Below, in pieces: positions 1-64,000 of a stretch of DNA of 64,000 nucleotides. This stretch comes from Neolewinella xylanilytica. GTDB taxonomy: Bacteria; Bacteroidota; Bacteroidia; Chitinophagales; Saprospiraceae. Each line of letters begins with the position of its first letter. Position 1 is the first letter of the stretch. The stretch is from the NCBI RefSeq assembly GCF_002934605.1, contig NZ_PTJC01000006.1, positions 992,001 through 1,056,000 of the forward strand, read 5' to 3'. The notes beneath the pieces were generated by a model. That model worked only from the letters and a program-made list of their open reading frames with translations. It was not told the origin of the DNA and did not search any database. The position numbers and the translations under genes are program-made.

Positions 1-1
1 C

Positions 2-166
2 GAAGACGACGTTAAAGGAAGGAAGCTCACCTTCATCAGCCAGGAACTGGGCCGGGAAATCAATACCCTCGGCGCCAAATCGTACTCCGCCGACCTGCAA
101 CGGTTGGTCGTCAACATGAAGGAGCACCTCGAGATGATCAAAGAACAGCTTGCCAATGTTGCCTGA
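2..166 (+). CDS. yicC: YicC-family endoribonuclease, C-terminal end (partial)
   Basis: Only the last 54 residues lie in the window; the start is upstream of position 1. The visible part contains GRKLTFISQELGREINTLG and ends in NMKEHLEMIKEQLANVA, the conserved C-terminal (DUF1732) pattern of the YicC/YloC RNase family. Known members are endoribonucleases acting on RNA in the cytoplasm. The stop codon overlaps the start of guanylate kinase by 11 bases, so the two are probably co-translated; yicC-gmk adjacency is common in bacteria. Family identification is firm, the exact substrate is not visible. Confidence 0.85.
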   Translation, partial: EDDVKGRKLTFISQELGREINTLGAKSYSADLQRLVVNMKEHLEMIKEQLANVA

Positions 167-737
167 GCCCCCCCAAGGAAAACTGCTCATCTTTACCGCT
201 CCTTCCGGTGCCGGCAAGACCACGATCGTCCGACACCTTCTCGGGAAATTCGGCGAACTCGCCTTCAGTGTCTCCGCCACCACCCGCCCGCCCCGGCGGG
301 GAGAGGAACACGGCGTCGACTACTACTTTTTGAGTAAAGAAGCCTTCGCACGGGAGGTGGAAGCGGGCGCCTTCGTGGAATACGAGGAGGTTTACCCCGG
401 TCGGTTTTACGGCACCCTCCACTCCGAAGTGCACCGCATCTGGGCCGCGGGCCGTACGGTCGTTTTCGATATCGAAGTGAAGGGGGCTACCACCATTAAG
501 CGGCATTATCCCCACGACAGCCTCGCCGTTTTCGTGGCGCCGCCCACCCGGGAGGTACTTTTTCAGCGGCTTCGCGATCGAAGCACCGAAGACGAGGAAA
601 GCCTGAAAGTCCGCATCGAGCGGGCGGGGGAGGAACTGGCGTATGCCACCTCCTTCGACCGGGTACTGGTCAACGACGATCTGAAAACCGCCCTGGCGGA
701 GGCCGAGCTGATCACGCGCGACTTCCTGGCCGACTAG
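156..737 (+). CDS. gmk: Guanylate kinase
   Basis: Guanylate kinase converts GMP and ATP to GDP and ADP in purine nucleotide synthesis. The 193-residue length fits the family. Near the N-terminus is the P-loop APSGAGKTT, followed by the GMP-binding segment SATTRPPRRGE and later EYEEVYPGRFYGT and DIEVKGA. I chose the ATG at 156 rather than an in-frame TTG at 150, because it is the first strong start and keeps a short overlap with yicC. The stop TAG shares the palindrome CTAG with the stop of the convergent lipoprotein gene. Confidence 0.95.
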   Translation: MLPEPPQGKLLIFTAPSGAGKTTIVRHLLGKFGELAFSVSATTRPPRRGEEHGVDYYFLSKEAFAREVEAGAFVEYEEVYPGRFYGTLHSEVHRIWAAGRTVVFDIEVKGATTIKRHYPHDSLAVFVAPPTREVLFQRLRDRSTEDEESLKVRIERAGEELAYATSFDRVLVNDDLKTALAEAELITRDFLAD

Positions 738-1267
738 ATTTTACGCCCGCCGACCACCCGGCCCCGGCGGTCTTCCTCCCGGAGCCGCTTGAGGGGGATC
801 AACAAGCTCGCGAAGGCATCCGCGCTGCTCACTTTCCAATCCCGCCCCGCGTAGGTGATCGTCCCGTTGTCGCGTTCCCAGTCGCTGGCCAGCAGGGTGT
901 ACCGATCGCCGTTTTTGGGGTTGGGGCCGAAAACCAGGAAGTTGTCGTTGTCGTCTTCGAAGGAGATCGCCACCCGTTGCGTTTTCGGACTGAAGATGAA
1001 GACGCCAGGGGTGTTGCGCCGAAAAACCACCTGTTCGACGTCCCGGCCGTTGATCACCCGCACCGTTCCGTTGCGGATCTGGGAGTTGCCGCTGCGCAGC
1101 TCCCGTTGCAGCACCACGTCTTCGGAAAGATAGAACTGGATGCGGCGCAGGTCCTGTTCTTCCCAACCCTGCTCCTCGTAGAGGCGCTGGGTGAAGGGGC
1201 TGAGTTTAGGACCGCAGGAGCTCAGAGCCAGAACGGTAAGGGAAAGTAGGGTGAGGATACGGATCAT
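734..1267 (-). CDS. Hypothetical lipoprotein
   Basis: A 177-residue protein of unknown function. The N-terminus (MIRILTLLSLTVLALSSCG) is a lipoprotein signal with a lipobox ending at Cys18, so the mature protein is probably membrane-anchored in the periplasm or outer membrane. The rest is soluble, mixed alpha/beta in character, with no motif I recognise; the C-terminus is basic (RRGRVVGGRKI). It is the last gene of a minus-strand run headed by the BatA-domain gene and separated from tadA by 80 bases, so it may have its own transcript. It ends in a 4-bp overlap with convergent gmk. Confidence 0.7.
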   Translation of the reverse strand: MIRILTLLSLTVLALSSCGPKLSPFTQRLYEEQGWEEQDLRRIQFYLSEDVVLQRELRSGNSQIRNGTVRVINGRDVEQVVFRRNTPGVFIFSPKTQRVAISFEDDNDNFLVFGPNPKNGDRYTLLASDWERDNGTITYAGRDWKVSSADAFASLLIPLKRLREEDRRGRVVGGRKI

Positions 1268-1347
1268 AAATAGCCATCTCTGCTGGGAATCAATAATACG
1301 TCGGGCGCCGGGGCGCAGGTGCGGTGGCCGGTCGGATTAAGCCAAGT

Positions 1348-1791
1348 TTAACGCCGACCCCGGAAAAACCCGGTCATGAGTTCCGCACAGTCGTCGTGCA
1401 AAATCCCGAACTCGAGTTTTGTCTTCGGGTGCAGCAATTCCCGGCCGAAACGCATAAAGCCCCGCTTGTCATCGCTGGCGCCGTACACCAGCCGACTGAG
1501 TTGGGCCCAGGCCAGCGCTCCGGCGCACATCGGACAGGGTTCCAACGTGACGTATAGGGTGCAGTCGCGCAAATACTTGTCGCCCAGATGGTTGGCCGCG
1601 GCCGTGAGGGCGATGATCTCGGCGTGGGCCGTCACGTCGTTCAGCCGCTCGGTCTGGTTGTGGCCCCGCGCGATGATACGTCCGTGCGATACGACCACCG
1701 CACCAACGGGAATTTCTCCGATGGTGGCGGCCAGTCGGGCCTGGGCCAGGGCCTGCCGCATAAAGTAGGCATCGTCGTATATCTCAAGCAT
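1348..1791 (-). CDS. tadA: tRNA-specific adenosine deaminase TadA
   Basis: TadA deaminates adenosine 34 to inosine in the anticodon of tRNA-Arg(ACG), allowing one tRNA to read several codons. The 147-residue protein has the zinc-dependent cytidine/deoxycytidylate deaminase signature: HAE near residue 57 (zinc His plus proton-shuttling Glu) and PCPMCAGA near residues 86-93 (two zinc cysteines). The N-terminal GEIPVGAVVV is typical of TadA. It overlaps the end of the GT2 glycosyltransferase gene by 8 bases, suggesting translational coupling. A guanine deaminase is the main alternative but fits less well. Confidence 0.9.
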   Translation of the reverse strand: MLEIYDDAYFMRQALAQARLAATIGEIPVGAVVVSHGRIIARGHNQTERLNDVTAHAEIIALTAAANHLGDKYLRDCTLYVTLEPCPMCAGALAWAQLSRLVYGASDDKRGFMRFGRELLHPKTKLEFGILHDDCAELMTGFFRGRR

Positions 1792-2737
1792 CCAGTACGG
1801 TTTCTACCAGGTAGTGGTTGCGATCGGGGTTGGAGCGGGCGACCAGTTCGGCCAGGAAGCCGGTCACGAAGAGGATCGTTCCCATCACCATCGTGGTCAG
1901 GCTGATGTAGAACCAGGGGTTGTTGGTGACCAGCACCATGGGCATGTTATTCGCCAGGGCGTACACCTTGGTGGTGCCGATCACGATGGAAGCGACGAAG
2001 CCGATCAGGAACATGATGGTGCCGATGGTGCCGAAGAGGTGCATGGGTCGCTTGCCGAATTTTCCGACGAACATCAGGGTCAGCAGGTCGAGAAAGCCCG
2101 TGATCAGCCGGCTCAGGCCGAATTTCGACGTTCCGTACTTGCGTGGCCGGTGCTCGACTACCCTTTCACCGATTTTGCGAAAGCCGGCCCACTTCGCCAG
2201 TAAGGGCATGTGGCGGTGCATGTCGCCGTATACCTCGATCGATTTGATCACGTTGCGGCGGTAACTCTTCAGGCCACAGTTGAAGTCGTGGAGACGAATG
2301 CCGCTGACCTTGCGCGTGACGAAATTGAAGAATTTGGACGGCAGCGTTTTACCGAGGGGGTCTTTGCGGTCTTTCTTCCAACCCGAAACGACGTCGTAGC
2401 CCTCCTCCATTACCATCTGGTACAGGAAGGGAATTTCATCCGGACTGTCCTGTAGGTCGGCGTCCATGGTGATGATGACATCGCCGGCGGCGTACTGGAA
2501 CCCTACGTTGAGGGCGGGGCTTTTACCGTAATTCCGTTGGAATTTGATTCCCTTCAGGCAGTCATTCCGAGCGGCCAGTGCCGTGATGACCTGCCAGCTA
2601 TCGTCATTGCTTCCGTCGTCTACCAGCCAGACCTCGTAGCTGTAGCCGTTGGCTTGCATGACGCGGTCGATCCAGGCCGTCAGTTCGGGCAAGGATTCTT
2701 GCTCGTTGAATAAGGGAACGACTACGCTGATGTCCAT
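1784..2737 (-). CDS. GT2-family polyprenyl-phosphate glycosyltransferase
   Basis: A 317-residue membrane-bound glycosyltransferase of the DPM1/ArnC type, which moves a sugar from a nucleotide donor to a polyprenyl phosphate on the inner face of the cytoplasmic membrane. The GT-A domain opens with ISVVVPLFNEQESLPEL, has LVDDGSNDDS and the metal-binding DADLQDSPDE (DxD-type). Two hydrophobic segments at about residues 232-255 and 272-295 form the C-terminal membrane anchor. It overlaps the upstream dihydroorotase-like gene by 16 bases and tadA by 8. The sugar and acceptor cannot be read from sequence. Confidence 0.88.
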   Translation of the reverse strand: MDISVVVPLFNEQESLPELTAWIDRVMQANGYSYEVWLVDDGSNDDSWQVITALAARNDCLKGIKFQRNYGKSPALNVGFQYAAGDVIITMDADLQDSPDEIPFLYQMVMEEGYDVVSGWKKDRKDPLGKTLPSKFFNFVTRKVSGIRLHDFNCGLKSYRRNVIKSIEVYGDMHRHMPLLAKWAGFRKIGERVVEHRPRKYGTSKFGLSRLITGFLDLLTLMFVGKFGKRPMHLFGTIGTIMFLIGFVASIVIGTTKVYALANNMPMVLVTNNPWFYISLTTMVMGTILFVTGFLAELVARSNPDRNHYLVETVLDA

Positions 2738-3990
2738 AGGCGGTCGTGGTTGATGGTCGCCAGGATACGGCCCGGCAGTTCGCGGCCGATCAGGGGGCTA
2801 TTGCGGGTCTTCCCCTGTAGATCGCCCGCGGTAAAGCGTGCCGAACCGGCCGTCGTGAAGAGGGTAAGGGAGGCCGGCATGCCGACGGCTATCCGTACCG
2901 GCTCAAGGCCCAGGAGGCGGCGTGGTCCGGATGTGAGCGCGGCTACCACCCGATCTATGTCATCCTCTCCGTCAACCCAGCTCAGTTGCTGGCGGAAGGC
3001 CGTTTCGAGGCCCAGGGCACCAAAGGCGGCGTAGCTGAATTCCAGGTCTTTCTCCTCTCCGTGCCGGGCACGATGATGGCTGACGATGGCGGTGATGGTA
3101 CCGTCCAGAACGCCCCGGCGCAGCGCTTCCCGGTCGCTGGCACTTCGTAGCGGCGGCATCACCTTGAAGTTCGGATTGAAGTCGGAAAGTTCCTCGTCGG
3201 TGAAGCTGAGGTGGTGGGCGCCTACCGTGCAGCCGATCAGCCTTTCCGGGGATAGGCCATAAGCCCGGATCAGTTCGAGGGATTCCGCGCTGGAAACAAG
3301 GTGCAGCAGTAAGCGACCTTCAGTATAGGTGAGGATGCTGAGCGCCCGGCGTAGCGGAATCGTTTCACATATGGTCGGTATGCCCTGTAATCCGAGCTGA
3401 ACGCTGTGCTTTCCCTCGTGCATTTGTCCGTCTTCCGCCAAGTCGCTGTCGTAGGGGCTGTCCATTACGAGTCCGCCGAAGCCCTTTGCGTATTCCAGGC
3501 CCCGTTTTAGCAGACTGCCGGCTAGCGATCGTCCGGGGCCGTCCGTAAAGGCTATGGCGCCGGCCTCGTTCAGCTCCATCATTTCCGTCAGGTCGCTGCC
3601 CTTAGTCTCGTGACTGAGTGCGGCGAGCGGCAGCAGGTCAACCTCCCCGGTCTGGCTGCGTGCGTTGAGGTACGCCATGTCGGCAACCGTTTGCCGCACC
3701 GGGGAGGTGTTCGGCAGTACGGCCACGGCAACGTATCCACCGGCTCGCGCCGAAGCGATGAGGCTTTGAATATCCTCCCTTTCTTCGTGGCCCGGATCGC
3801 CGAGATAGGCTCCGATATCCACGAAGCCGGGGGAGAGGCGGGCGTGTTCCCGGGCGAACACCGTTTCGTCAGCTGCGGCTTCCAGGGATTTCCCGACCTC
3901 GGTGATTTGCCCGGCAACGACGCGTACGTCAACGGTTTTGCGGTGAAACGGACTGTCGGGGTCGGTGATATGAACGGAGCGAAGGAGCAT
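2722..3990 (-). CDS. Dihydroorotase-like protein, probably non-catalytic
   Basis: A 422-residue member of the cyclic amidohydrolase family, closest in layout to dihydroorotase (pyrimidine synthesis). The fold is recognisable: PGFVD motif, LHLVSS, and a C-terminal GLETAF stretch. Key metal ligands are gone: the HxH after PGFVD is Gly60 and Tyr62 (DIGAY), the following Arg-Glu-Pro-Gly is GDPG, the usual FSDDG is FTDGPG, the HAED-type motif is absent, and (S/T)DHAPH is SHHRARH. Only the His of LHLVSS remains. It resembles the inactive PyrC' proteins known as structural partners of aspartate transcarbamoylase, but its neighbours are a BatA-domain gene and a glycosyltransferase. A -7-like element TACCTTTG sits 7 bases before the ATG. 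Confidence 0.85.
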   Translation of the reverse strand: MLLRSVHITDPDSPFHRKTVDVRVVAGQITEVGKSLEAAADETVFAREHARLSPGFVDIGAYLGDPGHEEREDIQSLIASARAGGYVAVAVLPNTSPVRQTVADMAYLNARSQTGEVDLLPLAALSHETKGSDLTEMMELNEAGAIAFTDGPGRSLAGSLLKRGLEYAKGFGGLVMDSPYDSDLAEDGQMHEGKHSVQLGLQGIPTICETIPLRRALSILTYTEGRLLLHLVSSAESLELIRAYGLSPERLIGCTVGAHHLSFTDEELSDFNPNFKVMPPLRSASDREALRRGVLDGTITAIVSHHRARHGEEKDLEFSYAAFGALGLETAFRQQLSWVDGEDDIDRVVAALTSGPRRLLGLEPVRIAVGMPASLTLFTTAGSARFTAGDLQGKTRNSPLIGRELPGRILATINHDRLWTSA

Positions 3991-4062
3991 GGCGGGGCAA
4001 AGGTATCATTTCGCCGTAAATGGACGTACCGTATACCTGGCAGTACCGGCTGATCGACTAAA

Positions 4063-6081
4063 TCAGGTTTTCCAGAAGCGTAACACCAGGGCTTCCGCCA
4101 AGAGGAAAATGAGCGTAGCCCAGATGAAGTAGCGCCAGAGCGACCTTCCTTCGGTGCGTTCCCGTATGTCGTCCACCAGCGCTGCCTGGGAGTTGGCGTC
4201 CAGTACCGTTACCCCGGGAATGGACGCTAATGCCGCATCGGTCGAATAGGTGAGGTCCGATTCGGTGCGGTCGTAGTTGAAGGCGAAGGATTCCACCGTT
4301 TCCTCGTCGATGACCAGCTCGTAAACGCCCGCTTCCGGCACCTGACCGCCCAGGCTGAGGGCCACGCGTCCGCCGATGGTCCGTTGTTGAGGAATGAATT
4401 CCCCGCCGGGGCCACGAAGTTTGTAGACGATTTCCGCGGAGGATTGGCGGCGGCTGGTTTCGATCACCTCGTCCTGGCCGATTACGTAGGCCAGGGGGCG
4501 ACGTCGTCCGCTGCTGATGCCCATCTTATAAAGCATCGGAATGAAGACTTCCGCGTTCAGGCCCAGGTTGTTGGTCTCGGCGTCGAGGGGAGCCGAATTG
4601 AGGTAAAGATTACCGTCTCCAATGGTGTATTTCGCCAGCGCGGTGCTGCCATCCCGGTACGTAAGCAGTGCTTCTTGTTGCCGGCTGCCGTAGCGGGTCA
4701 GGGGGTAGTTGGCCTGGGTGGCAGGTAAATTCAGGGCGTTTTGCCGACCCTGATATACGCCCTCGAAAATAAATTCCTCGTCGTTTAGTCCGCTGACTTC
4801 CCGCGACTGCTCCTGGTAGGGTTCCAGCTCGTCGGCCGGGAGGGCGGAAAGGAAAGCATTGTAGCTGGTCAGGTCGACCCCGGTGGGTGGGAAGAGCAGG
4901 ACGTTGCCGCCGTTGCGGAGGTACTGCCGGAGTTGTTCACCCAGGCCACTGGCCATGGAGGTCAGATCGGTCAGGATGAGCAGTTCGTAATTCCCCAGGC
5001 TACCGTAGTCAATGTTCTGCGCGTTGACCGTGGTTGCCTCGAAGACGCCCAGTTGCAGGGCTGCGCTGAGGTTGCGGTCGGGGAGGTTGTCGCCGTCGAT
5101 GTGCAGGACCCGAACCCGGTCGATGGTTCGGAATGCCAGTTCGTAGACGTCGTCGAATTCCACCGGATAATCGGTGATGCGTAGCTGAGCCGATCCCGAA
5201 CCCGGCTGGCTGATATTTAGGTAGACACTATCGACGATACTGCCCCCGGCTGGAATCCCGAGGGTCCCTTCCGGCTTGTTCTGGCCCAGGTAGCTGCTGC
5301 TAAGCCGAACGTTGTCGAGGTTTTCATCACCGTAGTTGCGCACGCGCACCAGCAGCAAGTTGTTTTGATTGAGTTGCGGAACGGGTGCATCGAACCAGGC
5401 GGAGTCGATGGCCACGTTCCGCTCCTGTACGGCCTTGAGTGGCACCAGGTTAATCGCGAGCGTGGTGTCGGAGCCTTCCAGGTCTGTAATGTTGCGTTGA
5501 AAATCCGAAATGAGGTAGCTGATGCGGTTTTCGACGTTGCCGGTATTCAGCACGGCCGTCTGTCGGTCGACCACGCGGCTCAATCGACGGCTTTCCGGAC
5601 TCGCTCGTATCTCGTCGATCGCATCCAGTGCTTCCTGTTGGCCGACCAGTCGCTGGTTGCGGCCGCTAAAGGCATTGGTCAGCACCTGAAAGCGGTCTTC
5701 CGGTCCGTAGGCGGCCACGATGTCGCGGGCGCGGTCGCGGGCAACCTGCAGCAGTGGTGCCCGGTCGCTTTCCGCTGCCATGCTAAAGCTGTTATCCACG
5801 TATACGCTGATGGCCTTGCGGCCCTGCAAGATGCCCTCATTCACGGGGATAAATGGCTGGGCGAAGGCAATCACCAGTGCGATCACCGCCAGGCAACGCA
5901 GCAGCAGGACCAGCAGATTCCGGAGCCGACTGCGCATACTCGTCTCTTCTTTCACCTCCTGTAGAAAACGGACGTTGCTGAAGTACACCTTGCGAAATCT
6001 CCGGAAATAAAAGAGGTGAATGATCACCGGCACGGCAACCAGGGTCAACGCCCAGAGAAAGGAAGGGTAAAGGAAGGACAT
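4063..6081 (-). CDS. BatA-domain membrane protein with VWA-like region
   Basis: A 672-residue protein starting with the BatA N-terminal membrane domain (MSFLYPSFLWALTLVAVPVI, then IHLFYFRRFRKVYFSNVRFL and a second membrane span near residues 57-78). After it comes a von Willebrand factor A-like region with VYVDNSFS, matching the DxSxS metal site. A long beta-rich periplasmic-type portion follows and a last membrane span (YFIWATLIFLLAEALVL) lies just before the C-terminus. Proteins of this type are common in Bacteroidota and often sit beside a dihydroorotase-like gene; their function is not well known. The 8-bp repeat array begins 3 bases upstream of its ATG, occupying the 5' leader. Confidence 0.88.
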   Translation of the reverse strand: MSFLYPSFLWALTLVAVPVIIHLFYFRRFRKVYFSNVRFLQEVKEETSMRSRLRNLLVLLLRCLAVIALVIAFAQPFIPVNEGILQGRKAISVYVDNSFSMAAESDRAPLLQVARDRARDIVAAYGPEDRFQVLTNAFSGRNQRLVGQQEALDAIDEIRASPESRRLSRVVDRQTAVLNTGNVENRISYLISDFQRNITDLEGSDTTLAINLVPLKAVQERNVAIDSAWFDAPVPQLNQNNLLLVRVRNYGDENLDNVRLSSSYLGQNKPEGTLGIPAGGSIVDSVYLNISQPGSGSAQLRITDYPVEFDDVYELAFRTIDRVRVLHIDGDNLPDRNLSAALQLGVFEATTVNAQNIDYGSLGNYELLILTDLTSMASGLGEQLRQYLRNGGNVLLFPPTGVDLTSYNAFLSALPADELEPYQEQSREVSGLNDEEFIFEGVYQGRQNALNLPATQANYPLTRYGSRQQEALLTYRDGSTALAKYTIGDGNLYLNSAPLDAETNNLGLNAEVFIPMLYKMGISSGRRRPLAYVIGQDEVIETSRRQSSAEIVYKLRGPGGEFIPQQRTIGGRVALSLGGQVPEAGVYELVIDEETVESFAFNYDRTESDLTYSTDAALASIPGVTVLDANSQAALVDDIRERTEGRSLWRYFIWATLIFLLAEALVLRFWKT

Positions 6082-6083
6082 AG

Positions 6084-6245
6084 TAGTCTTTTAGTTCTTT
6101 AGTCTTTTAGTTAGGGGGGAGTCGTTTAATTCGTTAGTCTTTTAGTCTTTTAGTCGGGTAGTTCGTTAGTCTTTTAGTCTGTTAGTCTTTTAGTTCGTTA
6201 GTCTGTTAGTCGGGTAGTTCGTTAGTCTTTTAGTCGGTAGTCTTT
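6084..6245 (+). repeat. Octamer tandem array, consensus TAGTYNNN
   Basis: About 20 head-to-tail units of 8 bases. Most begin TAGTC or TAGTT; the last three bases vary among TTT, TGT, GGG and, after TAGTT, CGT or CTT. Units start at 6084, 6092, 6100 and 6108, then after a short phase shift two degenerate units lead into a regular run from 6135 to 6230, with one 7-base unit near the end. The array starts 3 bases upstream of the BatA-domain ATG. Confidence 0.9.
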
Positions 6246-6381
6246 CAGGCTTTAAGGAAGGTAAGGTGCTGGATGCTTCGACCGGTTGATTTGCGGTTGT
6301 TGCCAGGTGAAGACAGGCTTCGGCAAAATCGCCACCTTCTTCCAGCAGGGGACGTCGCGAGTAAGGGGGTGGTTTCATTTT

Positions 6382-6459
6382 AGAGCTTGTTTGGATTCTC
6401 CTCACCGGTCTGCCAATTGCCTCATTTTCGACCAGGCTCGGAAAACCCAAACAAGCTCT
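6382..6459. repeat. 78-bp inverted-repeat element, MITE-like
   Basis: Two perfect 13-bp arms in inverted orientation, AGAGCTTGTTTGG at 6382-6394 and its reverse complement at 6447-6459, enclose 52 bases that show no gene. The structure fits a small non-autonomous transposable element or a REP-type hairpin. No target-site duplication is obvious. Copy number elsewhere cannot be judged from this window. Confidence 0.55.
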
Positions 6460-6723
6460 TAGCAAACTGATCCGGGTCCCGCAACAACGACTCAAAAGTC
6501 CGGGCTTCATTCTTTTCCTCAGGCATAATAACGGTGTGTGTCAGTGAATAAGGTAGACACACTTTATTGGAACAGTCTTTAAGGCTGCTAATCGTCCAAT
6601 CGATTGGAGCAGCAGCGTCCCCTAGTCCCTGCTATTGACCGGTTCGGCAGCAGGCTCGAAAGCGGAAAACTTACACCGCTCCTGCGCGCGCCGCCCGTTC
6701 CATCCTGCAAACTGAAACGCCTA

Positions 6724-6787
6724 GACTCCCCGACTAACGAATTAACAGACTACCCGATTAAAGAATTACCCGACTAAAAGACTAAAT
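6724..6787 (-). repeat. Octamer tandem array, inverted copy
   Basis: Eight exact-register 8-base units, read on the plus strand as GACTCCCC, GACTAACG, AATTAACA, GACTACCC, GATTAAAG, AATTACCC, GACTAAAA, GACTAAAT. These are the reverse complement of the unit in the 6084-6245 array. The stop codon of fumC (6782-6784) lies inside the last unit, so the array has grown up to, and into, the gene end. Confidence 0.88.
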
Positions 6788-8164
6788 CATAAGCTCCGGC
6801 TTGACCCAGGCATCAAACTCCTCCGCCGTAAGGTAACCCAGGTCCAACGCGGCTTCCTTGAGGGTAGTGTCTTCGGCGTAGGCTTTCTTGGCGATGGTCG
6901 CCGCCTTGTCGTATCCGATTTTCGTATTCAGGGCGGTGACCAGCATCAGGCTGTTGTTGAGGTGCTCCTTGATGCGATTGCGGTTGGGTTCGATACCGGC
7001 GGCACAGTTCTTGTCGAAGCTGCGGGATGCGTCGCCGATCAGCCGTGCGCTCACCAGGAAGTTGTAGATCATCAGGGGCTTGAACACGTTGAGCTCGAAG
7101 TGTCCCGTCATGCCACCGATGTTGATGGCGACGTCGTTACCCATCACCTGGGCCATGGCCATGGTCAGGGCTTCGCTCTGGGTAGGATTCACTTTGCCCG
7201 GCATGATGCTGCTGCCCGGTTCGTTGGCGGGGATGATGATCTCGCCGATCCCGGATCGCGGTCCGCTCGAAAGCATCCGGATGTCGTTGCCGATCTTCGT
7301 CAGGCTGGCGGCCAGGGTCTTTAGCGCTCCGTGGGCCTCTACGATGGCGTCATGGGCGGCCAGGGCTTCGAATTTATTTTCCGCGGTGCGGAAGGGGTGG
7401 CCGGTCAGGTCGGCGATTTCGGCGGCCACCTTGACGTCGTAGCCTTCCGGCGCGTTGAGTCCGGTACCGACGGCCGTTCCCCCCAGTGCCAACTCGGCCA
7501 GGTGGTCGAGGGTGCTTTTCAGTGCTTTGATGCCGTGGTCCAGCTGGCTGACGTAGCCGCTGAATTCCTGGCCCAGGGTCAGGGGGGTAGCGTCCATAAA
7601 GTGGGTACGGCCGATTTTGACCACCGACTCCATTTCGCGGGCTTTAGCCCGCAGGGTATCCCGCAACTGCTCCACGCCCGGGATGGTGTTGCTGACCACC
7701 ATCTCGTACGCCGCAATGTGCATGGCGGTGGGGAAGGTATCGTTACTCGACTGGCTTTTATTGACGTCGTCGTTGGGGTGGAGGGCCTTCTTCGCGTCGT
7801 TGAGCGACCCGCCGGAGAGGACGTGTCCGCGGTTGGCGATCACTTCGTTCACATTCATGTTCGACTGGGTGCCCGAGCCGGTTTGCCAGACCACCAGGGG
7901 GAATTCATCGTCGAGTTCACCGGCAAGGATCTCGTCGGCCACCCGCCCGATAAGGTCGCTTTTTTCTTGCTCGAGAACGCCGAGCGCGACGTTGGTGCGG
8001 GCCGCTGCCTTTTTTAGAATGGCGAAGGCGCGGATGATTTCCAACGGCATGCGCTGGTCGCCGATCTCAAAATTGGTGAAGCTGCGCTCCGTTTGGGCTC
8101 CCCAGTAGCGGTCGGCCGGGACGTCGATGGTTCCTATGCTGTCTTTTTCCTGACGGGTCTTCAT
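6782..8164 (-). CDS. fumC: Class II fumarate hydratase
   Basis: Fumarase C interconverts fumarate and L-malate in the citric acid cycle; class II enzymes are iron-free homotetramers in the cytoplasm. The 460-residue length is standard. Visible markers are the superfamily signature [19 protein letters not shown], the substrate-binding [14 protein letters not shown]-type segment (here [14 protein letters not shown]), and [18 protein letters not shown]. Its ATG overlaps the stop of the upstream dipeptide epimerase (ATGA), so the two are translationally coupled. Aspartase and argininosuccinate lyase are related, but the motifs point to fumarase. Confidence 0.95.
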
Positions 8165-9261
8165 GCTATGATGGTTTGTGGGAGCGAAGGTAATTGATAT
8201 TCCGGCCGCAGCCGGGCGCCGAGCCCCGGGGTCTCCGGGACGCTTACGGCGCCCCCCGGTCCGTACGTGATGCCCCCCTCCACCGGGTCCTCCGAAAACA
8301 TGAGCGGGGTGTCGAAGTCGTAGAAAGCGATACGATCAGAAGTTAGTGCGAAGTGGGCGGCGGCGGAAAAACCCAGTCTGGACTCCAGGAATCCACCCAC
8401 CTGCAGGGGTAGGGTAGTGGTATCGACGATCCGGCCGGCGGTGTACAGGCCGCCGGATTTGCTGAGCTTGATGTTGATCCGGTCCACGGCGTCGATCTCG
8501 GTGAGCCGTCGCGCGTCCTGTTCGTTCCAGCAGCTCTCGTCGGCCATCAGGGGGATGGTCGTGCTACGCCGTAATTCAGGCAGGCGGGTCCAGTCGTAGC
8601 GATTGATCGGGGCCTCACAGTGCTGAATGTTGAATCGCTCCATTCCCCGCAGTGCCCGTTTGGCTTCCTCGAAGGTCCAGCCCTGGTTGGCGTCGATGCG
8701 TAGGGGAACATCCGCTCCTACGGCCGCTGAAATGGCCGCGATCCGTTCGATATCCGCTTCGGCGCCCCCACCCAGCTTTACTTTGATCACCGGGAATCCC
8801 CGTCGGGCAACGGTGCGGGCGGCGGCAACCATCGCCTCCGGCGTCCCGAGGCTCACCGTGTAATCGGTGTACAGCGTATGGTTTTCCGTTCCGCCCAGAT
8901 AGCGGTAGAGCGGCAGGCCGGCCTGCTGGGCGGCGATGTCGTGCAACGCGATGTCAAAGGCCGATTTGACGGCGAAATTTCCGTGGAGGGCGCGGTTGAA
9001 TAGGGCGGTGTACGCGGGTGCATCGATTACCGGAGAACCGATTAGCCGTTTTCCCAAATAACGGGCCATGGCCACTGCTCCGTCCAGTGTCTCCCCGTGG
9101 ATCGTGGGGAAGGGGCTCGCCTCCCCCCACCCCTCAAGTCCGTCCGAACTCCGAATCCGTACAAATAAGTTCTCGGCATGGGTGAACGGGCCGAGGGAGA
9201 TGACAAACGGTTCCGTCAACGGAATGCGAATGGGGAATAGCGTAATATCTCGAACGGTCAT
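8161..9261 (-). CDS. Dipeptide epimerase (L-Ala-D/L-Glu epimerase type)
   Basis: An enolase-superfamily protein of the muconate-lactonizing subgroup, 366 residues. It carries the catalytic Lys pair (KVKLG and KLSKSGG), and the magnesium ligands in DANQGW, CEAP and ADES. The C-terminal YDFD gives the DxD motif that binds the dipeptide amino group in L-Ala-D/L-Glu epimerases, which act in murein peptide recycling; this argues against o-succinylbenzoate synthase. I start at the ATG at 9261 rather than a TTG seven codons upstream, because the family's N-terminal strand ([13 protein letters not shown]) follows at once. The exact dipeptide preference is not readable. Confidence 0.82.
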
Positions 9262-10119
9262 TCTTTTTATTTGAGGAAACAAGCTCCGTTATGGCGCATA
9301 GATCTACGAAAAACTCTGTTTCCGGGGTCCAGCAAGGGAGCAGGTCCGGTCTTTTCTTGGCATCCTTTCCATCTCGACCCACATAGCCGTGTTTCATTTG
9401 CGTGCAAATTACCCTAACCGAGTAGTTATCGTTGCCTCGGAGGGTAGCGTAGGCCCCATGCCGCAGCTTGAAAAAAAACATGCCGCGGGATGCACGGCTC
9501 GCGGTCTTTACCGTACAGCGCCACCCCGCCCATTCGGAAAGTAGCGTGGATAAGGTGTCGGCTGCTCGTACCCGGTTGCGGGCAAAAATGGCCGAAGACG
9601 GCGAGCTAATGCAAGCCGATATTGTTGATGGTGTCCGCGCAGATCGTCACCCGCACCTCATGCAGAGATGTACGGTCGTCGCTAAGGTTCTTGGCAGAAT
9701 CGCTTCATGCCAGCATCAGCGAGCATGTCTGGCGGAGCAGGTGGGAAGTGATGCGGCGACTGGAAGAATACTCAATCCATCTCAGCAAGGTGGCGGAAAA
9801 GTTGAAGGTGTCGGAACAAATCGAAACCGCCCAGGCATTTAAAATGCAAGATGGCATGTCAGTGGAAAAAGCGGCGGAAGCGCAAAAAGTGAAAATTAAT
9901 CCCGATCTTATGCACGTGTAGATGGGAGGAGGAACAAGGATTAGTTGCTTTATCTCATTTGATAAAACATCAAACCTAATAAAATTGTCCTTTGCGATGT
10001 TTTATATTTAATAAATGCCTAGCTGATAAAATGACTGTTTATGCATAACCTGCTGTTTTTAAGATGTATATATCTGTGGCACACTCTTTGATGTTAAGAT
10101 TTATGTAAACCTACGCCCT
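9262..10119. other. Intergenic region, no convincing gene
   Basis: About 860 bases. A short open frame on the plus strand (9622-9921) ends in a helical stretch (SEQIETAQAFKMQDGMSVEK) that vaguely recalls the C-terminal tails of PD-(D/E)XK-type transposase nucleases, so a decayed remnant is possible, but there is no catalytic core. From about 9945 the DNA becomes AT-rich and holds a perfect 10-bp inverted repeat (ATAAAACATC at 9962-9971, its complement at 9996-10005), plausibly the promoter or operator region of the next gene. Confidence 0.5.
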
Positions 10120-10482
10120 ATGTCGATTTATCAGGACAGCCTACCCGACTACCAACACAACACCCTAGATTACATTAATCGATTAGACCAACAATCCGCC
10201 AAAGTAGTGGCGATGGCCGGAGATATCCCCATGCCGATTGCCCTGCGTTCGGAATTACTGCAAACCTGGCGCATCACTCGTCAAAAACTGGCTTATTTCC
10301 GTCGGGAGCTCGAACGGGCCGATGGTGAATTCCGGAAAGAACTGGAAGTCTTGCACAATGCGTTGCTTCCCGAAGTAATCGCCTACCAAGTTCGGCTTGG
10401 GGCTATGATGATCGGCGACACTTGCGAAGATCACCGCTACCTCCACCGTTGGAGGGCCATCTGGACGAATTTCACCTGCTAA
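10120..10482 (+). CDS. Hypothetical small protein
   Basis: A 120-residue protein, predominantly helical and charged, without a signal peptide or membrane span. A central stretch (RITRQKLAYFRRELERADGE) looks like an amphipathic or coiled-coil helix. I recognise no family. It lies 166 bases upstream of the CheB/CheR-PAS gene on the same strand and follows an AT-rich region with an inverted repeat, so it could be co-expressed with the signalling protein. The ATG at 10120 is the first in frame. The coding call itself is uncertain. Confidence 0.5.
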   Translation: MSIYQDSLPDYQHNTLDYINRLDQQSAKVVAMAGDIPMPIALRSELLQTWRITRQKLAYFRRELERADGEFRKELEVLHNALLPEVIAYQVRLGAMMIGDTCEDHRYLHRWRAIWTNFTC

Positions 10483-10648
10483 CGTTGCCCGGAGTTAATT
10501 CAAAAAACGCAATAGACCCCTCGCGTGCCCTGCCTTCCTTTGCATCAGAGCGTTAAGGGGGGTGTTTGCTTATCATGGGTGCACTAGCCTAATGTTTGTT
10601 ACTATTGCTTTTCATGATTTGTTGCGACCGTGAAAATTTTGGTGTTTA

Positions 10649-13600
10649 ATGACAGTGAGGATCATCGGTATCGGTGCCTCCGCTGGTGGCTTGCAAGCCC
10701 TTGAGGAGTTTTTTTCTGAAGTTCCGGTAGGGTTGGGTGTGGCTTTCATAGTGGTGCAGCATCTGAGTATGGATCATGCCAGCTCGATGAGCTCGATCCT
10801 CCAGCGTACGACGAGTCTGCGGGTCGTACCGTTAGATAGTTTGGTTGTTCCCGAACCGGATACGGTTTACGTGAAGATGCCCGGGGTTGACGTAGAAGTG
10901 GACAAAATGACTATCCGGACTGTCGCCCGTAACGCGACAAAGAATGCTCTTTACCTCCCCATTGACGATTTCTTTTTCAGTCTGGCCAAATCACGGGGTG
11001 AAGATGCAATCGCTATCGTCCTTTCCGGGATGGGGGCCGATGGAAGCCGGGGCCTTAAAGAGGTGAAATCTCGTGGCGGACTGGTTATGGTGCAGCATCC
11101 GGGATCGGCTCAGTTTGACGGTATGCCCCGTGCGGCCCTCCGCCAGCATCTTGCCGATATCGTGCTGCCGCCCGCTGAACTGGCCTCCCGCCTCGCCACC
11201 ATGCTCCGTCATAGCACGGCACTAGATCCGGAGAATGACGTACTGCACAATCTGACCCAATCCGACCTGGTTCGCAAGTTATTAGACCGGATCTATCAAA
11301 CCGCCCGCTTAGATTTCAACCGGTATCGGCCCGCTACGATTATGCGGCGAATCGAGAAACGCATGTTGATCCGACAGCACGCCGATCTAGCACAGTACGT
11401 CCAGCAAACCCTTGAGGACGAGGAGGAACTGCAAACCCTGCGGCAAAGCTTTCTCATCGGGGTAACCCGATTCTTTCGGGACCAGGATGCCTTCGACGTA
11501 CTGAAGCAGGAGGTCATTCCCTCTCTTTTCGATCAGGTGGGGGAGCGGGAAGTACGCATTTGGGTGCCCGCCTGCTCCACCGGCGAGGAAGCCTACAGCA
11601 TCGCCATCCTCATTCAGGATTACCTGGATTCAAACGGTTTGGAGCGTACGTTTAAGATCTTTGGCTCCGACGTGGACCGTAAATCGATCATTACCGCGGC
11701 TGCCGGGGTGTACGACGAATCCATTGCCGCAGACGTTCCGGCACCCTGGTTACAAAAGTATTTCATTCGGGAACCCCCTGGCTTCAGGGTTCGTCCGGAC
11801 CTGAAGGAAAACATTCTTTTTGCCGTTCAGAACCTGCTGGATGATCCGCCCTTCATTCGCATTGACTTTTTATCCTGTCGGAATTTTCTAATCTACGTGA
11901 ACGGGGAAGGGCAGCAGCGCATTTTGGCAAATTTTCACTTCAGCCTTAACCCTTCAGGCTGTCTGATGCTTGGCCCCAGCGAAAGCCTCGGGGGCTTACA
12001 ATCCGCCTTTACCACCGTGGATCGTCGTTGGAAGATCTACCGCAAACGAATGGGCGGAAAGACACCGGCGAGAAGGGGCGGGCACATTATCGACCATTCA
12101 TCTTCTCTGACCGAAGGCGAAAATACCCCGGCAGTACCGCAGCTGAGCCAGCGGCTGGCGGACTCCTCGACCGGTGCCTTCAAAAGATCTAATCCATCCT
12201 CCTTGGCTTCCATGGACTTTTACGCTCGCTACCTCTCCGAGCGCTACGCACCGGCGACGCTTTTCGTAAACCGGCAGTACGATATTTTATACTTGAATGG
12301 CGACTTCGACGGCATGCTCCGGCTACCCCGGTTCAATGCCATGCTGTCGTTGCACACCATGGTGAGTCAGGAAGCGCAAAGCCTGCTCACCGCGGGCGTG
12401 GATCGGGTGTTGCGCACCGGAAACTCCGGGGTTTTCGAACGCATTAATCTAGCGGACACGGGCAATACCCCGAATTACGTGCGGGTACGCTTCAGCGTAA
12501 CGGAGTTCGCACAGGTAGACGAGCCGGTCGCCATGCTGGAATTTTTTCCCAGCGAAGAGCAGTTGAAATTCGGGGCGGAAATCGAAGGGGACGAGGTCTA
12601 TTCAGTCGATAGCAGATTAAGAGAACGGATTCGGCGGTTGGAGGCGGAGCTGCTGTCGAGTGAGCAAAGGGGGCAAAAGTTGTATAACGAACTGGAAGCG
12701 ACCAATGAAGAGTTACAATCCAGCAACCGGGAGCTGTTGGCCTCCAACGAGGAAATGCAGAGTACCAACGAGGAACTCCAATCGGTCAACGAAGAGCTGT
12801 ATACGGTTAACAACGAATTCCAGCGGAAAAACGAGGAACTGAACAACATCAACAACGATGTCCACAATCTTCTGAAGAGTACCCAAATCAGTACGATCTT
12901 CGTTGACGATCAGTTACGGATCCGTCGGTTTACTCCCGGAGTGGGCCAGCAGTTCGATCTGCATACCTCGGACCTGGGGCGTCCCATAACCTCCTTTTCC
13001 AATCCCTTCGAAGAACTGGACTTCGAAGCGCTTTGCCGCAAGGTGTTAACCTCGACCGTTCGCCACGATCAGGAGATTCAAGACAGGAAAGGGAATTATT
13101 TCCTGTTACGAATGCTGCCGTACCTCACCGATCAGGAGCATGTACAGGGCATCGTCATTACTTTCGTGGACATCAACGATTTGGTGTTCACCCGTCATCG
13201 GCTCACCGACATGGCGAACAAGTACGAGGCTATTTTCGAGAATACGGAGGAGACCATCGCCGTACTCTGGGAGAACAGCCGGATCGAGGAAGTTAATCGT
13301 CCACTTGCCGGCCGCCAGAAAGCCGAGTTAGTCGGAACGTACTTCACCGACCTGATCGTGAGCGATCAGGATAAAGTACGGTTCAACGAAGGCCTGCGGG
13401 CTAGTTTCGACCGGGGAGAAGTCTCCAATCAGGAATTGAGCCTGAAAAGTTCCGCGGGATCGACCATCTATACCAAGCTAGAGATCATTCCGATCGCTCC
13501 CACGGTGGAGAACACCGCTGAAAAGATGGGCCGGGTAAGTCAAGTTATGGTGATCATTCATGATTTCACCGAAATTGAAGAAGAGCGTCAGCAGTCGACC

Positions 13601-13936
13601 GCGATTATCTCCAAGTACGTCGAAGCCCTCTCCCAGCTGCAGCAGGATGCGGGTCTGGTAGACATGCAGGATCGATTAATCAACGTCAACCACATGCGCG
13701 GGCACATTCATGAGCCTGACCACTACCTGAACAGAATGATATCTGACTTTATCACCCCATCGGGTATGGAAAAATACCGGTTAGCCGTCGACCGGATTCG
13801 GGGCGGGAGTGAAGTGGAAAAAGTCACGTTCTCGCTGCAGGAATTACTGGATGACAATCAACCGCGTACCGTGCTTTACCGTCCGGTATTCATTAACGGT
13901 GTACTCACCTTCATCAATTTTGAGACGGTAGATTAG
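10649..13936 (+). CDS. CheB-CheR-PAS fusion signalling protein
   Basis: A 1095-residue multidomain protein. Residues about 1-185 are a CheB methylesterase domain without a receiver: GIGASAGG with Ser11, VVQHLSMDH with the His, and SGMGADGSRG with the Asp. Residues about 200-465 are a CheR methyltransferase (SAM site VPACSTGEEAYS, LSCRNFLIYV). A long coiled coil rich in NEELQS repeats (about 655-735) leads to two or three PAS-type sensor domains. No histidine kinase domain follows. Classical CheB/CheR adjust methylation of chemoreceptors, but no chemotaxis gene is near, so the target is unknown. It ends 173 bases from a convergent sigma-54 activator. Confidence 0.88.
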   Translation: MTVRIIGIGASAGGLQALEEFFSEVPVGLGVAFIVVQHLSMDHASSMSSILQRTTSLRVVPLDSLVVPEPDTVYVKMPGVDVEVDKMTIRTVARNATKNALYLPIDDFFFSLAKSRGEDAIAIVLSGMGADGSRGLKEVKSRGGLVMVQHPGSAQFDGMPRAALRQHLADIVLPPAELASRLATMLRHSTALDPENDVLHNLTQSDLVRKLLDRIYQTARLDFNRYRPATIMRRIEKRMLIRQHADLAQYVQQTLEDEEELQTLRQSFLIGVTRFFRDQDAFDVLKQEVIPSLFDQVGEREVRIWVPACSTGEEAYSIAILIQDYLDSNGLERTFKIFGSDVDRKSIITAAAGVYDESIAADVPAPWLQKYFIREPPGFRVRPDLKENILFAVQNLLDDPPFIRIDFLSCRNFLIYVNGEGQQRILANFHFSLNPSGCLMLGPSESLGGLQSAFTTVDRRWKIYRKRMGGKTPARRGGHIIDHSSSLTEGENTPAVPQLSQRLADSSTGAFKRSNPSSLASMDFYARYLSERYAPATLFVNRQYDILYLNGDFDGMLRLPRFNAMLSLHTMVSQEAQSLLTAGVDRVLRTGNSGVFERINLADTGNTPNYVRVRFSVTEFAQVDEPVAMLEFFPSEEQLKFGAEIEGDEVYSVDSRLRERIRRLEAELLSSEQRGQKLYNELEATNEELQSSNRELLASNEEMQSTNEELQSVNEELYTVNNEFQRKNEELNNINNDVHNLLKSTQISTIFVDDQLRIRRFTPGVGQQFDLHTSDLGRPITSFSNPFEELDFEALCRKVLTSTVRHDQEIQDRKGNYFLLRMLPYLTDQEHVQGIVITFVDINDLVFTRHRLTDMANKYEAIFENTEETIAVLWENSRIEEVNRPLAGRQKAELVGTYFTDLIVSDQDKVRFNEGLRASFDRGEVSNQELSLKSSAGSTIYTKLEIIPIAPTVENTAEKMGRVSQVMVIIHDFTEIEEERQQSTAIISKYVEALSQLQQDAGLVDMQDRLINVNHMRGHIHEPDHYLNRMISDFITPSGMEKYRLAVDRIRGGSEVEKVTFSLQELLDDNQPRTVLYRPVFINGVLTFINFETVD

Positions 13937-14019
13937 TGCTTCCGGATCGAACTGAGCAGTGATACCCGGAAGCCGAGGGCGTAGTGCCGGGCGAGTGGTT
14001 AACCGTATGGCAGCTTAAA

Positions 14020-14043
14020 CCTTGCGGAGCGCTACCCGCAAGG
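14020..14043. terminator. Hairpin between convergent genes
   Basis: A perfect 8-bp stem, CCTTGCGG (14020-14027) with CCGCAAGG (14036-14043), and an 8-base loop lies between the convergent CheB/CheR-PAS gene and the sigma-54 activator. No strong T-run follows directly, so termination is likely but not proven. Confidence 0.4.
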
Positions 14044-14109
14044 TCACCAGGCTATGGGAGGTTTTTAGGCGGGAAGGCCAACACCACGATGGTGAAGGGT
14101 AACCTATCC

Positions 14110-15915
14110 TTATTTCGGACTTTGACCGCTAGTACGTCCGGATGGGCGATTGATGCCTAGTTTACGCATTTTGCTAAAGAGCGTCTGTGGATTCAGCCCC
14201 AGTAATTTTGCCGCTCCGTCTTTTCCGCTCACCTTGCCTTCCGTAAGGTGGAGCACCGAAAGAATGTGGCGACGTTGCATCTCTTCAAAGGTTATCACGT
14301 CCGCTTCGGTCAGCACCGTATTCGCGCCCAGCGGCTGCATTGCTGCTTTGGGGGCACGATCCAGGGAGATGTCCAGGTATTCACCGTCGCTCACAATCAG
14401 GGCGCGTTGAATGATATTTTCCAGTTCGCGTACGTTTCCGTCGAAGGGGTAAGCCTGTAGGCGATCGATGTCTTCCTGCCTGACCCGGAAGGACCGCCCA
14501 TTTTTCGGTCCGTGCTTCTTGATAAAGTGTGCTACCAAAGCAGGTATATCTTCGGGCCTTTCGCGTAGGGCCGGACTGTGGATCGGAAATACGTTCAGCC
14601 GGAAGTACAAATCCGAACGAAAGGATCCCTCGCTTACCCGTTCGCGCAGGTTGCGGTTCGTCGCGGCAATGATCCGTACGTCCGTTTGAATGCTCTCTTT
14701 CGCACCCAGCGGAGTGAATTCTCCGTCTTGAAGGACCCGGAGCAGCCGCGTCTGCAATAACATCGGCATCTCCCCGATCTCGTCGAGGAATAATGTACCC
14801 TCGTCGGCTAGTTCGAAGCGACCCAAATGGTCGCCACGCGCACCCGTGAAGGCACCTTTGCGGTAGCCGAACAGCTCGCTTTCGATCAGATCGGCGGGAA
14901 GGGCACCGCAGTTCAGGATGACCAGGGGGCGGCGTGCGCGCAGGCTAAGGGCGTGAATTGCCCGCGCGATCAATTCCTTTCCCGTGCCGGTTTCCCCGGT
15001 GATCAACACGGTGCTGTCGGTGGCCGCCACCTGATTGATCTGCTGGAGCACTTTATCGTACAGCGGACTCTGGGAAACGATCTTGTAGGATATCTGACCG
15101 CTCAGTTTGTCATTCATTAATGCACTCCGCCTTTCTAACTGGGTGGAGAGTTTCTCGAGCTCGATTTCCAGCGTTTGACGCTGTCGCTCCTCCGCCCGTC
15201 GGCCGGTCAGGTCAAAGGCGGTGATCATGTACTGATCTTTGTACGCGATTTTACTTAGCGGCTTGATCGTGACTTCGACGGGAATGAGGGTGTTGTTATT
15301 CCGTTGGAACGAGGTCTGGTAGGTTACGGACCCCCGCGTCATCGCCGATCGTAGATGGCTGGCAATATCCTGCGCGTTCTGTTCGGCGTCGATTTCGGTC
15401 AGGGCGGGGAGCGGTTGGGTACGATCGAGCCCCAATTCGATGAGCAGGGGCAGGTTGATGGAAAGGACGTTTCCCTGTTCGTCGATGCGCATCGCAAAGC
15501 AATTTAGCTTATCGATGACTACCTCCGCATCCTCCTCTGGGATATACTTTGCCGCCTCCCCATCGATTCGCGTACGGCTGATGATGCCGCAAATAGCGGG
15601 GCTGTTCGCGTAGGTGATGCGCGTGGCAAAAAGAATGAGTGGCTTTCGGGTGTTGGAAAAGCGCCCGACCGGGAGCACCAATCTTCGGGTAGCCCCGCCC
15701 TGCTTGAAACTTAACAGGAAACCTCGAAACTCCGCTGGATTGTGAAAAATGCCGAGGCCGAATACGGTGCGATCCATCTCAACCAGGTCGGGCTGGCCCG
15801 CAACGGACAACATCGAGCGGTTTGCACAGGCAATGTTCCCGTTTTGCAAAGCGATGAAGCCTGGTAAAGGGACCGTTTCCAGAATCCTACCTAAGTCGGA
15901 AGTGGGTGAGTTCAT
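14110..15915 (-). CDS. Sigma-54-dependent transcriptional activator (PAS-AAA+-Fis)
   Basis: A 601-residue enhancer-binding protein that remodels sigma-54 RNA polymerase to start transcription. The N-terminal 260 residues are PAS-like sensor regions. The AAA+ core has Walker A GETGTGKE, the sigma-54 contact loop GAFTGA, Walker B TLFLDEIGEMP, and an arginine-rich second half. The C-terminus carries a Fis-type helix-turn-helix (GAAKLLGLNPQTLFSKMRKL). It has no receiver domain, so it probably senses a ligand or partner through PAS. I use the ATG at 15915 rather than a TTG at 15936. Target promoters are unknown; neighbours are the CheB/CheR-PAS protein and the beta-oxidation pair. Confidence 0.9.
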   Translation of the reverse strand: MNSPTSDLGRILETVPLPGFIALQNGNIACANRSMLSVAGQPDLVEMDRTVFGLGIFHNPAEFRGFLLSFKQGGATRRLVLPVGRFSNTRKPLILFATRITYANSPAICGIISRTRIDGEAAKYIPEEDAEVVIDKLNCFAMRIDEQGNVLSINLPLLIELGLDRTQPLPALTEIDAEQNAQDIASHLRSAMTRGSVTYQTSFQRNNNTLIPVEVTIKPLSKIAYKDQYMITAFDLTGRRAEERQRQTLEIELEKLSTQLERRSALMNDKLSGQISYKIVSQSPLYDKVLQQINQVAATDSTVLITGETGTGKELIARAIHALSLRARRPLVILNCGALPADLIESELFGYRKGAFTGARGDHLGRFELADEGTLFLDEIGEMPMLLQTRLLRVLQDGEFTPLGAKESIQTDVRIIAATNRNLRERVSEGSFRSDLYFRLNVFPIHSPALRERPEDIPALVAHFIKKHGPKNGRSFRVRQEDIDRLQAYPFDGNVRELENIIQRALIVSDGEYLDISLDRAPKAAMQPLGANTVLTEADVITFEEMQRRHILSVLHLTEGKVSGKDGAAKLLGLNPQTLFSKMRKLGINRPSGRTSGQSPK

Positions 15916-15997
15916 TAATCCGGTGTGAGCTCCCAAATTTACTAAATCCCGTCAATCTTCACGCAGCTACCTCACAAATTTGGATATTTAATAAGTA

Positions 15998-18124
15998 CTA
16001 GGGAGTTAGGCGATTCAGGTCAATCTCCCTGATAAAACGAGGGACGGTAAAGCGCTGGCCGTAACGCTCCTTTAATTCCTCGCAGCGCTGCAGAAAATTC
16101 TCGTGTCCGTAGCTGTAGATGTACCGCATAACCCCCCCGGTGTATCCCGGAAATCCCCAACCGTACACACTGGCGAGATTAGCGGCTTCGATGTACTCGA
16201 TCACCCCTTCCTGAAGGCACCAGCCCGCCTCGATAACCTGGGTAAAGAGGAAGCGGTGTTTCATGCGAAGCCGGTCGTAATCATCCTTGGTAACGGGGAA
16301 GTGCTTTTCCAAACCCGACCATAGGCGGCTGTTCCCGTTCGCTTCGTATTCGTAAAACCCGGCGCGTTTACTCTTTCCACTCCGTTCCAGTTCTTCCTTG
16401 ACCTTGATGAGAGCCGGAACGGCAGGGTGCTGTTTATACCGTTTACCGTAATGGTCGGCGGCTTGCTGTTCGTACCGTAGTACGAATTTGAGCCCTAGGT
16501 CATCCGCCATGGCCAACGGGCCGCTTTTCATGCCCGCCTGTCGGCCCATGTTCTCGATTAATGCGGCCGGATAGCCTTCGTTGAGCATGGTGACGCCCTC
16601 CAGGATGTAGGTATTGAGTACCCGTGCCGCAAAAAACCCCCAACTGTCCTTGACCACGATGGGGAGTTTGCGGATCGCAATGGCGAAGTCGAAAGCACGG
16701 GCCACGGTTTCGTCGCTGGTCTGTTCTCCCTTTACCACCTCAACCACCGCAGTTTTTTCCGCCGGTAAGAAAAAGTGAAGCCCTACGTAGTTTTCGGGGC
16801 GCAGACTTCCCCTCCCTAATTCCGTAATGGGGATCGACAGCGTATTCGTGCCAAATATGGCATACTCATCCAGGTGCTCTTCCGCCTCCCGCGTCACCTT
16901 GGTCTTGACCGATTTATTTTCGAAGACGGCTTCCACCACGATGTCACAATCCACGAAAAGGTCGCTCTTGGCGGTAGTGGTAATTCGGTTCAGCAGCTTT
17001 TCCCGATCCTCCGGCTGGAAGGTGCCGCGCTCGATGTACTCGTCGATCTTGTCGGCGATGTAGTCTTTTCCCCGGTCGGCGATGGGTTGGCTCACGTCCT
17101 TCAGGATTACCTCAAAGCCGTTGCGCAGACACAAAAAAGCAATCCCGGATCCCATCATGCCCGCTCCGATTACCCCCATGCGGCGGGCGCGGAACTTTCC
17201 GTACCCTTTGGGTCTGCCTACCCCCCCGCGTACCGCCTGTTTGTCGAACCAGTAGGTGGAGATCATGTTTTTCGTGACCGGGTCGGTGGCCACGCGGGCG
17301 TAGTAGCGGCTGTCGAGGCGATAGGCAGTCGTAAAGTCCAATTTGCTGCCTTCCGCGAGCAAATCGATAATGGCCAGTTTGGCGGGGTAGAGGTCGTTCG
17401 TCTTTGCCGAAAGCCGGGCGGTAAGCAGGCGAATGCGGTGGCCCAGGTTAGGATCCGCGGCGGTGCCGCCCGGGATCTCCCCGTCCGGATCGTCCCAAGT
17501 GCGACGGACGTCATGGTGGGCCAGAAGCCACTTCTTTGCCTTGCGGAGCATGTCGGTCCGATCCTCGGCAAGTTCGTCCACTAAGCCTACTTTTAACGCT
17601 TCCTGCGGACTGTACCGCCGGCCCTCCAGCAGTAACGGATAGGCTCTTTCAATGCCCAACAGCCACATAAGCCGGATCACCGCTCCGCCACTAGGAATGA
17701 GGCCGATCTTAACTTCCGGGTGACCCAGCCGCATTTTAGAGTCGGCTACGGCAATGCGGTAGTGGCAGGCCAGGGTAAGTTCGAAGCCCGTACCGAGAGC
17801 GTCGCCGTTGATGGCCGCCGCCACGGGAACGCCGGGCACTTCGAGGTCACGCAAAAACTGTTTGAGCTGTTGCGATGCCTCGAATGCTTTGGCCGGATCA
17901 TTCAGCTGGTAGAGGTAATCCAGGTCGCCGCTTTCGAGGAAGTCCTGCTTCGCGCTGGTAATAATGACACCGTTCAGCTTGCCGGCAAGCTTTTCCTGTT
18001 TGAGGTGCTCGATCACGGGGGCGAATGCCGCTACGATTTCGTGATTCAGCAGATTCCCGGACCGGCCGGACATGTCCAGAATCAGCGTAGCGATGTTGTC
18101 AGTATCCTTGCGGTAATAAATCAT
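15998..18124 (-). CDS. fadJ: Enoyl-CoA hydratase / 3-hydroxyacyl-CoA dehydrogenase fusion
   Basis: A 708-residue multifunctional alpha subunit of fatty acid beta-oxidation. The N-terminal crotonase domain (about 1-190) keeps both catalytic Glu residues (ALGTGFELTLA and HPEVKIGLIP). The middle and C-terminal part is a 3-hydroxyacyl-CoA dehydrogenase with NAD-binding GVIGAGMMGSGIA and the catalytic His-Glu pair in GLHFFLPAEKTAVVEVV. It overlaps the upstream thiolase-like gene by 4 bases (ATGA). The alpha subunit looks fully active while its thiolase partner does not. The fadJ/fadB choice is by layout only. Confidence 0.88.
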   Translation of the reverse strand: MIYYRKDTDNIATLILDMSGRSGNLLNHEIVAAFAPVIEHLKQEKLAGKLNGVIITSAKQDFLESGDLDYLYQLNDPAKAFEASQQLKQFLRDLEVPGVPVAAAINGDALGTGFELTLACHYRIAVADSKMRLGHPEVKIGLIPSGGAVIRLMWLLGIERAYPLLLEGRRYSPQEALKVGLVDELAEDRTDMLRKAKKWLLAHHDVRRTWDDPDGEIPGGTAADPNLGHRIRLLTARLSAKTNDLYPAKLAIIDLLAEGSKLDFTTAYRLDSRYYARVATDPVTKNMISTYWFDKQAVRGGVGRPKGYGKFRARRMGVIGAGMMGSGIAFLCLRNGFEVILKDVSQPIADRGKDYIADKIDEYIERGTFQPEDREKLLNRITTTAKSDLFVDCDIVVEAVFENKSVKTKVTREAEEHLDEYAIFGTNTLSIPITELGRGSLRPENYVGLHFFLPAEKTAVVEVVKGEQTSDETVARAFDFAIAIRKLPIVVKDSWGFFAARVLNTYILEGVTMLNEGYPAALIENMGRQAGMKSGPLAMADDLGLKFVLRYEQQAADHYGKRYKQHPAVPALIKVKEELERSGKSKRAGFYEYEANGNSRLWSGLEKHFPVTKDDYDRLRMKHRFLFTQVIEAGWCLQEGVIEYIEAANLASVYGWGFPGYTGGVMRYIYSYGHENFLQRCEELKERYGQRFTVPRFIREIDLNRLTP

Positions 18125-19332
18125 AGTCGTTCGATAATGGTGGAAACGGCCAGCCCGGCACCGGCGTCGATGGTCAGACTACCGATGTTCAGGTCCCGGC
18201 GTTCGAGTTCGTCCAGAATCTGGCAAAGCATCATACCTCCTACGGCGCCCAGGGGTTCGCCCAGGGCAATGCTCCCGCCGAGAACATTGATCTTATCCTC
18301 GTCAATGTCGAGCCGCTGTTGAAAGCGAATGGCCGGGGCGGCGAAAGATTCGTTGAATTCCCAAAGATCGATGTCGTCCCGGGTTAGCCCCGCTTGCTTC
18401 AGGGCGAGGTTAAACGCGTTAACGCCTCCGGTGAGCAAGGTGGCGTCAACGGCGGACATCGCCACCGCACGGATGCGGGCGCGGGCCTTAAAGCCGAGGC
18501 GTTCTCCCGAAGCACGGTTGCCTAATAGGCAAAGCGCGCACCCGTCCGCGGGGGGGCTGGTGTTCCCTTTGGTGTGTCGGTGGTCTACGTTATCTACTAG
18601 GGGAAAGCGATGAAGCGCCATCTCATCGAAGCCGGCCAGCCCCATCTCCGAAAAGCGAGCACCGAAGGTGGCCAGGCTTTCCATGTCGAGGCCGGCATCC
18701 GGTATCGTATCGATGGACAGAATCGGCAGTCCGTTCTGGTCGGTGATCGGCTCGAGGCTGGCCCGAAAATACCCCGCTTCCCGGGCGGCTACTGCCTTTG
18801 CGTGGCTTCGAAGCGCGTATTGGTCCAGGTCTTCCCGTTGGAGCCCGTGGGTGCTGGCTACCAAATCCGCGGCCACTCCCTGGGGGATGTAATGACTGTT
18901 GATCACCGTAGCCGGGTCGTTCATCATGGGGCCACTGTTCAGGTACGTTGGAACCCGCGACATCACCTCCAGCCCGCCGGCGATGATCGTATCCCCGTAA
19001 CCCGCGGTGATGCGGGCGGCAGCTAAATTGATGGCCTCCAGTCCACTCGTATTAAACCGGTTGATCTGCAGCCCGCCGCGCGCTTGTCCCCATCCGGCGT
19101 ACAGCAGCGCCGCTCTGGCGATGTTGTAGCCCTGGTCTCCCGCCGGCGTGTTACAACCGATGACTAAATCGTCGATCTCCGCGGGTAGATCGTCCCGACC
19201 GCTACGGCGTTGAAAGGCCCGCAGGCACTGTGCCAGCAGCTCGATCGGTTTAACTTCGTACAGGTCGGCGGGGAAGGCGGCTCGCCCGCGCGGACTGCGC
19301 AGGGCGTCGTAGATGAAGGCTTCGGTGGGCAA
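18121..19332 (-). CDS. Thiolase-fold protein lacking catalytic residues
   Basis: A 403-residue thiolase-family protein, full length and collinear with FadA/FadI-type 3-ketoacyl-CoA thiolases. The nucleophilic Cys in the usual NR(F/L)C(G/S)SG motif is Asn94 (NRFNTSGLEA). The His of the usual GHPLG is Glu359 (IALGEPLGAVGG). The second catalytic Cys near the end is Asp389 (LTIDAGAGLAV). The NEAFA region is kept as NESFAAP. I checked all three on the DNA. Since the thiolytic reaction needs both cysteines, the protein is probably inactive as a thiolase, or does a different reaction. It is the first gene of a two-gene operon with the intact FadJ-like subunit. Confidence 0.85.
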   Translation of the reverse strand: MPTEAFIYDALRSPRGRAAFPADLYEVKPIELLAQCLRAFQRRSGRDDLPAEIDDLVIGCNTPAGDQGYNIARAALLYAGWGQARGGLQINRFNTSGLEAINLAAARITAGYGDTIIAGGLEVMSRVPTYLNSGPMMNDPATVINSHYIPQGVAADLVASTHGLQREDLDQYALRSHAKAVAAREAGYFRASLEPITDQNGLPILSIDTIPDAGLDMESLATFGARFSEMGLAGFDEMALHRFPLVDNVDHRHTKGNTSPPADGCALCLLGNRASGERLGFKARARIRAVAMSAVDATLLTGGVNAFNLALKQAGLTRDDIDLWEFNESFAAPAIRFQQRLDIDEDKINVLGGSIALGEPLGAVGGMMLCQILDELERRDLNIGSLTIDAGAGLAVSTIIERL

Positions 19333-19485
19333 GTCTTTTGCGGCTTATGTGATGAAAGAGGTAATATACAAGGCAGCGGGGCTTCGGATGCTCGCATCCC
19401 CGCTACGTTTTTTTCCGGTCGCACCGGCTGGCACCGCCGGTAAGTTACAACCGCTTGCTACCTTGGCTACTCCAAAGCCCCCGCC

Positions 19486-20787
19486 GTGTCCGTATCAAAC
19501 CCCAAGCTGTATTACGCTATCTGGATTATCGGTTTCGTACTGCTACTCTCAACCGCCTACGGGATCCTTTATGCGCTGGACTTCATTACCACGCTTCCCA
19601 ACGCGTCGAACTTGTTAAACGGGGATGCAACCTTCTACCACTCCATTCAGCAGCAGGGATACGTTTACGTGCCCGGAGTTCCTTGCAACGCCGGATTTTT
19701 CCCCTTTTTTGCCTACATCTGGCGGCTTACCGGCTTAGGCGTAGTCGGAATAGCGGCACTGAATGCGACCGTTTTTCTGGTAGCGATCTGGCTCAACTGC
19801 CTCCTGCTCCGTCCACATCCGGTCGTGCTGGGTATTTTTCTCTCGCTCCCCTTTCTGTTTTACGCCTACACCCCGCTGTCGGAAGCTTTTTTCTGCCTTT
19901 TTTCAACGGGCATACTGTGGGGGTACGCCCGTGGCAACCGGCCGTTGACGTTCGTCGCGTTGCTGCTGGCGGGGATCACCCGGCCTACTTTCCTCTTTTT
20001 CATCCCGGCGATGGTAGGGGCCACGCTCATGCAGCGGGATGTTCGGCACACCTTCACCTGGGCCAATTGGCGGCCCATCCTGGGTTGGTATGTACCACCG
20101 ATCGCCTTGGCCTTTATGACGGTGGCGCTCATCCAGTACGTACAACTCGGCGAGCCATTCCTCTACTTCAGCGTCCAGGCCACGGTGTGGGGCAGGGAAT
20201 TCGGCTTTCCCGTATTCCCCCTGGCCGACAATCCCCTAGGCTGGTTGACGCGTTTCCGGATTTTTAATTACTGCCTCGGGCTGCTGGCCGCGGGCTTCGG
20301 AGTGAAGTACCTGTTTACCTGGTTGCGGGGCCGATTGCTGCCCGCCGATCTGCAGCCCGTGGAACTGCTCTCGATCATCTATCTGTCCATGTGCCTGGTC
20401 AGTATCCTCTTCTTTAACCCCGAATGGCACTGGATCCCGGACTACCAGTACACGTCCACCATCCTCACCGGCATTAACCGCTACCTCCAGGTTAACCCCT
20501 TTTTGCTCGTTTTTCTGGTTTATTTATTTCGGCAACGGCCCGCATCGCCCTGGGTGCTTCCCCTTTTGCTCATCGGATTGCACCTGGTTTACTTTACGGT
20601 CTGGCCGGAATACTATACCCACATCCAGAAATACCTGCGCCTTTCGGTAATTACCGGAATGTTCCTCCTGTATGCCCTGTATCATTACCGGCAGTGGGCC
20701 GTGGTGGGGTACGCACTGGTGATTGTTTCTTTTTTCTTTCAGGCCTGGATGTTCGGTACCATGCTTTCCGGTGTACTGGTGGACTGA
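19486..20787 (+). CDS. Multi-pass membrane protein, mannosyltransferase-like
   Basis: A 433-residue integral membrane protein with about ten to twelve hydrophobic spans. The early loop after the first span has NGDATFYHSIQQQGYVY, an acidic loop reminiscent of the first extracytoplasmic loop of GT-C/PIG-V type glycosyltransferases, and the hydrophobic pattern fits that class. I found no decisive signature, so the function is an inference. The start is a GTG; no ATG lies near. It is divergent from the thiolase-like gene with 153 bases between them, which include a weak -7-like TACCTTGG. Confidence 0.6.
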   Translation: MSVSNPKLYYAIWIIGFVLLLSTAYGILYALDFITTLPNASNLLNGDATFYHSIQQQGYVYVPGVPCNAGFFPFFAYIWRLTGLGVVGIAALNATVFLVAIWLNCLLLRPHPVVLGIFLSLPFLFYAYTPLSEAFFCLFSTGILWGYARGNRPLTFVALLLAGITRPTFLFFIPAMVGATLMQRDVRHTFTWANWRPILGWYVPPIALAFMTVALIQYVQLGEPFLYFSVQATVWGREFGFPVFPLADNPLGWLTRFRIFNYCLGLLAAGFGVKYLFTWLRGRLLPADLQPVELLSIIYLSMCLVSILFFNPEWHWIPDYQYTSTILTGINRYLQVNPFLLVFLVYLFRQRPASPWVLPLLLIGLHLVYFTVWPEYYTHIQKYLRLSVITGMFLLYALYHYRQWAVVGYALVIVSFFFQAWMFGTMLSGVLVD

Positions 20788-20943
20788 AACGGTACGGCTG
20801 CTATCGCGTTATGCTTTAGGACGACGAAGCCAACCGCCTGGACGCCGGCGCGTATCGTGTGTTGGTCCCGCGCGGCCAAGGATTGGTAGAGTTAACTTTG
20901 CACCTGCGCGCGCCGCCCGTATCTTCAAAGAAATTAGTGAGCC

Positions 20944-21225
20944 ATGCCAAGAACCAAATTAACCGTATTCAGCCGATTTTTACTCTTTATGCTTATTGCC
21001 CTGCCGATCATTTACGTCGCGGCCTCCCTCTACAACGGCGAAGACCCGGTGAACAACGTCAGGGGGTGGTTGGGCATGAACAACCGGGAGCTGCTGGAAG
21101 AACGCTACGAGGCACCGGCGGCAACGGATGCCCCGGCCGACATGGAAGCAATCCAACAACTCCGCAGTGAGAACGAGCAACTCCGCGAAGCCCTGGCCCG
21201 CTGTCAAAATACTACCGGTAGCTGA
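20944..21225 (+). CDS. Small single-span membrane protein
   Basis: A 93-residue protein with one N-terminal membrane span (about residues 12-28, FLLFMLIALPIIYVAAS) and a short C-terminal coiled-coil-like helix (IQQLRSENEQLREALARC). I recognise no family. Its TGA overlaps the ATG of the next membrane protein, so the two are almost certainly made together. Upstream there is a -7-like TAACTTTG at 20893-20900 with no clear -33 partner. Confidence 0.6.
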   Translation: MPRTKLTVFSRFLLFMLIALPIIYVAASLYNGEDPVNNVRGWLGMNNRELLEERYEAPAATDAPADMEAIQQLRSENEQLREALARCQNTTGS

Positions 21226-22112
21226 TGGAAGACGGGTGGATGACAAAACTGCGCTACGGCATCCATGAGTTTTTCTATACGCTCATGACCTTCCCCCGGG
21301 CCTGGCGGTTCATGGTCAACCACCGGCTCTGGGTAGGATTGCGACAATACGGATGGGTGGCCCGCGGGCTGGTCGCCGTTGGCATTTTAGTCGGGCTCTT
21401 CATGATCACCGAGGTGTTCGAATGGCTCGAATCCCACGCCGATGAACCCCTGACGGCCATGGCCATCGGCAGCGATTCCTTGATCTGGCAGTGGTTACTA
21501 GAAGCTTACAATAGTCTGTCCAATGGGGTCCTGAACTGGGTGGTGCTGGTGTTACTCGAGGTGGTGATTTACCATTTTATGCGCCAGACCCTGCGGGTGA
21601 TCCTGGAGAAAGACGTAGAGGAGGCGCATACGTTCAAGCCCTTCCTCAATGCCCAGATCCGGATGCTGCAAGTATCCTTTATGGCCGTGATCTTGCAGCA
21701 GGTCCTCGTCAACATAGGGAATGCCGTGCTGCCAAATTTCGTGGAAGGCTTGTTTGCCATAGCCGTTCAGTCGACTATCCTCGGTTACGCCATTGCCGAC
21801 AATTACAACGAGCAATTCGAGTTGACCATTCAGCAGAGCCTGAAGCAACTGCAACGCAACTACATCGGCATTTGCATGGGGCTCGGGCTGCCGCTCTTCC
21901 TGCTATTAAAGGTTCCGTTATTCGGTACCGTTCTTGGGCCCCTGCTTACCTCGGTGGCCGCGGCGATCGTACTCCGGGAAAAGAGCGACCTACACCTGGT
22001 AGGCTACCAAATGAGCGAAAAGGAAAAGGAGAAGGCGGATAAAAAACGGGCCAAGGCCGAACGAAAGGCCGCCCGACGAAAGCAGCGTGGGACGGCCAAA
22101 AGCCTATCTTGA
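21225..22112 (+). CDS. Membrane protein of unknown function with charged tail
   Basis: A 295-residue protein with about four to six hydrophobic segments (around residues 46-62, 104-120, 145-165, 180-195 and 222-250) and a strongly basic/acidic C-terminal tail (EKEKADKKRAKAERKAARRK) that should face the cytoplasm. The overall layout resembles the EI24/CysZ-like membrane proteins, but no signature is convincing. It starts in a TGATG-type overlap with the small membrane protein upstream and is followed 22 bases later by the phosphatidylcholine synthase gene, suggesting a membrane-lipid or envelope setting. Confidence 0.6.
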   Translation: MEDGWMTKLRYGIHEFFYTLMTFPRAWRFMVNHRLWVGLRQYGWVARGLVAVGILVGLFMITEVFEWLESHADEPLTAMAIGSDSLIWQWLLEAYNSLSNGVLNWVVLVLLEVVIYHFMRQTLRVILEKDVEEAHTFKPFLNAQIRMLQVSFMAVILQQVLVNIGNAVLPNFVEGLFAIAVQSTILGYAIADNYNEQFELTIQQSLKQLQRNYIGICMGLGLPLFLLLKVPLFGTVLGPLLTSVAAAIVLREKSDLHLVGYQMSEKEKEKADKKRAKAERKAARRKQRGTAKSLS

Positions 22113-22134
22113 GCCTTCAACTTCACGCAACGAT

Positions 22135-22842
22135 ATGCAAAAGCTCGCGGCCTGGTCCGTACACGCCTTCACCGCTACGGGACTACTCGCGGCCTTTATG
22201 GGGCTTATCGCGGTGTCGGAGGGAGACTACCGGCTGGCGATGCTCTGGATTCTCGTAGCCCTGGTTATCGACGGGGTCGACGGTACCTTCGCCCGTCTGG
22301 CCAGGGTAGGGGAAGTGCTACCCCGGGTGAGCGGTAAGACGATCGATTACGTTATCGATTTCTTTTCCTACGCGATCCTGCCCGCCTACCTGTTCTACGA
22401 GGCCATGGAGCTGGCGTACTGGCCCCGCCTCACCTGCTGTTTTGCCATGTTGCTTTCCGCGGCGCTGTATTATGGTAAGGAAGATATGGTCAGTCCTTCG
22501 GGTCGCCACTTTGTTGGCTTCCCCGTGCTGTGGAATATGGTTGTCTACGTCCTGGTATTCGTACTTCCCTGGATATCGGGTTGGGCCATCGTCGCGGTGG
22601 TGTTCGCCTTTGCCGTTATGCATTTTCTCCCCGTGCTTTTCGCCTATCCCTCCCGGGGTGGGCGGTGGTGGGTGCTGACCTTACTGGCCACCGTGGCATT
22701 CATCGCCGCCGCCGTGATGAATGTTTGGTATTATCCGGAGCCCAGCCCCTTATGGCGCGGCGTCTGTCTGGTGGCTACCGCCTATTACGCGGTGCTCGCG
22801 GCGGTGGATACCTATTCGGGCGACGGGGCGCAGGTGCCATGA
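22135..22842 (+). CDS. pcs: Phosphatidylcholine synthase
   Basis: Pcs condenses CDP-diacylglycerol with choline to give phosphatidylcholine and CMP in the cytoplasmic membrane. The 235-residue, multi-span protein carries the CDP-alcohol phosphatidyltransferase motif in the Pcs form: DGVDGTFARLARV, then G, then D-x3-D (SGKTIDYVIDF). FVGFPVLWNMVVY is also typical of this subfamily. I start at the ATG at 22135; an upstream GTG would overlap the previous gene and add residues outside the family pattern. Phosphatidylserine synthase is the main alternative but fits less well. Confidence 0.82.
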   Translation: MQKLAAWSVHAFTATGLLAAFMGLIAVSEGDYRLAMLWILVALVIDGVDGTFARLARVGEVLPRVSGKTIDYVIDFFSYAILPAYLFYEAMELAYWPRLTCCFAMLLSAALYYGKEDMVSPSGRHFVGFPVLWNMVVYVLVFVLPWISGWAIVAVVFAFAVMHFLPVLFAYPSRGGRWWVLTLLATVAFIAAAVMNVWYYPEPSPLWRGVCLVATAYYAVLAAVDTYSGDGAQVP

Positions 22843-22900
22843 CGGGCAACCTTAGCCTACCTTCCGGTGTCATTCTACCTACCCCCAAGTATCCAAGCCG

Positions 22901-24538
22901 TTGCTGCGCAGTTTAATTTTACTCGTCTTTTGGCTATCCATGCTGGCCTCCTCTTTCTTCGGACTCCAGCGGTGTGCCACGCCCACCCCGCCTCGGGGCG
23001 GTGACATCGACTCGATTGGTCCGGTGCTGGTCTTGGAAGAATCGACGCCGAATTTTCAGACTAATTTTCGACCCGACCGGATCGAGCTGACCTTTGACGA
23101 GTGGGTGGAGCTCGATTTTCAACAGGAGATCGTTATCAGTCCCCCGCTGGACCTCGGCGCCGACAACCGACCGCAACTGCGACGGCGTAGCCTGGTCATT
23201 CCCCTCGAAGGCGTGGAATTACGCGACAGCGTTACCTACGTGGTAAACATCGGCTCGGCGATCAAGGACCTGAACGAAGGAAATCCCACCGAAAACCTGC
23301 GTTTCGTGTTTGCCACCGGGCCCATTCTTGATACCGCCTCCGTCACGGGTAGCGTTGTCGACGAGTTCACCGGCGAGCCCCTGGAGGCCATTGCGGTGAG
23401 CCTGTACGATAACCTGGCGGATACGGCCGTCTTTACCGAGAATCCGACCTACTTTGCCATCTCCGAGGAGGATGGCACGTTCACGATCGGCAACGTCCGG
23501 CCCGGGGAATACCGGGTGGTAGCCCTCCAGCGAAACCCGGGCGCAACAGCCTACTATCCGGATTATGATGGCGTATTTCCCCCGCTTGCCGTCGGTTTTC
23601 GCGACAGCACGATCCTAGTTAGCGATGCGGAAAACCCCATCGGTGAGGTGCGCGTGTCGCCGATCCCCGTTACACCCTTGGCTACGGAAGTTACGGCCGA
23701 CGAGTTCGGCCTGATCAAGATCGGAGTGAACCAGCCCGCCGGGAAAGTCGACCTGCGCAGCGGCCGCGAATACCTCCGTAATGACCTAGCGGACACCATC
23801 CGACTGTACTACCGGGAGCCGGCGGCCGATACGATCCTGCTGGGCCGCGACAGTATTTACTCCGATACCGTGTTCGTTAGCGGAGCAATGGACGATGCCC
23901 CCGTTCTGCCGCTTACCGCCGTCGGAAAATCGACGGGTAAGGTAAACCCGGGGGAGGGCATCCGCCTGGTATTCAATCGACCGTTGAGCAGTATCGATAC
24001 CAGCCTGGTGCGGCTTTTTCGGGACACCTTCGTGAATCCGGTCGCCTATACCTATACGATCGATTCGGTTTACCCGGCCGAGTTGAGACTACGCGCCAAC
24101 TGGTCGGAAGCCGCCCCGTATTTTATCGAATTATTACCGACGGCGGTTACGGACTGGTATGGAACCTCGAATCCGGATACCATCGCCCGGTCGCTGAACG
24201 TGGCCGCAGCGGAAGAATTTGGCGTATTGACCGTAACCCTTGCGAATCTCAATTCCACCCTGGACTACATTCTGCGGCTCGTTGATTCCGAAGGGGAGGT
24301 GATCGTGGGGACCCGCCGGTTCATTCACGAGCGTTTCGAATACATCGCTACCTACCGCAGCCTCCCGCCCGGCAATTATTTGGTCGAATTGATCTACGAT
24401 AGCAACGGAAACGAGCGCTTCGACTCGGGAGACCTCCGATTCGGCCGACAGCCGGAGGTGGTCCAACGCTTCGAAACCGAGGAGTTGCGGGCAAACTGGG
24501 AAGTGGAAAAATCCATTGATCTCGAGAACAACCAGTAA
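22901..24538 (+). CDS. Ig-like domain lipoprotein
   Basis: A 545-residue exported protein of a type common in Bacteroidota. After an N-terminal hydrophobic signal the Cys of LQRCATPTPPRGG probably is lipidated, although the lipobox is weak. Residues about 40-145 resemble a bacterial Ig-like (Big_5) domain (RIELTFDEWVEL ... YVVNIGSAIKDLNEGN), followed by a carboxypeptidase-regulatory-like domain (VTGSVVDEFTGEPLEAIAV, then DGTFTIGNVRPGEYRVVAL). The C-terminal half is beta-rich and ends in YDSNGNERFDSGD-type repeats. The start is a TTG; the first ATG would cut the signal. Function unknown, cell-surface or outer-membrane location likely. Confidence 0.75.
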   Translation: MLRSLILLVFWLSMLASSFFGLQRCATPTPPRGGDIDSIGPVLVLEESTPNFQTNFRPDRIELTFDEWVELDFQQEIVISPPLDLGADNRPQLRRRSLVIPLEGVELRDSVTYVVNIGSAIKDLNEGNPTENLRFVFATGPILDTASVTGSVVDEFTGEPLEAIAVSLYDNLADTAVFTENPTYFAISEEDGTFTIGNVRPGEYRVVALQRNPGATAYYPDYDGVFPPLAVGFRDSTILVSDAENPIGEVRVSPIPVTPLATEVTADEFGLIKIGVNQPAGKVDLRSGREYLRNDLADTIRLYYREPAADTILLGRDSIYSDTVFVSGAMDDAPVLPLTAVGKSTGKVNPGEGIRLVFNRPLSSIDTSLVRLFRDTFVNPVAYTYTIDSVYPAELRLRANWSEAAPYFIELLPTAVTDWYGTSNPDTIARSLNVAAAEEFGVLTVTLANLNSTLDYILRLVDSEGEVIVGTRRFIHERFEYIATYRSLPPGNYLVELIYDSNGNERFDSGDLRFGRQPEVVQRFETEELRANWEVEKSIDLENNQ

Positions 24539-24674
24539 GTAGCTGCCGTTGCCACTGCCAGCATTCCGCTAAACATTGTAGTGGACATGGCTTCCTCTCC
24601 CTTCCGAGAGCTAGGGGGCGAAATCCAGGGAAACGGAAATGCCTGGCGCTATGCAGTACCAGAAAACAACGACT

Positions 24675-25076
24675 ATGAACCTACAGGATAAATACCGCGG
24701 TGTGCTCAGCATGACCGAGGAGCTCAACGCCCGCAATGCTCAGGTGAAGGAAGTAGACGGAAAGCTCCGGTTGGCGGCCAAGGTGGAAACCCAACGACAG
24801 AAAGACCTGCTCTGGGATGAAATCAAGCGCGTGGGCGGGGAAAACCCTAGTGACTTCGAGGCTGATATTCAGGTTGCCAATACCGAATACTACGATAAGT
24901 ACACCGTTAAGCGCGGCGATAGCCTCAGCAAGATCGCGAAAGACTACTACGGCGATCCAATGGCCTATAAGCACATTTACCAGGCAAATACCGACATCCT
25001 GCAGGATGCCCACAATATATTTCCCGATCAGGTGCTTACCATTCCGTTTCCGAAGGAGGGCGGCACCAAGGCGTAG
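24675..25076 (+). CDS. LysM domain protein
   Basis: A 133-residue protein whose C-terminal 50 residues form a LysM domain (YTVKRGDSLSKIAKDYYGD ... NIFPDQVLTIP), which binds N-acetylglucosamine polymers such as peptidoglycan. The N-terminal part is soluble and resembles the BON-like half of Kbp/YgaU-type proteins, and there is no signal peptide, so it is probably cytoplasmic as those are. I use the ATG at 24675; an upstream TTG adds only a 12-residue unconserved stretch. Confidence 0.8.
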   Translation: MNLQDKYRGVLSMTEELNARNAQVKEVDGKLRLAAKVETQRQKDLLWDEIKRVGGENPSDFEADIQVANTEYYDKYTVKRGDSLSKIAKDYYGDPMAYKHIYQANTDILQDAHNIFPDQVLTIPFPKEGGTKA

Positions 25077-25255
25077 CGTGTATAGGTGAAATCTGGGATC
25101 GGCAACGCTGAATTAAACGCAACGTTCGACTTGGCATGTCAATTGGTCAGACCGTTTGACGATCGGGTGTCAAATAGTCAGCACTGGGCACCGTGTCTTG
25201 CATGGCACGTGATTTGATTTCACGGGGGTGTATCCAAAAATTAAATACAACCACC

Positions 25256-25663
25256 ATGAAACTGACCAGATATAATCGTTTTCCTGCCTCTTTTCGATTT
25301 TTCGACGACGCCCTCACGCAGGCAGTGCATCCCAGTCGTCCGGCGGTGAATATCCTGGAAAAGGAAGACCGTTTCGAGCTGGAAATGGTAGCTCCGGGAC
25401 GTCAGAAAGACTTGTTTAAAGTCGACTTTTTCGACGGGCTGCTAGAAGTCTCCTACACGACCGAAAAGAATGGCACCGAGGACCAGCCTACCTACCTTCG
25501 TCACGAGTTCTCCCTCCAGGACTTCACCCGTAAGTTTAAACTGAACAGTGAAGTGATCGACGACCAGGCAATTGAGGCAACGTACGTGGATGGTATTCTC
25601 CGTCTCTCGCTTCCCAAACGGGAAAACGTGCAGAAGCCAGTCCGCCAGATTACCGTTGCATAG
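25256..25663 (+). CDS. Small heat-shock protein, Hsp20 family
   Basis: An ATP-independent holdase chaperone of 135 residues that keeps unfolded proteins from aggregating. The alpha-crystallin domain runs from VNILEKEDRFELEMVAPG to the IEATYVDGILRLSLPK motif near the end. The ATG at 25256 gives the usual short N-terminal arm; upstream in-frame starts are unlikely. It is followed by a strong hairpin shared with the convergent mscS gene. Confidence 0.9.
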   Translation: MKLTRYNRFPASFRFFDDALTQAVHPSRPAVNILEKEDRFELEMVAPGRQKDLFKVDFFDGLLEVSYTTEKNGTEDQPTYLRHEFSLQDFTRKFKLNSEVIDDQAIEATYVDGILRLSLPKRENVQKPVRQITVA

Positions 25664-25688
25664 GTTTCTCCTACCGATTAGCTTTTAT

Positions 25689-25730
25689 TAGCCGCCTCCG
25701 CTGTAGTGGAGGCGGCTATTCCTTTTTATT
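25689..25730. terminator. Bidirectional rho-independent-type terminator
   Basis: Perfect 11-bp stem TAGCCGCCTCC (25689-25699) and GGAGGCGGCTA (25708-25718) with an 8-base loop, followed on the plus strand by ATTCCTTTTTATT. It lies between convergent hsp20 and mscS, and the mscS stop codon is within the right arm. Confidence 0.8.
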
Positions 25731-26663
25731 CTCGCCCGCACCAGGTCTGGCTTTGGTTTCCGGATGGGCAGGCTCTTCGAAACTGACGCGGACGGGTATA
25801 TCCCGTTCACTGCCGTACAGCTTGATTTCCGTGATATCGGCCGGCAGGCTGTAATTGTTGGCGTCGATCGCGTTCTTGATATCCCGGATCACTTCCCCCC
25901 GTACTTGCAGCGCACCTGCGCGGAAATCTTTGGTGTCGAGCCAGAAATATACCTTTAGATTGATCGTACTGGCGGCTAGTTCGTCCTCGGCAACAAAGCT
26001 TTCGTGTTCGCCGTCCCGCGCAATGCGATAATGGGAATCGAGCACGTCCTGGATAACGTTTTTAGCTCCTTGAATGTCATCCTCGTAGGCAATGCCGATC
26101 ACGAAATCGTAGCGGATGTATCCATCGGCGGTGTAGTTCTGAACGGGTTGGGTCAGGACGTCCGAGTTCGGAATGTACACATCCTTTCCGTCGAAGGTTT
26201 TGATATGGGTATACCGGAATTGCAGGCTTTTTACTTTCCCGAAATGGTCGACTACCCGGATGGTATCGTTGACATTGAAGGGACGGTTAAAGGCCAAAAT
26301 GATCCCGGAAATGAAATTCTCGCCGATGTCCCGAAAGGCAAAGCCGAGAATGACGGCACTAGCGCCGAGGGCACTGAAGAGCGCGGTGGCAATACCGCTT
26401 AGACCGGCGGCCCGCAGTCCGAGCAGCACCGCCCCGATGATGATGAGCGTTTTAAGGGTCGTAACGAGGAAGCGACCCATGAGGGGGTCATCCATTTTCG
26501 ACAGGATTCGGCTGCCGAAGAAGCGGGCGATAATCCGTGCGAGGAATAGACCGATGAGGAGGATGATCAGTGCCAGGATGATACCCGGGATCGACTCCAA
26601 AAAATGATTCCAGGCGCCTACGAAAATGCTGCCCAGATCGCGTACTTCATCACCCATACGCAT
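25716..26663 (-). CDS. mscS: Small-conductance mechanosensitive channel
   Basis: MscS-family channels open on membrane tension and release solutes after osmotic downshift. The 315-residue protein has three N-terminal membrane spans, the pore-lining third with ALFSALGASAVILGFAFRD, then the soluble beta domain with GDIGENF-type region (DIGENFISGIILAFNRPF) and the VDHFGKVKSLQ segment. It ends in a hydrophilic tail. It lies 34 bases downstream of the DUF389 gene on the same strand, so the two membrane proteins are probably co-transcribed. Confidence 0.92.
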   Translation of the reverse strand: MRMGDEVRDLGSIFVGAWNHFLESIPGIILALIILLIGLFLARIIARFFGSRILSKMDDPLMGRFLVTTLKTLIIIGAVLLGLRAAGLSGIATALFSALGASAVILGFAFRDIGENFISGIILAFNRPFNVNDTIRVVDHFGKVKSLQFRYTHIKTFDGKDVYIPNSDVLTQPVQNYTADGYIRYDFVIGIAYEDDIQGAKNVIQDVLDSHYRIARDGEHESFVAEDELAASTINLKVYFWLDTKDFRAGALQVRGEVIRDIKNAIDANNYSLPADITEIKLYGSERDIPVRVSFEEPAHPETKARPGAGENKKE

Positions 26664-26697
26664 GAAACCAACTTTGGATAGGCATGTTTGGCGTTCG

Positions 26698-28134
26698 TCA
26701 GCTGCCCTCCGTAACCAGAATGAGGGTATCCAGTTTGAGCTGCAAGCGAATGAGATCGTTCATTCTGGCGAGTTCGGCCTTGTCCAGCCGAGGATCCGCG
26801 CTGCGTACGGTCACTAGCGGAATGCGTTCGGAGTAGGGCGGGTCGTCGTCGGGGCCAAACCGTTCGATGGTCTGAGCCCGCGCCAGCCGGACGCCGGTCA
26901 CGTTGGGAAAGGCGACCATGAGCTGGCGACTGAACGCGACGAAGTCCGTAGAATCCATTCGGTACCCCTGCAATTCATTGTACATCGACTGCTGTTCTCG
27001 CGAGCGGTTTATCTCGGATTGTTCCAGCTTTTGTATACGCTGATTGATATCCTCGAGCGTGGATAATTCGCCCTTGATGCCGGCAATTTCCGAAGGGCTG
27101 AAGCTGGTGTCGACTACGATGCGCGCTCCGCTCACGCCGAAGGGCGGGGCCTGCAGTATGTCGCTGTAGATGCGGAGGCTGTCGGGCGGTACCTGTCGGT
27201 CGGTAAGCGGAAAAATAAGCTGCGGCCGTTCGGGGTCGCGACGATCGAAAATAGATGAACTCACACTCATCGGAAAGTACTGCTCGGTAAACTCGCTTAC
27301 TGCCCGATCTACCCGTTGCCGGTCCAGCACATCCGACAGGATTACGTATCCCGGGATGATCATCAGGACGCTGATCGCACCGATGATCAACTGACTACGC
27401 TGGGTTTCCTGCCGGTTCATGTACTTCCGGAAGGGGAATCGGAGCAGACGTATGATCAGGTAGGCCGTTGCGGCGATGAAGAAGGAGTTGAGGAAGAAGA
27501 GGTAAAAGGATCGCCAAAATATGGTAAAGTCACCGCCATTTTGCAGGGCTTCCGTCAGGCCATAGCCCGAAACGCACAGCGGTGGCATCAGCGCGGTAGC
27601 GATCGCTACCCCCGGGATGGCATTGGTCTTATCGCTGCGGGTAACGGATATGATGCCCGCCAATCCCCCGAACACCGCTACCAGCCCATCCAGGATGGTC
27701 GGTTCCGTGCGCGATCGCATTTCGGGGGTGAAAATATCGAGGGGGGTAAAGAGGAAATAGATGAAACTGGTTGCCAGAGCGATGATGACCGCTACGCCGA
27801 AGTTCTTCAGTGCGTTCACTAATAAACTGCGGTCGTTAGTGCCTACGCCGAGGCCGATTCCCAAGATGGGATTCATCAGCGGCGAGATCAGCATCGCGCC
27901 GATGATGACCGCCCCGGAATTAAGGTTAAGACCGAGACTCGCGATCATGATGGAGCAGACGAGCATCCAGGCATTGCTACCGCGCATCAGGTTGCCTCCG
28001 GTGATCGAAGCTACGGCCGATTCCCGGTCGCTTCCCTCACGCAGGTCCAGAAATTCCCGGAACCATTCTTTGATGCCCCCTTCCCCCGGGGTCACCTGGT
28101 CGTGCGGGGCCTTAACCGATTTTTTTGTATCCAT
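26698..28134 (-). CDS. DUF389 membrane protein
   Basis: A 478-residue protein with a DUF389 core: conserved GAVIIGAMLISPLMNPIL and IPGVAIATALMPPLCVSGY in a bundle of six or so membrane spans, followed by a cytoplasmic or periplasmic C-terminal half with a helical/coiled region (SEIAGIKGELSTLEDINQRI). Family members have no settled function. I use the ATG at 28134 rather than the GTG at 28146 that overlaps the upstream lolD stop. It sits between the lolD-like ATPase and mscS. Confidence 0.85.
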   Translation of the reverse strand: MDTKKSVKAPHDQVTPGEGGIKEWFREFLDLREGSDRESAVASITGGNLMRGSNAWMLVCSIMIASLGLNLNSGAVIIGAMLISPLMNPILGIGLGVGTNDRSLLVNALKNFGVAVIIALATSFIYFLFTPLDIFTPEMRSRTEPTILDGLVAVFGGLAGIISVTRSDKTNAIPGVAIATALMPPLCVSGYGLTEALQNGGDFTIFWRSFYLFFLNSFFIAATAYLIIRLLRFPFRKYMNRQETQRSQLIIGAISVLMIIPGYVILSDVLDRQRVDRAVSEFTEQYFPMSVSSSIFDRRDPERPQLIFPLTDRQVPPDSLRIYSDILQAPPFGVSGARIVVDTSFSPSEIAGIKGELSTLEDINQRIQKLEQSEINRSREQQSMYNELQGYRMDSTDFVAFSRQLMVAFPNVTGVRLARAQTIERFGPDDDPPYSERIPLVTVRSADPRLDKAELARMNDLIRLQLKLDTLILVTEGS

Positions 28135-28142
28135 ACTTGAAC

Positions 28143-28793
28143 TCACACGAGTACGCCGTCGATCATTTCCAGTCGGCGGTCACTCATTTGCGCCAGGGAT
28201 TCGTTGTGGGTGACGATGACGAAGCTCTGCGAAAAGTCATCGCGCAACCGAAAGAGGAGATCGTGCAGTTCCCGGGAATTAACCGAATCCAGATTGCCAC
28301 TGGGTTCGTCGGCGAACACGATGGCTGGCTCGTTCATTAACGCGCGGGCTACCGCCACCCGCTGCTGTTCTCCGCCGCTCAGTTGGCCGGGCTTGTGGCC
28401 GGCGCGGTTCTTCAGTCCAAGGTAATCGAGCAGTTCCCGTCCCCTTTGCTCCGCGAGTTGCTGGTCGCGATTACCGATGTAGGCCGGGATGCAGACGTTT
28501 TCCAGGGCGGTAAACTCGGGCAGGAGGTGGTGAAACTGAAAGACGAAGCCGATACGCTCGTTCCGGAAGGCCGCCAGCCGCTTATCACGCATGCCGAAAA
28601 CCTCTTCTCCGTCGATGCGTAACTGACCGGTATCGGGCCGATCCAGGGTGCCGAGAATGTGGAGCAGGGTACTTTTACCCGCGCCGCTCTTGCCGACAAT
28701 ACTGACCACTTCGGCGGATTGGATACTGAGATCGACGCCACGAAGTACATCGAGCTCGCCGTAGCTTTTACGGATATTGGTAGCCTCCAGCAT
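28143..28793 (-). CDS. lolD: ABC transporter ATPase, LolD/MacB type
   Basis: A 216-residue ATP-binding subunit. Visible motifs: Walker [10 protein letters not shown], signature [15 protein letters not shown], Walker [13 protein letters not shown]. The length and GNLDS end match the LolD/FtsE/MacB group that drives lipoprotein release or efflux from the inner membrane. No permease gene (lolC/E-like) is adjacent, so the partner must be elsewhere. It starts 2 bases after the purU stop and its own stop is within 9 bases of the DUF389 start. Confidence 0.85.
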
Positions 28794-28795
28794 GG

Positions 28796-29653
28796 TTAAT
28801 TAAAGATTATGGTGCGGTTGCCGAAGGGCAGGATGAGGTGGCGCAGATGCAGGTAAACGGCCTGGCTGAGTACCCGCTTTTCGACATCCTTACCAATGCG
28901 CTTGAGATCTTCGATGGTATGGTGGTGGGTTACCGGTTCGACGGATTGGGCGATAATGGGGCCTTCGTCCAGATCCGCCGTGACGTAATGACTTGTCGCT
29001 CCGATCAATTTGACGCCCCGTTCGAATGCACGCTCGTAGGGGCGGGCTCCTTTAAAGGCGGGTAAGAAGGAGTGGTGAATATTAATGATCCGATGGGCCC
29101 ACGACTGGCAAAAATCGTTGGACAGGACTTGCATATACCGGGCCAGCACGATCAAATCGGTTTCCGCCTCCCGCAGTATCCGGCTCGTCTCCGCTTCCTG
29201 CTCGGCTTTGTTTTCCGCCGTAATAGGGAAGTAGTGGAAGGGAATGTCGAAGCGGGAGGCTAAACCTTCCAACTGGCGGTGGTTGCTGACGATAGCGGTG
29301 ATCTCACAGTCGAATTCTCCCGTGCCGTGCCGTTGCAGCAGGTCGAATAGGCAATGACTTGCTTTACTCACGAATACGGCTATTTTGGGCTTTCGCTGAC
29401 TGAAGTGGAGTTGCCATTTCATATCGTACGTCTTGCCCAACAGGGTGTCGAAGTAATCGTTGATCTTCTCGCGCGGGATCAAAAAGCCCTCCAAATCCCA
29501 TTCGATGCGCATAAAAAAGTGGCCGATCGACCGGTCGACGTGCTGATCCAGGTTAATGATGTTGCCCCGGTTGCGATGAACGAATTCGGTAACCTGGGCA
29601 ACCAGGCCGGCCTGGTCGGGGCAATGGATCAGGAGTATGGCACTATCGGTCAA
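28796..29653 (-). CDS. purU: Formyltetrahydrofolate deformylase
   Basis: PurU hydrolyses 10-formyltetrahydrofolate to formate and tetrahydrofolate, balancing one-carbon units. The 285-residue protein has an N-terminal ACT domain ([19 protein letters not shown]) and a C-terminal formyltransferase-type hydrolase domain with the catalytic segment [20 protein letters not shown] and [13 protein letters not shown]. The start is a TTG with no better ATG, and its position matches the normal family N-terminus. It heads a minus-strand run through lolD, DUF389 and mscS. Confidence 0.9.
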
Positions 29654-29699
29654 AGGGAGTCGTATTAACGTGCGAAGATAACGCCTGTCGCCAAACTAA

Positions 29700-29732
29700 G
29701 AAGACCCCTTCACTTACGGTGAAGGGGTCTTC
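29700..29732. terminator. Strong hairpin, putative terminator
   Basis: Perfect 14-bp stem GAAGACCCCTTCAC (29700-29713) with its complement (29719-29732) and a 5-base loop. It sits just downstream of the DUF2383 gene on the minus strand and upstream of purU; a run of T (TTCTTAGTTT) follows on the minus strand. Confidence 0.7.
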
Positions 29733-29757
29733 GCATGACGTGATCGGAAGGGTCTTC

Positions 29758-30216
29758 CTACACGTTTTTATAGGTCTGCTTGAGTTGCTTCAACTCGGCA
29801 ACGTTGCGCTCGAAGGTTTCGAGCTGGCGCGTGATCACCTGACGGGCGTCGCTGGAGTAGCTCGTGTCGTTGAGGACACCACGGTACGTTTCGATCGCGT
29901 GCTCGTCACCACGAATACATTCCTGCAGAACCGCGGCCTCGTCTTGAGTGGCGAGAGCGGATTTGAGGTCGATCCATGCGCGGTGCAACGCGGCACCGGT
30001 GCTGCCGCCTTTGTCCACTTTACCGCCCAGCTGGGTAATGAAGGGCTTAATTTCGTGTCCGAAATTGTAGCGCTGTTGGCTCATTTCGCGAAACTTAGTA
30101 GCCAACGATACGCTGTCGACTTCCTCAGCGGCTTCCTTGTAACCGTTTTCTCCGTCGTAGAGCGTAGTGATTAATTTGTTGAGTCCTTTGGTCTGTTCGT
30201 TGCTGACGGTATCCAT
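29758..30216 (-). CDS. DUF2383 / PA2169-type four-helix-bundle protein
   Basis: A 152-residue, wholly helical, cytoplasmic protein of the ferritin-like PA2169/DUF2383 type. It starts LNKLITTLYDGENGYKEAAEEV and has the conserved HEIKPFITQLGG and ALHRAWIDLKSAL blocks, with GDEHAIETYRGVL in the second helix pair. Function is unknown; homologues are often stress-induced. It is monocistronic, bounded by a terminator downstream and a 144-base gap before mrdA. Confidence 0.85.
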   Translation of the reverse strand: MDTVSNEQTKGLNKLITTLYDGENGYKEAAEEVDSVSLATKFREMSQQRYNFGHEIKPFITQLGGKVDKGGSTGAALHRAWIDLKSALATQDEAAVLQECIRGDEHAIETYRGVLNDTSYSSDARQVITRQLETFERNVAELKQLKQTYKNV

Positions 30217-30360
30217 AGATAAATATTTTGGTGAGGAGAGGGTATCTCCATCAGATAATAGAAATTGATATATGTAAGTTTCCGCTATCGCGTTACTTAC
30301 ACTTATCTAACGTAAGGCAACTGGCAGACGTTCGGTCTCGGATGAAAAATTGTATGGGGG

Positions 30361-32241
30361 TTACTTTACCCGGATGGTGCTTTCCCCCCGCTGGGTCATG
30401 TCTTTATCCAGCATACGCTGCTCGACCCACTTGCGTTTTTCGGCGATTTCCCCGTTGATGTATTTTTCAATCATCAGACTGGCAATGGGGGCGGCGACAG
30501 ACCCGCCGAAACCGCCGTTTTCCACGTACACCATTATGGCGATCTTCGGGTCGTCGGCCGGAGCGAAGGCCACGAAGCTGGAGTGGTCGCCGTAGGTGTT
30601 CTGGATGGTACCCGTCTTCCCGCAGATTTCGATGCCCGGCACGTCGGCGACGCGTGCGGTACCTTCGGTTACGGTTTTGCGCATGCCCCGTACGACGGTC
30701 TCGAAGTATTCGCGCCGGATATCGATGTCGTGGCGTTCGGGTTCGATGGTTCGGACCTCACCCTGGTTACCTTCCTGTACTTCCCGGACGAGGTGGGGGG
30801 TATACCAGTGGCCGCGATTGGCAATGGCGGCGGCCATGTTGGCGGTCTGCAGGGCCGTCAATTCGTATTCGCCCTGTCCGATAGCCAGCGAGCGGATCCA
30901 GATAGCCCGCCAGAACTGGTCTTCGGCGAAGCGCTTCGTGTAGTATTCGGACGTCGGTACGTTTCCGGCGATTTCACCGGGGAAGTCGATACCGAGCTTA
31001 CTGCCCAATCCAAATTGGTACAGGTATTCGTTAAACTCATCCAGCCCCTGCTCGGGCGTCAGGCTGCCGTAGCGGTTGATGTTTTCTAACCAGGCGGTGA
31101 CGAAGTAGGCATTGCAGCTTTGGGCGATGGCGTCCTCGACCGAGCGACAGTAGGGGTGGTTGTGGCAACCTAGCAGCACGCGCCCGCCACTGGTAAATCC
31201 ACCGTAACACTGAATGCCACGGTCGGGCTCGAGCGTCCCGGTCTCCATGGCGATCAAGGCTACAAGGGTCTTAAACGGACTGCCGGGGGGGTATTTGCCA
31301 TTGATCGCCCGATTCAGGAGCGGCTGCAGGGTATCCTGCTGGAGGTCGACGAATGAACGGCCCCGATCCCGGCCGATCCGCAGCGAGCGCGGGTCGTAGG
31401 TCGGCGCGGAAATCATGGTCAGCACCTCCCCGGTAGAGGGTTCCAGGGCGACGATGCTCCCGATTTTGTTAACCATAAGTTCTTCCCCGTAGGCCTGAAG
31501 GTCGAGGTCGATGGTGGTCACCAGGTCGGTGCCTACCGTAGCGTTAACGTCCAGCGCTCCGTCGAGCACCTCTCCGGCCTCGCGGCCCAGGCGGTCACGG
31601 TATACGAACCGCCGCCCCTTGTCGCCGCGCAGGGCCGGCTCATACTGATATTCGAGACCGGATATACCGTGGTAATCGCCACCGCTGTAGCGACCCTCCC
31701 CTTGGTCGATCGTGTGCTGACTGACCTCACCCATGTACCCGAGCAAGTGAGCGGCTACCTGGTGGGGGTAATTGCGGGAAGAGCGTAGCGTAGCGGAAAA
31801 GCCGGGAAACTGGAAGAGGTTTTCCTGGAAGGTTGCGTAGACCGTCGGTGAAACGTTGGCCAGAAACGTGAAGGGTTTGGAAGGACTGAACTTCCCGCCC
31901 CACTTATCCGGAATGGCCTCTTCGAAGTAGTCGCGGGTGATGCCCAGCAACTGGCAGAATCGGGTCGTATCGAAGGCTTCGGCTTTGGCGGCGAATTGGT
32001 TGTAGGTCAACTCGATCTGGTAGATCGGTTCATTGATCGTCAACAACTTGCCGTTGCGGTCGAGCATCAGGCCCCGGGCGGGGTACTGGTCGATCTGGCT
32101 GTTGCCTACCCGGTCGGCACGCGTGCGCCAGGTGTCGCTGACGACCTGCAGGTGAAAGGCTTTACCCAGCAGTAGCAGGAGTACCGCGATCATGATGGCG
32201 CGGATACTGACGGTGCGTACGTCAAGGGTCTCTTTCGGCAT
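30361..32241 (-). CDS. mrdA: Penicillin-binding protein 2
   Basis: The class B transpeptidase of cell elongation, crosslinking peptidoglycan in the periplasm. The 626-residue protein has one N-terminal membrane anchor, a dimerisation domain, and the transpeptidase domain with the three motifs: SxxK in PPGSPFKTL, SxN in AQSCNAYF, and KTG in CGKTGTIQN. It is the last gene of the mreBCD-mrdA operon, 7 bases after mreD. RodA, the usual partner glycosyltransferase, is not encoded next to it here. Confidence 0.95.
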   Translation of the reverse strand: MPKETLDVRTVSIRAIMIAVLLLLLGKAFHLQVVSDTWRTRADRVGNSQIDQYPARGLMLDRNGKLLTINEPIYQIELTYNQFAAKAEAFDTTRFCQLLGITRDYFEEAIPDKWGGKFSPSKPFTFLANVSPTVYATFQENLFQFPGFSATLRSSRNYPHQVAAHLLGYMGEVSQHTIDQGEGRYSGGDYHGISGLEYQYEPALRGDKGRRFVYRDRLGREAGEVLDGALDVNATVGTDLVTTIDLDLQAYGEELMVNKIGSIVALEPSTGEVLTMISAPTYDPRSLRIGRDRGRSFVDLQQDTLQPLLNRAINGKYPPGSPFKTLVALIAMETGTLEPDRGIQCYGGFTSGGRVLLGCHNHPYCRSVEDAIAQSCNAYFVTAWLENINRYGSLTPEQGLDEFNEYLYQFGLGSKLGIDFPGEIAGNVPTSEYYTKRFAEDQFWRAIWIRSLAIGQGEYELTALQTANMAAAIANRGHWYTPHLVREVQEGNQGEVRTIEPERHDIDIRREYFETVVRGMRKTVTEGTARVADVPGIEICGKTGTIQNTYGDHSSFVAFAPADDPKIAIMVYVENGGFGGSVAAPIASLMIEKYINGEIAEKRKWVEQRMLDKDMTQRGESTIRVK

Positions 32242-32248
32242 TCCGGGG

Positions 32249-32773
32249 CTATGCTTTAGGGTTGAAAATCAGCACGATCGCAAAGGTGACTACGAGGCTG
32301 GCCGGTAGGGAAAATACGGTTTTTAAAACGATGTCGCTTAAGAAATAGATCGAAAAGGTCTGCAATAAAAAAAACATCACGAGGTGCGCCAGCAACAGGA
32401 GGGCGAGGTAACGGAACATCCAGCCACCCCCCATATCATAAATGCTCGGGTTGGCCTTGATATTGTAGCCATCTCGGGGTTGGATCAGTCGCAGGATGAA
32501 CGGACGGAGATAGGCGGTGAGGGTCAGGGCTCCGGCGTGCAAGCCGATGGTTTCGCTGAAGAAATCAACCGAAAGGCCGAGGAGAAATCCGAGCAGGATG
32601 ACGGCGGGGCGCGGCAACCGAAGGGGAAGCATGGCCACGAAGAGCGGGTAAACGAATACGAACAGGAGATCGCCTTGCCCCCATCCCCAGGCTACCTGGT
32701 TGAAAATAAAGACCTGGACGAGCAGGAGCAGTACGAAGCGCAGGCTGCTGTTTACCAGGGCCGAGGTGTTCAT
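32249..32773 (-). CDS. mreD: Rod shape-determining protein MreD
   Basis: A 174-residue integral membrane protein with about five hydrophobic spans. The sequence is poorly conserved, as usual for MreD, but GDLLFVFVYPLFVAMLPL, a glycine-rich LLGFLLGLSVDFFSETIGLH stretch and the gene order identify it. It starts in an ATGA overlap with mreC, so the two are translationally coupled. It is thought to link MreC to the elongation machinery. Confidence 0.85.
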   Translation of the reverse strand: MNTSALVNSSLRFVLLLLVQVFIFNQVAWGWGQGDLLFVFVYPLFVAMLPLRLPRPAVILLGFLLGLSVDFFSETIGLHAGALTLTAYLRPFILRLIQPRDGYNIKANPSIYDMGGGWMFRYLALLLLAHLVMFFLLQTFSIYFLSDIVLKTVFSLPASLVVTFAIVLIFNPKA

Positions 32774-33588
32774 TTTACCTGATTCAGTCGTTCGAGTTCT
32801 TCCTTGAACAGGTCGCGGACCACGTAGCCGGTAGCGGCCAGTAGGGGATCGTTCAGCAGGACCACCGTAAGGTGCTGGCTACCGGTACCGGGCATGGGCT
32901 CGCTGCTTTCCACGATGCCGATCGGCAAGCCGGTGGGGTAAACATTGGAATATCCGGTGGTGAAAATGGTATCATTGGGGGCCACGGGGACGTAATCCGG
33001 CATGTCGGTAAGGGTTACCCGGCGAGGGTCGTGACCGTCCCACCGCAGGGTTCCGAAGGCGTTGTTATCGAGCCCGGCGCTGACCCGGGTATCCAGGTGC
33101 AGGAGGCTGATGACCCGGGCGTGCCGCGGGGTGACTTCACTGACGATGCCGAGCAGTCCGCCATCCGCTACGACTCCCTGTCCGCGTTCGACGCCAAGAT
33201 TGGAACCCCGGTCGATCACCAGCGTATTGTAGGGGCCGTAGGGTGATTTGCTCACCACCCGGCTCGCCAGGTAGGTAAAGCGCTGCTGCATCAGCGAATC
33301 CACTACGGTACTCGTATCCACCGAGGTGTTGTAGCCCGAGCCGGGAATGCGACTCAGTAGGGCCGCGTTTTCCCGGCGCAGGATTTCGTTCTCCCGGGCC
33401 ACGTCGAGAAACGCCAGCCGGTCGGAAACCTGTTTGGTGAAGTAGGAACCGTAGACGAACTTGGTTTCCGCCCATATTTTCCGCTGCGTATCGTTGTGGT
33501 GTACAATGAGGTACAGGCACAGCAACTGTAGGACGGCAAAAGTAAAGAAGCCGCTACTGTGAAGAAGGATGCGCAGCAGTCTCCCCAT
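32770..33588 (-). CDS. mreC: Rod shape-determining protein MreC
   Basis: MreC is a bitopic inner-membrane protein that activates PBP2. The 272-residue protein has one N-terminal membrane span (FFTFAVLQLLCLYLIVH), a coiled coil around ENEILRRENAALLSRI, and the beta-domain with VISLLHLDTRVSAGLDN and the GLPIGIVESSEP motif. It overlaps mreB by one base and mreD by four. Confidence 0.92.
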   Translation of the reverse strand: MGRLLRILLHSSGFFTFAVLQLLCLYLIVHHNDTQRKIWAETKFVYGSYFTKQVSDRLAFLDVARENEILRRENAALLSRIPGSGYNTSVDTSTVVDSLMQQRFTYLASRVVSKSPYGPYNTLVIDRGSNLGVERGQGVVADGGLLGIVSEVTPRHARVISLLHLDTRVSAGLDNNAFGTLRWDGHDPRRVTLTDMPDYVPVAPNDTIFTTGYSNVYPTGLPIGIVESSEPMPGTGSQHLTVVLLNDPLLAATGYVVRDLFKEELERLNQVK

Positions 33589-34625
33589 TAACTAACGCTG
33601 CTTGCGGGTACGAGAATGGATTTATAGCGACGGGTGTCGGAAAGGGCCTTGCTCGTGCCCCGGACCACCGCCAAGAGCGGATCTTCGGCTACGTGCACGG
33701 GCAACTGGGTCTTCTTGCTCAGGCGCTTGTCGAGGCCGCGCAGCATCGCTCCACCGCCGGTCAGGTATAGCCCCGTACTGTAAATATCGCTGGCCAACTC
33801 GGGCGGGATGGTTTCCAGGGCGCGAATCACCGCGTCTTCGATCTGGGTGATGGATTCGTCCAGCGCGCCGGCGATCTCCTGGTAGGTGACCGTGATCTGG
33901 CGGGGAATGCCGTTCAGAAGATCCCGGCCGTTGATGCTGAAGTCAGCCGGCGGATCCTCCAGCTCTGGGAGGGCGCTGCCCACGTGGATTTTGATCTGCT
34001 CGGCGGTGCGCTCCCCGATCAACATATTGTGGGTTTTGCGCATGTAGTTGACGATGTTGTCGGTGAGCTCGTCGCCGGCAATGCGGATCGACTGATCACT
34101 CACGATGCCCGACAGGGCGATAACGGCAATTTCCGTGGTGCCGCCCCCAATGTCGATGATCATGTTGCCGACGGGCTCCTCGACGTCCAGGCCGATGCCC
34201 AGGGCGGCGGCCATGGGTTCGTAGATAAGGTAGGTTTCCTTGGCATCAACGCGGGCCGCGCTTTCGAATACGGCGCGCTTCTCGACCTCGGTAATGCCGC
34301 TGGGAATGCAAATAACCATCTTCAGGTGGGAGAAAAAAGCCCGTCGACGCCCGATCATGTCGATCAACCCCTTGATCATCTGCTCGGCGGCGCGGAAGTC
34401 GGCAATGACGCCGTCCTTCAGCGGCCGGACCGTCTGAATGTTCTCGTGGGTCTTCTCGTGCATCTGCATCGCCCGCCGGCCCACCGCGATGGTTTCTTCC
34501 GATTTTCGGTCGATCGCTACGATGGAGGGCTCGTCGATGACGATCTCCCCGTTCTGCATGATGAGTGTGTTGGCCGTTCCCAAATCGACGGCCAGTTCCT
34601 GTTTAAAAAAGTTCAAAAATCGCAT
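33588..34625 (-). CDS. mreB: Actin-like rod-shape protein MreB
   Basis: MreB is a bacterial actin homologue that polymerises on the inner membrane and directs lateral wall synthesis. The 345-residue protein has the phosphate-1 motif AVDLGTANT, the connecting motif IDIGGGTTEIAVI, and YLTGGGAMLRGL near the end. The N-terminus is short and partly amphipathic (MRFLNFFKQ). It heads the operon and is divergent from alaS with 246 bases between; on the minus strand the leader contains GACCTTTGC, a near match to the Bacteroidota -7 element. Confidence 0.96.
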   Translation of the reverse strand: MRFLNFFKQELAVDLGTANTLIMQNGEIVIDEPSIVAIDRKSEETIAVGRRAMQMHEKTHENIQTVRPLKDGVIADFRAAEQMIKGLIDMIGRRRAFFSHLKMVICIPSGITEVEKRAVFESAARVDAKETYLIYEPMAAALGIGLDVEEPVGNMIIDIGGGTTEIAVIALSGIVSDQSIRIAGDELTDNIVNYMRKTHNMLIGERTAEQIKIHVGSALPELEDPPADFSINGRDLLNGIPRQITVTYQEIAGALDESITQIEDAVIRALETIPPELASDIYSTGLYLTGGGAMLRGLDKRLSKKTQLPVHVAEDPLLAVVRGTSKALSDTRRYKSILVPASSVS

Positions 34626-34871
34626 TCCCCTAAGTTGCAGACCGGTGAGGGTCAGAGTTTAGTTCGCAAAGGTCGTAAAATAGTAGTGGAGTAGGTAGTG
34701 AGCCTGGATCCTTATTCCATGATTATTCCAAAGATGGAATACCGCGCATTATAAGCACTATTTTCCTGAACGGTCGCCGATTGTGTTTCATTGCACCCGC
34801 GCTCCGCCGCCCCATAAATTCGTGTTCCGCGCAGCCGGTCGAATCTGCGCCGGCGTAATACCTTTGCGGCC

Positions 34872-37490
34872 ATGACCGCTTCCGAAATCCGTACCGCTTT
34901 TCTCGACTTTTTCCGCGAAAAGGAGCATAAGATTGTTCCCTCCGCACCGATCGTGAATAAAAGCGACCCCTCCCTGCTGTTTACCAACGCGGGGATGAAC
35001 CAGTTCAAGGATTTTTTCCTCGGCGACAAGGTGCCCGACAAGCGGCGGGTGGCCGATACCCAGAAGTGCATGCGCGTGAGCGGTAAGCACAACGACCTGG
35101 ACGACGTGGGCCGCGACGGTACCCACCATACCATGTTCGAGATGCTCGGCAACTGGAGCTTCGGCGATTACTTCAAGGACGAAGCCATCGCCTGGAGCTG
35201 GGAGTTGCTCACCGAGCGGCTGGGCATCTCCGCCGATCGCCTCTACGCCACCGTCTTCGAAGGCGCCCCCGACGAGGGCATTCCCCGCGACGACGAAGCC
35301 AGGGGGTTCTGGCAGCGCGTGCTGCCCGACGACCGCATTCTCTACGGCAATAAAAAGGATAACTTCTGGGAAATGGGGGAGTCCGGCCCCTGCGGTCCCT
35401 GCACGGAAATTCACGTGGACGTCCGCCCCGACGCCGAGCGCGCCCACACCCCCGGCCGCGACCTGGTGAACGTGGACGGCAGCGGGGTAGTAGAAATCTG
35501 GAACAACGTATTTATCCAGTTCAACCGTAAGGCCGACGGCAGCCTCGTCAACCTGCCCGAGCGCCACGTAGACACCGGCATGGGCTTCGAGCGCCTCTGC
35601 ATGGTACTGCAGGGGAAGGACGCGACCTACGATACGGACATCTTTACCCCCATCATCGGGGAGATCGAACGGCTCACCGGCAAGCCCTACGGCAGCAGCT
35701 ACGCACCGGACGCCAAGGCCGATATGGCCATGCGCGTGGTAGCCGATCACTTACGGGCCGTAGCCTTTACTATCGCCGATGGCCAACTCCCCGGCAGCGG
35801 CGGGGCTGGCTACGTGGTGCGGCGCATCCTGCGGCGGGCCGTTCGCTACGCGTATTCTTTCCTCGGCCAGCAGCAACCCGTGCTGTATCGGCTCATGCCG
35901 GTACTGGTCCGAGAGATGGGCCATGCCTTTCCCGAGCTGGAGCGGCAGCAGGAGCAGATCGCGCGGATCATCGAATCCGAGGAGCGCTCTTTCCTACACA
36001 CGCTGGAGAACGGTCTGGAGCGCTTCGCGGCCCTGGATACCGAATCCGGAAGGATCAGCGGTGAAGATGCCTTCGAATTGTACGATACTTTCGGCTTCCC
36101 GATCGACCTGACGCGCATTATGGCGGCGGAGCGCGGGATAAAAGTTGACGAGGAAGGATTCAACCTGGCACTCCAACGACAAAAGGCCCGCAGCCGGAAG
36201 GATGCGGCCAAGGAGGTGGGCGACTGGACCGTGGTCAGTGACGAGCCATCCGTGTTCATCGGATACGACGTGCTCTCCGATGCCGGGTCCCGCGTAACCA
36301 AGTACCGCACGGTGAAGGTGAAGGACCAGCCCCAGTACCAGTTGGTCCTGGACCGCACCCCCTTCTACGGCGAAAGCGGGGGGCAGGCCGGTGACCGGGG
36401 TACCATCCGGGTAGGGGAGGAGACCCTGAAAGTGATTGACACGCAGAAGGAAAACGACCTAACGGTACACGTAGTCGATAAACTCCCCACCGATCCGGAA
36501 GCGGACGTTTACACTGAGGTAACGGCCCAGGAGCGGCAGGCCATCAGCAATAACCACACCGCGGCTCACCTGCTGCACGCCGCTCTCCACCGGGTGCTGG
36601 GCGAACACGCCGTCCAGAAGGGGCAGGACGTGCAGGCGGGTAAATTCCGTTTCGACTTCAGTCACTTCGAGCGTCCGACCACCGAGCAACTGCGGGAGAT
36701 CGAACTAATGGTCAACGCCCGCATCCGCGAAAATATCCCCTTGCTGGAGCGTCGCGACGTGCCCATCGCCGAAGCCCGGAATAGCGGCGCCATGATGCTT
36801 TTCGGCGAGAAGTACGGAGACAAAGTGCGCATCATCACCTTCGACCCGGACTACAGTTCCGAGCTCTGCGGCGGTACCCACGTCAAGCATACCGGCGAAC
36901 TGGGTCTGTTCAAAATCACCAACGAAAGCGCCCTCGCGGCCGGAGTGCGGCGTATCGAGGGCGTCACGGCTTTACGGGCGGAGTGGTACGTGCACGGTAG
37001 ATTGGCCTTACTGGAGGAGGTGCGCGACGCACTCAAGGGAGCTTCCGATCTTTCCGGCGCCGTCCGCAATCTGCAGGACGAGAACCGCAGCCTAAAAAAG
37101 GAACTCGATAAGCTACAAGCCGCGCAGGCCGGCAATTTGAAGGGAGAGCTGGAAGAATCTTTCGAGATGATCAATGGGGTCAACTTCCTCGCCCGCAAAG
37201 TGGATTTGACCGATCCGGCCGCCATAAAGAACCTGGCCTTTCAACTGACGGGGGAGAATGAGCATGCTTTCGTCTTGCTTGCCAGTGAGAACGAGGGAAA
37301 AGCCTTGCTCACCCTAGCGATCAGTAAGGGATTGGCGGAAAGCAAACTGAACGCGGGTAGCCTGGTGCGGGAACTCGCGAAGCACATTCGTGGCGGCGGA
37401 GGCGGTCAGCCGTTCTTCGCTACGGCGGGGGGTAAGGAGCCGGGGGGTATTCCGGCGGTGCTGGAGCACGCCCGGAAGCTGGTGAGCTAG
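34872..37490 (+). CDS. alaS: Alanyl-tRNA synthetase
   Basis: AlaRS charges tRNA-Ala and hydrolyses mischarged seryl- or glycyl-tRNA-Ala. The 872-residue length is standard. The class II core is N-terminal (FFREKEHKIVPSAPIV, NAGMNQFKDFFLG), the editing domain has the zinc-binding HTAAHLLHAAL and CGGTHVKHTGELG, and the C-terminal domain includes a coiled coil (NLQDENRSLKKELDKLQAAQ) and the GGGGGQPFFATAGGK end. A TACCTTTG -7-like element ends 5 bases before the ATG, raising the chance of a leaderless or very short-leader mRNA. Confidence 0.97.
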   Translation: MTASEIRTAFLDFFREKEHKIVPSAPIVNKSDPSLLFTNAGMNQFKDFFLGDKVPDKRRVADTQKCMRVSGKHNDLDDVGRDGTHHTMFEMLGNWSFGDYFKDEAIAWSWELLTERLGISADRLYATVFEGAPDEGIPRDDEARGFWQRVLPDDRILYGNKKDNFWEMGESGPCGPCTEIHVDVRPDAERAHTPGRDLVNVDGSGVVEIWNNVFIQFNRKADGSLVNLPERHVDTGMGFERLCMVLQGKDATYDTDIFTPIIGEIERLTGKPYGSSYAPDAKADMAMRVVADHLRAVAFTIADGQLPGSGGAGYVVRRILRRAVRYAYSFLGQQQPVLYRLMPVLVREMGHAFPELERQQEQIARIIESEERSFLHTLENGLERFAALDTESGRISGEDAFELYDTFGFPIDLTRIMAAERGIKVDEEGFNLALQRQKARSRKDAAKEVGDWTVVSDEPSVFIGYDVLSDAGSRVTKYRTVKVKDQPQYQLVLDRTPFYGESGGQAGDRGTIRVGEETLKVIDTQKENDLTVHVVDKLPTDPEADVYTEVTAQERQAISNNHTAAHLLHAALHRVLGEHAVQKGQDVQAGKFRFDFSHFERPTTEQLREIELMVNARIRENIPLLERRDVPIAEARNSGAMMLFGEKYGDKVRIITFDPDYSSELCGGTHVKHTGELGLFKITNESALAAGVRRIEGVTALRAEWYVHGRLALLEEVRDALKGASDLSGAVRNLQDENRSLKKELDKLQAAQAGNLKGELEESFEMINGVNFLARKVDLTDPAAIKNLAFQLTGENEHAFVLLASENEGKALLTLAISKGLAESKLNAGSLVRELAKHIRGGGGGQPFFATAGGKEPGGIPAVLEHARKLVS

Positions 37491-37676
37491 CGGGTCCGCC
37501 GGCCCGGCTGGTCCGCCGAGCTATCCGTAGGAGCAATACGGTTGACGAGATGGTTGTCTGCTCGTCGGCCCAGCGTTTGGGGAGATCTCATTCTCCGGCC
37601 CGTCGGCCGACCAGCAAAGCTGTGCGGACGACTGTTGCCTCCTGTGCGGACGACTATGGCCTAAGAAGCAAAACCA

Positions 37677-38408
37677 ATGTACGACGATTTCAAAGCCAAC
37701 ATCTATGCGGGCTACCGTCCGGAACTGCACGACGTGCCGCTCTCTCACTACTTTGGAGAACGGGTTTTCGGGCGGGGAGTGGATGTAGGTTGCGGGGTGG
37801 GGCATTCAGCGCGGGCACTCCTGAATCATTGTTGGGAGGTAACCGCCCTGGATAACAGCCGGGCCATGTTAGCCAAAGCTAAGCCCGAACCCCGGATCCG
37901 GTATCGGCGATGGTCTGGCGGCCGGTGGCCGGTGGCCGATAAGTCGGTGGATGTCATCACCTTTGCCGGCTCGCTCTTCTATCTGGACGGTGGGGCGGCC
38001 TTGCAGGAGATACGGCGGGTGGGTAAGCCGGGGTCCCACGTAGTCGTATATGATTACCGCTTCGACCCGCGTCCATTCCTGTCGGCGCTTGGGGTAGGTC
38101 CCTTCGAGCCGCCGGTGAATGCATACCGCTGGGATTGTCAACTTCCGGTGGATGAGACCGGTACCGTGAGCAAGCTGCAGGACCTGAAATCGGAGGTGCT
38201 GTTGATCATGGAGGCGCAGCAGCTTGCCTACACCATACTGGCCGAGGACTGGTGCCGAACCCTACTGTCGGCCAAGTTCGGGAGCGAAAATCCAGCGGAA
38301 GAGCTTACTGCCCGGCTGGCAGGGCGCTACGCGGTAGGGGACCGAATTCCGGTGGACTTCAAGCTGATAAGTTTTCACTATCGGCTGCATCCCGGGGCGG
38401 CTGACTGA
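37677..38408 (+). CDS. Class I SAM-dependent methyltransferase
   Basis: A 243-residue cytoplasmic protein of the Methyltransf_11 type. Motif I is VDVGCGVGHSARALL, the acidic ribose-binding residue lies in VTALDNSRAMLA, and motif IV-like DVITFAGSLFYLDGG follows. The substrate is not evident. The intergenic stretch before it contains a 13-base direct repeat TGTGCGGACGACT (37621-37633 and 37643-37655). It follows alaS by 186 bases and precedes an SCP2 gene on the same strand. Confidence 0.8.
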   Translation: MYDDFKANIYAGYRPELHDVPLSHYFGERVFGRGVDVGCGVGHSARALLNHCWEVTALDNSRAMLAKAKPEPRIRYRRWSGGRWPVADKSVDVITFAGSLFYLDGGAALQEIRRVGKPGSHVVVYDYRFDPRPFLSALGVGPFEPPVNAYRWDCQLPVDETGTVSKLQDLKSEVLLIMEAQQLAYTILAEDWCRTLLSAKFGSENPAEELTARLAGRYAVGDRIPVDFKLISFHYRLHPGAAD

Positions 38409-38523
38409 AGGTGACCCCCCCGGCACAACAGCGGGGAAGTAGCAAAAAACCCAACGGACCGTGGGAGGGCGAAAATTCGCCATCCGGGTGATTTATTCTA
38501 CCTTGTCGCCAAACCATAAGATC

Positions 38524-38820
38524 ATGACCTTTCAGGAACTCAACGACGGCGTTGCCAAAGCCGCGGCCAATGCCCCGAAGCTCGGTAAAAGCATCAAACT
38601 GCAACTCGATGAGGGCGTCATCTTCATCGACATGACGGAAGATCAGGCCAAAGTGACGAACGAAGACAAGGAGGCGGATACTACCGTGATCACTTCCGTC
38701 GACGTACTCGACCAGCTACGTAGCGGAAAACTAAACCCGATGATGGCTATGATGTCGGGTAAAGTGAAGATCCAGGGCGACATGGGCCTGGCCATGAAGC
38801 TCCAAGGCCTGCTGTCTTAG
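38524..38820 (+). CDS. SCP2 sterol-binding domain protein
   Basis: A 98-residue protein comprising a single SCP2 (sterol carrier protein 2-like) domain: KSIKLQLDEGVIFIDMTEDQ, then ADTTVITSVDVLDQLRSGKLNPM and a methionine-rich end with GKVKIQGDMGLAMKLQGLL. Such proteins bind hydrophobic ligands such as fatty acyl-CoA. The ATG at 38524 gives the usual short N-terminus; an upstream GTG is unlikely. Confidence 0.9.
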   Translation: MTFQELNDGVAKAAANAPKLGKSIKLQLDEGVIFIDMTEDQAKVTNEDKEADTTVITSVDVLDQLRSGKLNPMMAMMSGKVKIQGDMGLAMKLQGLLS

Positions 38821-38935
38821 CTTCCGGTAAGACAAATCGGGCCGGTACCCGCACCGTGTCGAAGCAATTTGCCGGATTATGTGTTTCTTCCGTTAACGGC
38901 ATCCACACGCCGTTGCCCGAATAATCTCTTGGTCC

Positions 38936-41695
38936 ATGCTCCTGCGAATTTTACTAGTTCTTTTGACCGTTCTCCCCCTGGTGCTGACCGGTACCCACAA
39001 CCGGGCGGGTGAAATCATCGTGGAAGCGGAGGGGGACTGCAACAACGTGAACGACCAGCTGCGGGTATGCGCCACGATCATCACCTACACCGAAACGGCC
39101 CAGACGGAGGTAGACCGCGACAGCCTCGAAATCATCTGGGGCGACGGCACCCGCGAAATGATCGGTAGAACGGAGATCATTCCGACCTCGACTCCCGGCA
39201 TTCAGCGTAACGAGTACCGGATGTGCCACCGGTACCCGTCCTTCGGTCGCTACGTACTCAGCTTTCAGGACGTCAACCGGGTCCGCAACGTACGGAACAT
39301 CGGAGCGCAGTCCGTCAACATCCCCTTCAGCGTTTTCACCTCCTATTCGCTGGTCAACCCGATCGTGAATGGCTGCAATACTTCCCCGCAGCTGAGTCAG
39401 GAGCCCATCGATAATGCCTGTATCGGCTCGGTATGGACCCACAACCCCGGGGCTTTCGACGTCGACGGAGACAGCCTGGCCTTCGAATTCACTACCCCGA
39501 CTTTCGCGCCCCGAGCACCCATTCCCAGCTACGTACTGCCCAATCAGATCAACGGCGCGACCGGAAGCCTGGAAATCAATCCCCGCACCGGGCAGATCAC
39601 CTGGGATTCCCCCGGCATCCCGGGAGAGTATAACCTGGCCTTCATGGTGAAGTCGTTTCGGAACGGTATTCCCCTGGATACGCTGGTACGGGATATGCAG
39701 GTGTTCGTGGACGACTGCTCCAACGACCCCCCGGTGATCGAGATCGACCGGGAGGAGATCTGCGTCGTAGCCGGTGAGGTGGTCGAGTTTGACGTAGTCG
39801 CTACCGCGCCGCTATCGGATACGGAGCAGGAGATTTTTCTCACCGCCTCCGGCCGCCCGTTCGACCTCGCAGATAATCCGGCCACTTTCACGCCGGTGAA
39901 TGCGAATCCACCCGCTTACGAACCCGATCCGCTGCGCAGGCGATTCCGGTGGCAGACCACTTGCAACGACATCAGTAACCAGGAGTACTTCATCGTGCTC
40001 CGCGCCGTAGACGACGGTCCCCCGCGACCATCGGGACTGGCTACCCTACGTTCGGTAAGTATCCGCGTGGTGCCCCCGCCCCCGGAGGATGTGCGTGCCG
40101 CCGTGGAAGACGAAGAGATCACCATCAACTGGGAGAGCCCGTACGCCTGTGAAGACAATGCCAATCCCGATTTCCTCGGGTTCACCGTCTGGCGTCGGGA
40201 GGGAAGCAACAGTTTCGTGCCCGACACCTGCGAGACCGGCCTGGCCGGTAGAGGGTATACCCAGATATCCGACGGCGAAGTGAGCGATCTCGCCGACGGC
40301 CGCTACTTTTTCATCGACGACGACGTAGAGCGCGGGCGAACCTACTGCTACCGGGTGGTGGCGGTGATGGCGCGCATCACGCAGAGCACGGGCTTCATTT
40401 TCGAGGAGTTCGAATCGATTCCTTCCCAGGAGGTATGCGTCCAGCTGGCGCGGGATATTCCCCTGCTTACCAAGGTAGACGTCTTGTCGACCGGCGCTAC
40501 CGACGGACAAATCGATGTCTGCTGGGTTCTTCCCGACCCGCTGAGCCTGGATACCCTCCAGAACCCCGGGCCATACCGCTACGTACTGAGTCGGGCGGTG
40601 GGTCAAACCACGGAACCCGGTGCCTTCAGCGAAATTGCCACCTATACTTCTCCCTTTTTTGGCGACGCCGTCGATACGTGCTATACCGACCAGAATCTGG
40701 ATACCGAAGCAAACGCCTACAGCTACCGCATTGAGTTGTTCGTGAACAACGAGAACGAGCCATTGGGTGAAGCACAGCCCGCGAGCAGTGTCCGGCTGGG
40801 AGGAAGCCCGACCGACCGGGCCGTCGATTTGACCTGGACCGAGCAGGTGCCCTGGACAAACGAAAGCTACGACGTTTTCCGCCGCCTCCCCGGCGCAACG
40901 ACCTACGATAGCCTGACCACGGTAAGCGAAGCAAGCTTCCGGGATTCCGAACTGGTCAACGGCGAAACGTACTGCTATTTCGTGCGGGCCCGCGGCTCGT
41001 ACAACGTCGACGATATTCCGTCTCCGCTACTCAACCGCAGCCAGGAGTTTTGCCTGGTTCCTATCGACAACGTTTCCCCCTGTCCGCCCCAATTAATGGT
41101 GGAAAGCGTCTGTGACCGGGGCGTTGACTGTACGGTCGACGAGAATCTCTTCAACATCATCGAATGGGTTCCGAGCGGAGAGGTGTGTGGAGACGATGAC
41201 GTGGTCACCTACCGGATATACTTTACGGCCGACAGTTCCGCCGCACCTGCGCTCGTCGCCCAAGTAGAAAGTACGGATATCCTCCGCTTCGACCATACGC
41301 CTCCGGATGGAATCGTGGGCTGTTACACCATTACGGCGGTAGATGCAAACGGTAATGAAAGTCTGCCCAGCAACCAGGTCTGCGTTACGAATTGTCCCAT
41401 TTACGATCTTCCGAATGCCTTCACGCCCAACGGCGACGGGGACAACGACTTTTTCGTTCCCCGCGGGCTGTGCTTTATCGAACGGGTGGAGTTCAAGATC
41501 TTCAATCGGTGGGGGCAGCTCGTTTTTGAGACCCAGGACCCGGGAATACGGTGGAACGGGGAGAATCTCGCCGGTGAGTCCCTCCCCTCCGGTACCTATT
41601 ACTACGTAGGTACGGTGTTCGAGCGTCGCCTGGATGGGGTTGCCGCCTCCGAAGAACCGGTGAGCGGGTACATCGAGCTGATCACGGGCCGGTAA
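38936..41695 (+). CDS. T9SS type B sorting domain adhesin-like protein
   Basis: A 919-residue secreted protein. An N-terminal signal peptide (MLLRILLVLLTVLPLVLTG) is followed by long beta-rich regions, including several fibronectin type III-like modules in the middle (for example VTYRIYFTADSS and GCYTITAVDANGNESLPSN). The C-terminus is the gliding-motility-associated CHU_C domain: NAFTPNGDGDNDFFVPRG, VEFKIFNRWGQLVFET, and GTYYYVGTV. This domain directs export by the type IX secretion system. Cysteine content is high for a secreted protein. A PorP/SprF gene lies downstream, a pairing typical of SprB-like surface adhesins. Confidence 0.88.
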   Translation: MLLRILLVLLTVLPLVLTGTHNRAGEIIVEAEGDCNNVNDQLRVCATIITYTETAQTEVDRDSLEIIWGDGTREMIGRTEIIPTSTPGIQRNEYRMCHRYPSFGRYVLSFQDVNRVRNVRNIGAQSVNIPFSVFTSYSLVNPIVNGCNTSPQLSQEPIDNACIGSVWTHNPGAFDVDGDSLAFEFTTPTFAPRAPIPSYVLPNQINGATGSLEINPRTGQITWDSPGIPGEYNLAFMVKSFRNGIPLDTLVRDMQVFVDDCSNDPPVIEIDREEICVVAGEVVEFDVVATAPLSDTEQEIFLTASGRPFDLADNPATFTPVNANPPAYEPDPLRRRFRWQTTCNDISNQEYFIVLRAVDDGPPRPSGLATLRSVSIRVVPPPPEDVRAAVEDEEITINWESPYACEDNANPDFLGFTVWRREGSNSFVPDTCETGLAGRGYTQISDGEVSDLADGRYFFIDDDVERGRTYCYRVVAVMARITQSTGFIFEEFESIPSQEVCVQLARDIPLLTKVDVLSTGATDGQIDVCWVLPDPLSLDTLQNPGPYRYVLSRAVGQTTEPGAFSEIATYTSPFFGDAVDTCYTDQNLDTEANAYSYRIELFVNNENEPLGEAQPASSVRLGGSPTDRAVDLTWTEQVPWTNESYDVFRRLPGATTYDSLTTVSEASFRDSELVNGETYCYFVRARGSYNVDDIPSPLLNRSQEFCLVPIDNVSPCPPQLMVESVCDRGVDCTVDENLFNIIEWVPSGEVCGDDDVVTYRIYFTADSSAAPALVAQVESTDILRFDHTPPDGIVGCYTITAVDANGNESLPSNQVCVTNCPIYDLPNAFTPNGDGDNDFFVPRGLCFIERVEFKIFNRWGQLVFETQDPGIRWNGENLAGESLPSGTYYYVGTVFERRLDGVAASEEPVSGYIELITGR

Positions 41696-41827
41696 CTCAC
41701 CGATTTCCAGCACGCGCACGCGCCGATCGCAATCACTGCGGGGCATTCCTGTTCCCCAGCCCGGGGAAGCCGGCTTCCTTTGGACGAGTAAGCAATATTT
41801 ATCGGTCGGAGGCGCCAAACCGTATAC

Positions 41828-41905
41828 CGTATGGCGGCAGCAACGCGCCCTCCGACCCTAAGCGGACCGGGTCAAACCCGGGTGCCGTCGCGCTGCTGCC
41901 ATACG
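41828..41905. repeat. Nested inverted repeat
   Basis: Arms 41828-41841 and 41892-41905 pair over 14 bases with one G-T. Inside is a second perfect hairpin, CCGGGT (41867-41872) with ACCCGG (41876-41881). An alternative pairing exists: TCGGAGGCGC at 41806-41815 complements 41845-41855 with one bulged base, immediately next to the outer arm. Strand of action unknown. Confidence 0.6.
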
Positions 41906-42053
41906 ATGCTTACCGATCCGGATTCAGTCACTAAGCCGGACGCCGGACGGCCGATAGGGGGCAAAGTTGGTAGTGCGGTGACGGTCTGGCGGGTACATAA
42001 TTGTAGTTTCGACATTTAAAATCGATGTATCAACCGTTTTTTTTCGTCTGCCC

Positions 42054-42084
42054 TTTCACTATTGGATTTTTACGCCTATTTTCG
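42054..42084 (+). promoter_or_regulatory. Bacteroidota-type promoter candidate
   Basis: TTTC (42054-42057), 19 bases, then TATTTTCG (42077-42084). This differs by one base in each half from the consensus TTTG-N19-TAnnTTTG. Transcription would begin near 42091. Confidence 0.4.
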
Positions 42085-42090
42085 CACTAG

Positions 42091-42228
42091 ACGTTTATTC
42101 AAGCAATTGTCTGCGAGATTGCAGCTGTTTGGATCGCGTTCGGGCGAAAGGCTTCGCTCCCAATACGAATAATAGGGTTTTAGGTGTTTATTTCCGGACC
42201 GGCTGCGCATGCGCGACCGGTCTTTTTT
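42091..42228 (+). ncRNA. Candidate small structured RNA
   Basis: The span from the predicted start to the terminator is about 138 bases. It can fold into a closing stem TTATTC (42095-42100) with GAATAA (42167-42172), enclosing two hairpins: CTGC/GCAG (42111-42124) and GCGAA/TTCGC (42144-42157). A terminator hairpin with T-run closes the 3' end. I do not recognise a known RNA family; 6S RNA would be expected to be longer. It could also be the leader of porP. Confidence 0.4.
42197..42228 (+). terminator. Intrinsic terminator
   Basis: Stem GACCGG (42197-42202) with CCGGTC (42217-42222), extended by inner GC pairs around the palindrome GCGCATGCGC, followed directly by six T residues. It lies about 500 bases after the nearest plus-strand stop and 90 bases before porP, so it appears to serve an unannotated transcript. 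Confidence 0.7.
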
Positions 42229-42318
42229 ATTCCGAAAGACTAATCCGCAATTAGGGTTCGTTAGCTTGTAAACTTGTGCCTTGCGGCGCGTTTTTGTGTG
42301 TATACCTCCCCCTTGAAT

Positions 42319-43365
42319 ATGAAGTTAGTCCATACTCTTTGCTTCGTGATCCTGTTTGCCTTTTCCCTACAGGCGCAGGATATCCACTTTTCGCAGTTCT
42401 ACATGTCGCCCCTCAACCTGAATCCGGCCATGACGGGGGTGATGAACTGCAACAGCCGTATCGCGCTGAACTACCGCAGTCAGTGGGCTTCGGTGTTGGG
42501 CAGCAATGCCTTTCAAACCTACAGCGTGAGCTACGACCAGCGGATTGCTGTAGGCCGCAACGACTTTTTCGGCGTAGGCGGTACCTTCTGGGGCGACCGC
42601 GCGGGTGAGGCCAGCTTCGCCACTACGACCGGTAAACTCAGTGCCAGTTACAGCAAGAAGCTGGGTGGTGCCCGTGATTACGGCAACTATCTGGTAGCCG
42701 GAGCCGAAGTAGGCGCGGCGCAGCGCAGCCTCGATTTCCTGGCCCTTCGCTGGGGATCACAGCACGACGGAGATGGTGGTTTTAACGGTGGGCTGCCCAG
42801 TGGCGAGAATACCCTGGACCGCGACGAATTCCTTTTTTCCGACATGGCGGCCGGTTTGCTCTGGTTCATGGTTTTCGACGAAAACAACAGCCTGTACGCC
42901 GGCGGTGCCCTACACCACCTGAACCGGGCCAATCAGAGCTTCGACCTGGAAGGAGAGGATTTGCTGTACACTCGCTTTACCGCCCACGCCGGCGGTGAAT
43001 TCATGCTCAATCGCCGTTTCGGGCTCGTGCCCGGCGCCATTTTGATGACGCAGGGTCCCAGCTTCCAGGTGAACGCCGGTACGAACCTGAAATTCCTGCT
43101 CGATGCGGGACGCAACGCCGCCAGCCAAGCGTTCCAGGTCGGCATCTGGACGCGGGTCAGTAACCGGCTCGACAGCAGCGTCCTAACCGACGCCATCATT
43201 CTTAGCACCCGCTTCGACTACGAAAACTTCGCGCTGGGCTTTAGCTACGATATTAATACCAGCGACCTGCGGGTGGCCACCGACGGAAACGGCGGTTTCG
43301 AATTGTCGCTGCAGTACAAGATTTGCGGTAGTCAGCGCCGGGGAGTATACTGCCCCCAGTTCTGA
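42319..43365 (+). CDS. PorP/SprF-family type IX secretion membrane protein
   Basis: A 348-residue outer-membrane beta-barrel protein of the PorP/SprF family, which works with T9SS substrates of the type B (CHU_C) class. The signal peptide (KLVHTLCFVILFAFSLQAQD) is followed by the family hallmark DIHFSQFYMSPLNLNPAMTG. The rest has alternating beta strands ending in FELSLQYKICG. I use the ATG at 42319, which gives a proper signal peptide. Its position downstream of a CHU_C adhesin suggests that it anchors or exports that adhesin. Confidence 0.92.
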   Translation: MKLVHTLCFVILFAFSLQAQDIHFSQFYMSPLNLNPAMTGVMNCNSRIALNYRSQWASVLGSNAFQTYSVSYDQRIAVGRNDFFGVGGTFWGDRAGEASFATTTGKLSASYSKKLGGARDYGNYLVAGAEVGAAQRSLDFLALRWGSQHDGDGGFNGGLPSGENTLDRDEFLFSDMAAGLLWFMVFDENNSLYAGGALHHLNRANQSFDLEGEDLLYTRFTAHAGGEFMLNRRFGLVPGAILMTQGPSFQVNAGTNLKFLLDAGRNAASQAFQVGIWTRVSNRLDSSVLTDAIILSTRFDYENFALGFSYDINTSDLRVATDGNGGFELSLQYKICGSQRRGVYCPQF

Positions 43366-43402
43366 TGCCTTAGGTTCTCTCATAAAATATAATCCTAATC
43401 TC

Positions 43403-43882
43403 ATGTTTGGAAACGGGAAAGAAACCCCCAAAAAATCCCCCGGCCCTATGCCTTCTGCTCCTTCCGGTGGTGTCAACACCATCGACGAACACACCTCCAT
43501 CAAAGGCAACATTCAGGCCGGAGGCGACATCCGCATCGATGGCAAACTGGACGGTGACCTCGTTTGCAAAGCCAAGTTGATCATCGGTGAGCGCGGATCC
43601 ATTACCGGCGACGTCGATTGCCAGAATGCCATGATTGAAGGCACCTTTTCCGGCACCATCATCGTGCGCGATCTGCTCACCCTCAAAGACACCGCCCGCG
43701 TAAAGGGCAACGTCCGCGCCAGCAAGATGGCTGTCGGTTCGGGCTGCCTCATCGACGGCCAGTGTACCATCACGGGCGACAAAGACCCGGCAGCCGGATT
43801 CGCCAAGTCTTCCAACGGCAGCATGAACGGTACGGCGGAACACGAAAAGCACAAGTCCAACGGTGCCGCCGTCAAAGCCTAA
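43403..43882 (+). CDS. Bactofilin-type polymer-forming cytoskeletal protein
   Basis: Bactofilins form stable filaments through a right-handed beta-helix without nucleotide. The 159-residue protein has an unstructured N-terminal tail, then the bactofilin core from NTIDEHTSIKGNIQAGGDIR through IDGKLDGDLVCKAKLIIGE and GTIIVRDLLTLKDTARVKGN. The C-terminal tail is polar. It overlaps the start of atpZ by 20 bases. Confidence 0.92.
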   Translation: MFGNGKETPKKSPGPMPSAPSGGVNTIDEHTSIKGNIQAGGDIRIDGKLDGDLVCKAKLIIGERGSITGDVDCQNAMIEGTFSGTIIVRDLLTLKDTARVKGNVRASKMAVGSGCLIDGQCTITGDKDPAAGFAKSSNGSMNGTAEHEKHKSNGAAVKA

Positions 43883-44072
43883 GGGCGATGACGGACGAGC
43901 CTGGACCAAGTACATGGGCCTGGGCGCGCAACTGATCGCCACGATCGGGATCAGCGTAGCCATCGGTCTGTACCTCGACGGTCAATTCGGGACCAATCCC
44001 TGGATCACCGTGGCCATGAGCCTCCTCGGCGTGGTCGGCGGGCTCTGGGTCAGTATTAAAGATCTGCTCTGA
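43863..44072 (+). CDS. atpZ: AtpZ/AtpI-family small membrane protein
   Basis: A 69-residue protein with two membrane spans (about residues 22-39 and 46-64), matching AtpZ/AtpI: YMGLGAQLIATIGISVAIGL, LDGQFGTNPWITV and a final VGGLWVSIKDLL. In other bacteria such proteins are linked to assembly or metal supply of the F1Fo ATP synthase. The GTG start overlaps the bactofilin gene; the first ATG would remove part of the conserved head. No atp operon gene follows: the next gene is convergent pxpC, overlapping by 17 bases. Confidence 0.8.
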   Translation: MPPSKPKGDDGRAWTKYMGLGAQLIATIGISVAIGLYLDGQFGTNPWITVAMSLLGVVGGLWVSIKDLL

Positions 44073-44910
44073 AGCGCAGGGCTTCCCCCGGCCGCAATTG
44101 AAAGGCCGGAGATAGGTTACCTACCACCAAGAGTACCCTCGGATAGCCGCCAATCGTTTGTGCGTCCGGTCCGAGGAGAATGGGACCGGAAGGGGTGAAC
44201 TGAACGGTGCCGGGTAAGACCGGACCACTGAGTAGGGTGGGTACATCGCCGGAGGGCGAGTCGTCGCCTTCCAGGCGAATTCCCTGCCGGTTGCTGTCCC
44301 GGCCCACTTTAAAAGACTGGTGCATCAGCCAATGCTGTCGTTCCCGGCTCAGGAGTTCCCACTCCGGGCCGGGAACGGTGCGTAGGTGCACGAGCTTTGC
44401 CTTCGTGCCTTCCGGCTGCCCCTCCGATTGCCTCGGCGGCACGGGGGAAGCGGACCCTACGCTCCAGGAATAGCCGCTAACGATAGCCGCCGCGCCCGGT
44501 AGCCCCCTTTCCACACTTCCCAAAACCGTCGGCAGTTCCCAATTACCCCGGATGCCGACGTAGGCCCGACATCCCGCCCGGGAGAATCCACCCGCCAGTA
44601 TTCCTTGGCCACGGATCGAAAGGACCGATTCACGCCGTACCGGCCGATCGTCCATTCGCCAGTCCACCTCGGCACCCGTCAGGGCGATCTGGCCTTCCCC
44701 TTCCCATTTCCATTTTCCGCCGGCGAGGGTGACCTCCAGGCAGCAGTGATCCGGTTGCTGGTCGAGTAGGCGGTTGGCGAACGCAGCGGAATCTCGATCT
44801 GCCGCCCCCCCTCCGGCGATTCCCCGGGCACGGTGGCCGGGCCGTCCGCGATCTACGAAAAGCGCGCCGGTGCCGCTTCCGAGGCAGGTGATGGTCAGTC
44901 GTTGGGCCAT
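44056..44910 (-). CDS. pxpC: 5-oxoprolinase subunit C
   Basis: PxpC (biotin-dependent carboxyltransferase-like, KipA/AHS2 family) works with PxpA and PxpB in ATP-driven hydrolysis of 5-oxoproline to glutamate. The 284-residue protein shows the family features near the start (DRGRPGHRARGIAGGGAADR), then CLEVTLAGGKW, GCRAYVGIRGNW, and SGPILLGPDAQTIGGYPRV near the end. It overlaps pxpB by 16 bases. Confidence 0.85.
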   Translation of the reverse strand: MAQRLTITCLGSGTGALFVDRGRPGHRARGIAGGGAADRDSAAFANRLLDQQPDHCCLEVTLAGGKWKWEGEGQIALTGAEVDWRMDDRPVRRESVLSIRGQGILAGGFSRAGCRAYVGIRGNWELPTVLGSVERGLPGAAAIVSGYSWSVGSASPVPPRQSEGQPEGTKAKLVHLRTVPGPEWELLSRERQHWLMHQSFKVGRDSNRQGIRLEGDDSPSGDVPTLLSGPVLPGTVQFTPSGPILLGPDAQTIGGYPRVLLVVGNLSPAFQLRPGEALRFRADL

Positions 44911-45572
44911 GCGTCCGAAATGATCAGCTGTTCCAGCTGGTCGGCGTCGACCGCGTGGAAGGTAACCAGGTCACCGGTTTGAAAGCGGGTGCGGCCGGCC
45001 TTGTCAAGGAGGGGCAGCGGGCAGTAACCGATAAGTTGCCAGCCACCGGGGGAGTCCACCGGGTAAATACCCGTCTGCGTTCCGGCCAGACCGACCGACC
45101 CGGCCGGTACGCTACGCCGCGGGTCGTCCCGCCTGGCCACGGCGATCCGGGGGTCGAGCTCCCCCATAAAGGCAAAGCCGGGCCGGTAACCGATCAGGTA
45201 CACCCGGTATGGTATTCGGGTATGCAGCCGCACGACTTCCGCTTCGGATAGGTCGGAAGCAGCGCCTACATCCGCCAGGTCGGGTCCGTACTCCCCCCCG
45301 TAGCAGACCGGTATGCGGTGAGCGGAACCAACCGTATCCGGCTGCTCGCTTACTCGCAGCGCGTACAGCCGCTCCCGCCAGCGGTCCGCGGGGCCATCAA
45401 AGCGGACCAGCAGGGAAGCGTAGGACGGAATGCACTCCGCCACACCATCGAGCCGGCCGAGGGTAGCGGCGTAGGACATCACACCCCGGTGGATGGCGGG
45501 GTCGATGCGCTGTTCCCATTCCAGCAGCAGGGCTTCCGGGCCGAAATCCTTTATGGAGCGGGGGGTGCGCAC
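44895..45572 (-). CDS. pxpB: 5-oxoprolinase subunit B
   Basis: The KipI/AHS1-family partner of PxpC. The 225-residue protein shows the family blocks IPSYASLLVRFDG, HRIPVCYGGEYGPDL, YLIGYRPGFAFMGELD and the GSVGLAGTQTGIYPVDSPGG stretch. The start is GTG. The third subunit, PxpA (LamB/YcsF), is not nearby, so it is either elsewhere or missing. Confidence 0.85.
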   Translation of the reverse strand: MRTPRSIKDFGPEALLLEWEQRIDPAIHRGVMSYAATLGRLDGVAECIPSYASLLVRFDGPADRWRERLYALRVSEQPDTVGSAHRIPVCYGGEYGPDLADVGAASDLSEAEVVRLHTRIPYRVYLIGYRPGFAFMGELDPRIAVARRDDPRRSVPAGSVGLAGTQTGIYPVDSPGGWQLIGYCPLPLLDKAGRTRFQTGDLVTFHAVDADQLEQLIISDAWPND

Positions 45573-45638
45573 CTCGGCAAGGTAGCCTAATTGCCCAAAA
45601 CGTCGTACTTTCCAGCCGGATTAAACCGGCACGCTCCG

Positions 45639-45977
45639 ATGGCAAAAGAAAAAACCGATGATGACCTCAAACGCTACTATTCCATCGGGGAAGTGGCGAA
45701 GAAATTAGGCGTCAATACGTCACTGATCCGCTTTTGGGAAAACGAATTCGGCCACATCAAGCCGAATAAAAACAGCCGCGGCGACCGCCGTTTCACGAAG
45801 GAAAACATCGCCCAGCTGCAGCAGGTCTATCACCTGGTTCGCGATCGCGGTTTCACCCTCGAAGGGGCCCGCAAGGAAATCGCGAACGCCGACGCGCCCG
45901 GCGCGGAAAAGCAACAGATCATCACCCGCCTCACCGAAATACGTCGCCGGCTCGAACTGCTTCGCGACCCGGCTTAA
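45639..45977 (+). CDS. MerR-family transcriptional regulator
   Basis: A 112-residue protein with an N-terminal MerR-type winged helix (YYSIGEVAKKLGVNTSLIRF, WENEF, and the wing RGDRRFTKENIAQL) and a short C-terminal coiled coil for dimerisation (ITRLTEIRRRLELL). There are no cysteines for metal binding, so the signal is unknown. I use the ATG at 45639. It is divergent from pxpBC and is followed 9 bases later by the acyltransferase gene. Confidence 0.88.
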   Translation: MAKEKTDDDLKRYYSIGEVAKKLGVNTSLIRFWENEFGHIKPNKNSRGDRRFTKENIAQLQQVYHLVRDRGFTLEGARKEIANADAPGAEKQQIITRLTEIRRRLELLRDPA

Positions 45978-45986
45978 TTTATCGTA

Positions 45987-46925
45987 TTGCCGTTGGCCTA
46001 CCTGCTGTATTATCTCGTTTTTATCCCGCTCAGTTACCTGCCGTGGTCCGTCATGTACGGGGTGTCCGCCGCCCTCGAATGGCTGAACTGGCACCTCGTT
46101 GGGTACCGCAAAGCCGTGGTGGTGGATAATATCCGGCGTTCGTTTCCGGCTTATACGGAGCGGGAAGTGACGCGGTTGGCGCGTGATTATTACGGTTTCT
46201 TCTTCGACAGCGTCGCCGAGAGCGTTAAGCTCTTTAGCATGAGCGAGGGGGCGGCGGTGCGCAGGTGCAGGGTCGTCAATCCCGAAGTGGTGGATCACCT
46301 CCGTGTTGCGGGCCGAAGCTTCATTGCTTACGGCGCCCACTTCAGCAATTGGGAGATAGCAGCGCTTTCTTTCCAACCTCAGTTTGCCGGATTCCAAGTC
46401 ATGGGCATCTACAGCCCGCTGAACAACGCGGTGCTCGATCGGCTATTTCGCGTCAATCGGGGACGTACGGGAACCCAGCTCGTTTCCCGGCGGGTGGTGC
46501 AGGAGTACTTCGATACCCACGATGGAACGCCCACCGTCGAGTTTTTCGTCGCCGATCAGTCGCCGAGCAATGCGCGTTGGCAAAAGCTCCACTGGACCGA
46601 GTTTTTAGGCCGTACCACGGCCTTTCTCGCCGGGCCGGAGCGGTATGCGGTGCGCCATGATCGCCCGGTCTACTACATGAATCTGCGCCGGCAGGGTAGG
46701 GGGTATTACACGGCAAAGCTGATTCCCATCACGGATGAGCCCCGGGAAACCGAGCCGGGATTCATTACGGAATGCTTTGCCCGCCGGTTGGAGCACGAAA
46801 TCCGTCGCGACCCCGCCACCTGGTTGTGGAGCCACCGCCGCTGGAAGCGCGGAGTACCCGACCGGGTGGCGGAGTTGCTACGGACGAAGGATCACCTACC
46901 TCCCGAATACGATCCGGAAGGGTAA
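45987..46925 (+). CDS. LpxL/HtrB-type lysophospholipid acyltransferase
   Basis: A 312-residue membrane-associated acyltransferase of the HtrB family, which adds secondary acyl chains to lipid A. The N-terminal hydrophobic helix (LAYLLYYLVFIPLSYLPW) is followed by the catalytic H(x)4(D/E) motif AHFSNWE and the conserved FFVADQSPS segment, with a C-terminal WLWSHRRWK. The start is a TTG directly after merR; no ATG lies near. The exact acyl donor is not visible. Confidence 0.88.
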   Translation: MPLAYLLYYLVFIPLSYLPWSVMYGVSAALEWLNWHLVGYRKAVVVDNIRRSFPAYTEREVTRLARDYYGFFFDSVAESVKLFSMSEGAAVRRCRVVNPEVVDHLRVAGRSFIAYGAHFSNWEIAALSFQPQFAGFQVMGIYSPLNNAVLDRLFRVNRGRTGTQLVSRRVVQEYFDTHDGTPTVEFFVADQSPSNARWQKLHWTEFLGRTTAFLAGPERYAVRHDRPVYYMNLRRQGRGYYTAKLIPITDEPRETEPGFITECFARRLEHEIRRDPATWLWSHRRWKRGVPDRVAELLRTKDHLPPEYDPEG

Positions 46926-46940
46926 CTGCCGTAAGGCCGG

Positions 46941-48521
46941 CTACTGAGTTACGGCGGTCTTCGGTCCGGCCGAGAGGATGCCCTCGTCAGCTTGGTCGGC
47001 GAAGTTCGCGAAGTTATTGTGGAAAAGCTGAGCCAGTCGTTGGGCGGCTTTGTCGTATTCCGCTTCGTTGCGCCAGGTATCCCGCGGGTTCAACATGGCA
47101 TTAGGAACGTCCGGACAGCTCACGGGACGTTGCAGGCCGAAGACCGGATCGGCGACGTACGGTACGTCGTCCAATGCGCCGGTCAGGGCAGCTTTGATCA
47201 TGGCACGGGTAAAGGCCAACTCGATCCGGGAACCTTCTCCGTAGGCTCCGCCGGTCCATCCGGTGTTGATAAGCCAGACATTGATGGGTTCGCCTTCCTG
47301 CTCCGATTCTTTCAGCTTGCTGCCGAGCATGTCCGCGTAATGCGTCGGGTGAAGGGGAATGAAGGGGGCACCGAAGCAGGCCGAGAAAGTTACCTGGGGC
47401 TCGGTAATGCCCGCCTCCGTACCCGCAATCTTGGCCGTATAGCCACTGATGAACTGGTACATGGCCTGTTCGGCGGTCAGCTTGCTGATAGGGGGAAGGA
47501 CGCCGAAGGCATCACAGGTGAGAAAGAAGATGTTGCGTGGCAGATCGCCACGGCTGTTGTACATGATGTTATCGATGTGATAGATCGGATAACTCACGCG
47601 GGTATTCTGGGTGATGCTGTCGTCTTCGTAGTCCGGCGTGTGGCCATCCTCCTTCAGGCCGATATTTTCCAATAGGGCACCGAATTTAATGGCCCGGTAG
47701 ATCTGCGGCTCTTTTGATTCGCTGAGGTCGATAACCTTGGCGTAGCAACCGCCCTCGAGGTTGAAGACGTTGGCCTGGCTCCAGCCGTGCTCGTCGTCGC
47801 CAATCAGCCGGCGATCGGGGTCGTTACTCAGCGTGGTTTTGCCCGTACCGGAAAGACCGAAGAATAGCGCGGTATCCCCCTTCGTACCAACGTTGGCGGA
47901 ACAGTGCATGCTCAGGACGTTGCGGCGAGTGGGCAGCACGTAGTTCAGTACCGAGAAGATTCCCTTCTTTATTTCCCCGGTATAGGCGGTTCCGCCGATG
48001 AGGATGGTTTTCTCGGTAAAGTTGATGATGCTGAAGTTGTCCTGGCGGGTGCCGTGTACGGCGGGGTCGGCGGTGACGCCGGGGAAAGCGTAAATGGTCC
48101 ACTCGTCCGATATCAGATTTGTGATCCGCTCGTCGTCCGGCCGAAGAAACATGTTATAGGCAAACATATTCTGCCACGGATATTCGGTGAATACCCGGAT
48201 GTTGATCCGGTACTTGCGGCTGGCGCAGGCGTAGGCATCGCGTACGTAGACTTCTTCCAGTCCTCCGGCGTATGCAAGGGTCTTTTCAAGCAGGCCGGCA
48301 AAAGCTTCCGGCGCAATGGGCTTGTTAATCTTGCCCCAGTCGACGGTATCGCGGGTAATATCGTCTTCAACGATGTAGCGATCCTGGGGGGAGCGACCGG
48401 TATACTTACCGGTATTGATAATCAGTGCACCGGTGTCGCTGAGGTGGCCTTGTCCTTTGGTGATGGTATCTTCTACCAGGGCGGCTACCTTCAGGTTCTC
48501 GCGCAGATTGTGGTGTTGCAT
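46941..48521 (-). CDS. pckA: Phosphoenolpyruvate carboxykinase (ATP)
   Basis: PckA converts oxaloacetate and ATP to phosphoenolpyruvate, CO2 and ADP, the first step of gluconeogenesis. The 526-residue length is standard. It has the P-loop GLSGTGKTTLS, the following DDEHGW, and SGYTAKIAGTEAGITEPQ. The gene is convergent with the acyltransferase and lies 44 bases downstream of the SDR gene of the xylan cluster. Confidence 0.95.
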   Translation of the reverse strand: MQHHNLRENLKVAALVEDTITKGQGHLSDTGALIINTGKYTGRSPQDRYIVEDDITRDTVDWGKINKPIAPEAFAGLLEKTLAYAGGLEEVYVRDAYACASRKYRINIRVFTEYPWQNMFAYNMFLRPDDERITNLISDEWTIYAFPGVTADPAVHGTRQDNFSIINFTEKTILIGGTAYTGEIKKGIFSVLNYVLPTRRNVLSMHCSANVGTKGDTALFFGLSGTGKTTLSNDPDRRLIGDDEHGWSQANVFNLEGGCYAKVIDLSESKEPQIYRAIKFGALLENIGLKEDGHTPDYEDDSITQNTRVSYPIYHIDNIMYNSRGDLPRNIFFLTCDAFGVLPPISKLTAEQAMYQFISGYTAKIAGTEAGITEPQVTFSACFGAPFIPLHPTHYADMLGSKLKESEQEGEPINVWLINTGWTGGAYGEGSRIELAFTRAMIKAALTGALDDVPYVADPVFGLQRPVSCPDVPNAMLNPRDTWRNEAEYDKAAQRLAQLFHNNFANFADQADEGILSAGPKTAVTQ

Positions 48522-48565
48522 GAACGCAAAGCTTTGGTTAGGGGCGGTAAGTTACAGCTTGCCGC

Positions 48566-49384
48566 TCAGACCCCTGAGAAAGCGCTGAATCCGCCATCCA
48601 CCGGCACTACGATGCCGGTGACGAAACTGCTGGCATCGGCGCAGAGGTAGACCAGGGTCGACATGAGTTCTTCCGCCTCGCCGAAGCGGTTCATGGGGGT
48701 GTTGGTGAGGATGGTCTGCCCCCTTGCCGTGAGCGTGTCGTCTTCGTTCAGCAGTAGCCGCCGGTTTTGCTCGCCGATGAAAAATCCCGGAGCAATAGCG
48801 TTCACGCGAATCTTACCATTGTACTTCCGGGCCATTTCCACGGCCAGCCAACGCGTAAAATTGTCGATACCGGCTTTGGCGGCACTGTAGCCCACCACTC
48901 GGGTAATGGCGCGGTCGGCGGCCATGCTACTGATGTTGACGATGCTGCCCGAGCCTCCGTTTTCGGTGAGCATTTTACCGAAAATCAGGCTGGGGATGAC
49001 CGTACCGTCCAGATTTAGTTTACTCACTCCGGCAAAATCTTCCATCTGTAGGTCGAAAAAGGTCTGGTCCGGACCGATCGTTGCTCCGGGGCGGTTGCCG
49101 CCCGCGGCATTGACCAGGATATCCAGCTTTCCCCATTCCTTGCGTAGCTCATCGGCGGCGTCCCGAAGTGAGGCCGCATCCGTGACATCACCCCGCAACA
49201 GCAGGATGTTTTCCGGATCTCCCCCCAATTCCTCCTTGGCGCTGGTAAGATTTTCGGGATTGCGGCTGAGTAAGGCAACGCGGGCTCCGGAGGCGAGTAG
49301 TCCCCGGGCCATAGCCGTTCCAAGGGCGCCGGTTCCTCCGGTGAGTAGTGCGTTTTTACCGGTTAGATTAAAAAGCTCGGACAT
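48566..49384 (-). CDS. SDR oxidoreductase, possible D-mannonate oxidoreductase
   Basis: A 272-residue NAD(P)-dependent short-chain dehydrogenase. The cofactor motif is TGGTGALG, with NAAGG, the catalytic Ser in NISSMA and YSAAK, plus the C-terminal VDGGFSAFSGV. The overall pattern resembles the SDR-type fructuronate reductases (D-mannonate oxidoreductases) of Bacteroidota and Thermotoga, which act in hexuronate catabolism. This would fit a cluster that degrades glucuronoxylan. The substrate is an inference. Confidence 0.75.
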   Translation of the reverse strand: MSELFNLTGKNALLTGGTGALGTAMARGLLASGARVALLSRNPENLTSAKEELGGDPENILLLRGDVTDAASLRDAADELRKEWGKLDILVNAAGGNRPGATIGPDQTFFDLQMEDFAGVSKLNLDGTVIPSLIFGKMLTENGGSGSIVNISSMAADRAITRVVGYSAAKAGIDNFTRWLAVEMARKYNGKIRVNAIAPGFFIGEQNRRLLLNEDDTLTARGQTILTNTPMNRFGEAEELMSTLVYLCADASSFVTGIVVPVDGGFSAFSGV

Positions 49385-49415
49385 GCTAAGGTTATAATGG
49401 ACTTAGAAAGTGGTA

Positions 49416-50429
49416 TCATTCCCCGCCGGGGTATGGATGGAGCGTACGGATGGTTCCGTCCTCCTGATGGTGAATCTCCGCCATTTTGACGGATCGTAGA
49501 TGCGTGACGCCTCCGGAAAGTACGGAATCGTGGTAGAACAAGTAATATTTACCCGCCACCGCGCAAATGGAATGGTGGGTGGTCCATCCTATGACGGGTT
49601 CCATGATTCTCCCGCGGTAGGTAAAAGGACCATAGGGAGAATCACCGGTAGCGTAACAGATGTAATGCGTATCGCCCGTGGAGTAGGAAAAATAATATTT
49701 CCCGGCGTGGCGGTGCATCCACGCCGCCTCGAAGAAGCGACGGTCATTATCGGAAGCCACGAGCACGTTGCCCTCCTCGTCGAGGATCTCGATCTCCCTG
49801 GGTTTCTCGGCAAACTCGAGCAAGTCATCTCGCAAGCGGGCGACGAGCGGTCCGAGAGCGGGTGTGTTCCCCGTAGGTTCGGCATGGCTGGGGTCGTAGT
49901 TGTTCTGGCGATATTCCTGCAGCTGGCCTCCCCATAAGCCGCCGAAGTACATATAATATGCACCATCTTCATCGGCATAGACCGCCGGATCGATGGAGTA
50001 ACTACCCTTTATAGCTTCCGGGCGCGGGGTAAAGGGACCTTCGGGCCGATCGCCAGTAGCGACACCGATACGAAAGCGCCCTTCCTGATCGCGGGCGGGG
50101 AAGTAGAAGTAATAGGTACCGTTCTTTTCGGCTGCATCGGGAGCCCACATTTGACGGGAGGCCCAGGGGACGTCGTTGACGTGCAGCGCAACCCCGTGAT
50201 CCGTGGTTTTTCCGAAGGGCTCGTCCATCGACAGCACGTGGTAATCCTCCATCCCGAAGTGATCGCCGTTATCGTTAAAGGGAATGCCGGCGTCTATGTC
50301 GTGGGAAGGGTAGATGTAAATCTTGCCGTTAAAGACGTGAGCCGAAGGGTCCGCGGTGTAAATATGAGATACTAATGGCTGGGAAAGGGCGGCTGCTTTG
50401 AGCTGCTCGTAATCGGGTTCTTGGTCCAT
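49416..50429 (-). CDS. Glycoside hydrolase family 43 protein
   Basis: A 337-residue five-bladed beta-propeller GH43 enzyme, usually a beta-xylosidase or alpha-L-arabinofuranosidase. The first Asp (general base) is in YTADPSAHVFNGKIYIYPSH, the second in YSIDPAVYADEDG, and the acid Glu in FEAAWMHRHAGKYYFSYS. There is no signal peptide from the chosen ATG at 50429, so it should act in the cytoplasm on imported xylo-oligosaccharides. It lies between the GPH symporter and the SDR gene. Confidence 0.88.
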   Translation of the reverse strand: MDQEPDYEQLKAAALSQPLVSHIYTADPSAHVFNGKIYIYPSHDIDAGIPFNDNGDHFGMEDYHVLSMDEPFGKTTDHGVALHVNDVPWASRQMWAPDAAEKNGTYYFYFPARDQEGRFRIGVATGDRPEGPFTPRPEAIKGSYSIDPAVYADEDGAYYMYFGGLWGGQLQEYRQNNYDPSHAEPTGNTPALGPLVARLRDDLLEFAEKPREIEILDEEGNVLVASDNDRRFFEAAWMHRHAGKYYFSYSTGDTHYICYATGDSPYGPFTYRGRIMEPVIGWTTHHSICAVAGKYYLFYHDSVLSGGVTHLRSVKMAEIHHQEDGTIRTLHPYPGGE

Positions 50430-50470
50430 AATAGAAAGTGTGTAGTTCGGAAGAAAAGCTAAAGAGGGGA

Positions 50471-51949
50471 TCACCCCAGGTTTTTCGCACGGCTAACCAA
50501 CAGGTCCTGCTCGATGTTGGTCTCCATCTCCTTATTAATCTCGTAAAAAAACAAGAGCCCGCACCCGATGAGGAAGGGAATCGAAGCGTAAAGGCTGATC
50601 AGTAGGCGGATGCCCAGGACGGTGTCCGAAGATTGTGATGGCAACCCCGCTTCATATCCGTAGAAGGACAGGAGCATCGCTACCAAGGCTCCGCCGATGG
50701 CCAGGCCTACTTTCAGGCCGAAGATCATTGCGGAGAAGATGATACCCGTTGCGCGACGGTTATTTTTCCATTCCGAGTAGTCCGCTACATCGGCGATCAT
50801 GGCCCACAGCAACGGTACCGTGACCCCATACGCCAGGCCGTGGCCTACCTGTGCCAGGAAAACCAGTTCCACGGCATCAGGGGGGAACACCAGGTAAACC
50901 AGCAGAAAGAGGGTAGATATAAAAAGAAAGATGCCGAAGACGTTCCGCTTACCAAAGCGGTCGGCCAGCGCTTTACTGAAAAAGATACCGATGATCTGGC
51001 AGATGATACTGGTCGCGTTGTACAAGCTGAAGGCCGACGTAGCCGGATCCTCCGGCCAGCGGAATTCCGTAAGCCCCATCCCGGTTAGCGTATTGTTGAG
51101 GCCATCAATGAAGCCGTTGAAGCCGACGTTCTCCAGGAAAGCCGCCAGGGCCGGTTCGTTCATGTATTCGGAAAAGTAGTAGACGTAGGATCCCCCCTTG
51201 AGGGCCAGCGCCACGAATACGAGGGTAGTCAGCACCAGCATAATGACCCAGGGGCGATTGCGGGCCAGATCCCTGAGGTCGTCCTTTACGCTCGACTCCT
51301 GTTCGGGGCGGGGAACGACCCGTTCCTTCGTGGTGAGGAAGGTAATCAGCAGCATCACTACTCCGGCGGCGGCCAGGATTGTCATGGTGCGTTCGAAGCC
51401 AATGGCCTTGTCCCCGTCACCCAGGATCAGCACGATAGGCAACACCAGTACCTGAATGATGAACTGGGCGATCATGACCGCCACGAAACGGTAGCTGGAC
51501 AGGCTGTTCCGTTCCGACATACTCCCGGTCAGCACCCCGCTAAGGGCACTGTAGGGTAGGTTGTTGGCCGAGTAGATCATCACCAGCAAGAGGTAGGTGA
51601 CGCCGGCATAAATCAGTTTGCCGGTGGGCGCGAAATCCGGCGTCGCGAAAGTGAGCATGACGATCGCTCCGAAGGGAATCGCCGTCCAGAGAATCCACGG
51701 GCGGAATTTACCCCACCGGGTCCGGGTACGATCGGCGATGGCACCCATAATCGGCGTAAACACCGCGCCTCCGAGGATGCCTGCCCAGAAGATGATGAAT
51801 GCAGCCCATCCAGCCGGAATGCCGTAAACGTCGGTGTAGAAAAATGCGATGAAGGTGACCAGCGTCTGAAAAATCAGGTTAGCTGCGAGGTCACCGAGCG
51901 CGTAACCGATCTTTTCGGTTACGGATAAGCGGAAGTTTTCTAATGACAT
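50471..51949 (-). CDS. GPH-type MFS sugar symporter
   Basis: A 492-residue transporter with about twelve membrane spans, of the glycoside-pentoside-hexuronide:cation symporter type. The N-terminus KIGYALGDLAANLIFQTLVTF matches the family, and the first cytoplasmic loop has the GAIADRTRTRWGKFRPWIL stretch. It probably imports xylose, xylobiose or related glycosides. It sits 16 bases after the GH10 gene and precedes GH43, consistent with import of products made outside. Confidence 0.9.
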   Translation of the reverse strand: MSLENFRLSVTEKIGYALGDLAANLIFQTLVTFIAFFYTDVYGIPAGWAAFIIFWAGILGGAVFTPIMGAIADRTRTRWGKFRPWILWTAIPFGAIVMLTFATPDFAPTGKLIYAGVTYLLLVMIYSANNLPYSALSGVLTGSMSERNSLSSYRFVAVMIAQFIIQVLVLPIVLILGDGDKAIGFERTMTILAAAGVVMLLITFLTTKERVVPRPEQESSVKDDLRDLARNRPWVIMLVLTTLVFVALALKGGSYVYYFSEYMNEPALAAFLENVGFNGFIDGLNNTLTGMGLTEFRWPEDPATSAFSLYNATSIICQIIGIFFSKALADRFGKRNVFGIFLFISTLFLLVYLVFPPDAVELVFLAQVGHGLAYGVTVPLLWAMIADVADYSEWKNNRRATGIIFSAMIFGLKVGLAIGGALVAMLLSFYGYEAGLPSQSSDTVLGIRLLISLYASIPFLIGCGLLFFYEINKEMETNIEQDLLVSRAKNLG

Positions 51950-51965
51950 GAATGGGACCTTAAGA

Positions 51966-53105
51966 TTATTGCTTCAGTGCTACGACTGCCCCGTAGGCTT
52001 CCTTGGGCATCGAGGCCCGGTCGAATAGTAAGGGATAATTGGTGCGGCCGCGAATGGGCCAGTTGTTAAGCCAGCTTTGTGCGTCGTTGATCCCCCACAG
52101 GGTTACCCGGGTGATGGCATCGTCGTGCTTTAGGAAGAGACGGAATAAGTCAGCGTAGCGTTCGGCGATTTTCGTGGACACGGAATCCGGCAGCCCGGCG
52201 GCATAGGGGTTCATTGCCTCGCTGCCTTCAAAATTTTGATTTACGTCGGCGCCCTCCAGATCCCAGGGGTTGGGCAGGGTAGTTAGGTCGAGCTCGGTAA
52301 TCATCACCTTGGCACCGGTGGCGGCGTAGGCCTCGATGCTGGCTTCCACTTCCTCGATGGGCGGGCCGTTCAGGTTGTAGTGTCCCTGCATGCCTACTCC
52401 GTCGATACGCAGTCCGTTTTCCTTGAGCAGATTGACGATCCGGACGGCACCGGTGCGCTTTTGGGGGTTATTGAGGTTATAGTCATTGTAGTACAACTCC
52501 GCGTCCGGGGCTGCCTCGGCCGCTATGCGGTAGGCATCCAAGATGTACTGTTCGCCCAGCAAGCGGTAGAAGATCGATTCCCGGTAACTGCCGTCCTCAT
52601 TGAGCGCTTCATTGAGTACGTCCCAGCCATCTATCCGTCCGGCGTAGCGCCCGGCTACGGCCCGAATGTGCTCCTCCATATATTGCCGCAATTGCTCGGG
52701 GTCGGTGGTCTCGTTTACGTATGCCGGTGCCTGGGAGTGCCACACGAGCGTGTGCCCGATGATCCACTTGTCCTGCTCCTCCCCAAGCGCAACATAGGCA
52801 TCCGCCGCCTCCCAGGTGAAGGAATCGGGGCCGGGCTGGATGTTTTCCCATTTCATGATATTCTCCGGCGTAATAGAGGTAAATTCCGATTCCAGCAGCC
52901 GCAGGGCCGCAGTATCCTGACCCATGATCTGCCCGCGATTGATCGCGGCGCCGATGTAAAAGTTATCCGCGTACAGGGCCCCAAGCGAAGGCGCCTCTTC
53001 CGCATCCGTTGGTTGCTGTTCGCCGGCAGAAGTAGGGCTGCCGCACTGGAATAGACCCAGGCATGCTAGCCAGAAGACAGTTGAAACACGAATAGTCAGG
53101 ATCAT
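51966..53105 (-). CDS. GH10 endo-1,4-beta-xylanase, lipoprotein
   Basis: A 379-residue xylan-degrading enzyme. The N-terminal signal (VFWLACLGLFQC) ends in a lipobox with Cys21, so the mature enzyme is probably membrane-anchored, possibly surface-exposed. The (beta/alpha)8 GH10 domain has ENIMKWENIQP, HTLVWHSQ, the acid/base Glu166 in WDVLNEALNE and the nucleophile Glu271 in ITELDLTT. It heads the operon GH10-MFS-GH43-SDR. Confidence 0.93.
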   Translation of the reverse strand: MILTIRVSTVFWLACLGLFQCGSPTSAGEQQPTDAEEAPSLGALYADNFYIGAAINRGQIMGQDTAALRLLESEFTSITPENIMKWENIQPGPDSFTWEAADAYVALGEEQDKWIIGHTLVWHSQAPAYVNETTDPEQLRQYMEEHIRAVAGRYAGRIDGWDVLNEALNEDGSYRESIFYRLLGEQYILDAYRIAAEAAPDAELYYNDYNLNNPQKRTGAVRIVNLLKENGLRIDGVGMQGHYNLNGPPIEEVEASIEAYAATGAKVMITELDLTTLPNPWDLEGADVNQNFEGSEAMNPYAAGLPDSVSTKIAERYADLFRLFLKHDDAITRVTLWGINDAQSWLNNWPIRGRTNYPLLFDRASMPKEAYGAVVALKQ

Positions 53106-53470
53106 ATTGGAAGTGTTGAAAGTTCAGTAGGAGCGCTCGATGAGCGCGGCTCGACAGTTGAATGGTGGCTTCATGGACCGACCCGCAGTACCCATCTATC
53201 GCAGCGTTCGTCGTGGACCCGGCTAAACTCGGTTAGCGCGACAGCAATTCCGCGATTTACTCGCAGAGGACTAACACACGCGTTGCTTAGCCAAATCAAT
53301 AAGCGGGAGGAAAATGGAGCTGTTAAAGTCATGCAAGATCGAATAGCGAAAGCCAACCAGTAGGTGGGCGGTTCGAACGAAGACCATTAGGTTCGCCCCA
53401 CGTCGGCCGCTGGTGGACAAAGTACAACAATTTCGAGGCTTACGAAATCGATTGTGTGTGATCCATAGGT
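53106..53470. other. Intergenic region upstream of the GH10 operon
   Basis: 365 bases between GH10 and lacI with no credible gene; both flanking genes are on the minus strand, so this region holds the GH10 promoter and the end of the lacI transcript. Near its right end are an inverted repeat ATTTCG-N7-CGAAAT (53430-53448) and an AATCGATT palindrome (53446-53453), possibly an operator. Confidence 0.5.
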
Positions 53471-54523
53471 CTACTCCGGTGAAGTGGTTGCCTGAGTTTT
53501 GCGGCTAGAAGCACGAATAATGACTTCCGTAGTAAGCTGTACCAGGAGGTTTTCCGTTGTCGCTTCCGGGGTGGCTACCTTGAGTGCCTGCAGTAAGGCC
53601 TGGCGCCCCATCTGAGCTGCGGGGTGGGTCATGGAGCTAAGTTGAGGCTCTACGATTTCACAGATCGGGTCATTGTTGAATCCGATTAACGCCAATTCCT
53701 CTGGAATAGGAATGTTGTTTTGCCGGGCGAACTTTATGGCCCCAACCGCTGCGCCGTCATTTGTGGAGAAAATCCCGTCCGGCCTGCTGTCGAGAAGGAA
53801 CAATTTTTCAGTCAACCGGTAGCCTTCGTCCAGCGTAAGCCGGTCGAGACTACAGATGAGGTCCTGGTCGATGTCCAATCCGTTCTGATCAAGCGCGGCC
53901 AGGTAACCAAGTTGCCGCTCCCGGTATATTTGCTGGTGCTGGGCCCCGCTAAAAATCGCTATCCGTTTACACCCCTGGTCAATCAGGTGCTGGGTAGCCT
54001 CGAACGCTGCCTGGTAATTGTCGATAATAACCCGATGGCCGGGTAGGGAGGAAGGGACCCGGTCGACGAACACTACCGGCGTACCTCCCCGGATAATCTC
54101 TTCGATGTGGTCGTAATGCGTCGTTTCCATGGCCAGCGATACCAGAAGGGCATGGATCCGGCTGTCCACCAGCGTCTTCACGTTGGCTACCTCCCGGTCG
54201 TAGCAGTCCTGAGACTGCGAGATAATCACGTTGTATCCAAATTCCTGAGCCGCCTCTTCCACCCCGGAAATGAGCGAGGAAATAAAGGGACGGTTGATCC
54301 AGGGTACCAGTACGCCAATGGTATTGGAGGTCTGCATGCGGAGGTTTGCCGCCACTACGTTGGTTCGGTATCCGCGCTTGCGCGCTAATTCCTTTACAGC
54401 ATCCCGCGTCTCCCGACCGATGCTGAAGTGATCTTGGAGGGCGCGGGAAACCGTCGAGGGCGCCACGTTCAGTTCCATGGCCAGATCGTAAATGGTGACG
54501 CGCTTTTTCCGATTTTTATTCAT
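53471..54523 (-). CDS. LacI-family transcriptional regulator
   Basis: A 350-residue repressor-type protein. The N-terminal HTH is VTIYDLAMELNVAPSTVSRA with the hinge-side RGYRTN, followed by a periplasmic-binding-protein-like sugar-sensing domain (TIGVLVPWINRPFISSLISG ... SRPDGIFSTNDGAAVGAI). I use the ATG at 54523, just before the HTH. It lies inside the xylan cluster and presumably controls it, with a xylo- or arabino-oligosaccharide as inducer. The operator is not known; CAATCGATTG at 56337-56346 is a candidate. Confidence 0.9.
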   Translation of the reverse strand: MNKNRKKRVTIYDLAMELNVAPSTVSRALQDHFSIGRETRDAVKELARKRGYRTNVVAANLRMQTSNTIGVLVPWINRPFISSLISGVEEAAQEFGYNVIISQSQDCYDREVANVKTLVDSRIHALLVSLAMETTHYDHIEEIIRGGTPVVFVDRVPSSLPGHRVIIDNYQAAFEATQHLIDQGCKRIAIFSGAQHQQIYRERQLGYLAALDQNGLDIDQDLICSLDRLTLDEGYRLTEKLFLLDSRPDGIFSTNDGAAVGAIKFARQNNIPIPEELALIGFNNDPICEIVEPQLSSMTHPAAQMGRQALLQALKVATPEATTENLLVQLTTEVIIRASSRKTQATTSPE

Positions 54524-54655
54524 TTTGCATGTATCGCGTGTTCGCTGCTTCGTACCGATGGCAAAAACCATCCGGCTTCGCAGATTGGGAGATCCACATC
54601 GCCGGATGAGGCAACGCTAGGATCCAGCTAAATATAAAGATATTTCCGCTCGAAA

Positions 54656-56230
54656 CTAAGGTTGCACTTCCAGAACAACGACGGAGTAAGGAGGCAGCTT
54701 CACGGATACCGTACCGTTGGCGACCGTAAAATCGGTGAACGCTACCGGTACGATCCGGTCCGGTGCATCAAAATCGTTATAATCCTGCAGCTGATCGGAG
54801 GTCAGCAGTTGGGCGTTCACTGCGCCGGTTGTCGTGCCATTGAGTTGAATGTCCACGGTATGGGTTTCCGAAGCATCGATGTTAACCAGGGAGATGGTGA
54901 CGGTGCCGTCATCACTCCGGGAGGCGGAGGCCGAAAGCGCGGGAAGCGATTTGCCCTCGTAGGAGTAGGTAAGCTCGGTTTCGAAGGAGGAAGGCAACAG
55001 CGTGGCGTCGTGGTGGGGGACGTACATTTTCATGACGTGATACGTAGGCGTAAGAATCATCTGCTCCCCCTCCGTCAGGATCACTGCCTGTAGTACGTTA
55101 ACCGCCTGGGCGAGATTGGCCATTTTGACTCGTTCGGCGTGGTTGTTGAAGATGTTCAGGGTCGCTCCGGCGATCATGGCGTCCCGAATGGTATTTTGCT
55201 GGTACAGAAAGCCCGGATTGGTGCCCGGCTCAACGTTGTACCATCCTCCCCATTCGTCGACGTACAGGGCAATCCGCTTCTCCGGGTCGTATTCGTCCAT
55301 GATTGCCGTATGATTCTCGATCAGCGTGTCCATCGCCAGGGCTACTTCCATGGTTTCGAAGTACTGATTTTCGTCGAATTCGACCGACGGGCCCTTGTCT
55401 TCCCAATCCGTAACGGAATAATGGTGCAGCGCCAAGGCGTCGACCATGTTCAGCTTCAGATCCTGCATCAGCACCCGCGTCCAGTTGTAGTCGTTGCTCG
55501 ATGCGCCGGAAGCAATTTTAACGATACCGACGCTGTCCTCCTGGTTCCAGTCTTGCATGAAGGTGGCGTAGCGGCGATACACGTCAGCGTAGAATTCCGC
55601 CGTCATATTTCCCCCACATCCCCAGGCCTCATTGCCAACCCCCCAGTACTTGACGTTCCAGGGTTCTTCCCGTCCGTTTTCCCGGCGAAGTTTGGCCATC
55701 GGACTTTCCCCGCCATGATTGGTGTACTGAATCCAGTCGGCAACTTCCTGTACGGTCCCGCTACCTACGTTGGCCGACAGGTACGGCTCCGTGCCGAGAA
55801 CCTCGCACAAATTGAGGAAATCGTGGGTGCCGAAGCTGTTGTCTTCCGTGACCCCACCCCACCATTGATTGACGATGGTCGGGCGGTCTTCTTTTGGTCC
55901 GATGCCATCCATCCAGTGATAGGTATCCGCAAAGCATCCGCCCGGCCAGCGCAGGTTGGGAATGCTGAGTGCTTTTAGCGCTTCGATGATGTCATTCCGC
56001 ACCCCGGCCGTATTGGGTATCGTGCGGTTTTCTTCGCCCACGAAGAAGCCGTCATAAATATTACGTCCGAGGTGTTCGGCGAAGTGGCCGTAAATGTGGC
56101 GGCTAATCTGGTGCTCCGCGGCCCCCGCATCGACTACGAGGGTCGTCCTGGACTGCCCGGTCAACAGGAAGGGGGCGCAGCAGAAGAGGAAAATACTAGC
56201 TCGAAAAATGGTACGATGGAAGGAGTGCAT
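54656..56230 (-). CDS. GH51 alpha-L-arabinofuranosidase
   Basis: A 524-residue enzyme removing arabinose side chains from arabinoxylan or arabinan. It has a signal peptide (HRTIFRASIFLFCCAPFLLTG), so unlike many intracellular GH51 enzymes it is exported. The catalytic residues are the acid/base Glu201 in WGVGNEAWG and the nucleophile Glu326 in YVDEWGGWY; FADTYHWMDGIGP is typical. A beta-sandwich domain follows. It is divergent in function but on the same strand as lacI, 132 bases upstream. Confidence 0.93.
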   Translation of the reverse strand: MHSFHRTIFRASIFLFCCAPFLLTGQSRTTLVVDAGAAEHQISRHIYGHFAEHLGRNIYDGFFVGEENRTIPNTAGVRNDIIEALKALSIPNLRWPGGCFADTYHWMDGIGPKEDRPTIVNQWWGGVTEDNSFGTHDFLNLCEVLGTEPYLSANVGSGTVQEVADWIQYTNHGGESPMAKLRRENGREEPWNVKYWGVGNEAWGCGGNMTAEFYADVYRRYATFMQDWNQEDSVGIVKIASGASSNDYNWTRVLMQDLKLNMVDALALHHYSVTDWEDKGPSVEFDENQYFETMEVALAMDTLIENHTAIMDEYDPEKRIALYVDEWGGWYNVEPGTNPGFLYQQNTIRDAMIAGATLNIFNNHAERVKMANLAQAVNVLQAVILTEGEQMILTPTYHVMKMYVPHHDATLLPSSFETELTYSYEGKSLPALSASASRSDDGTVTISLVNIDASETHTVDIQLNGTTTGAVNAQLLTSDQLQDYNDFDAPDRIVPVAFTDFTVANGTVSVKLPPYSVVVLEVQP

Positions 56231-56336
56231 AATCGGTAAAAGGTTAATGGTTAACGTTGGGATCGGCATAATACGGCAACTTGGCTTGCCGCGGTGCTGT
56301 CGGGGCAAATGATTTCCAGGCACCGGTAGAGTCGAT

Positions 56337-56346
56337 CAATCGATTG
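56337..56346. promoter_or_regulatory. Palindrome, candidate LacI operator
   Basis: Perfect palindrome CAATCGATTG about 107 bases upstream of the GH51 ATG, next to AT-rich DNA that could be the promoter. LacI-type operators are usually palindromes with a central CG. The related AATCGATT occurs at 53446-53453 in the same cluster. Confidence 0.35.
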
Positions 56347-56396
56347 CGTAAATATAGTTGGCTTTGATTGGCTGTGGCGCGCTTTGCCAAGAGAGG

Positions 56397-57389
56397 TCAC
56401 AGGTCACCCACCAGCAGGTTGCAACCGCGCACGTCCGAATTATCCATGCGCCCGAGCACCTCGAAGCTTCCGTCTTCGAATATGCGACCTAAGTCGTCAC
56501 TGGCGATAAAGCTCACCGTGTCGAGGTTCGCGAGATCGGTCAGGTTGAGTGCGGCGGTCTTTCCCAAAGGGGCCGGGGCAAACGGATCCGTGACGTCACG
56601 AGGGGTGACCGCCAGGGTGGTGGCCGGTAGGAAGCGGCCGCGCTCGGGGGCATAAGCCTGACTCAGCAGTTCGGTCATTCCGTATTCGCTGTGAATATGC
56701 TCTACTTCGAATGCATCGCTTAGGACCCCGTGCAACTCATCCCGGGTCATCTCCCGCCGCCGTCCCTTCATGCCCCCCGTTTCCATCACGATGGTATCTC
56801 CGAGTGGCTGCGGGAATCGTTCCGCCAGCTCCAGCAACGCGAAGCTTACGCCGAGCAGTAGGGTAGGGACGTTGCGCTCGCGCAACGCGCGCAGTCGCCC
56901 CGCCAGCTCAGGCAGGTTATCCAGGTAAAACCCCGAATCCGGTTGCCCGCTACGCCGAATGAAATCGTCGGCCATAAATACTAAGCTCGATCCCGACCGC
57001 TCCAGGTACGCCGGCAGGAGGGCGAGAACCGCCCGACCTGTAAGCGGACCGTAAAAGCGCTCGAAGGTTCTGGCGGCCTGGTCGACGTACCAGGCTTCTC
57101 GCCTAAGCGGATGACGACTGGTAGCCGTTCCCGTCGTACCGCTACTACGGAAGGTGCGGCTTGGCTCCCAGGCCCCGGTCCGGAGATCGTGGGTTTTAAA
57201 CAGGGAGATCGGTAAATAAGGAATATCGGTCCGTTGCCGTACCTCCCGCTCATTGACATGCAACAAATCGAGGTATTCGGCGTAGATTAGGTTGTTAGCG
57301 GCTTGATGGTGGAATACCTCCAGCGCTATCTCCCAGAATTCATCCCGGGACAACCCCTCAATGCGCCGGGCCAGTTCGTCGCGCGACAT
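56397..57389 (-). CDS. LuxE-like adenylate-forming protein
   Basis: A 330-residue member of the acyl-protein synthetase (LuxE)/phenylacetate-CoA ligase-like group that activates carboxylates as adenylates. It has the phosphate-binding SSGTTGTATSRH, METGGMKGRR and the SEYGMTELL segment. It is shorter than typical acyl-CoA ligases and lacks their C-terminal lid domain. The acyl substrate and acceptor are unknown. I start at the ATG at 57389; a GTG at 57419 would overlap the start of the divergent lipoprotein gene. Confidence 0.78.
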   Translation of the reverse strand: MSRDELARRIEGLSRDEFWEIALEVFHHQAANNLIYAEYLDLLHVNEREVRQRTDIPYLPISLFKTHDLRTGAWEPSRTFRSSGTTGTATSRHPLRREAWYVDQAARTFERFYGPLTGRAVLALLPAYLERSGSSLVFMADDFIRRSGQPDSGFYLDNLPELAGRLRALRERNVPTLLLGVSFALLELAERFPQPLGDTIVMETGGMKGRRREMTRDELHGVLSDAFEVEHIHSEYGMTELLSQAYAPERGRFLPATTLAVTPRDVTDPFAPAPLGKTAALNLTDLANLDTVSFIASDDLGRIFEDGSFEVLGRMDNSDVRGCNLLVGDL

Positions 57390-57408
57390 GTTCAATCGAT
57401 TATCTGTG

Positions 57409-57906
57409 ATGCTATACACCCGTTATTATCTATGGTTGCTTGCCGCCGGACTGCTGACGCTGGGTTGCGTTAATCCGCCCGACTACCCCGATGAGCCCGT
57501 CATCGCCTACGAGGGCGTCAGTAAAGACAGTATCTACGCCCAGGTTACCGGTATTGCCGATAGTATCGTCTTTCAGTTCAGCTTCACCGACGGCGACGGC
57601 GATCTCAGCTCAGAAGACAGCACCGATATTTTTTACGTTGATAGCCGGTTCCCGAATACGCCAACGCCGCTGGCACTTCCTTCCATCCCCCGCGAGGGTA
57701 CCGGCAACGGCATTAGCGGCGACGTGTTCTTTACCCTAATCAACACCGGTCAGGTCAACTGTTTATACGATGGCCGCTTCCCGGCCCAGAATCCGGCTTA
57801 CCCCGTCGACACCTTCCGGCTGAGTATTTTCATGGTCGACCAGGCGGGCAACCGCTCCAACACGATCCGAACGGGACAAATTCAGATTAAATGTTTCGGC
57901 CCCTGA
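57409..57906 (+). CDS. Hypothetical lipoprotein
   Basis: A 165-residue lipoprotein. The signal (YYLWLLAAGLLTLGC) ends at Cys20, followed by VNPPDYPDEP. The mature part is beta-rich with an Asp-rich stretch (FSFTDGDGDLSSEDSTD), possibly calcium-binding. No known family is recognised. It is divergent from the LuxE-like gene with only about 20 bases between starts, and its end overlaps the GT10 gene by 16 bases. Confidence 0.7.
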   Translation: MLYTRYYLWLLAAGLLTLGCVNPPDYPDEPVIAYEGVSKDSIYAQVTGIADSIVFQFSFTDGDGDLSSEDSTDIFYVDSRFPNTPTPLALPSIPREGTGNGISGDVFFTLINTGQVNCLYDGRFPAQNPAYPVDTFRLSIFMVDQAGNRSNTIRTGQIQIKCFGP

Positions 57907-58904
57907 AGCAACCCGTAAAGAACGTTGTTTCCGGGCTAATTGGAGAAGAGCGGTTGACCGCATACAACCGGTACGCCAGGCAAACTGCCGGAGCCTATTA
58001 TCAGCACTTTTTGTTGCGGTGCTACGGCCGTGGGTTCTACAACTTTTGGCGGGTCCCCTCCTTCCGGAACACCTGGTTCTGGAGGTTCCTGGACCGGCCC
58101 CGTCTGGCAAAGCTGTCCAAAGACCGGCGAATTGCTTTTATCTCGGTATTTGGCGATCCCCGACTCATCAGCAGGATTAACGCCGACCTTCGCGTGTTTT
58201 TTACGGGTGAAAATCTGGATTTTCATCCCTCCTACCGAGACCATCTATTTGGATCCGTCGATTTGTCGCTTGGCTTTGATCAGCTGCAGCGATCGGACTA
58301 CCTCCGCTTTCCTATCTGGTTGCTGCTTTGCTTCGACCCCGGCATGCAACTGGCGGACATTACCGAGCGACTTCGGCAGTGGGATCGGAATCGGTTAGAT
58401 TTGCTGCAACGACCCGCCATGGTCGCTTCCCTGGTTGCCAGCCACGATCCATCCGGGTCGCGCCGTCGTATAGCTGATCTGTTCGACCAGGTTGGAACGG
58501 TTCGCTACGGGGGCGCTTTTCGCAATGTTGGTGAGCGCGTACCTCCCGGTCAAGCATACAAACATCGGTTCATCCGGCAGTATCCCTTTCACATCTGTCC
58601 CGAGAACAGCCAACGTCCCGGATACACCACCGAAAAATTGTTTGAGGCCGTAGCCGCCGGGTGTATCCCTATTTACCGTGGCGCGGAAGGTGCGGTGGAA
58701 CCCGACATATTTAACCAGGACGCGATCATTGCCTATTCACCTGGCGAGGAAACGGTCTTCCGGCAACGACTCCGTTCGCTCCGGGACGATCCGCATCAAC
58801 TGCGTGACCTTCGGGGCATCCCCCCGTTCCGGCCCGATGCAGCGGAGCACATTTACAACTTCTACCTTCGACTGGAGGAAAAACTTTTCGATTTGCTAGG
58901 GTAG
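57891..58904 (+). CDS. GT10-family fucosyltransferase
   Basis: A 337-residue glycosyltransferase of family 10, the alpha-1,3/1,4-fucosyltransferase group, using GDP-fucose. The diagnostic segment near the C-terminus is CPENSQRPGYTTEKLFEA and AAGCIPIYRG. No membrane span is seen, so it is likely cytoplasmic or peripheral and acts on a surface glycan. It overlaps the lipoprotein gene upstream. Confidence 0.85.
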   Translation: MFRPLKQPVKNVVSGLIGEERLTAYNRYARQTAGAYYQHFLLRCYGRGFYNFWRVPSFRNTWFWRFLDRPRLAKLSKDRRIAFISVFGDPRLISRINADLRVFFTGENLDFHPSYRDHLFGSVDLSLGFDQLQRSDYLRFPIWLLLCFDPGMQLADITERLRQWDRNRLDLLQRPAMVASLVASHDPSGSRRRIADLFDQVGTVRYGGAFRNVGERVPPGQAYKHRFIRQYPFHICPENSQRPGYTTEKLFEAVAAGCIPIYRGAEGAVEPDIFNQDAIIAYSPGEETVFRQRLRSLRDDPHQLRDLRGIPPFRPDAAEHIYNFYLRLEEKLFDLLG

Positions 58905-58969
58905 GGCGACGGAGCGCGGGAGCAAAGCCGATCCGATTCAGAACCTACCACGTGCCATTTGCCACGCCC

Positions 58970-59737
58970 ATGACCGTCCTGCTGAACTACGCCGATCACC
59001 ATTTTCGCCGCGCTCAGCAACGCAATACTAAGTCAGCCAGGAGGGTTGGCGGTTTTGACGAAGTGAGAAGCTACTGCCCGCAAGACATCGACCCTACCTT
59101 CCGCCGGGCGCACGAGGGTATTCTGAACCAGGAGAAAGGCGCGGGATACTGGCTGTGGAAACCCTATTTTATCGTGCGGACGCTCAATGACCTACCGGAT
59201 GGGACCTGGCTTTTCTACTGCGACGCCGGTGCCCATTTCGTGAAGCCCGTTGACTTACTCATCCGGGCCCTGCATCCGTTCGATCAGGATGTTTTTCCGT
59301 TTTCGCTACACAACCACCCGGAATTGCACTGGACCAGGCCCGAGGTGTTTTGGGAGCTGGCACCCGGTCGATACGATTTGCAACTAACCGAGCAGCGTAT
59401 AGCCACCTGCCATTTGTGGCGCAATGGTCCGGAGGCCAAAAACTTTGCCGCCAGCTGGCTGGAGTATGCATCCAGGCCCGAACTTTTGCTGGATCCTTCG
59501 GAGCCGGACACCATCGGTAACGGCTTTCTAGCTCACCGGCACGATCAATCCATCTTTAGCGTGCTCAGCAAACTGCATAACCAACGAGCGTTTCGCGATC
59601 CCAGCCAATTCGGGAACGGACGAATCGGCTCCTCCCCGAATTCCCCTTACCCCCAGATTATCGAATTGACCCGTAGACGGGATGTGTCATTGGCCGGAAG
59701 GATAAAGCGTTTCCTCAAGTCCTTTCTGAATGGGTGA
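58970..59737 (+). CDS. Putative glycosyltransferase-like protein
   Basis: A 255-residue soluble protein. It has GAGYWLWKPYFIVRTLNDL followed by LFYCDAGAHF, a pattern seen in a group of uncharacterised proteins near capsule and O-antigen genes; the acidic YCDAG could serve as a DxD-like metal site. The C-terminus is basic. It follows the GT10 fucosyltransferase gene by 65 bases, which supports a glycan role. I use the ATG at 58970 rather than a GTG at 58952. Activity is inferred. Confidence 0.6.
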   Translation: MTVLLNYADHHFRRAQQRNTKSARRVGGFDEVRSYCPQDIDPTFRRAHEGILNQEKGAGYWLWKPYFIVRTLNDLPDGTWLFYCDAGAHFVKPVDLLIRALHPFDQDVFPFSLHNHPELHWTRPEVFWELAPGRYDLQLTEQRIATCHLWRNGPEAKNFAASWLEYASRPELLLDPSEPDTIGNGFLAHRHDQSIFSVLSKLHNQRAFRDPSQFGNGRIGSSPNSPYPQIIELTRRRDVSLAGRIKRFLKSFLNG

Positions 59738-59807
59738 TCGCAACCCTATATCTGACAATTCGGGAGTAGAGTAGGGTAGCGAGCGACCTACCAGACGGGG
59801 CAATCGG

Positions 59808-60755
59808 GTGCCAGCCCGTAGCTTTGTGACCCGTACCGACCCACCGCCCTTGGAGATCCGTCAATTCATCGCCCATTTGGCTCATCAGCGTCGCCTGAGC
59901 GAGCACACCGTCAGTGCGTATGAAGGCGACCTGCAAGGGTTTGCCCGATACTGCGAAACGGCTTACGACGTCAGCTCCGCCGCCGAGGTCAATCGGGGGA
60001 TGGTCAAAAGCTGGCTGGCGGAATTGCACGGGGAGGGCATGGCGGCCACGAGCATCCGTAGGAAACTCTCCGCGCTGAAGGCCTACTACCTTTTTCGGCA
60101 GATGCAGGGCCAACAGGAGCATAATCCGACCAAGCGTATCCCTACGCCACGGATCGGCAAGCGGCTGGCGGCCACTATCCCTCGCGCTGATCTGCAACGG
60201 CTGTTCCAGACTTTTCCTGATCCGACGAAAAATGAAGATTATTTTCTGTTACAGGATCACCTGATGCTGTCTTTGCTTTACCAGGCCGGATTACGGCGGG
60301 CAGAATTGATCGGAATACGGGTGAGTGACCTGAACAGGGAAAAGGGAGCCTTATTGGTTCGGGGAAAGGGAAACAAGGAGCGGATCGTACCCTACGGACC
60401 GGGACTGGCGGAATTGCTGGATCGGGCCCTGTTCCTGCGCTCCGGCGCGAAAATCGAAATTCCGCAACTACTCGTTACGGAAAAGGGTAAACCCTTGTAC
60501 CCCAAATATGTATACAATAAAGTAACCCGGTATTTGGGGGGGGTGACGCGGGAGGCAAAGAAAAGCCCGCACGTTCTGCGCCACAGTTTTGCCACCCACC
60601 TGACCGAAGCCGGTGCCGACCTCAATGCCGTCAAGGATCTGTTGGGCCACGCCAGCCTGGCAGCAACCCAGTTGTACACGCACAACAACCTGGAACGGCT
60701 GCGGGAAGTGTACCGCAAATCACATCCGGAAGGGGGAGGAGAAACAAAGGGTTAA
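59808..60755 (+). CDS. xerD: Tyrosine recombinase XerC/XerD
   Basis: A 315-residue site-specific recombinase, probably acting with a partner on dif to resolve chromosome dimers. The N-terminal SAM-like domain starts EIRQFIAHLAHQRRLSEHTV. The catalytic set is visible: Arg in GLRRAELIGI, His-x-x-Arg in HVLRHSFATHL, His in LGHAS, and the Tyr in TQLYTH. The start is a GTG. XerC versus XerD cannot be decided from the sequence alone. Confidence 0.88.
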   Translation: MPARSFVTRTDPPPLEIRQFIAHLAHQRRLSEHTVSAYEGDLQGFARYCETAYDVSSAAEVNRGMVKSWLAELHGEGMAATSIRRKLSALKAYYLFRQMQGQQEHNPTKRIPTPRIGKRLAATIPRADLQRLFQTFPDPTKNEDYFLLQDHLMLSLLYQAGLRRAELIGIRVSDLNREKGALLVRGKGNKERIVPYGPGLAELLDRALFLRSGAKIEIPQLLVTEKGKPLYPKYVYNKVTRYLGGVTREAKKSPHVLRHSFATHLTEAGADLNAVKDLLGHASLAATQLYTHNNLERLREVYRKSHPEGGGETKG

Positions 60756-60773
60756 AATTTCGTCCGCAGTTGC

Positions 60774-60804
60774 TTTGTCAATTGTACGAAAGATATTACC
60801 TTTG
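60774..60804 (+). promoter_or_regulatory. Bacteroidota promoter of the tRNA-tuf cluster
   Basis: TTTG at 60774-60777, exactly 19 bases, then TACCTTTG at 60797-60804: a perfect match to the Bacteroidota consensus TTTG-N19-TAnnTTTG. Transcription should start near 60811, just upstream of decayed tRNA-like units and the tRNA genes. Confidence 0.8.
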
Positions 60805-60862
60805 CAATCGCTTTGGGAAAACGTCCCCGAGCAGACTTGAAAACAGGCAGAGATTTAAGGTT

Positions 60863-60998
60863 TCAGACCGGTGTAGCTTCCCAACGGGTATCGGGAATGC
60901 CACAACGATTCGCAAACGGCTATTCACTAATCAGCCGGTATAACTTCCCGGTAGCTATTGGGAGTAGAACCGCTGGTTTTTGATCAGCTACTCGTTCA
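60863..60998 (+). pseudogene. Two decayed tRNA-Thr-like units
   Basis: Two partial copies of the tRNA-Thr 5' region precede the intact gene. The string TCAG(A)CCGGT(G/A)TA(G/A)CT occurs at 60863, 60931 and, in the real gene context, at 60999, at exactly 68-base spacing. The second copy also keeps an ATCAGCT resembling the tRNA anticodon-arm flank. Neither can form a tRNA. Confidence 0.5.
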
Positions 60999-61001
60999 TC
61001 A

Positions 61002-61074
61002 GCCGGTGTAGCTCAGTTGGTAGAGCAGCTGATTTGTAATCAGCTGGTCGGCGGTTCGAGTCCGTCCATCGGCT
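61002..61074 (+). tRNA. tRNA-Thr(TGT)
   Basis: Cloverleaf with acceptor GCCGGTG paired to CATCGGC, D-arm TAGCTCAGTTGGTAGAGC, anticodon arm GCTGA-TTTGTAA-TCAGC giving anticodon TGT, and T-arm with GGTTCGAG. CCA is not encoded. Confidence 0.95.
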
Positions 61075-61116
61075 CCGTTACCGGACTTTACCTTTGAATC
61101 TCGTACAGTAGAAAAT

Positions 61117-61198
61117 GGGGGTGCGCCACAGTTGGAGAGGTGGGCTGGACTGTAAATCCAGTGTTTCGGCTGAGTAGGTTCGAATCCTACCACCCCCA
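61117..61198 (+). tRNA. tRNA-Tyr(GTA)
   Basis: Acceptor GGGGGTG paired to CACCCCC, anticodon arm CTGGA-CTGTAAA-TCCAG giving GTA, a long variable arm as in class II tRNA-Tyr, and T-arm with GGTTCGAATCC. CCA not encoded. Confidence 0.95.
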
Positions 61199-61222
61199 CA
61201 TTTTTTTTCATTTTACCAACAT

Positions 61223-61298
61223 GCGGAAGTAGCTCAGTTGGTAGAGCATCAGCCTTCCAAGCTGAGGGTCGCGGGTTCGAATCTCGTCTTCCGCTCCA
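61223..61298 (+). tRNA. tRNA-Gly(TCC)
   Basis: Acceptor GCGGAAG paired to CTTCCGC, anticodon arm TCAGC-CTTCCAA-GCTGA giving TCC, T-arm GCGGGTTCGAATCTCG. Here a CCA end is encoded (61296-61298), unlike its neighbours. Confidence 0.95.
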
Positions 61299-61330
61299 AA
61301 GGATCCACGATGGTGGGTCTGGAGATTAAT

Positions 61331-61487
61331 GAGAGTAGCTCAGATGGTAGAGCGGCTTATTTGTGGGCTAGTTTTTGGGGCTCCCGCCCCTAAGACCGCA
61401 TAACCCCACATAACGCACCAAGCTGAGGGTCGCGGGTTTGACCCGACCGAGGGGAGAGCAGCGCAGCTAAACTCGTCTTCCGCTCCA
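61331..61487 (+). pseudogene. Chimeric, interrupted tRNA pseudogene
   Basis: The 5' part (GTAGCTCAGATGGTAGAGC) is a tRNA D-arm region followed by TTTGTGG, which resembles a His-type anticodon loop. The 3' part repeats tRNA-Gly(TCC) exactly in two blocks: 61418-61438 matches 61257-61277 over 21 bases and 61472-61489 matches 61283-61300 over 18 bases. Two inserts (about 48 and 33 bases) lie between them. It cannot fold as a tRNA. Confidence 0.7.
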
Positions 61488-61541
61488 AACGAAGCACCGC
61501 AACGGCGGTGCCTCGCAATTTTTTACAACATCAACCATGTT

Positions 61542-61613
<72 letters not shown>

Positions 61614-61723
61614 CAAGGGTAATACTCTTCCGGTTCGGTTGATCCGGAGGTAGGGGCGGCCGAGGTTGCGGTCGGCACCCTGATTAAGCACCATTTTTTA
61701 ATTTCAAAATAGGACATCCTAAG

Positions 61724-62920
<1,197 letters not shown>

Positions 62921-62928
62921 GAACCATC

Positions 62929-62949
62929 GGGGCTTCCGCCCCCGGTTTT
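62929..62949 (+). terminator. Short hairpin after tuf
   Basis: GGGGC (62929-62933) pairs with GCCCC (62938-62942) around a TTCC loop, followed by GGTTTTA. It lies just after the tuf stop and is a plausible weak terminator. Confidence 0.5.
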
Positions 62950-62963
62950 ACTATAAAAAGTGG

Positions 62964-62995
62964 AAGTTAAGTGCCCGAATGAGGGTACTTAACTT
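62964..62995. terminator. Long hairpin between tuf and tRNA-Trp
   Basis: A 13-bp stem with one G-T pair: AAGTTAAGTGCCC (62964-62976) with GGGTACTTAACTT (62983-62995), 6-base loop. It may stop transcription after tuf or mark a processing site before tRNA-Trp. Confidence 0.6.
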
Positions 62996-63109
62996 TCGCA
63001 TTTAGGAAGTACGAATTTTAATGTGCGGAGTAGGGAGTTGAAAGGTCCGAGTAAGCTGTCAAGCACCTTTTTATCCCGTGTCTCTCCGTTAGATTTCGTA
63101 CTTCAACTT

Positions 63110-63182
63110 ACGGGTGTAGCTCAATTGGCAGAGCACTGGTCTCCAAAACCAGGGGCTGGGAGTTCGAGTCTCTCCACCCGTG
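63110..63182 (+). tRNA. tRNA-Trp(CCA)
   Basis: Acceptor ACGGGTG paired to CACCCGT, D-arm TAGCTCAATTGGCAGAGC, anticodon arm CTGGT-CTCCAAA-ACCAG giving CCA, T-arm with GAGTTCGAGTCTC. The 3' CCA end is not encoded. It directly precedes secE. Confidence 0.95.
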
Positions 63183-63235
63183 CTTACTTTACAAGGGATG
63201 CGCAGTCCCTTCACTCTTCAACCCTTCCCTTTCTC

Positions 63236-63430
63236 ATGGATAAGCTAGGACTATACTTACGGGAAAGTTATAACGAGCTGGTCCACAACGTGACCTGGCC
63301 TCCGTATTCTACGCTCCAGACCAATACCGTATTGGTGCTGATCGGTTCCGCCATTTTCGCGCTGCTGATTCTAATGATGGATTTCGTGTGGAAGAATGTC
63401 GTGGATTTTATCTACAACAGCGCGGTTTAA
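63236..63430 (+). CDS. secE: Preprotein translocase subunit SecE
   Basis: A 64-residue single-span SecE of the short bacterial type, essential for SecY stability in the translocon. The conserved cytoplasmic helix YLRESYNELVHNVTWPPYST precedes the membrane span TVLVLIGSAIFALLILMMDF. I use the ATG at 63236; upstream in-frame codons run into tRNA-Trp. It lies 18 bases before nusG. Confidence 0.95.
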   Translation: MDKLGLYLRESYNELVHNVTWPPYSTLQTNTVLVLIGSAIFALLILMMDFVWKNVVDFIYNSAV

Positions 63431-63448
63431 GCATACTTCGAAAACAGC

Positions 63449-63994
63449 ATGGCAGACAACAAATGGTACTCGCTGCGGGTCATCAGCGGCAAGGAAAAAA
63501 AGATCAAGGAACGCATCGAGAAGGAAATCGAGCGGAATGACTGGGGTAGCCACGTCACCAAGATCGTCGTGCCAACGGAGAAGGTGTATAAGATTCGTAG
63601 CGGTAAAAAGGTGATTTCCGACCGGAACATTCTACCGGGCTACATTTTGGTAGAAGCCGACCCTTACGCCCTGAATGCGGAAGTAGTCGATGCCATCACC
63701 AGCCTGCCGAATGTCATTCACTTTCTCGGCAAGAGCGAGCCCGTACCCATGCGGGAATCGGAAGCTAACCGATTGCTCGGTAAGGTGGACGAGAGCCTCG
63801 AAGCCGGCGATACCATGATCGAGCCCTTCATCGAGGGGGAAACGGTGAAGATCATCGACGGCCCCTTCAACGAGTTTGTCGGCGATATTCAGGAAGTCAA
63901 CGAAGAGAAGAAGAAACTTAAGGTCATCGTCAAGATCTTCGGCCGCGGTACGGAAGTCGAGTTGAACTTCATGCAGGTCGAGAAACAATCGTAA
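63449..63994 (+). CDS. nusG: Transcription termination/antitermination factor NusG
   Basis: NusG binds RNA polymerase and links it to Rho or the ribosome. The 181-residue protein has an N-terminal NGN domain starting WYSLRVISGKEKKIKERIE and a C-terminal KOW domain (GETVKIIDGPFNEFVGDIQE). The stop is at 63992-63994, near the window's end; ribosomal protein genes rplK/rplA would be expected next. Confidence 0.97.
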   Translation: MADNKWYSLRVISGKEKKIKERIEKEIERNDWGSHVTKIVVPTEKVYKIRSGKKVISDRNILPGYILVEADPYALNAEVVDAITSLPNVIHFLGKSEPVPMRESEANRLLGKVDESLEAGDTMIEPFIEGETVKIIDGPFNEFVGDIQEVNEEKKKLKVIVKIFGRGTEVELNFMQVEKQS

Positions 63995-64000
63995 ATAATT

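What the first reader, a model, noticed from the sequence alone, without database searches (positions are those of the whole stretch)
18121..19332. Full-length thiolase that has lost both catalytic cysteines and the catalytic histidine, paired with an intact FadJ
Seen on the DNA: Asn94 replaces the nucleophilic Cys (NRFNTSG), Glu359 replaces the His of GHPLG, and Asp389 replaces the second Cys. Random decay would not keep a 403-residue reading frame, the NESFAAP motif and a 4-base overlap with fadJ. Known thiolases need these residues (established). The inference is that the protein is a scaffold or regulatory subunit of the hydratase/dehydrogenase, or catalyses a different acyl-CoA reaction.
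Basis: partly seen in the sequence, partly recalled or inferred. Interest (0 to 1): 0.72.

Follow-up and report, generated by a model that had tools for sequence, protein, structure and literature searches.

The report
Dead thiolase kept as complex partner
In a genus of marine bacteria, one subunit of a fatty-acid-burning enzyme complex has lost the residues that did its chemistry yet is strictly conserved beside its still-intact partner, and similar losses seem to have happened separately in related genera, which suggests that the dead subunit is kept for building the complex.

Summary
The 403-codon gene at 18121-19332 (-) encodes a full-length thiolase-fold protein with Asn94, Glu359 and Asp389 in place of Cys-His-Cys. 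It is not an error: 21 of 21 genomes of the genus (Lewinella/Neolewinella, Saprospiraceae) read N-N-E-D at positions 94/327/359/389, and the codons vary synonymously while the residues stay. The nearest solved relative is the thiolase (beta) subunit of the M. tuberculosis trifunctional enzyme. The alpha partner keeps its hydratase and dehydrogenase residues.

New here: the sister genus keeps Cys-His-Cys, while other Saprospiraceae genera have lost the site in different ways (for example Q-E/D-S/A, D-R-A/G, R-F-A, E-A-P), mostly beside the same alpha gene. rpoB rejects a single loss for this genus and the Q genus (AU p = 0.0075); alpha alone does not (p = 0.37). In some other genera alpha has instead lost its dehydrogenase histidine.

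Best reading (0.70): a pseudoenzyme kept as the beta2 core of an alpha2beta2 complex, with thiolysis done by another thiolase found in all 21 genomes. Not excluded: new chemistry, because in this genus the former active-site loops are unusually conserved.

The parts
18121..19332 (-). beta subunit: thiolase-fold pseudoenzyme, 403 aa (TTG start)
   Evidence: AlphaFold2 pLDDT 88.9, pTM 0.90; Foldseek top hit MtTFE beta 4b3h_D, E 3.6e-49, TM 0.94
15998..18124 (-). alpha subunit: enoyl-CoA hydratase / 3-hydroxyacyl-CoA dehydrogenase, 708 aa, overlaps the beta gene by 4 bases
   Evidence: catalytic-site residues E115, E137, S430, H450, E462 present
19051..19053 (-). codon of Asn94 (nucleophilic Cys in canonical relatives)
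   Evidence: AAT/AAC in 21 of 21 genus genomes
18346..18354 (-). codons of Asn327-Glu328-Ser329 (NEAF motif; Ala to Ser)
   Evidence: Ser329 in 21 of 21 genus genomes, Ala in 56 of 56 canonical orthologues
18256..18258 (-). codon of Glu359 (His of GHP in canonical relatives)
   Evidence: GAA/GAG in 21 of 21
18166..18168 (-). codon of Asp389 (second catalytic Cys in canonical relatives)
   Evidence: GAC/GAT in 21 of 21

Best explanation
The protein is the beta subunit of a mycobacterial-type fatty-acid beta-oxidation trifunctional enzyme that has lost the thiolase reaction but is kept as the structural core (beta2) on which the hydratase/dehydrogenase alpha chains assemble. The complex then works as a two-step hydratase/dehydrogenase and hands 3-ketoacyl-CoA to a separate thiolase, most likely the intact one encoded beside a second, FadB-like protein in the same genome. 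Shown: loss of all three catalytic residues, strict conservation of the replaced residues and of the gene pair in the genus, an alpha with its active-site residues in place, other intact thiolases, and site losses in other genera. Inferred: that no thiolysis occurs, that the alpha2beta2 complex forms, and which thiolase finishes the cycle.
For: Loss fixed and selected: 21 of 21 genus genomes, codon turnover, median omega about 0.12 for beta and 0.09 for alpha (19 rows, 171 pairs, 157 usable). Nearest kin by sequence and fold is MtTFE beta, whose beta2 dimer is described as the core of the tetramer (PMC11301753, passages); a triple mutant that includes beta-C92A was crystallised (entry 7o1g title). 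Recurrence: among 117 genomes in 46 genera whose beta I read, the nucleophile is gone in every genome read of seven genera (g1 21, g63 7, g73 2, g93 2, g2 1, g23 1, g45 1); g57 (4 of 4) keeps Cys but has lost Asn, His and the second Cys. The state next door is canonical: sister genus g62 is CNHC in 4 of 4 and groups with g1 at 100/95 (alpha) and 100/98 (rpoB). One clade of g1 + g63 is rejected on rpoB, AU p = 0.0075 (three genomes of each). Alpha keeps E115, E137, S430, H450, E462 in 28 of 28 rows with an altered beta. In 150 family genomes, 76 of 76 with a beta match also have an alpha match (from; both counts include a second, canonical TFE). Positions 94 and 359 change together into varied pairs (N-E, Q-E, Q-D, D-R, E-A, R-F), which suits a packed dead pocket better than one new chemistry. 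A thiolase of the L002 type has a match in 21 of 21 genus genomes, one cut by a contig end; the 9 that I read are CNHC.
Against: In this genus beta is not relaxed: the median ratio of non-synonymous differences beta/alpha is 1.01, within the 0.83-1.75 of canonical clades, and the five former active-site loops are more conserved than the whole (39 of 51 sites invariant against 191 of 403, p = 6e-6). Changes of otherwise conserved columns are not significantly concentrated in those loops in g1 (20 of 26 kept against 72 of 83, p = 0.23). On the alpha protein alone a joint g1 + g63 clade is not rejected (p = 0.37). One alpha (G071) had no beta found, though its contig ends 96 bases upstream. In g93 and g57 the altered beta is not beside alpha. 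The complex was not modelled, and no activity data exist.
Confidence: 0.7

Rival explanations
1. The site was rebuilt for another acyl-CoA reaction: two carboxylates (Glu359, Asp389), Asn94 and the kept Asn327 form a new catalytic group, for example for hydrolysis, decarboxylation or retro-aldol cleavage of the product that alpha makes.
For: All of these residues are invariant over 21 genomes with codon turnover; the loops are unusually conserved; genus g63 arrived, separately by rpoB, at a carboxamide at 94, an acid at 359 and Ser329. Thiolase-fold aldolases with rebuilt sites exist (PMC12329534, passages).
Against: g63 does not keep Asp389 (Ser/Ala) and mixes Glu/Asp at 359; other genera carry Ala, Arg, Phe or Pro at these positions. 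The six window neighbours scanned and the sigma-54 activator give no clear hint of another pathway.
Confidence: 0.15
2. Beta still binds CoA or 3-ketoacyl-CoA without cleaving it, and acts as a product holder, channel wall or regulatory sensor of the alpha chains.
For: The loops are conserved and 96 of 113 columns that are conserved in 56 canonical orthologues are kept in g1; additional CoA sites and a channelling path are proposed for MtTFE (PMC11301753, passages).
Against: Ser258, Met299 and Asn351, each in 56 of 56 canonical orthologues, are replaced; g73, G023, G045 and g93 keep only 42-50% of the conserved loop columns.
Confidence: 0.11
3. An unrecognised thiolase: other residues have taken over and the protein still cleaves 3-ketoacyl-CoA.
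For: The gene is kept at normal constraint beside an intact alpha. Two cysteines, Cys36 and Cys370, are invariant in 21 of 21 genus genomes; Cys370 replaces a Gly that is conserved in canonical orthologues. I did not test whether either can reach the pocket.
Against: Nucleophile, base and second Cys are all gone from the motifs. MsTLP1, a thiolase-fold protein without these residues, showed no thiolase activity (PMC3406046, passages).
Confidence: 0.03
4. Sequencing or assembly error, or a decaying pseudogene.
For: None found in the genus; a few single-genome states elsewhere (G217 SNHC, G121 CNHP) could be errors.
Against: 21 genomes, open frames, omega about 0.12, codon turnover.
Confidence: 0.01

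Closest known systems
Beta subunit (FadA, Rv0859) of the M. tuberculosis trifunctional enzyme, MtTFE
   Same: Best match by sequence (E 3.9e-104) and fold (TM 0.94, 45% identity); encoded with an alpha that has hydratase and dehydrogenase domains.
   Different: All three catalytic residues are lost; score 445.9 is below the 514 cut-off of NCBIfam NF006090.
Beta of the sister genus g62 (G062, L093)
   Same: 55% identical, same gene order and 4-base overlap with alpha.
   Different: Keeps C-N-H-C (4 of 4 genomes).
Thiolase-like protein TLP1 of M. smegmatis (PMC3406046, passages)
   Same: Thiolase fold without the catalytic residues; no thiolase activity was measured for TLP1.
   Different: TLP1 is monomeric, has an extra C-terminal domain and 15% identity to Z. 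ramigera thiolase; the protein here is a plain 403-aa thiolase paired with alpha.
Steroid aldolases Sal and Ltp2 (PMC12329534, passages)
   Same: Thiolase-fold partner subunits with rebuilt active sites.
   Different: They use YDCY or YDHF motifs and a DUF35 partner; here the motif is NESF and the partner is a hydratase/dehydrogenase.
BbsCD, a dehydrogenase of anaerobic toluene degradation with inactive pseudoenzyme subunits (reference title seen in PMC10818641)
   Same: An inactive homologue kept as a subunit of a beta-oxidation-type enzyme.
   Different: Short-chain dehydrogenase, not a thiolase; active and inactive subunits form one heterotetramer.
Chain-length factor (KS-beta) and PqsB (recalled, not tested)
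   Same: Thiolase-fold subunits without the nucleophile that support a partner.
   Different: They pair with an active thiolase-fold subunit; here beta would pair with itself and with alpha.

Membership tests
Thiolase family | Thiolase_N and Thiolase_C domains, whole-length match | tested here: met
   Pfam 109.3 and 102 bits over cut-offs 26.4 and 27; TIGR01930 284.2 over 240.55
Thiolase family | Catalytic Cys / His / Cys | tested here: not met
   Asn94, Glu359, Asp389
Thiolase family | Thiolase activity | not testable with these tools
   needs an assay
MtTFE-type trifunctional enzyme | Beta closest to MtTFE beta by sequence and fold | tested here: met
MtTFE-type trifunctional enzyme | Alpha with hydratase and dehydrogenase domains beside beta | tested here: met
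   domains in the window alpha; adjacent in 21 of 21 genus genomes
MtTFE-type trifunctional enzyme | Hydratase Glu/Glu and dehydrogenase His/Glu in alpha | tested here: met
   E115, E137, H450, E462
MtTFE-type trifunctional enzyme | Third function: active thiolase site in beta | tested here: not met
   residues lost
MtTFE-type trifunctional enzyme | alpha2beta2 assembly | not testable with these tools
   no complex prediction was offered
Thiolase-like protein TLP1 | Extra C-terminal domain after the thiolase fold | tested here: not met
   403 aa, Thiolase_C match ends at residue 402
Sal/Ltp2 aldolases | YDCY or YDHF motif at the NEAF position | tested here: not met
   NESF

The most novel reading that the evidence does not exclude
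In Saprospiraceae the trifunctional enzyme is being taken apart site by site while the two-subunit body stays: several lineages lost the thiolase site and kept alpha, others kept the thiolase and lost the dehydrogenase or hydratase site of alpha. In this genus and, separately, in genus g63 the dead thiolase pocket became a carboxamide-carboxylate site (Asn/Gln94 with Glu/Asp359, Ser329) that does a new, non-thiolytic job on the acyl-CoA made by alpha.
Probability: 0.18. Interest if true: 0.82.

Novelty: new variant of a known kind. Interest (0 to 1): 0.62.

Why it matters
Trifunctional enzymes are textbook cases of linked active sites, and whether the thiolase subunit is needed mainly for chemistry or for assembly is hard to test. 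Here nature seems to have made the separation more than once, in cultured marine bacteria with intact sister lineages for comparison. If confirmed, annotating these genes as acetyl-CoA acyltransferases is wrong, and the pairs offer a direct test of scaffold function and of substrate channelling.

Tried and rejected
Considered and rejected: sequencing error or pseudogene (21 of 21 genomes, codon turnover); filing the pair as E. coli-type FadIJ (FadJ scores far below cut-off, and the best fold hits are MtTFE); a steroid aldolase (motif not met). The beta tree puts degenerate rows on long branches that meet, so I did not count losses on it and used the alpha and rpoB trees. The AU test on alpha did not reject one g1 + g63 clade (p = 0.37), nor one of g1 with the RSFA/EYAP/DDR rows (p = 0.39); a third AU test did not finish and was not repeated. 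Whether RSFA, EYAP, DDR and -QDS are one loss or several stays open: together at 87, split with weak support.

Limits of the counts. dN/dS was by a simple counting method (Nei-Gojobori) with median synonymous differences of 0.45-0.79 per site, so absolute values are rough; dS was usable in 1 of 6 g62 pairs and in no pair of g73 or g33, and g18 gave no ratio because of identical sequences. The 117-genome table leaves out loci of other thiolase types (L002-, L003-like and distant ones), the Chitinophagales MAG L057, and the second TFE of genomes that have one (G045, for instance, also has a canonical beta of that kind, L127). Where beta is not beside alpha (g57, g78, g93, g102 and others) I took the best match, so pairing there is inferred. 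Two beta fragments cut by contig ends (G241, G204) are among the 117 but lack the Cys region; the 30 'DEG' rows included them, and one search gives 28 without them. Of genus g63 an eighth genome (G063) showed only a weaker alpha match (E 9e-139) and no such beta. The loop-against-rest test was run on 14 groups without correction: besides those named in the report, g63 (p = 0.12), g73 (0.82), G023 (0.059), g57 (0.35) and G103 (0.73) were not significant. G183, G049, G137 and G268 gave no rpoB match and are absent from that tree. Literature searches for a degenerate thiolase in a trifunctional enzyme, or for thiolases in Lewinella or Saprospiraceae, gave nothing on point in the listings (open-licence PubMed Central only).
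Full report
WHAT IS THERE. The ORF at 18121-19332 (-) is 403 codons, starts with TTG and overlaps the 708-codon ORF 15998-18124 (-) by 4 bases. Pfam finds Thiolase_N and Thiolase_C well above cut-off, and in the partner both 3-hydroxyacyl-CoA dehydrogenase domains and an enoyl-CoA hydratase domain. The motifs INRFNTSG, NESFAA, GEPLG and DAGAG put Asn94, Glu359 and Asp389 at the nucleophilic Cys, the GHP His and the second Cys; Asn327 of the NEAF motif is kept and Ala329 is Ser.

WHAT FAMILY. Among solved structures the nearest by sequence is the beta subunit of the M. tuberculosis trifunctional enzyme (MtTFE; E 3.9e-104), and the AlphaFold2 model of the window protein (mean pLDDT 88.9, pTM 0.90, 26-row alignment) matches the same protein best (4b3h_D, E 3.6e-49, TM 0.94, 45% identity). 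The family model NF006090 is matched over its whole length but below its cut-off (445.9 against 514), and FadJ/FadB models are matched by the partner far below theirs. In a search of 395 genomes of the phylum, the strong matches (E about 1e-130 or better) outside the window's own family were in two other families (g162 of f14; g145, g149 and g159 of f10); all 7 of those loci read C-N-H-C.

FIXED IN THE GENUS. All 21 genomes of the window's genus have the gene, the other 20 at 66-94% identity, next to alpha, and all 21 read N-N-E-D. That the genus is Lewinella/Neolewinella is inferred from the 17 titled contigs at 75-94% identity, which are Lewinella and Neolewinella species or MAGs. At residues 94, 329, 359 and 389 the codons differ among genomes while the residues do not. 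Median pairwise omega is about 0.12 for beta and 0.09 for alpha, and the beta/alpha ratio of non-synonymous differences is 1.01 (19 rows, 171 pairs, 157 usable for omega). The gene is under purifying selection, not decaying.

ALPHA IS INTACT. Residues aligned with the two hydratase glutamates (E115, E137) and with the dehydrogenase Ser, His and Glu (S430, H450, E462) are present in the window and in 28 of 28 alpha rows whose beta has an altered site. That these positions are catalytic is recalled knowledge of the families. The dehydrogenase Asn position is Ala here, as in 29 of the 44 canonical rows that have a residue there.

RECURRENT LOSS. I searched alpha in 398 genomes of the family (171 with E <= 1e-100) and read beta for 117 genomes in 46 genera. 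71 of the 117 read C-N-H-C and two more are fragments. The nucleophile is absent in all genomes read of g1 (21), g63 (7, Q-N-E/D-S/A), g73 (2, D-D-R-A/G), g93 (2, with a deletion there), g2 (1, D-Q-H-G), g23 (1, R-S-F-A) and g45 (1, E-Y-A-P), and in one of two of g20. Genus g57 (4 of 4) reads C-V-Y-S, and single genomes elsewhere have lost only the second Cys (G103, G178, G136, G121). Outside that count, a Chitinophagales MAG reads C-G-Y-S (L057). In g93 and g57 the beta is not beside alpha, so pairing there is inferred. Even the far-gone g73 protein is predicted as a full thiolase fold (pLDDT 84.5, pTM 0.89) with MtTFE beta as best match (4b3h_C, TM 0.89).

HOW MANY LOSSES. On the careful alpha tree (68 rows) the genus is sister to g62, which is C-N-H-C (support 100/95), and g63 lies elsewhere. 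On rpoB (26 genomes) g1 + g62 has 100/98, one clade of g1 + g63 is rejected (AU p = 0.0075), and the fewest changes between canonical and altered is 6. On alpha alone the same one-clade test does not reject (p = 0.37), so the weight rests on rpoB and on the g62 sister placement. L057 is sister to canonical rows (99; 100/99). Separate loss in g1, g63 and L057 is thus supported; for the others the number is open.

MECHANISM. [quoted passage not shown] A dead beta can therefore plausibly still hold alpha. In 150 family genomes 76 of 76 with a beta match (E <= 1e-80) have an alpha match (E <= 1e-100); three have alpha only, one of which (G073) has a degenerate beta that the threshold missed (both sets include a second, canonical TFE). 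The cycle can be completed by another thiolase: the genome has one beside a 799-aa FadB-like protein and one acetyl-CoA acetyltransferase, both C-N-H-C, and the first type has a match in all 21 genus genomes, one of them cut by a contig end. Residues 94 and 359 change together into N-E, Q-E, Q-D, D-R, E-A and R-F (also C-Y, S-H and D-H), as expected for a packed pair in a disused pocket.

WHAT SPEAKS AGAINST A MERE SCAFFOLD. In this genus the five former active-site loops are not free: 39 of 51 sites are invariant against 191 of 403 overall (p = 6e-6), though these loops may also be structural. g1 and g63 share Ser329, a carboxamide at 94 and an acid at 359. The change in g1 is not significantly concentrated in the loops (20 of 26 conserved columns kept against 72 of 83, p = 0.23), whereas it is in L057, G001, g93 and G045 (uncorrected). 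Cys36 and Cys370 are invariant in the genus, and Cys370 replaces a conserved Gly. A retained ligand-binding or new catalytic role therefore stays open.

THE OTHER HALF. In some relatives the loss is on the alpha side: H450 is Arg in four of five g33 rows and in both g46 rows, which also lack the first hydratase Glu, and in G071; the g33 and g46 betas read keep the nucleophile. No row has both an altered beta and a lost alpha His, but the numbers are too small for a test.

VERDICT. A conserved pseudoenzyme subunit in a known kind of complex, evolved more than once: a new variant of a known kind. I found no paper describing it in the searches made.

Noticed in passing
L179, L181, L186, L188 (genus g33), L176, L185 (g46), L189 (G071): Alpha subunits of the same family in which the dehydrogenase His450 is Arg; in the two g46 rows the first hydratase Glu is Gly as well. 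Active sites of this complex seem to be lost on either side.
   Followed up: partly
L128 (G057), 2100-6227 (-): In genus g57 the C-V-Y-S beta lies apart from alpha, next to a beta-eliminating lyase and a menaquinone-biosynthesis gene.
   Followed up: partly
window 14110-15936 (-): Sigma-54 activator (with a sub-threshold PAS match) directly downstream of alpha; an ORF of similar size follows alpha in L033, but in L046 a beta-lactamase-family protein takes its place.
   Followed up: partly
window 10649-13936 (+): 1095-aa fusion of CheB methylesterase, CheR methyltransferase and PAS domains.
   Followed up: no
L065 (own genome C2:829000-837500): Third thiolase (acetyl-CoA acetyltransferase type, C-N-H-C) about 1.1 kb from an acyl-CoA thioesterase on the other strand.
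   Followed up: no
L058 (Sphingobium jiangsuense), L131 (G014): Distant thiolases with C-N-H-S and C-A-H-S, that is, without the second catalytic Cys.
   Followed up: no
window 18121-19332 (-), residue 370: A Cys370 that is invariant in the genus where canonical orthologues have a conserved Gly; its place relative to the pocket was not examined.
   Followed up: no
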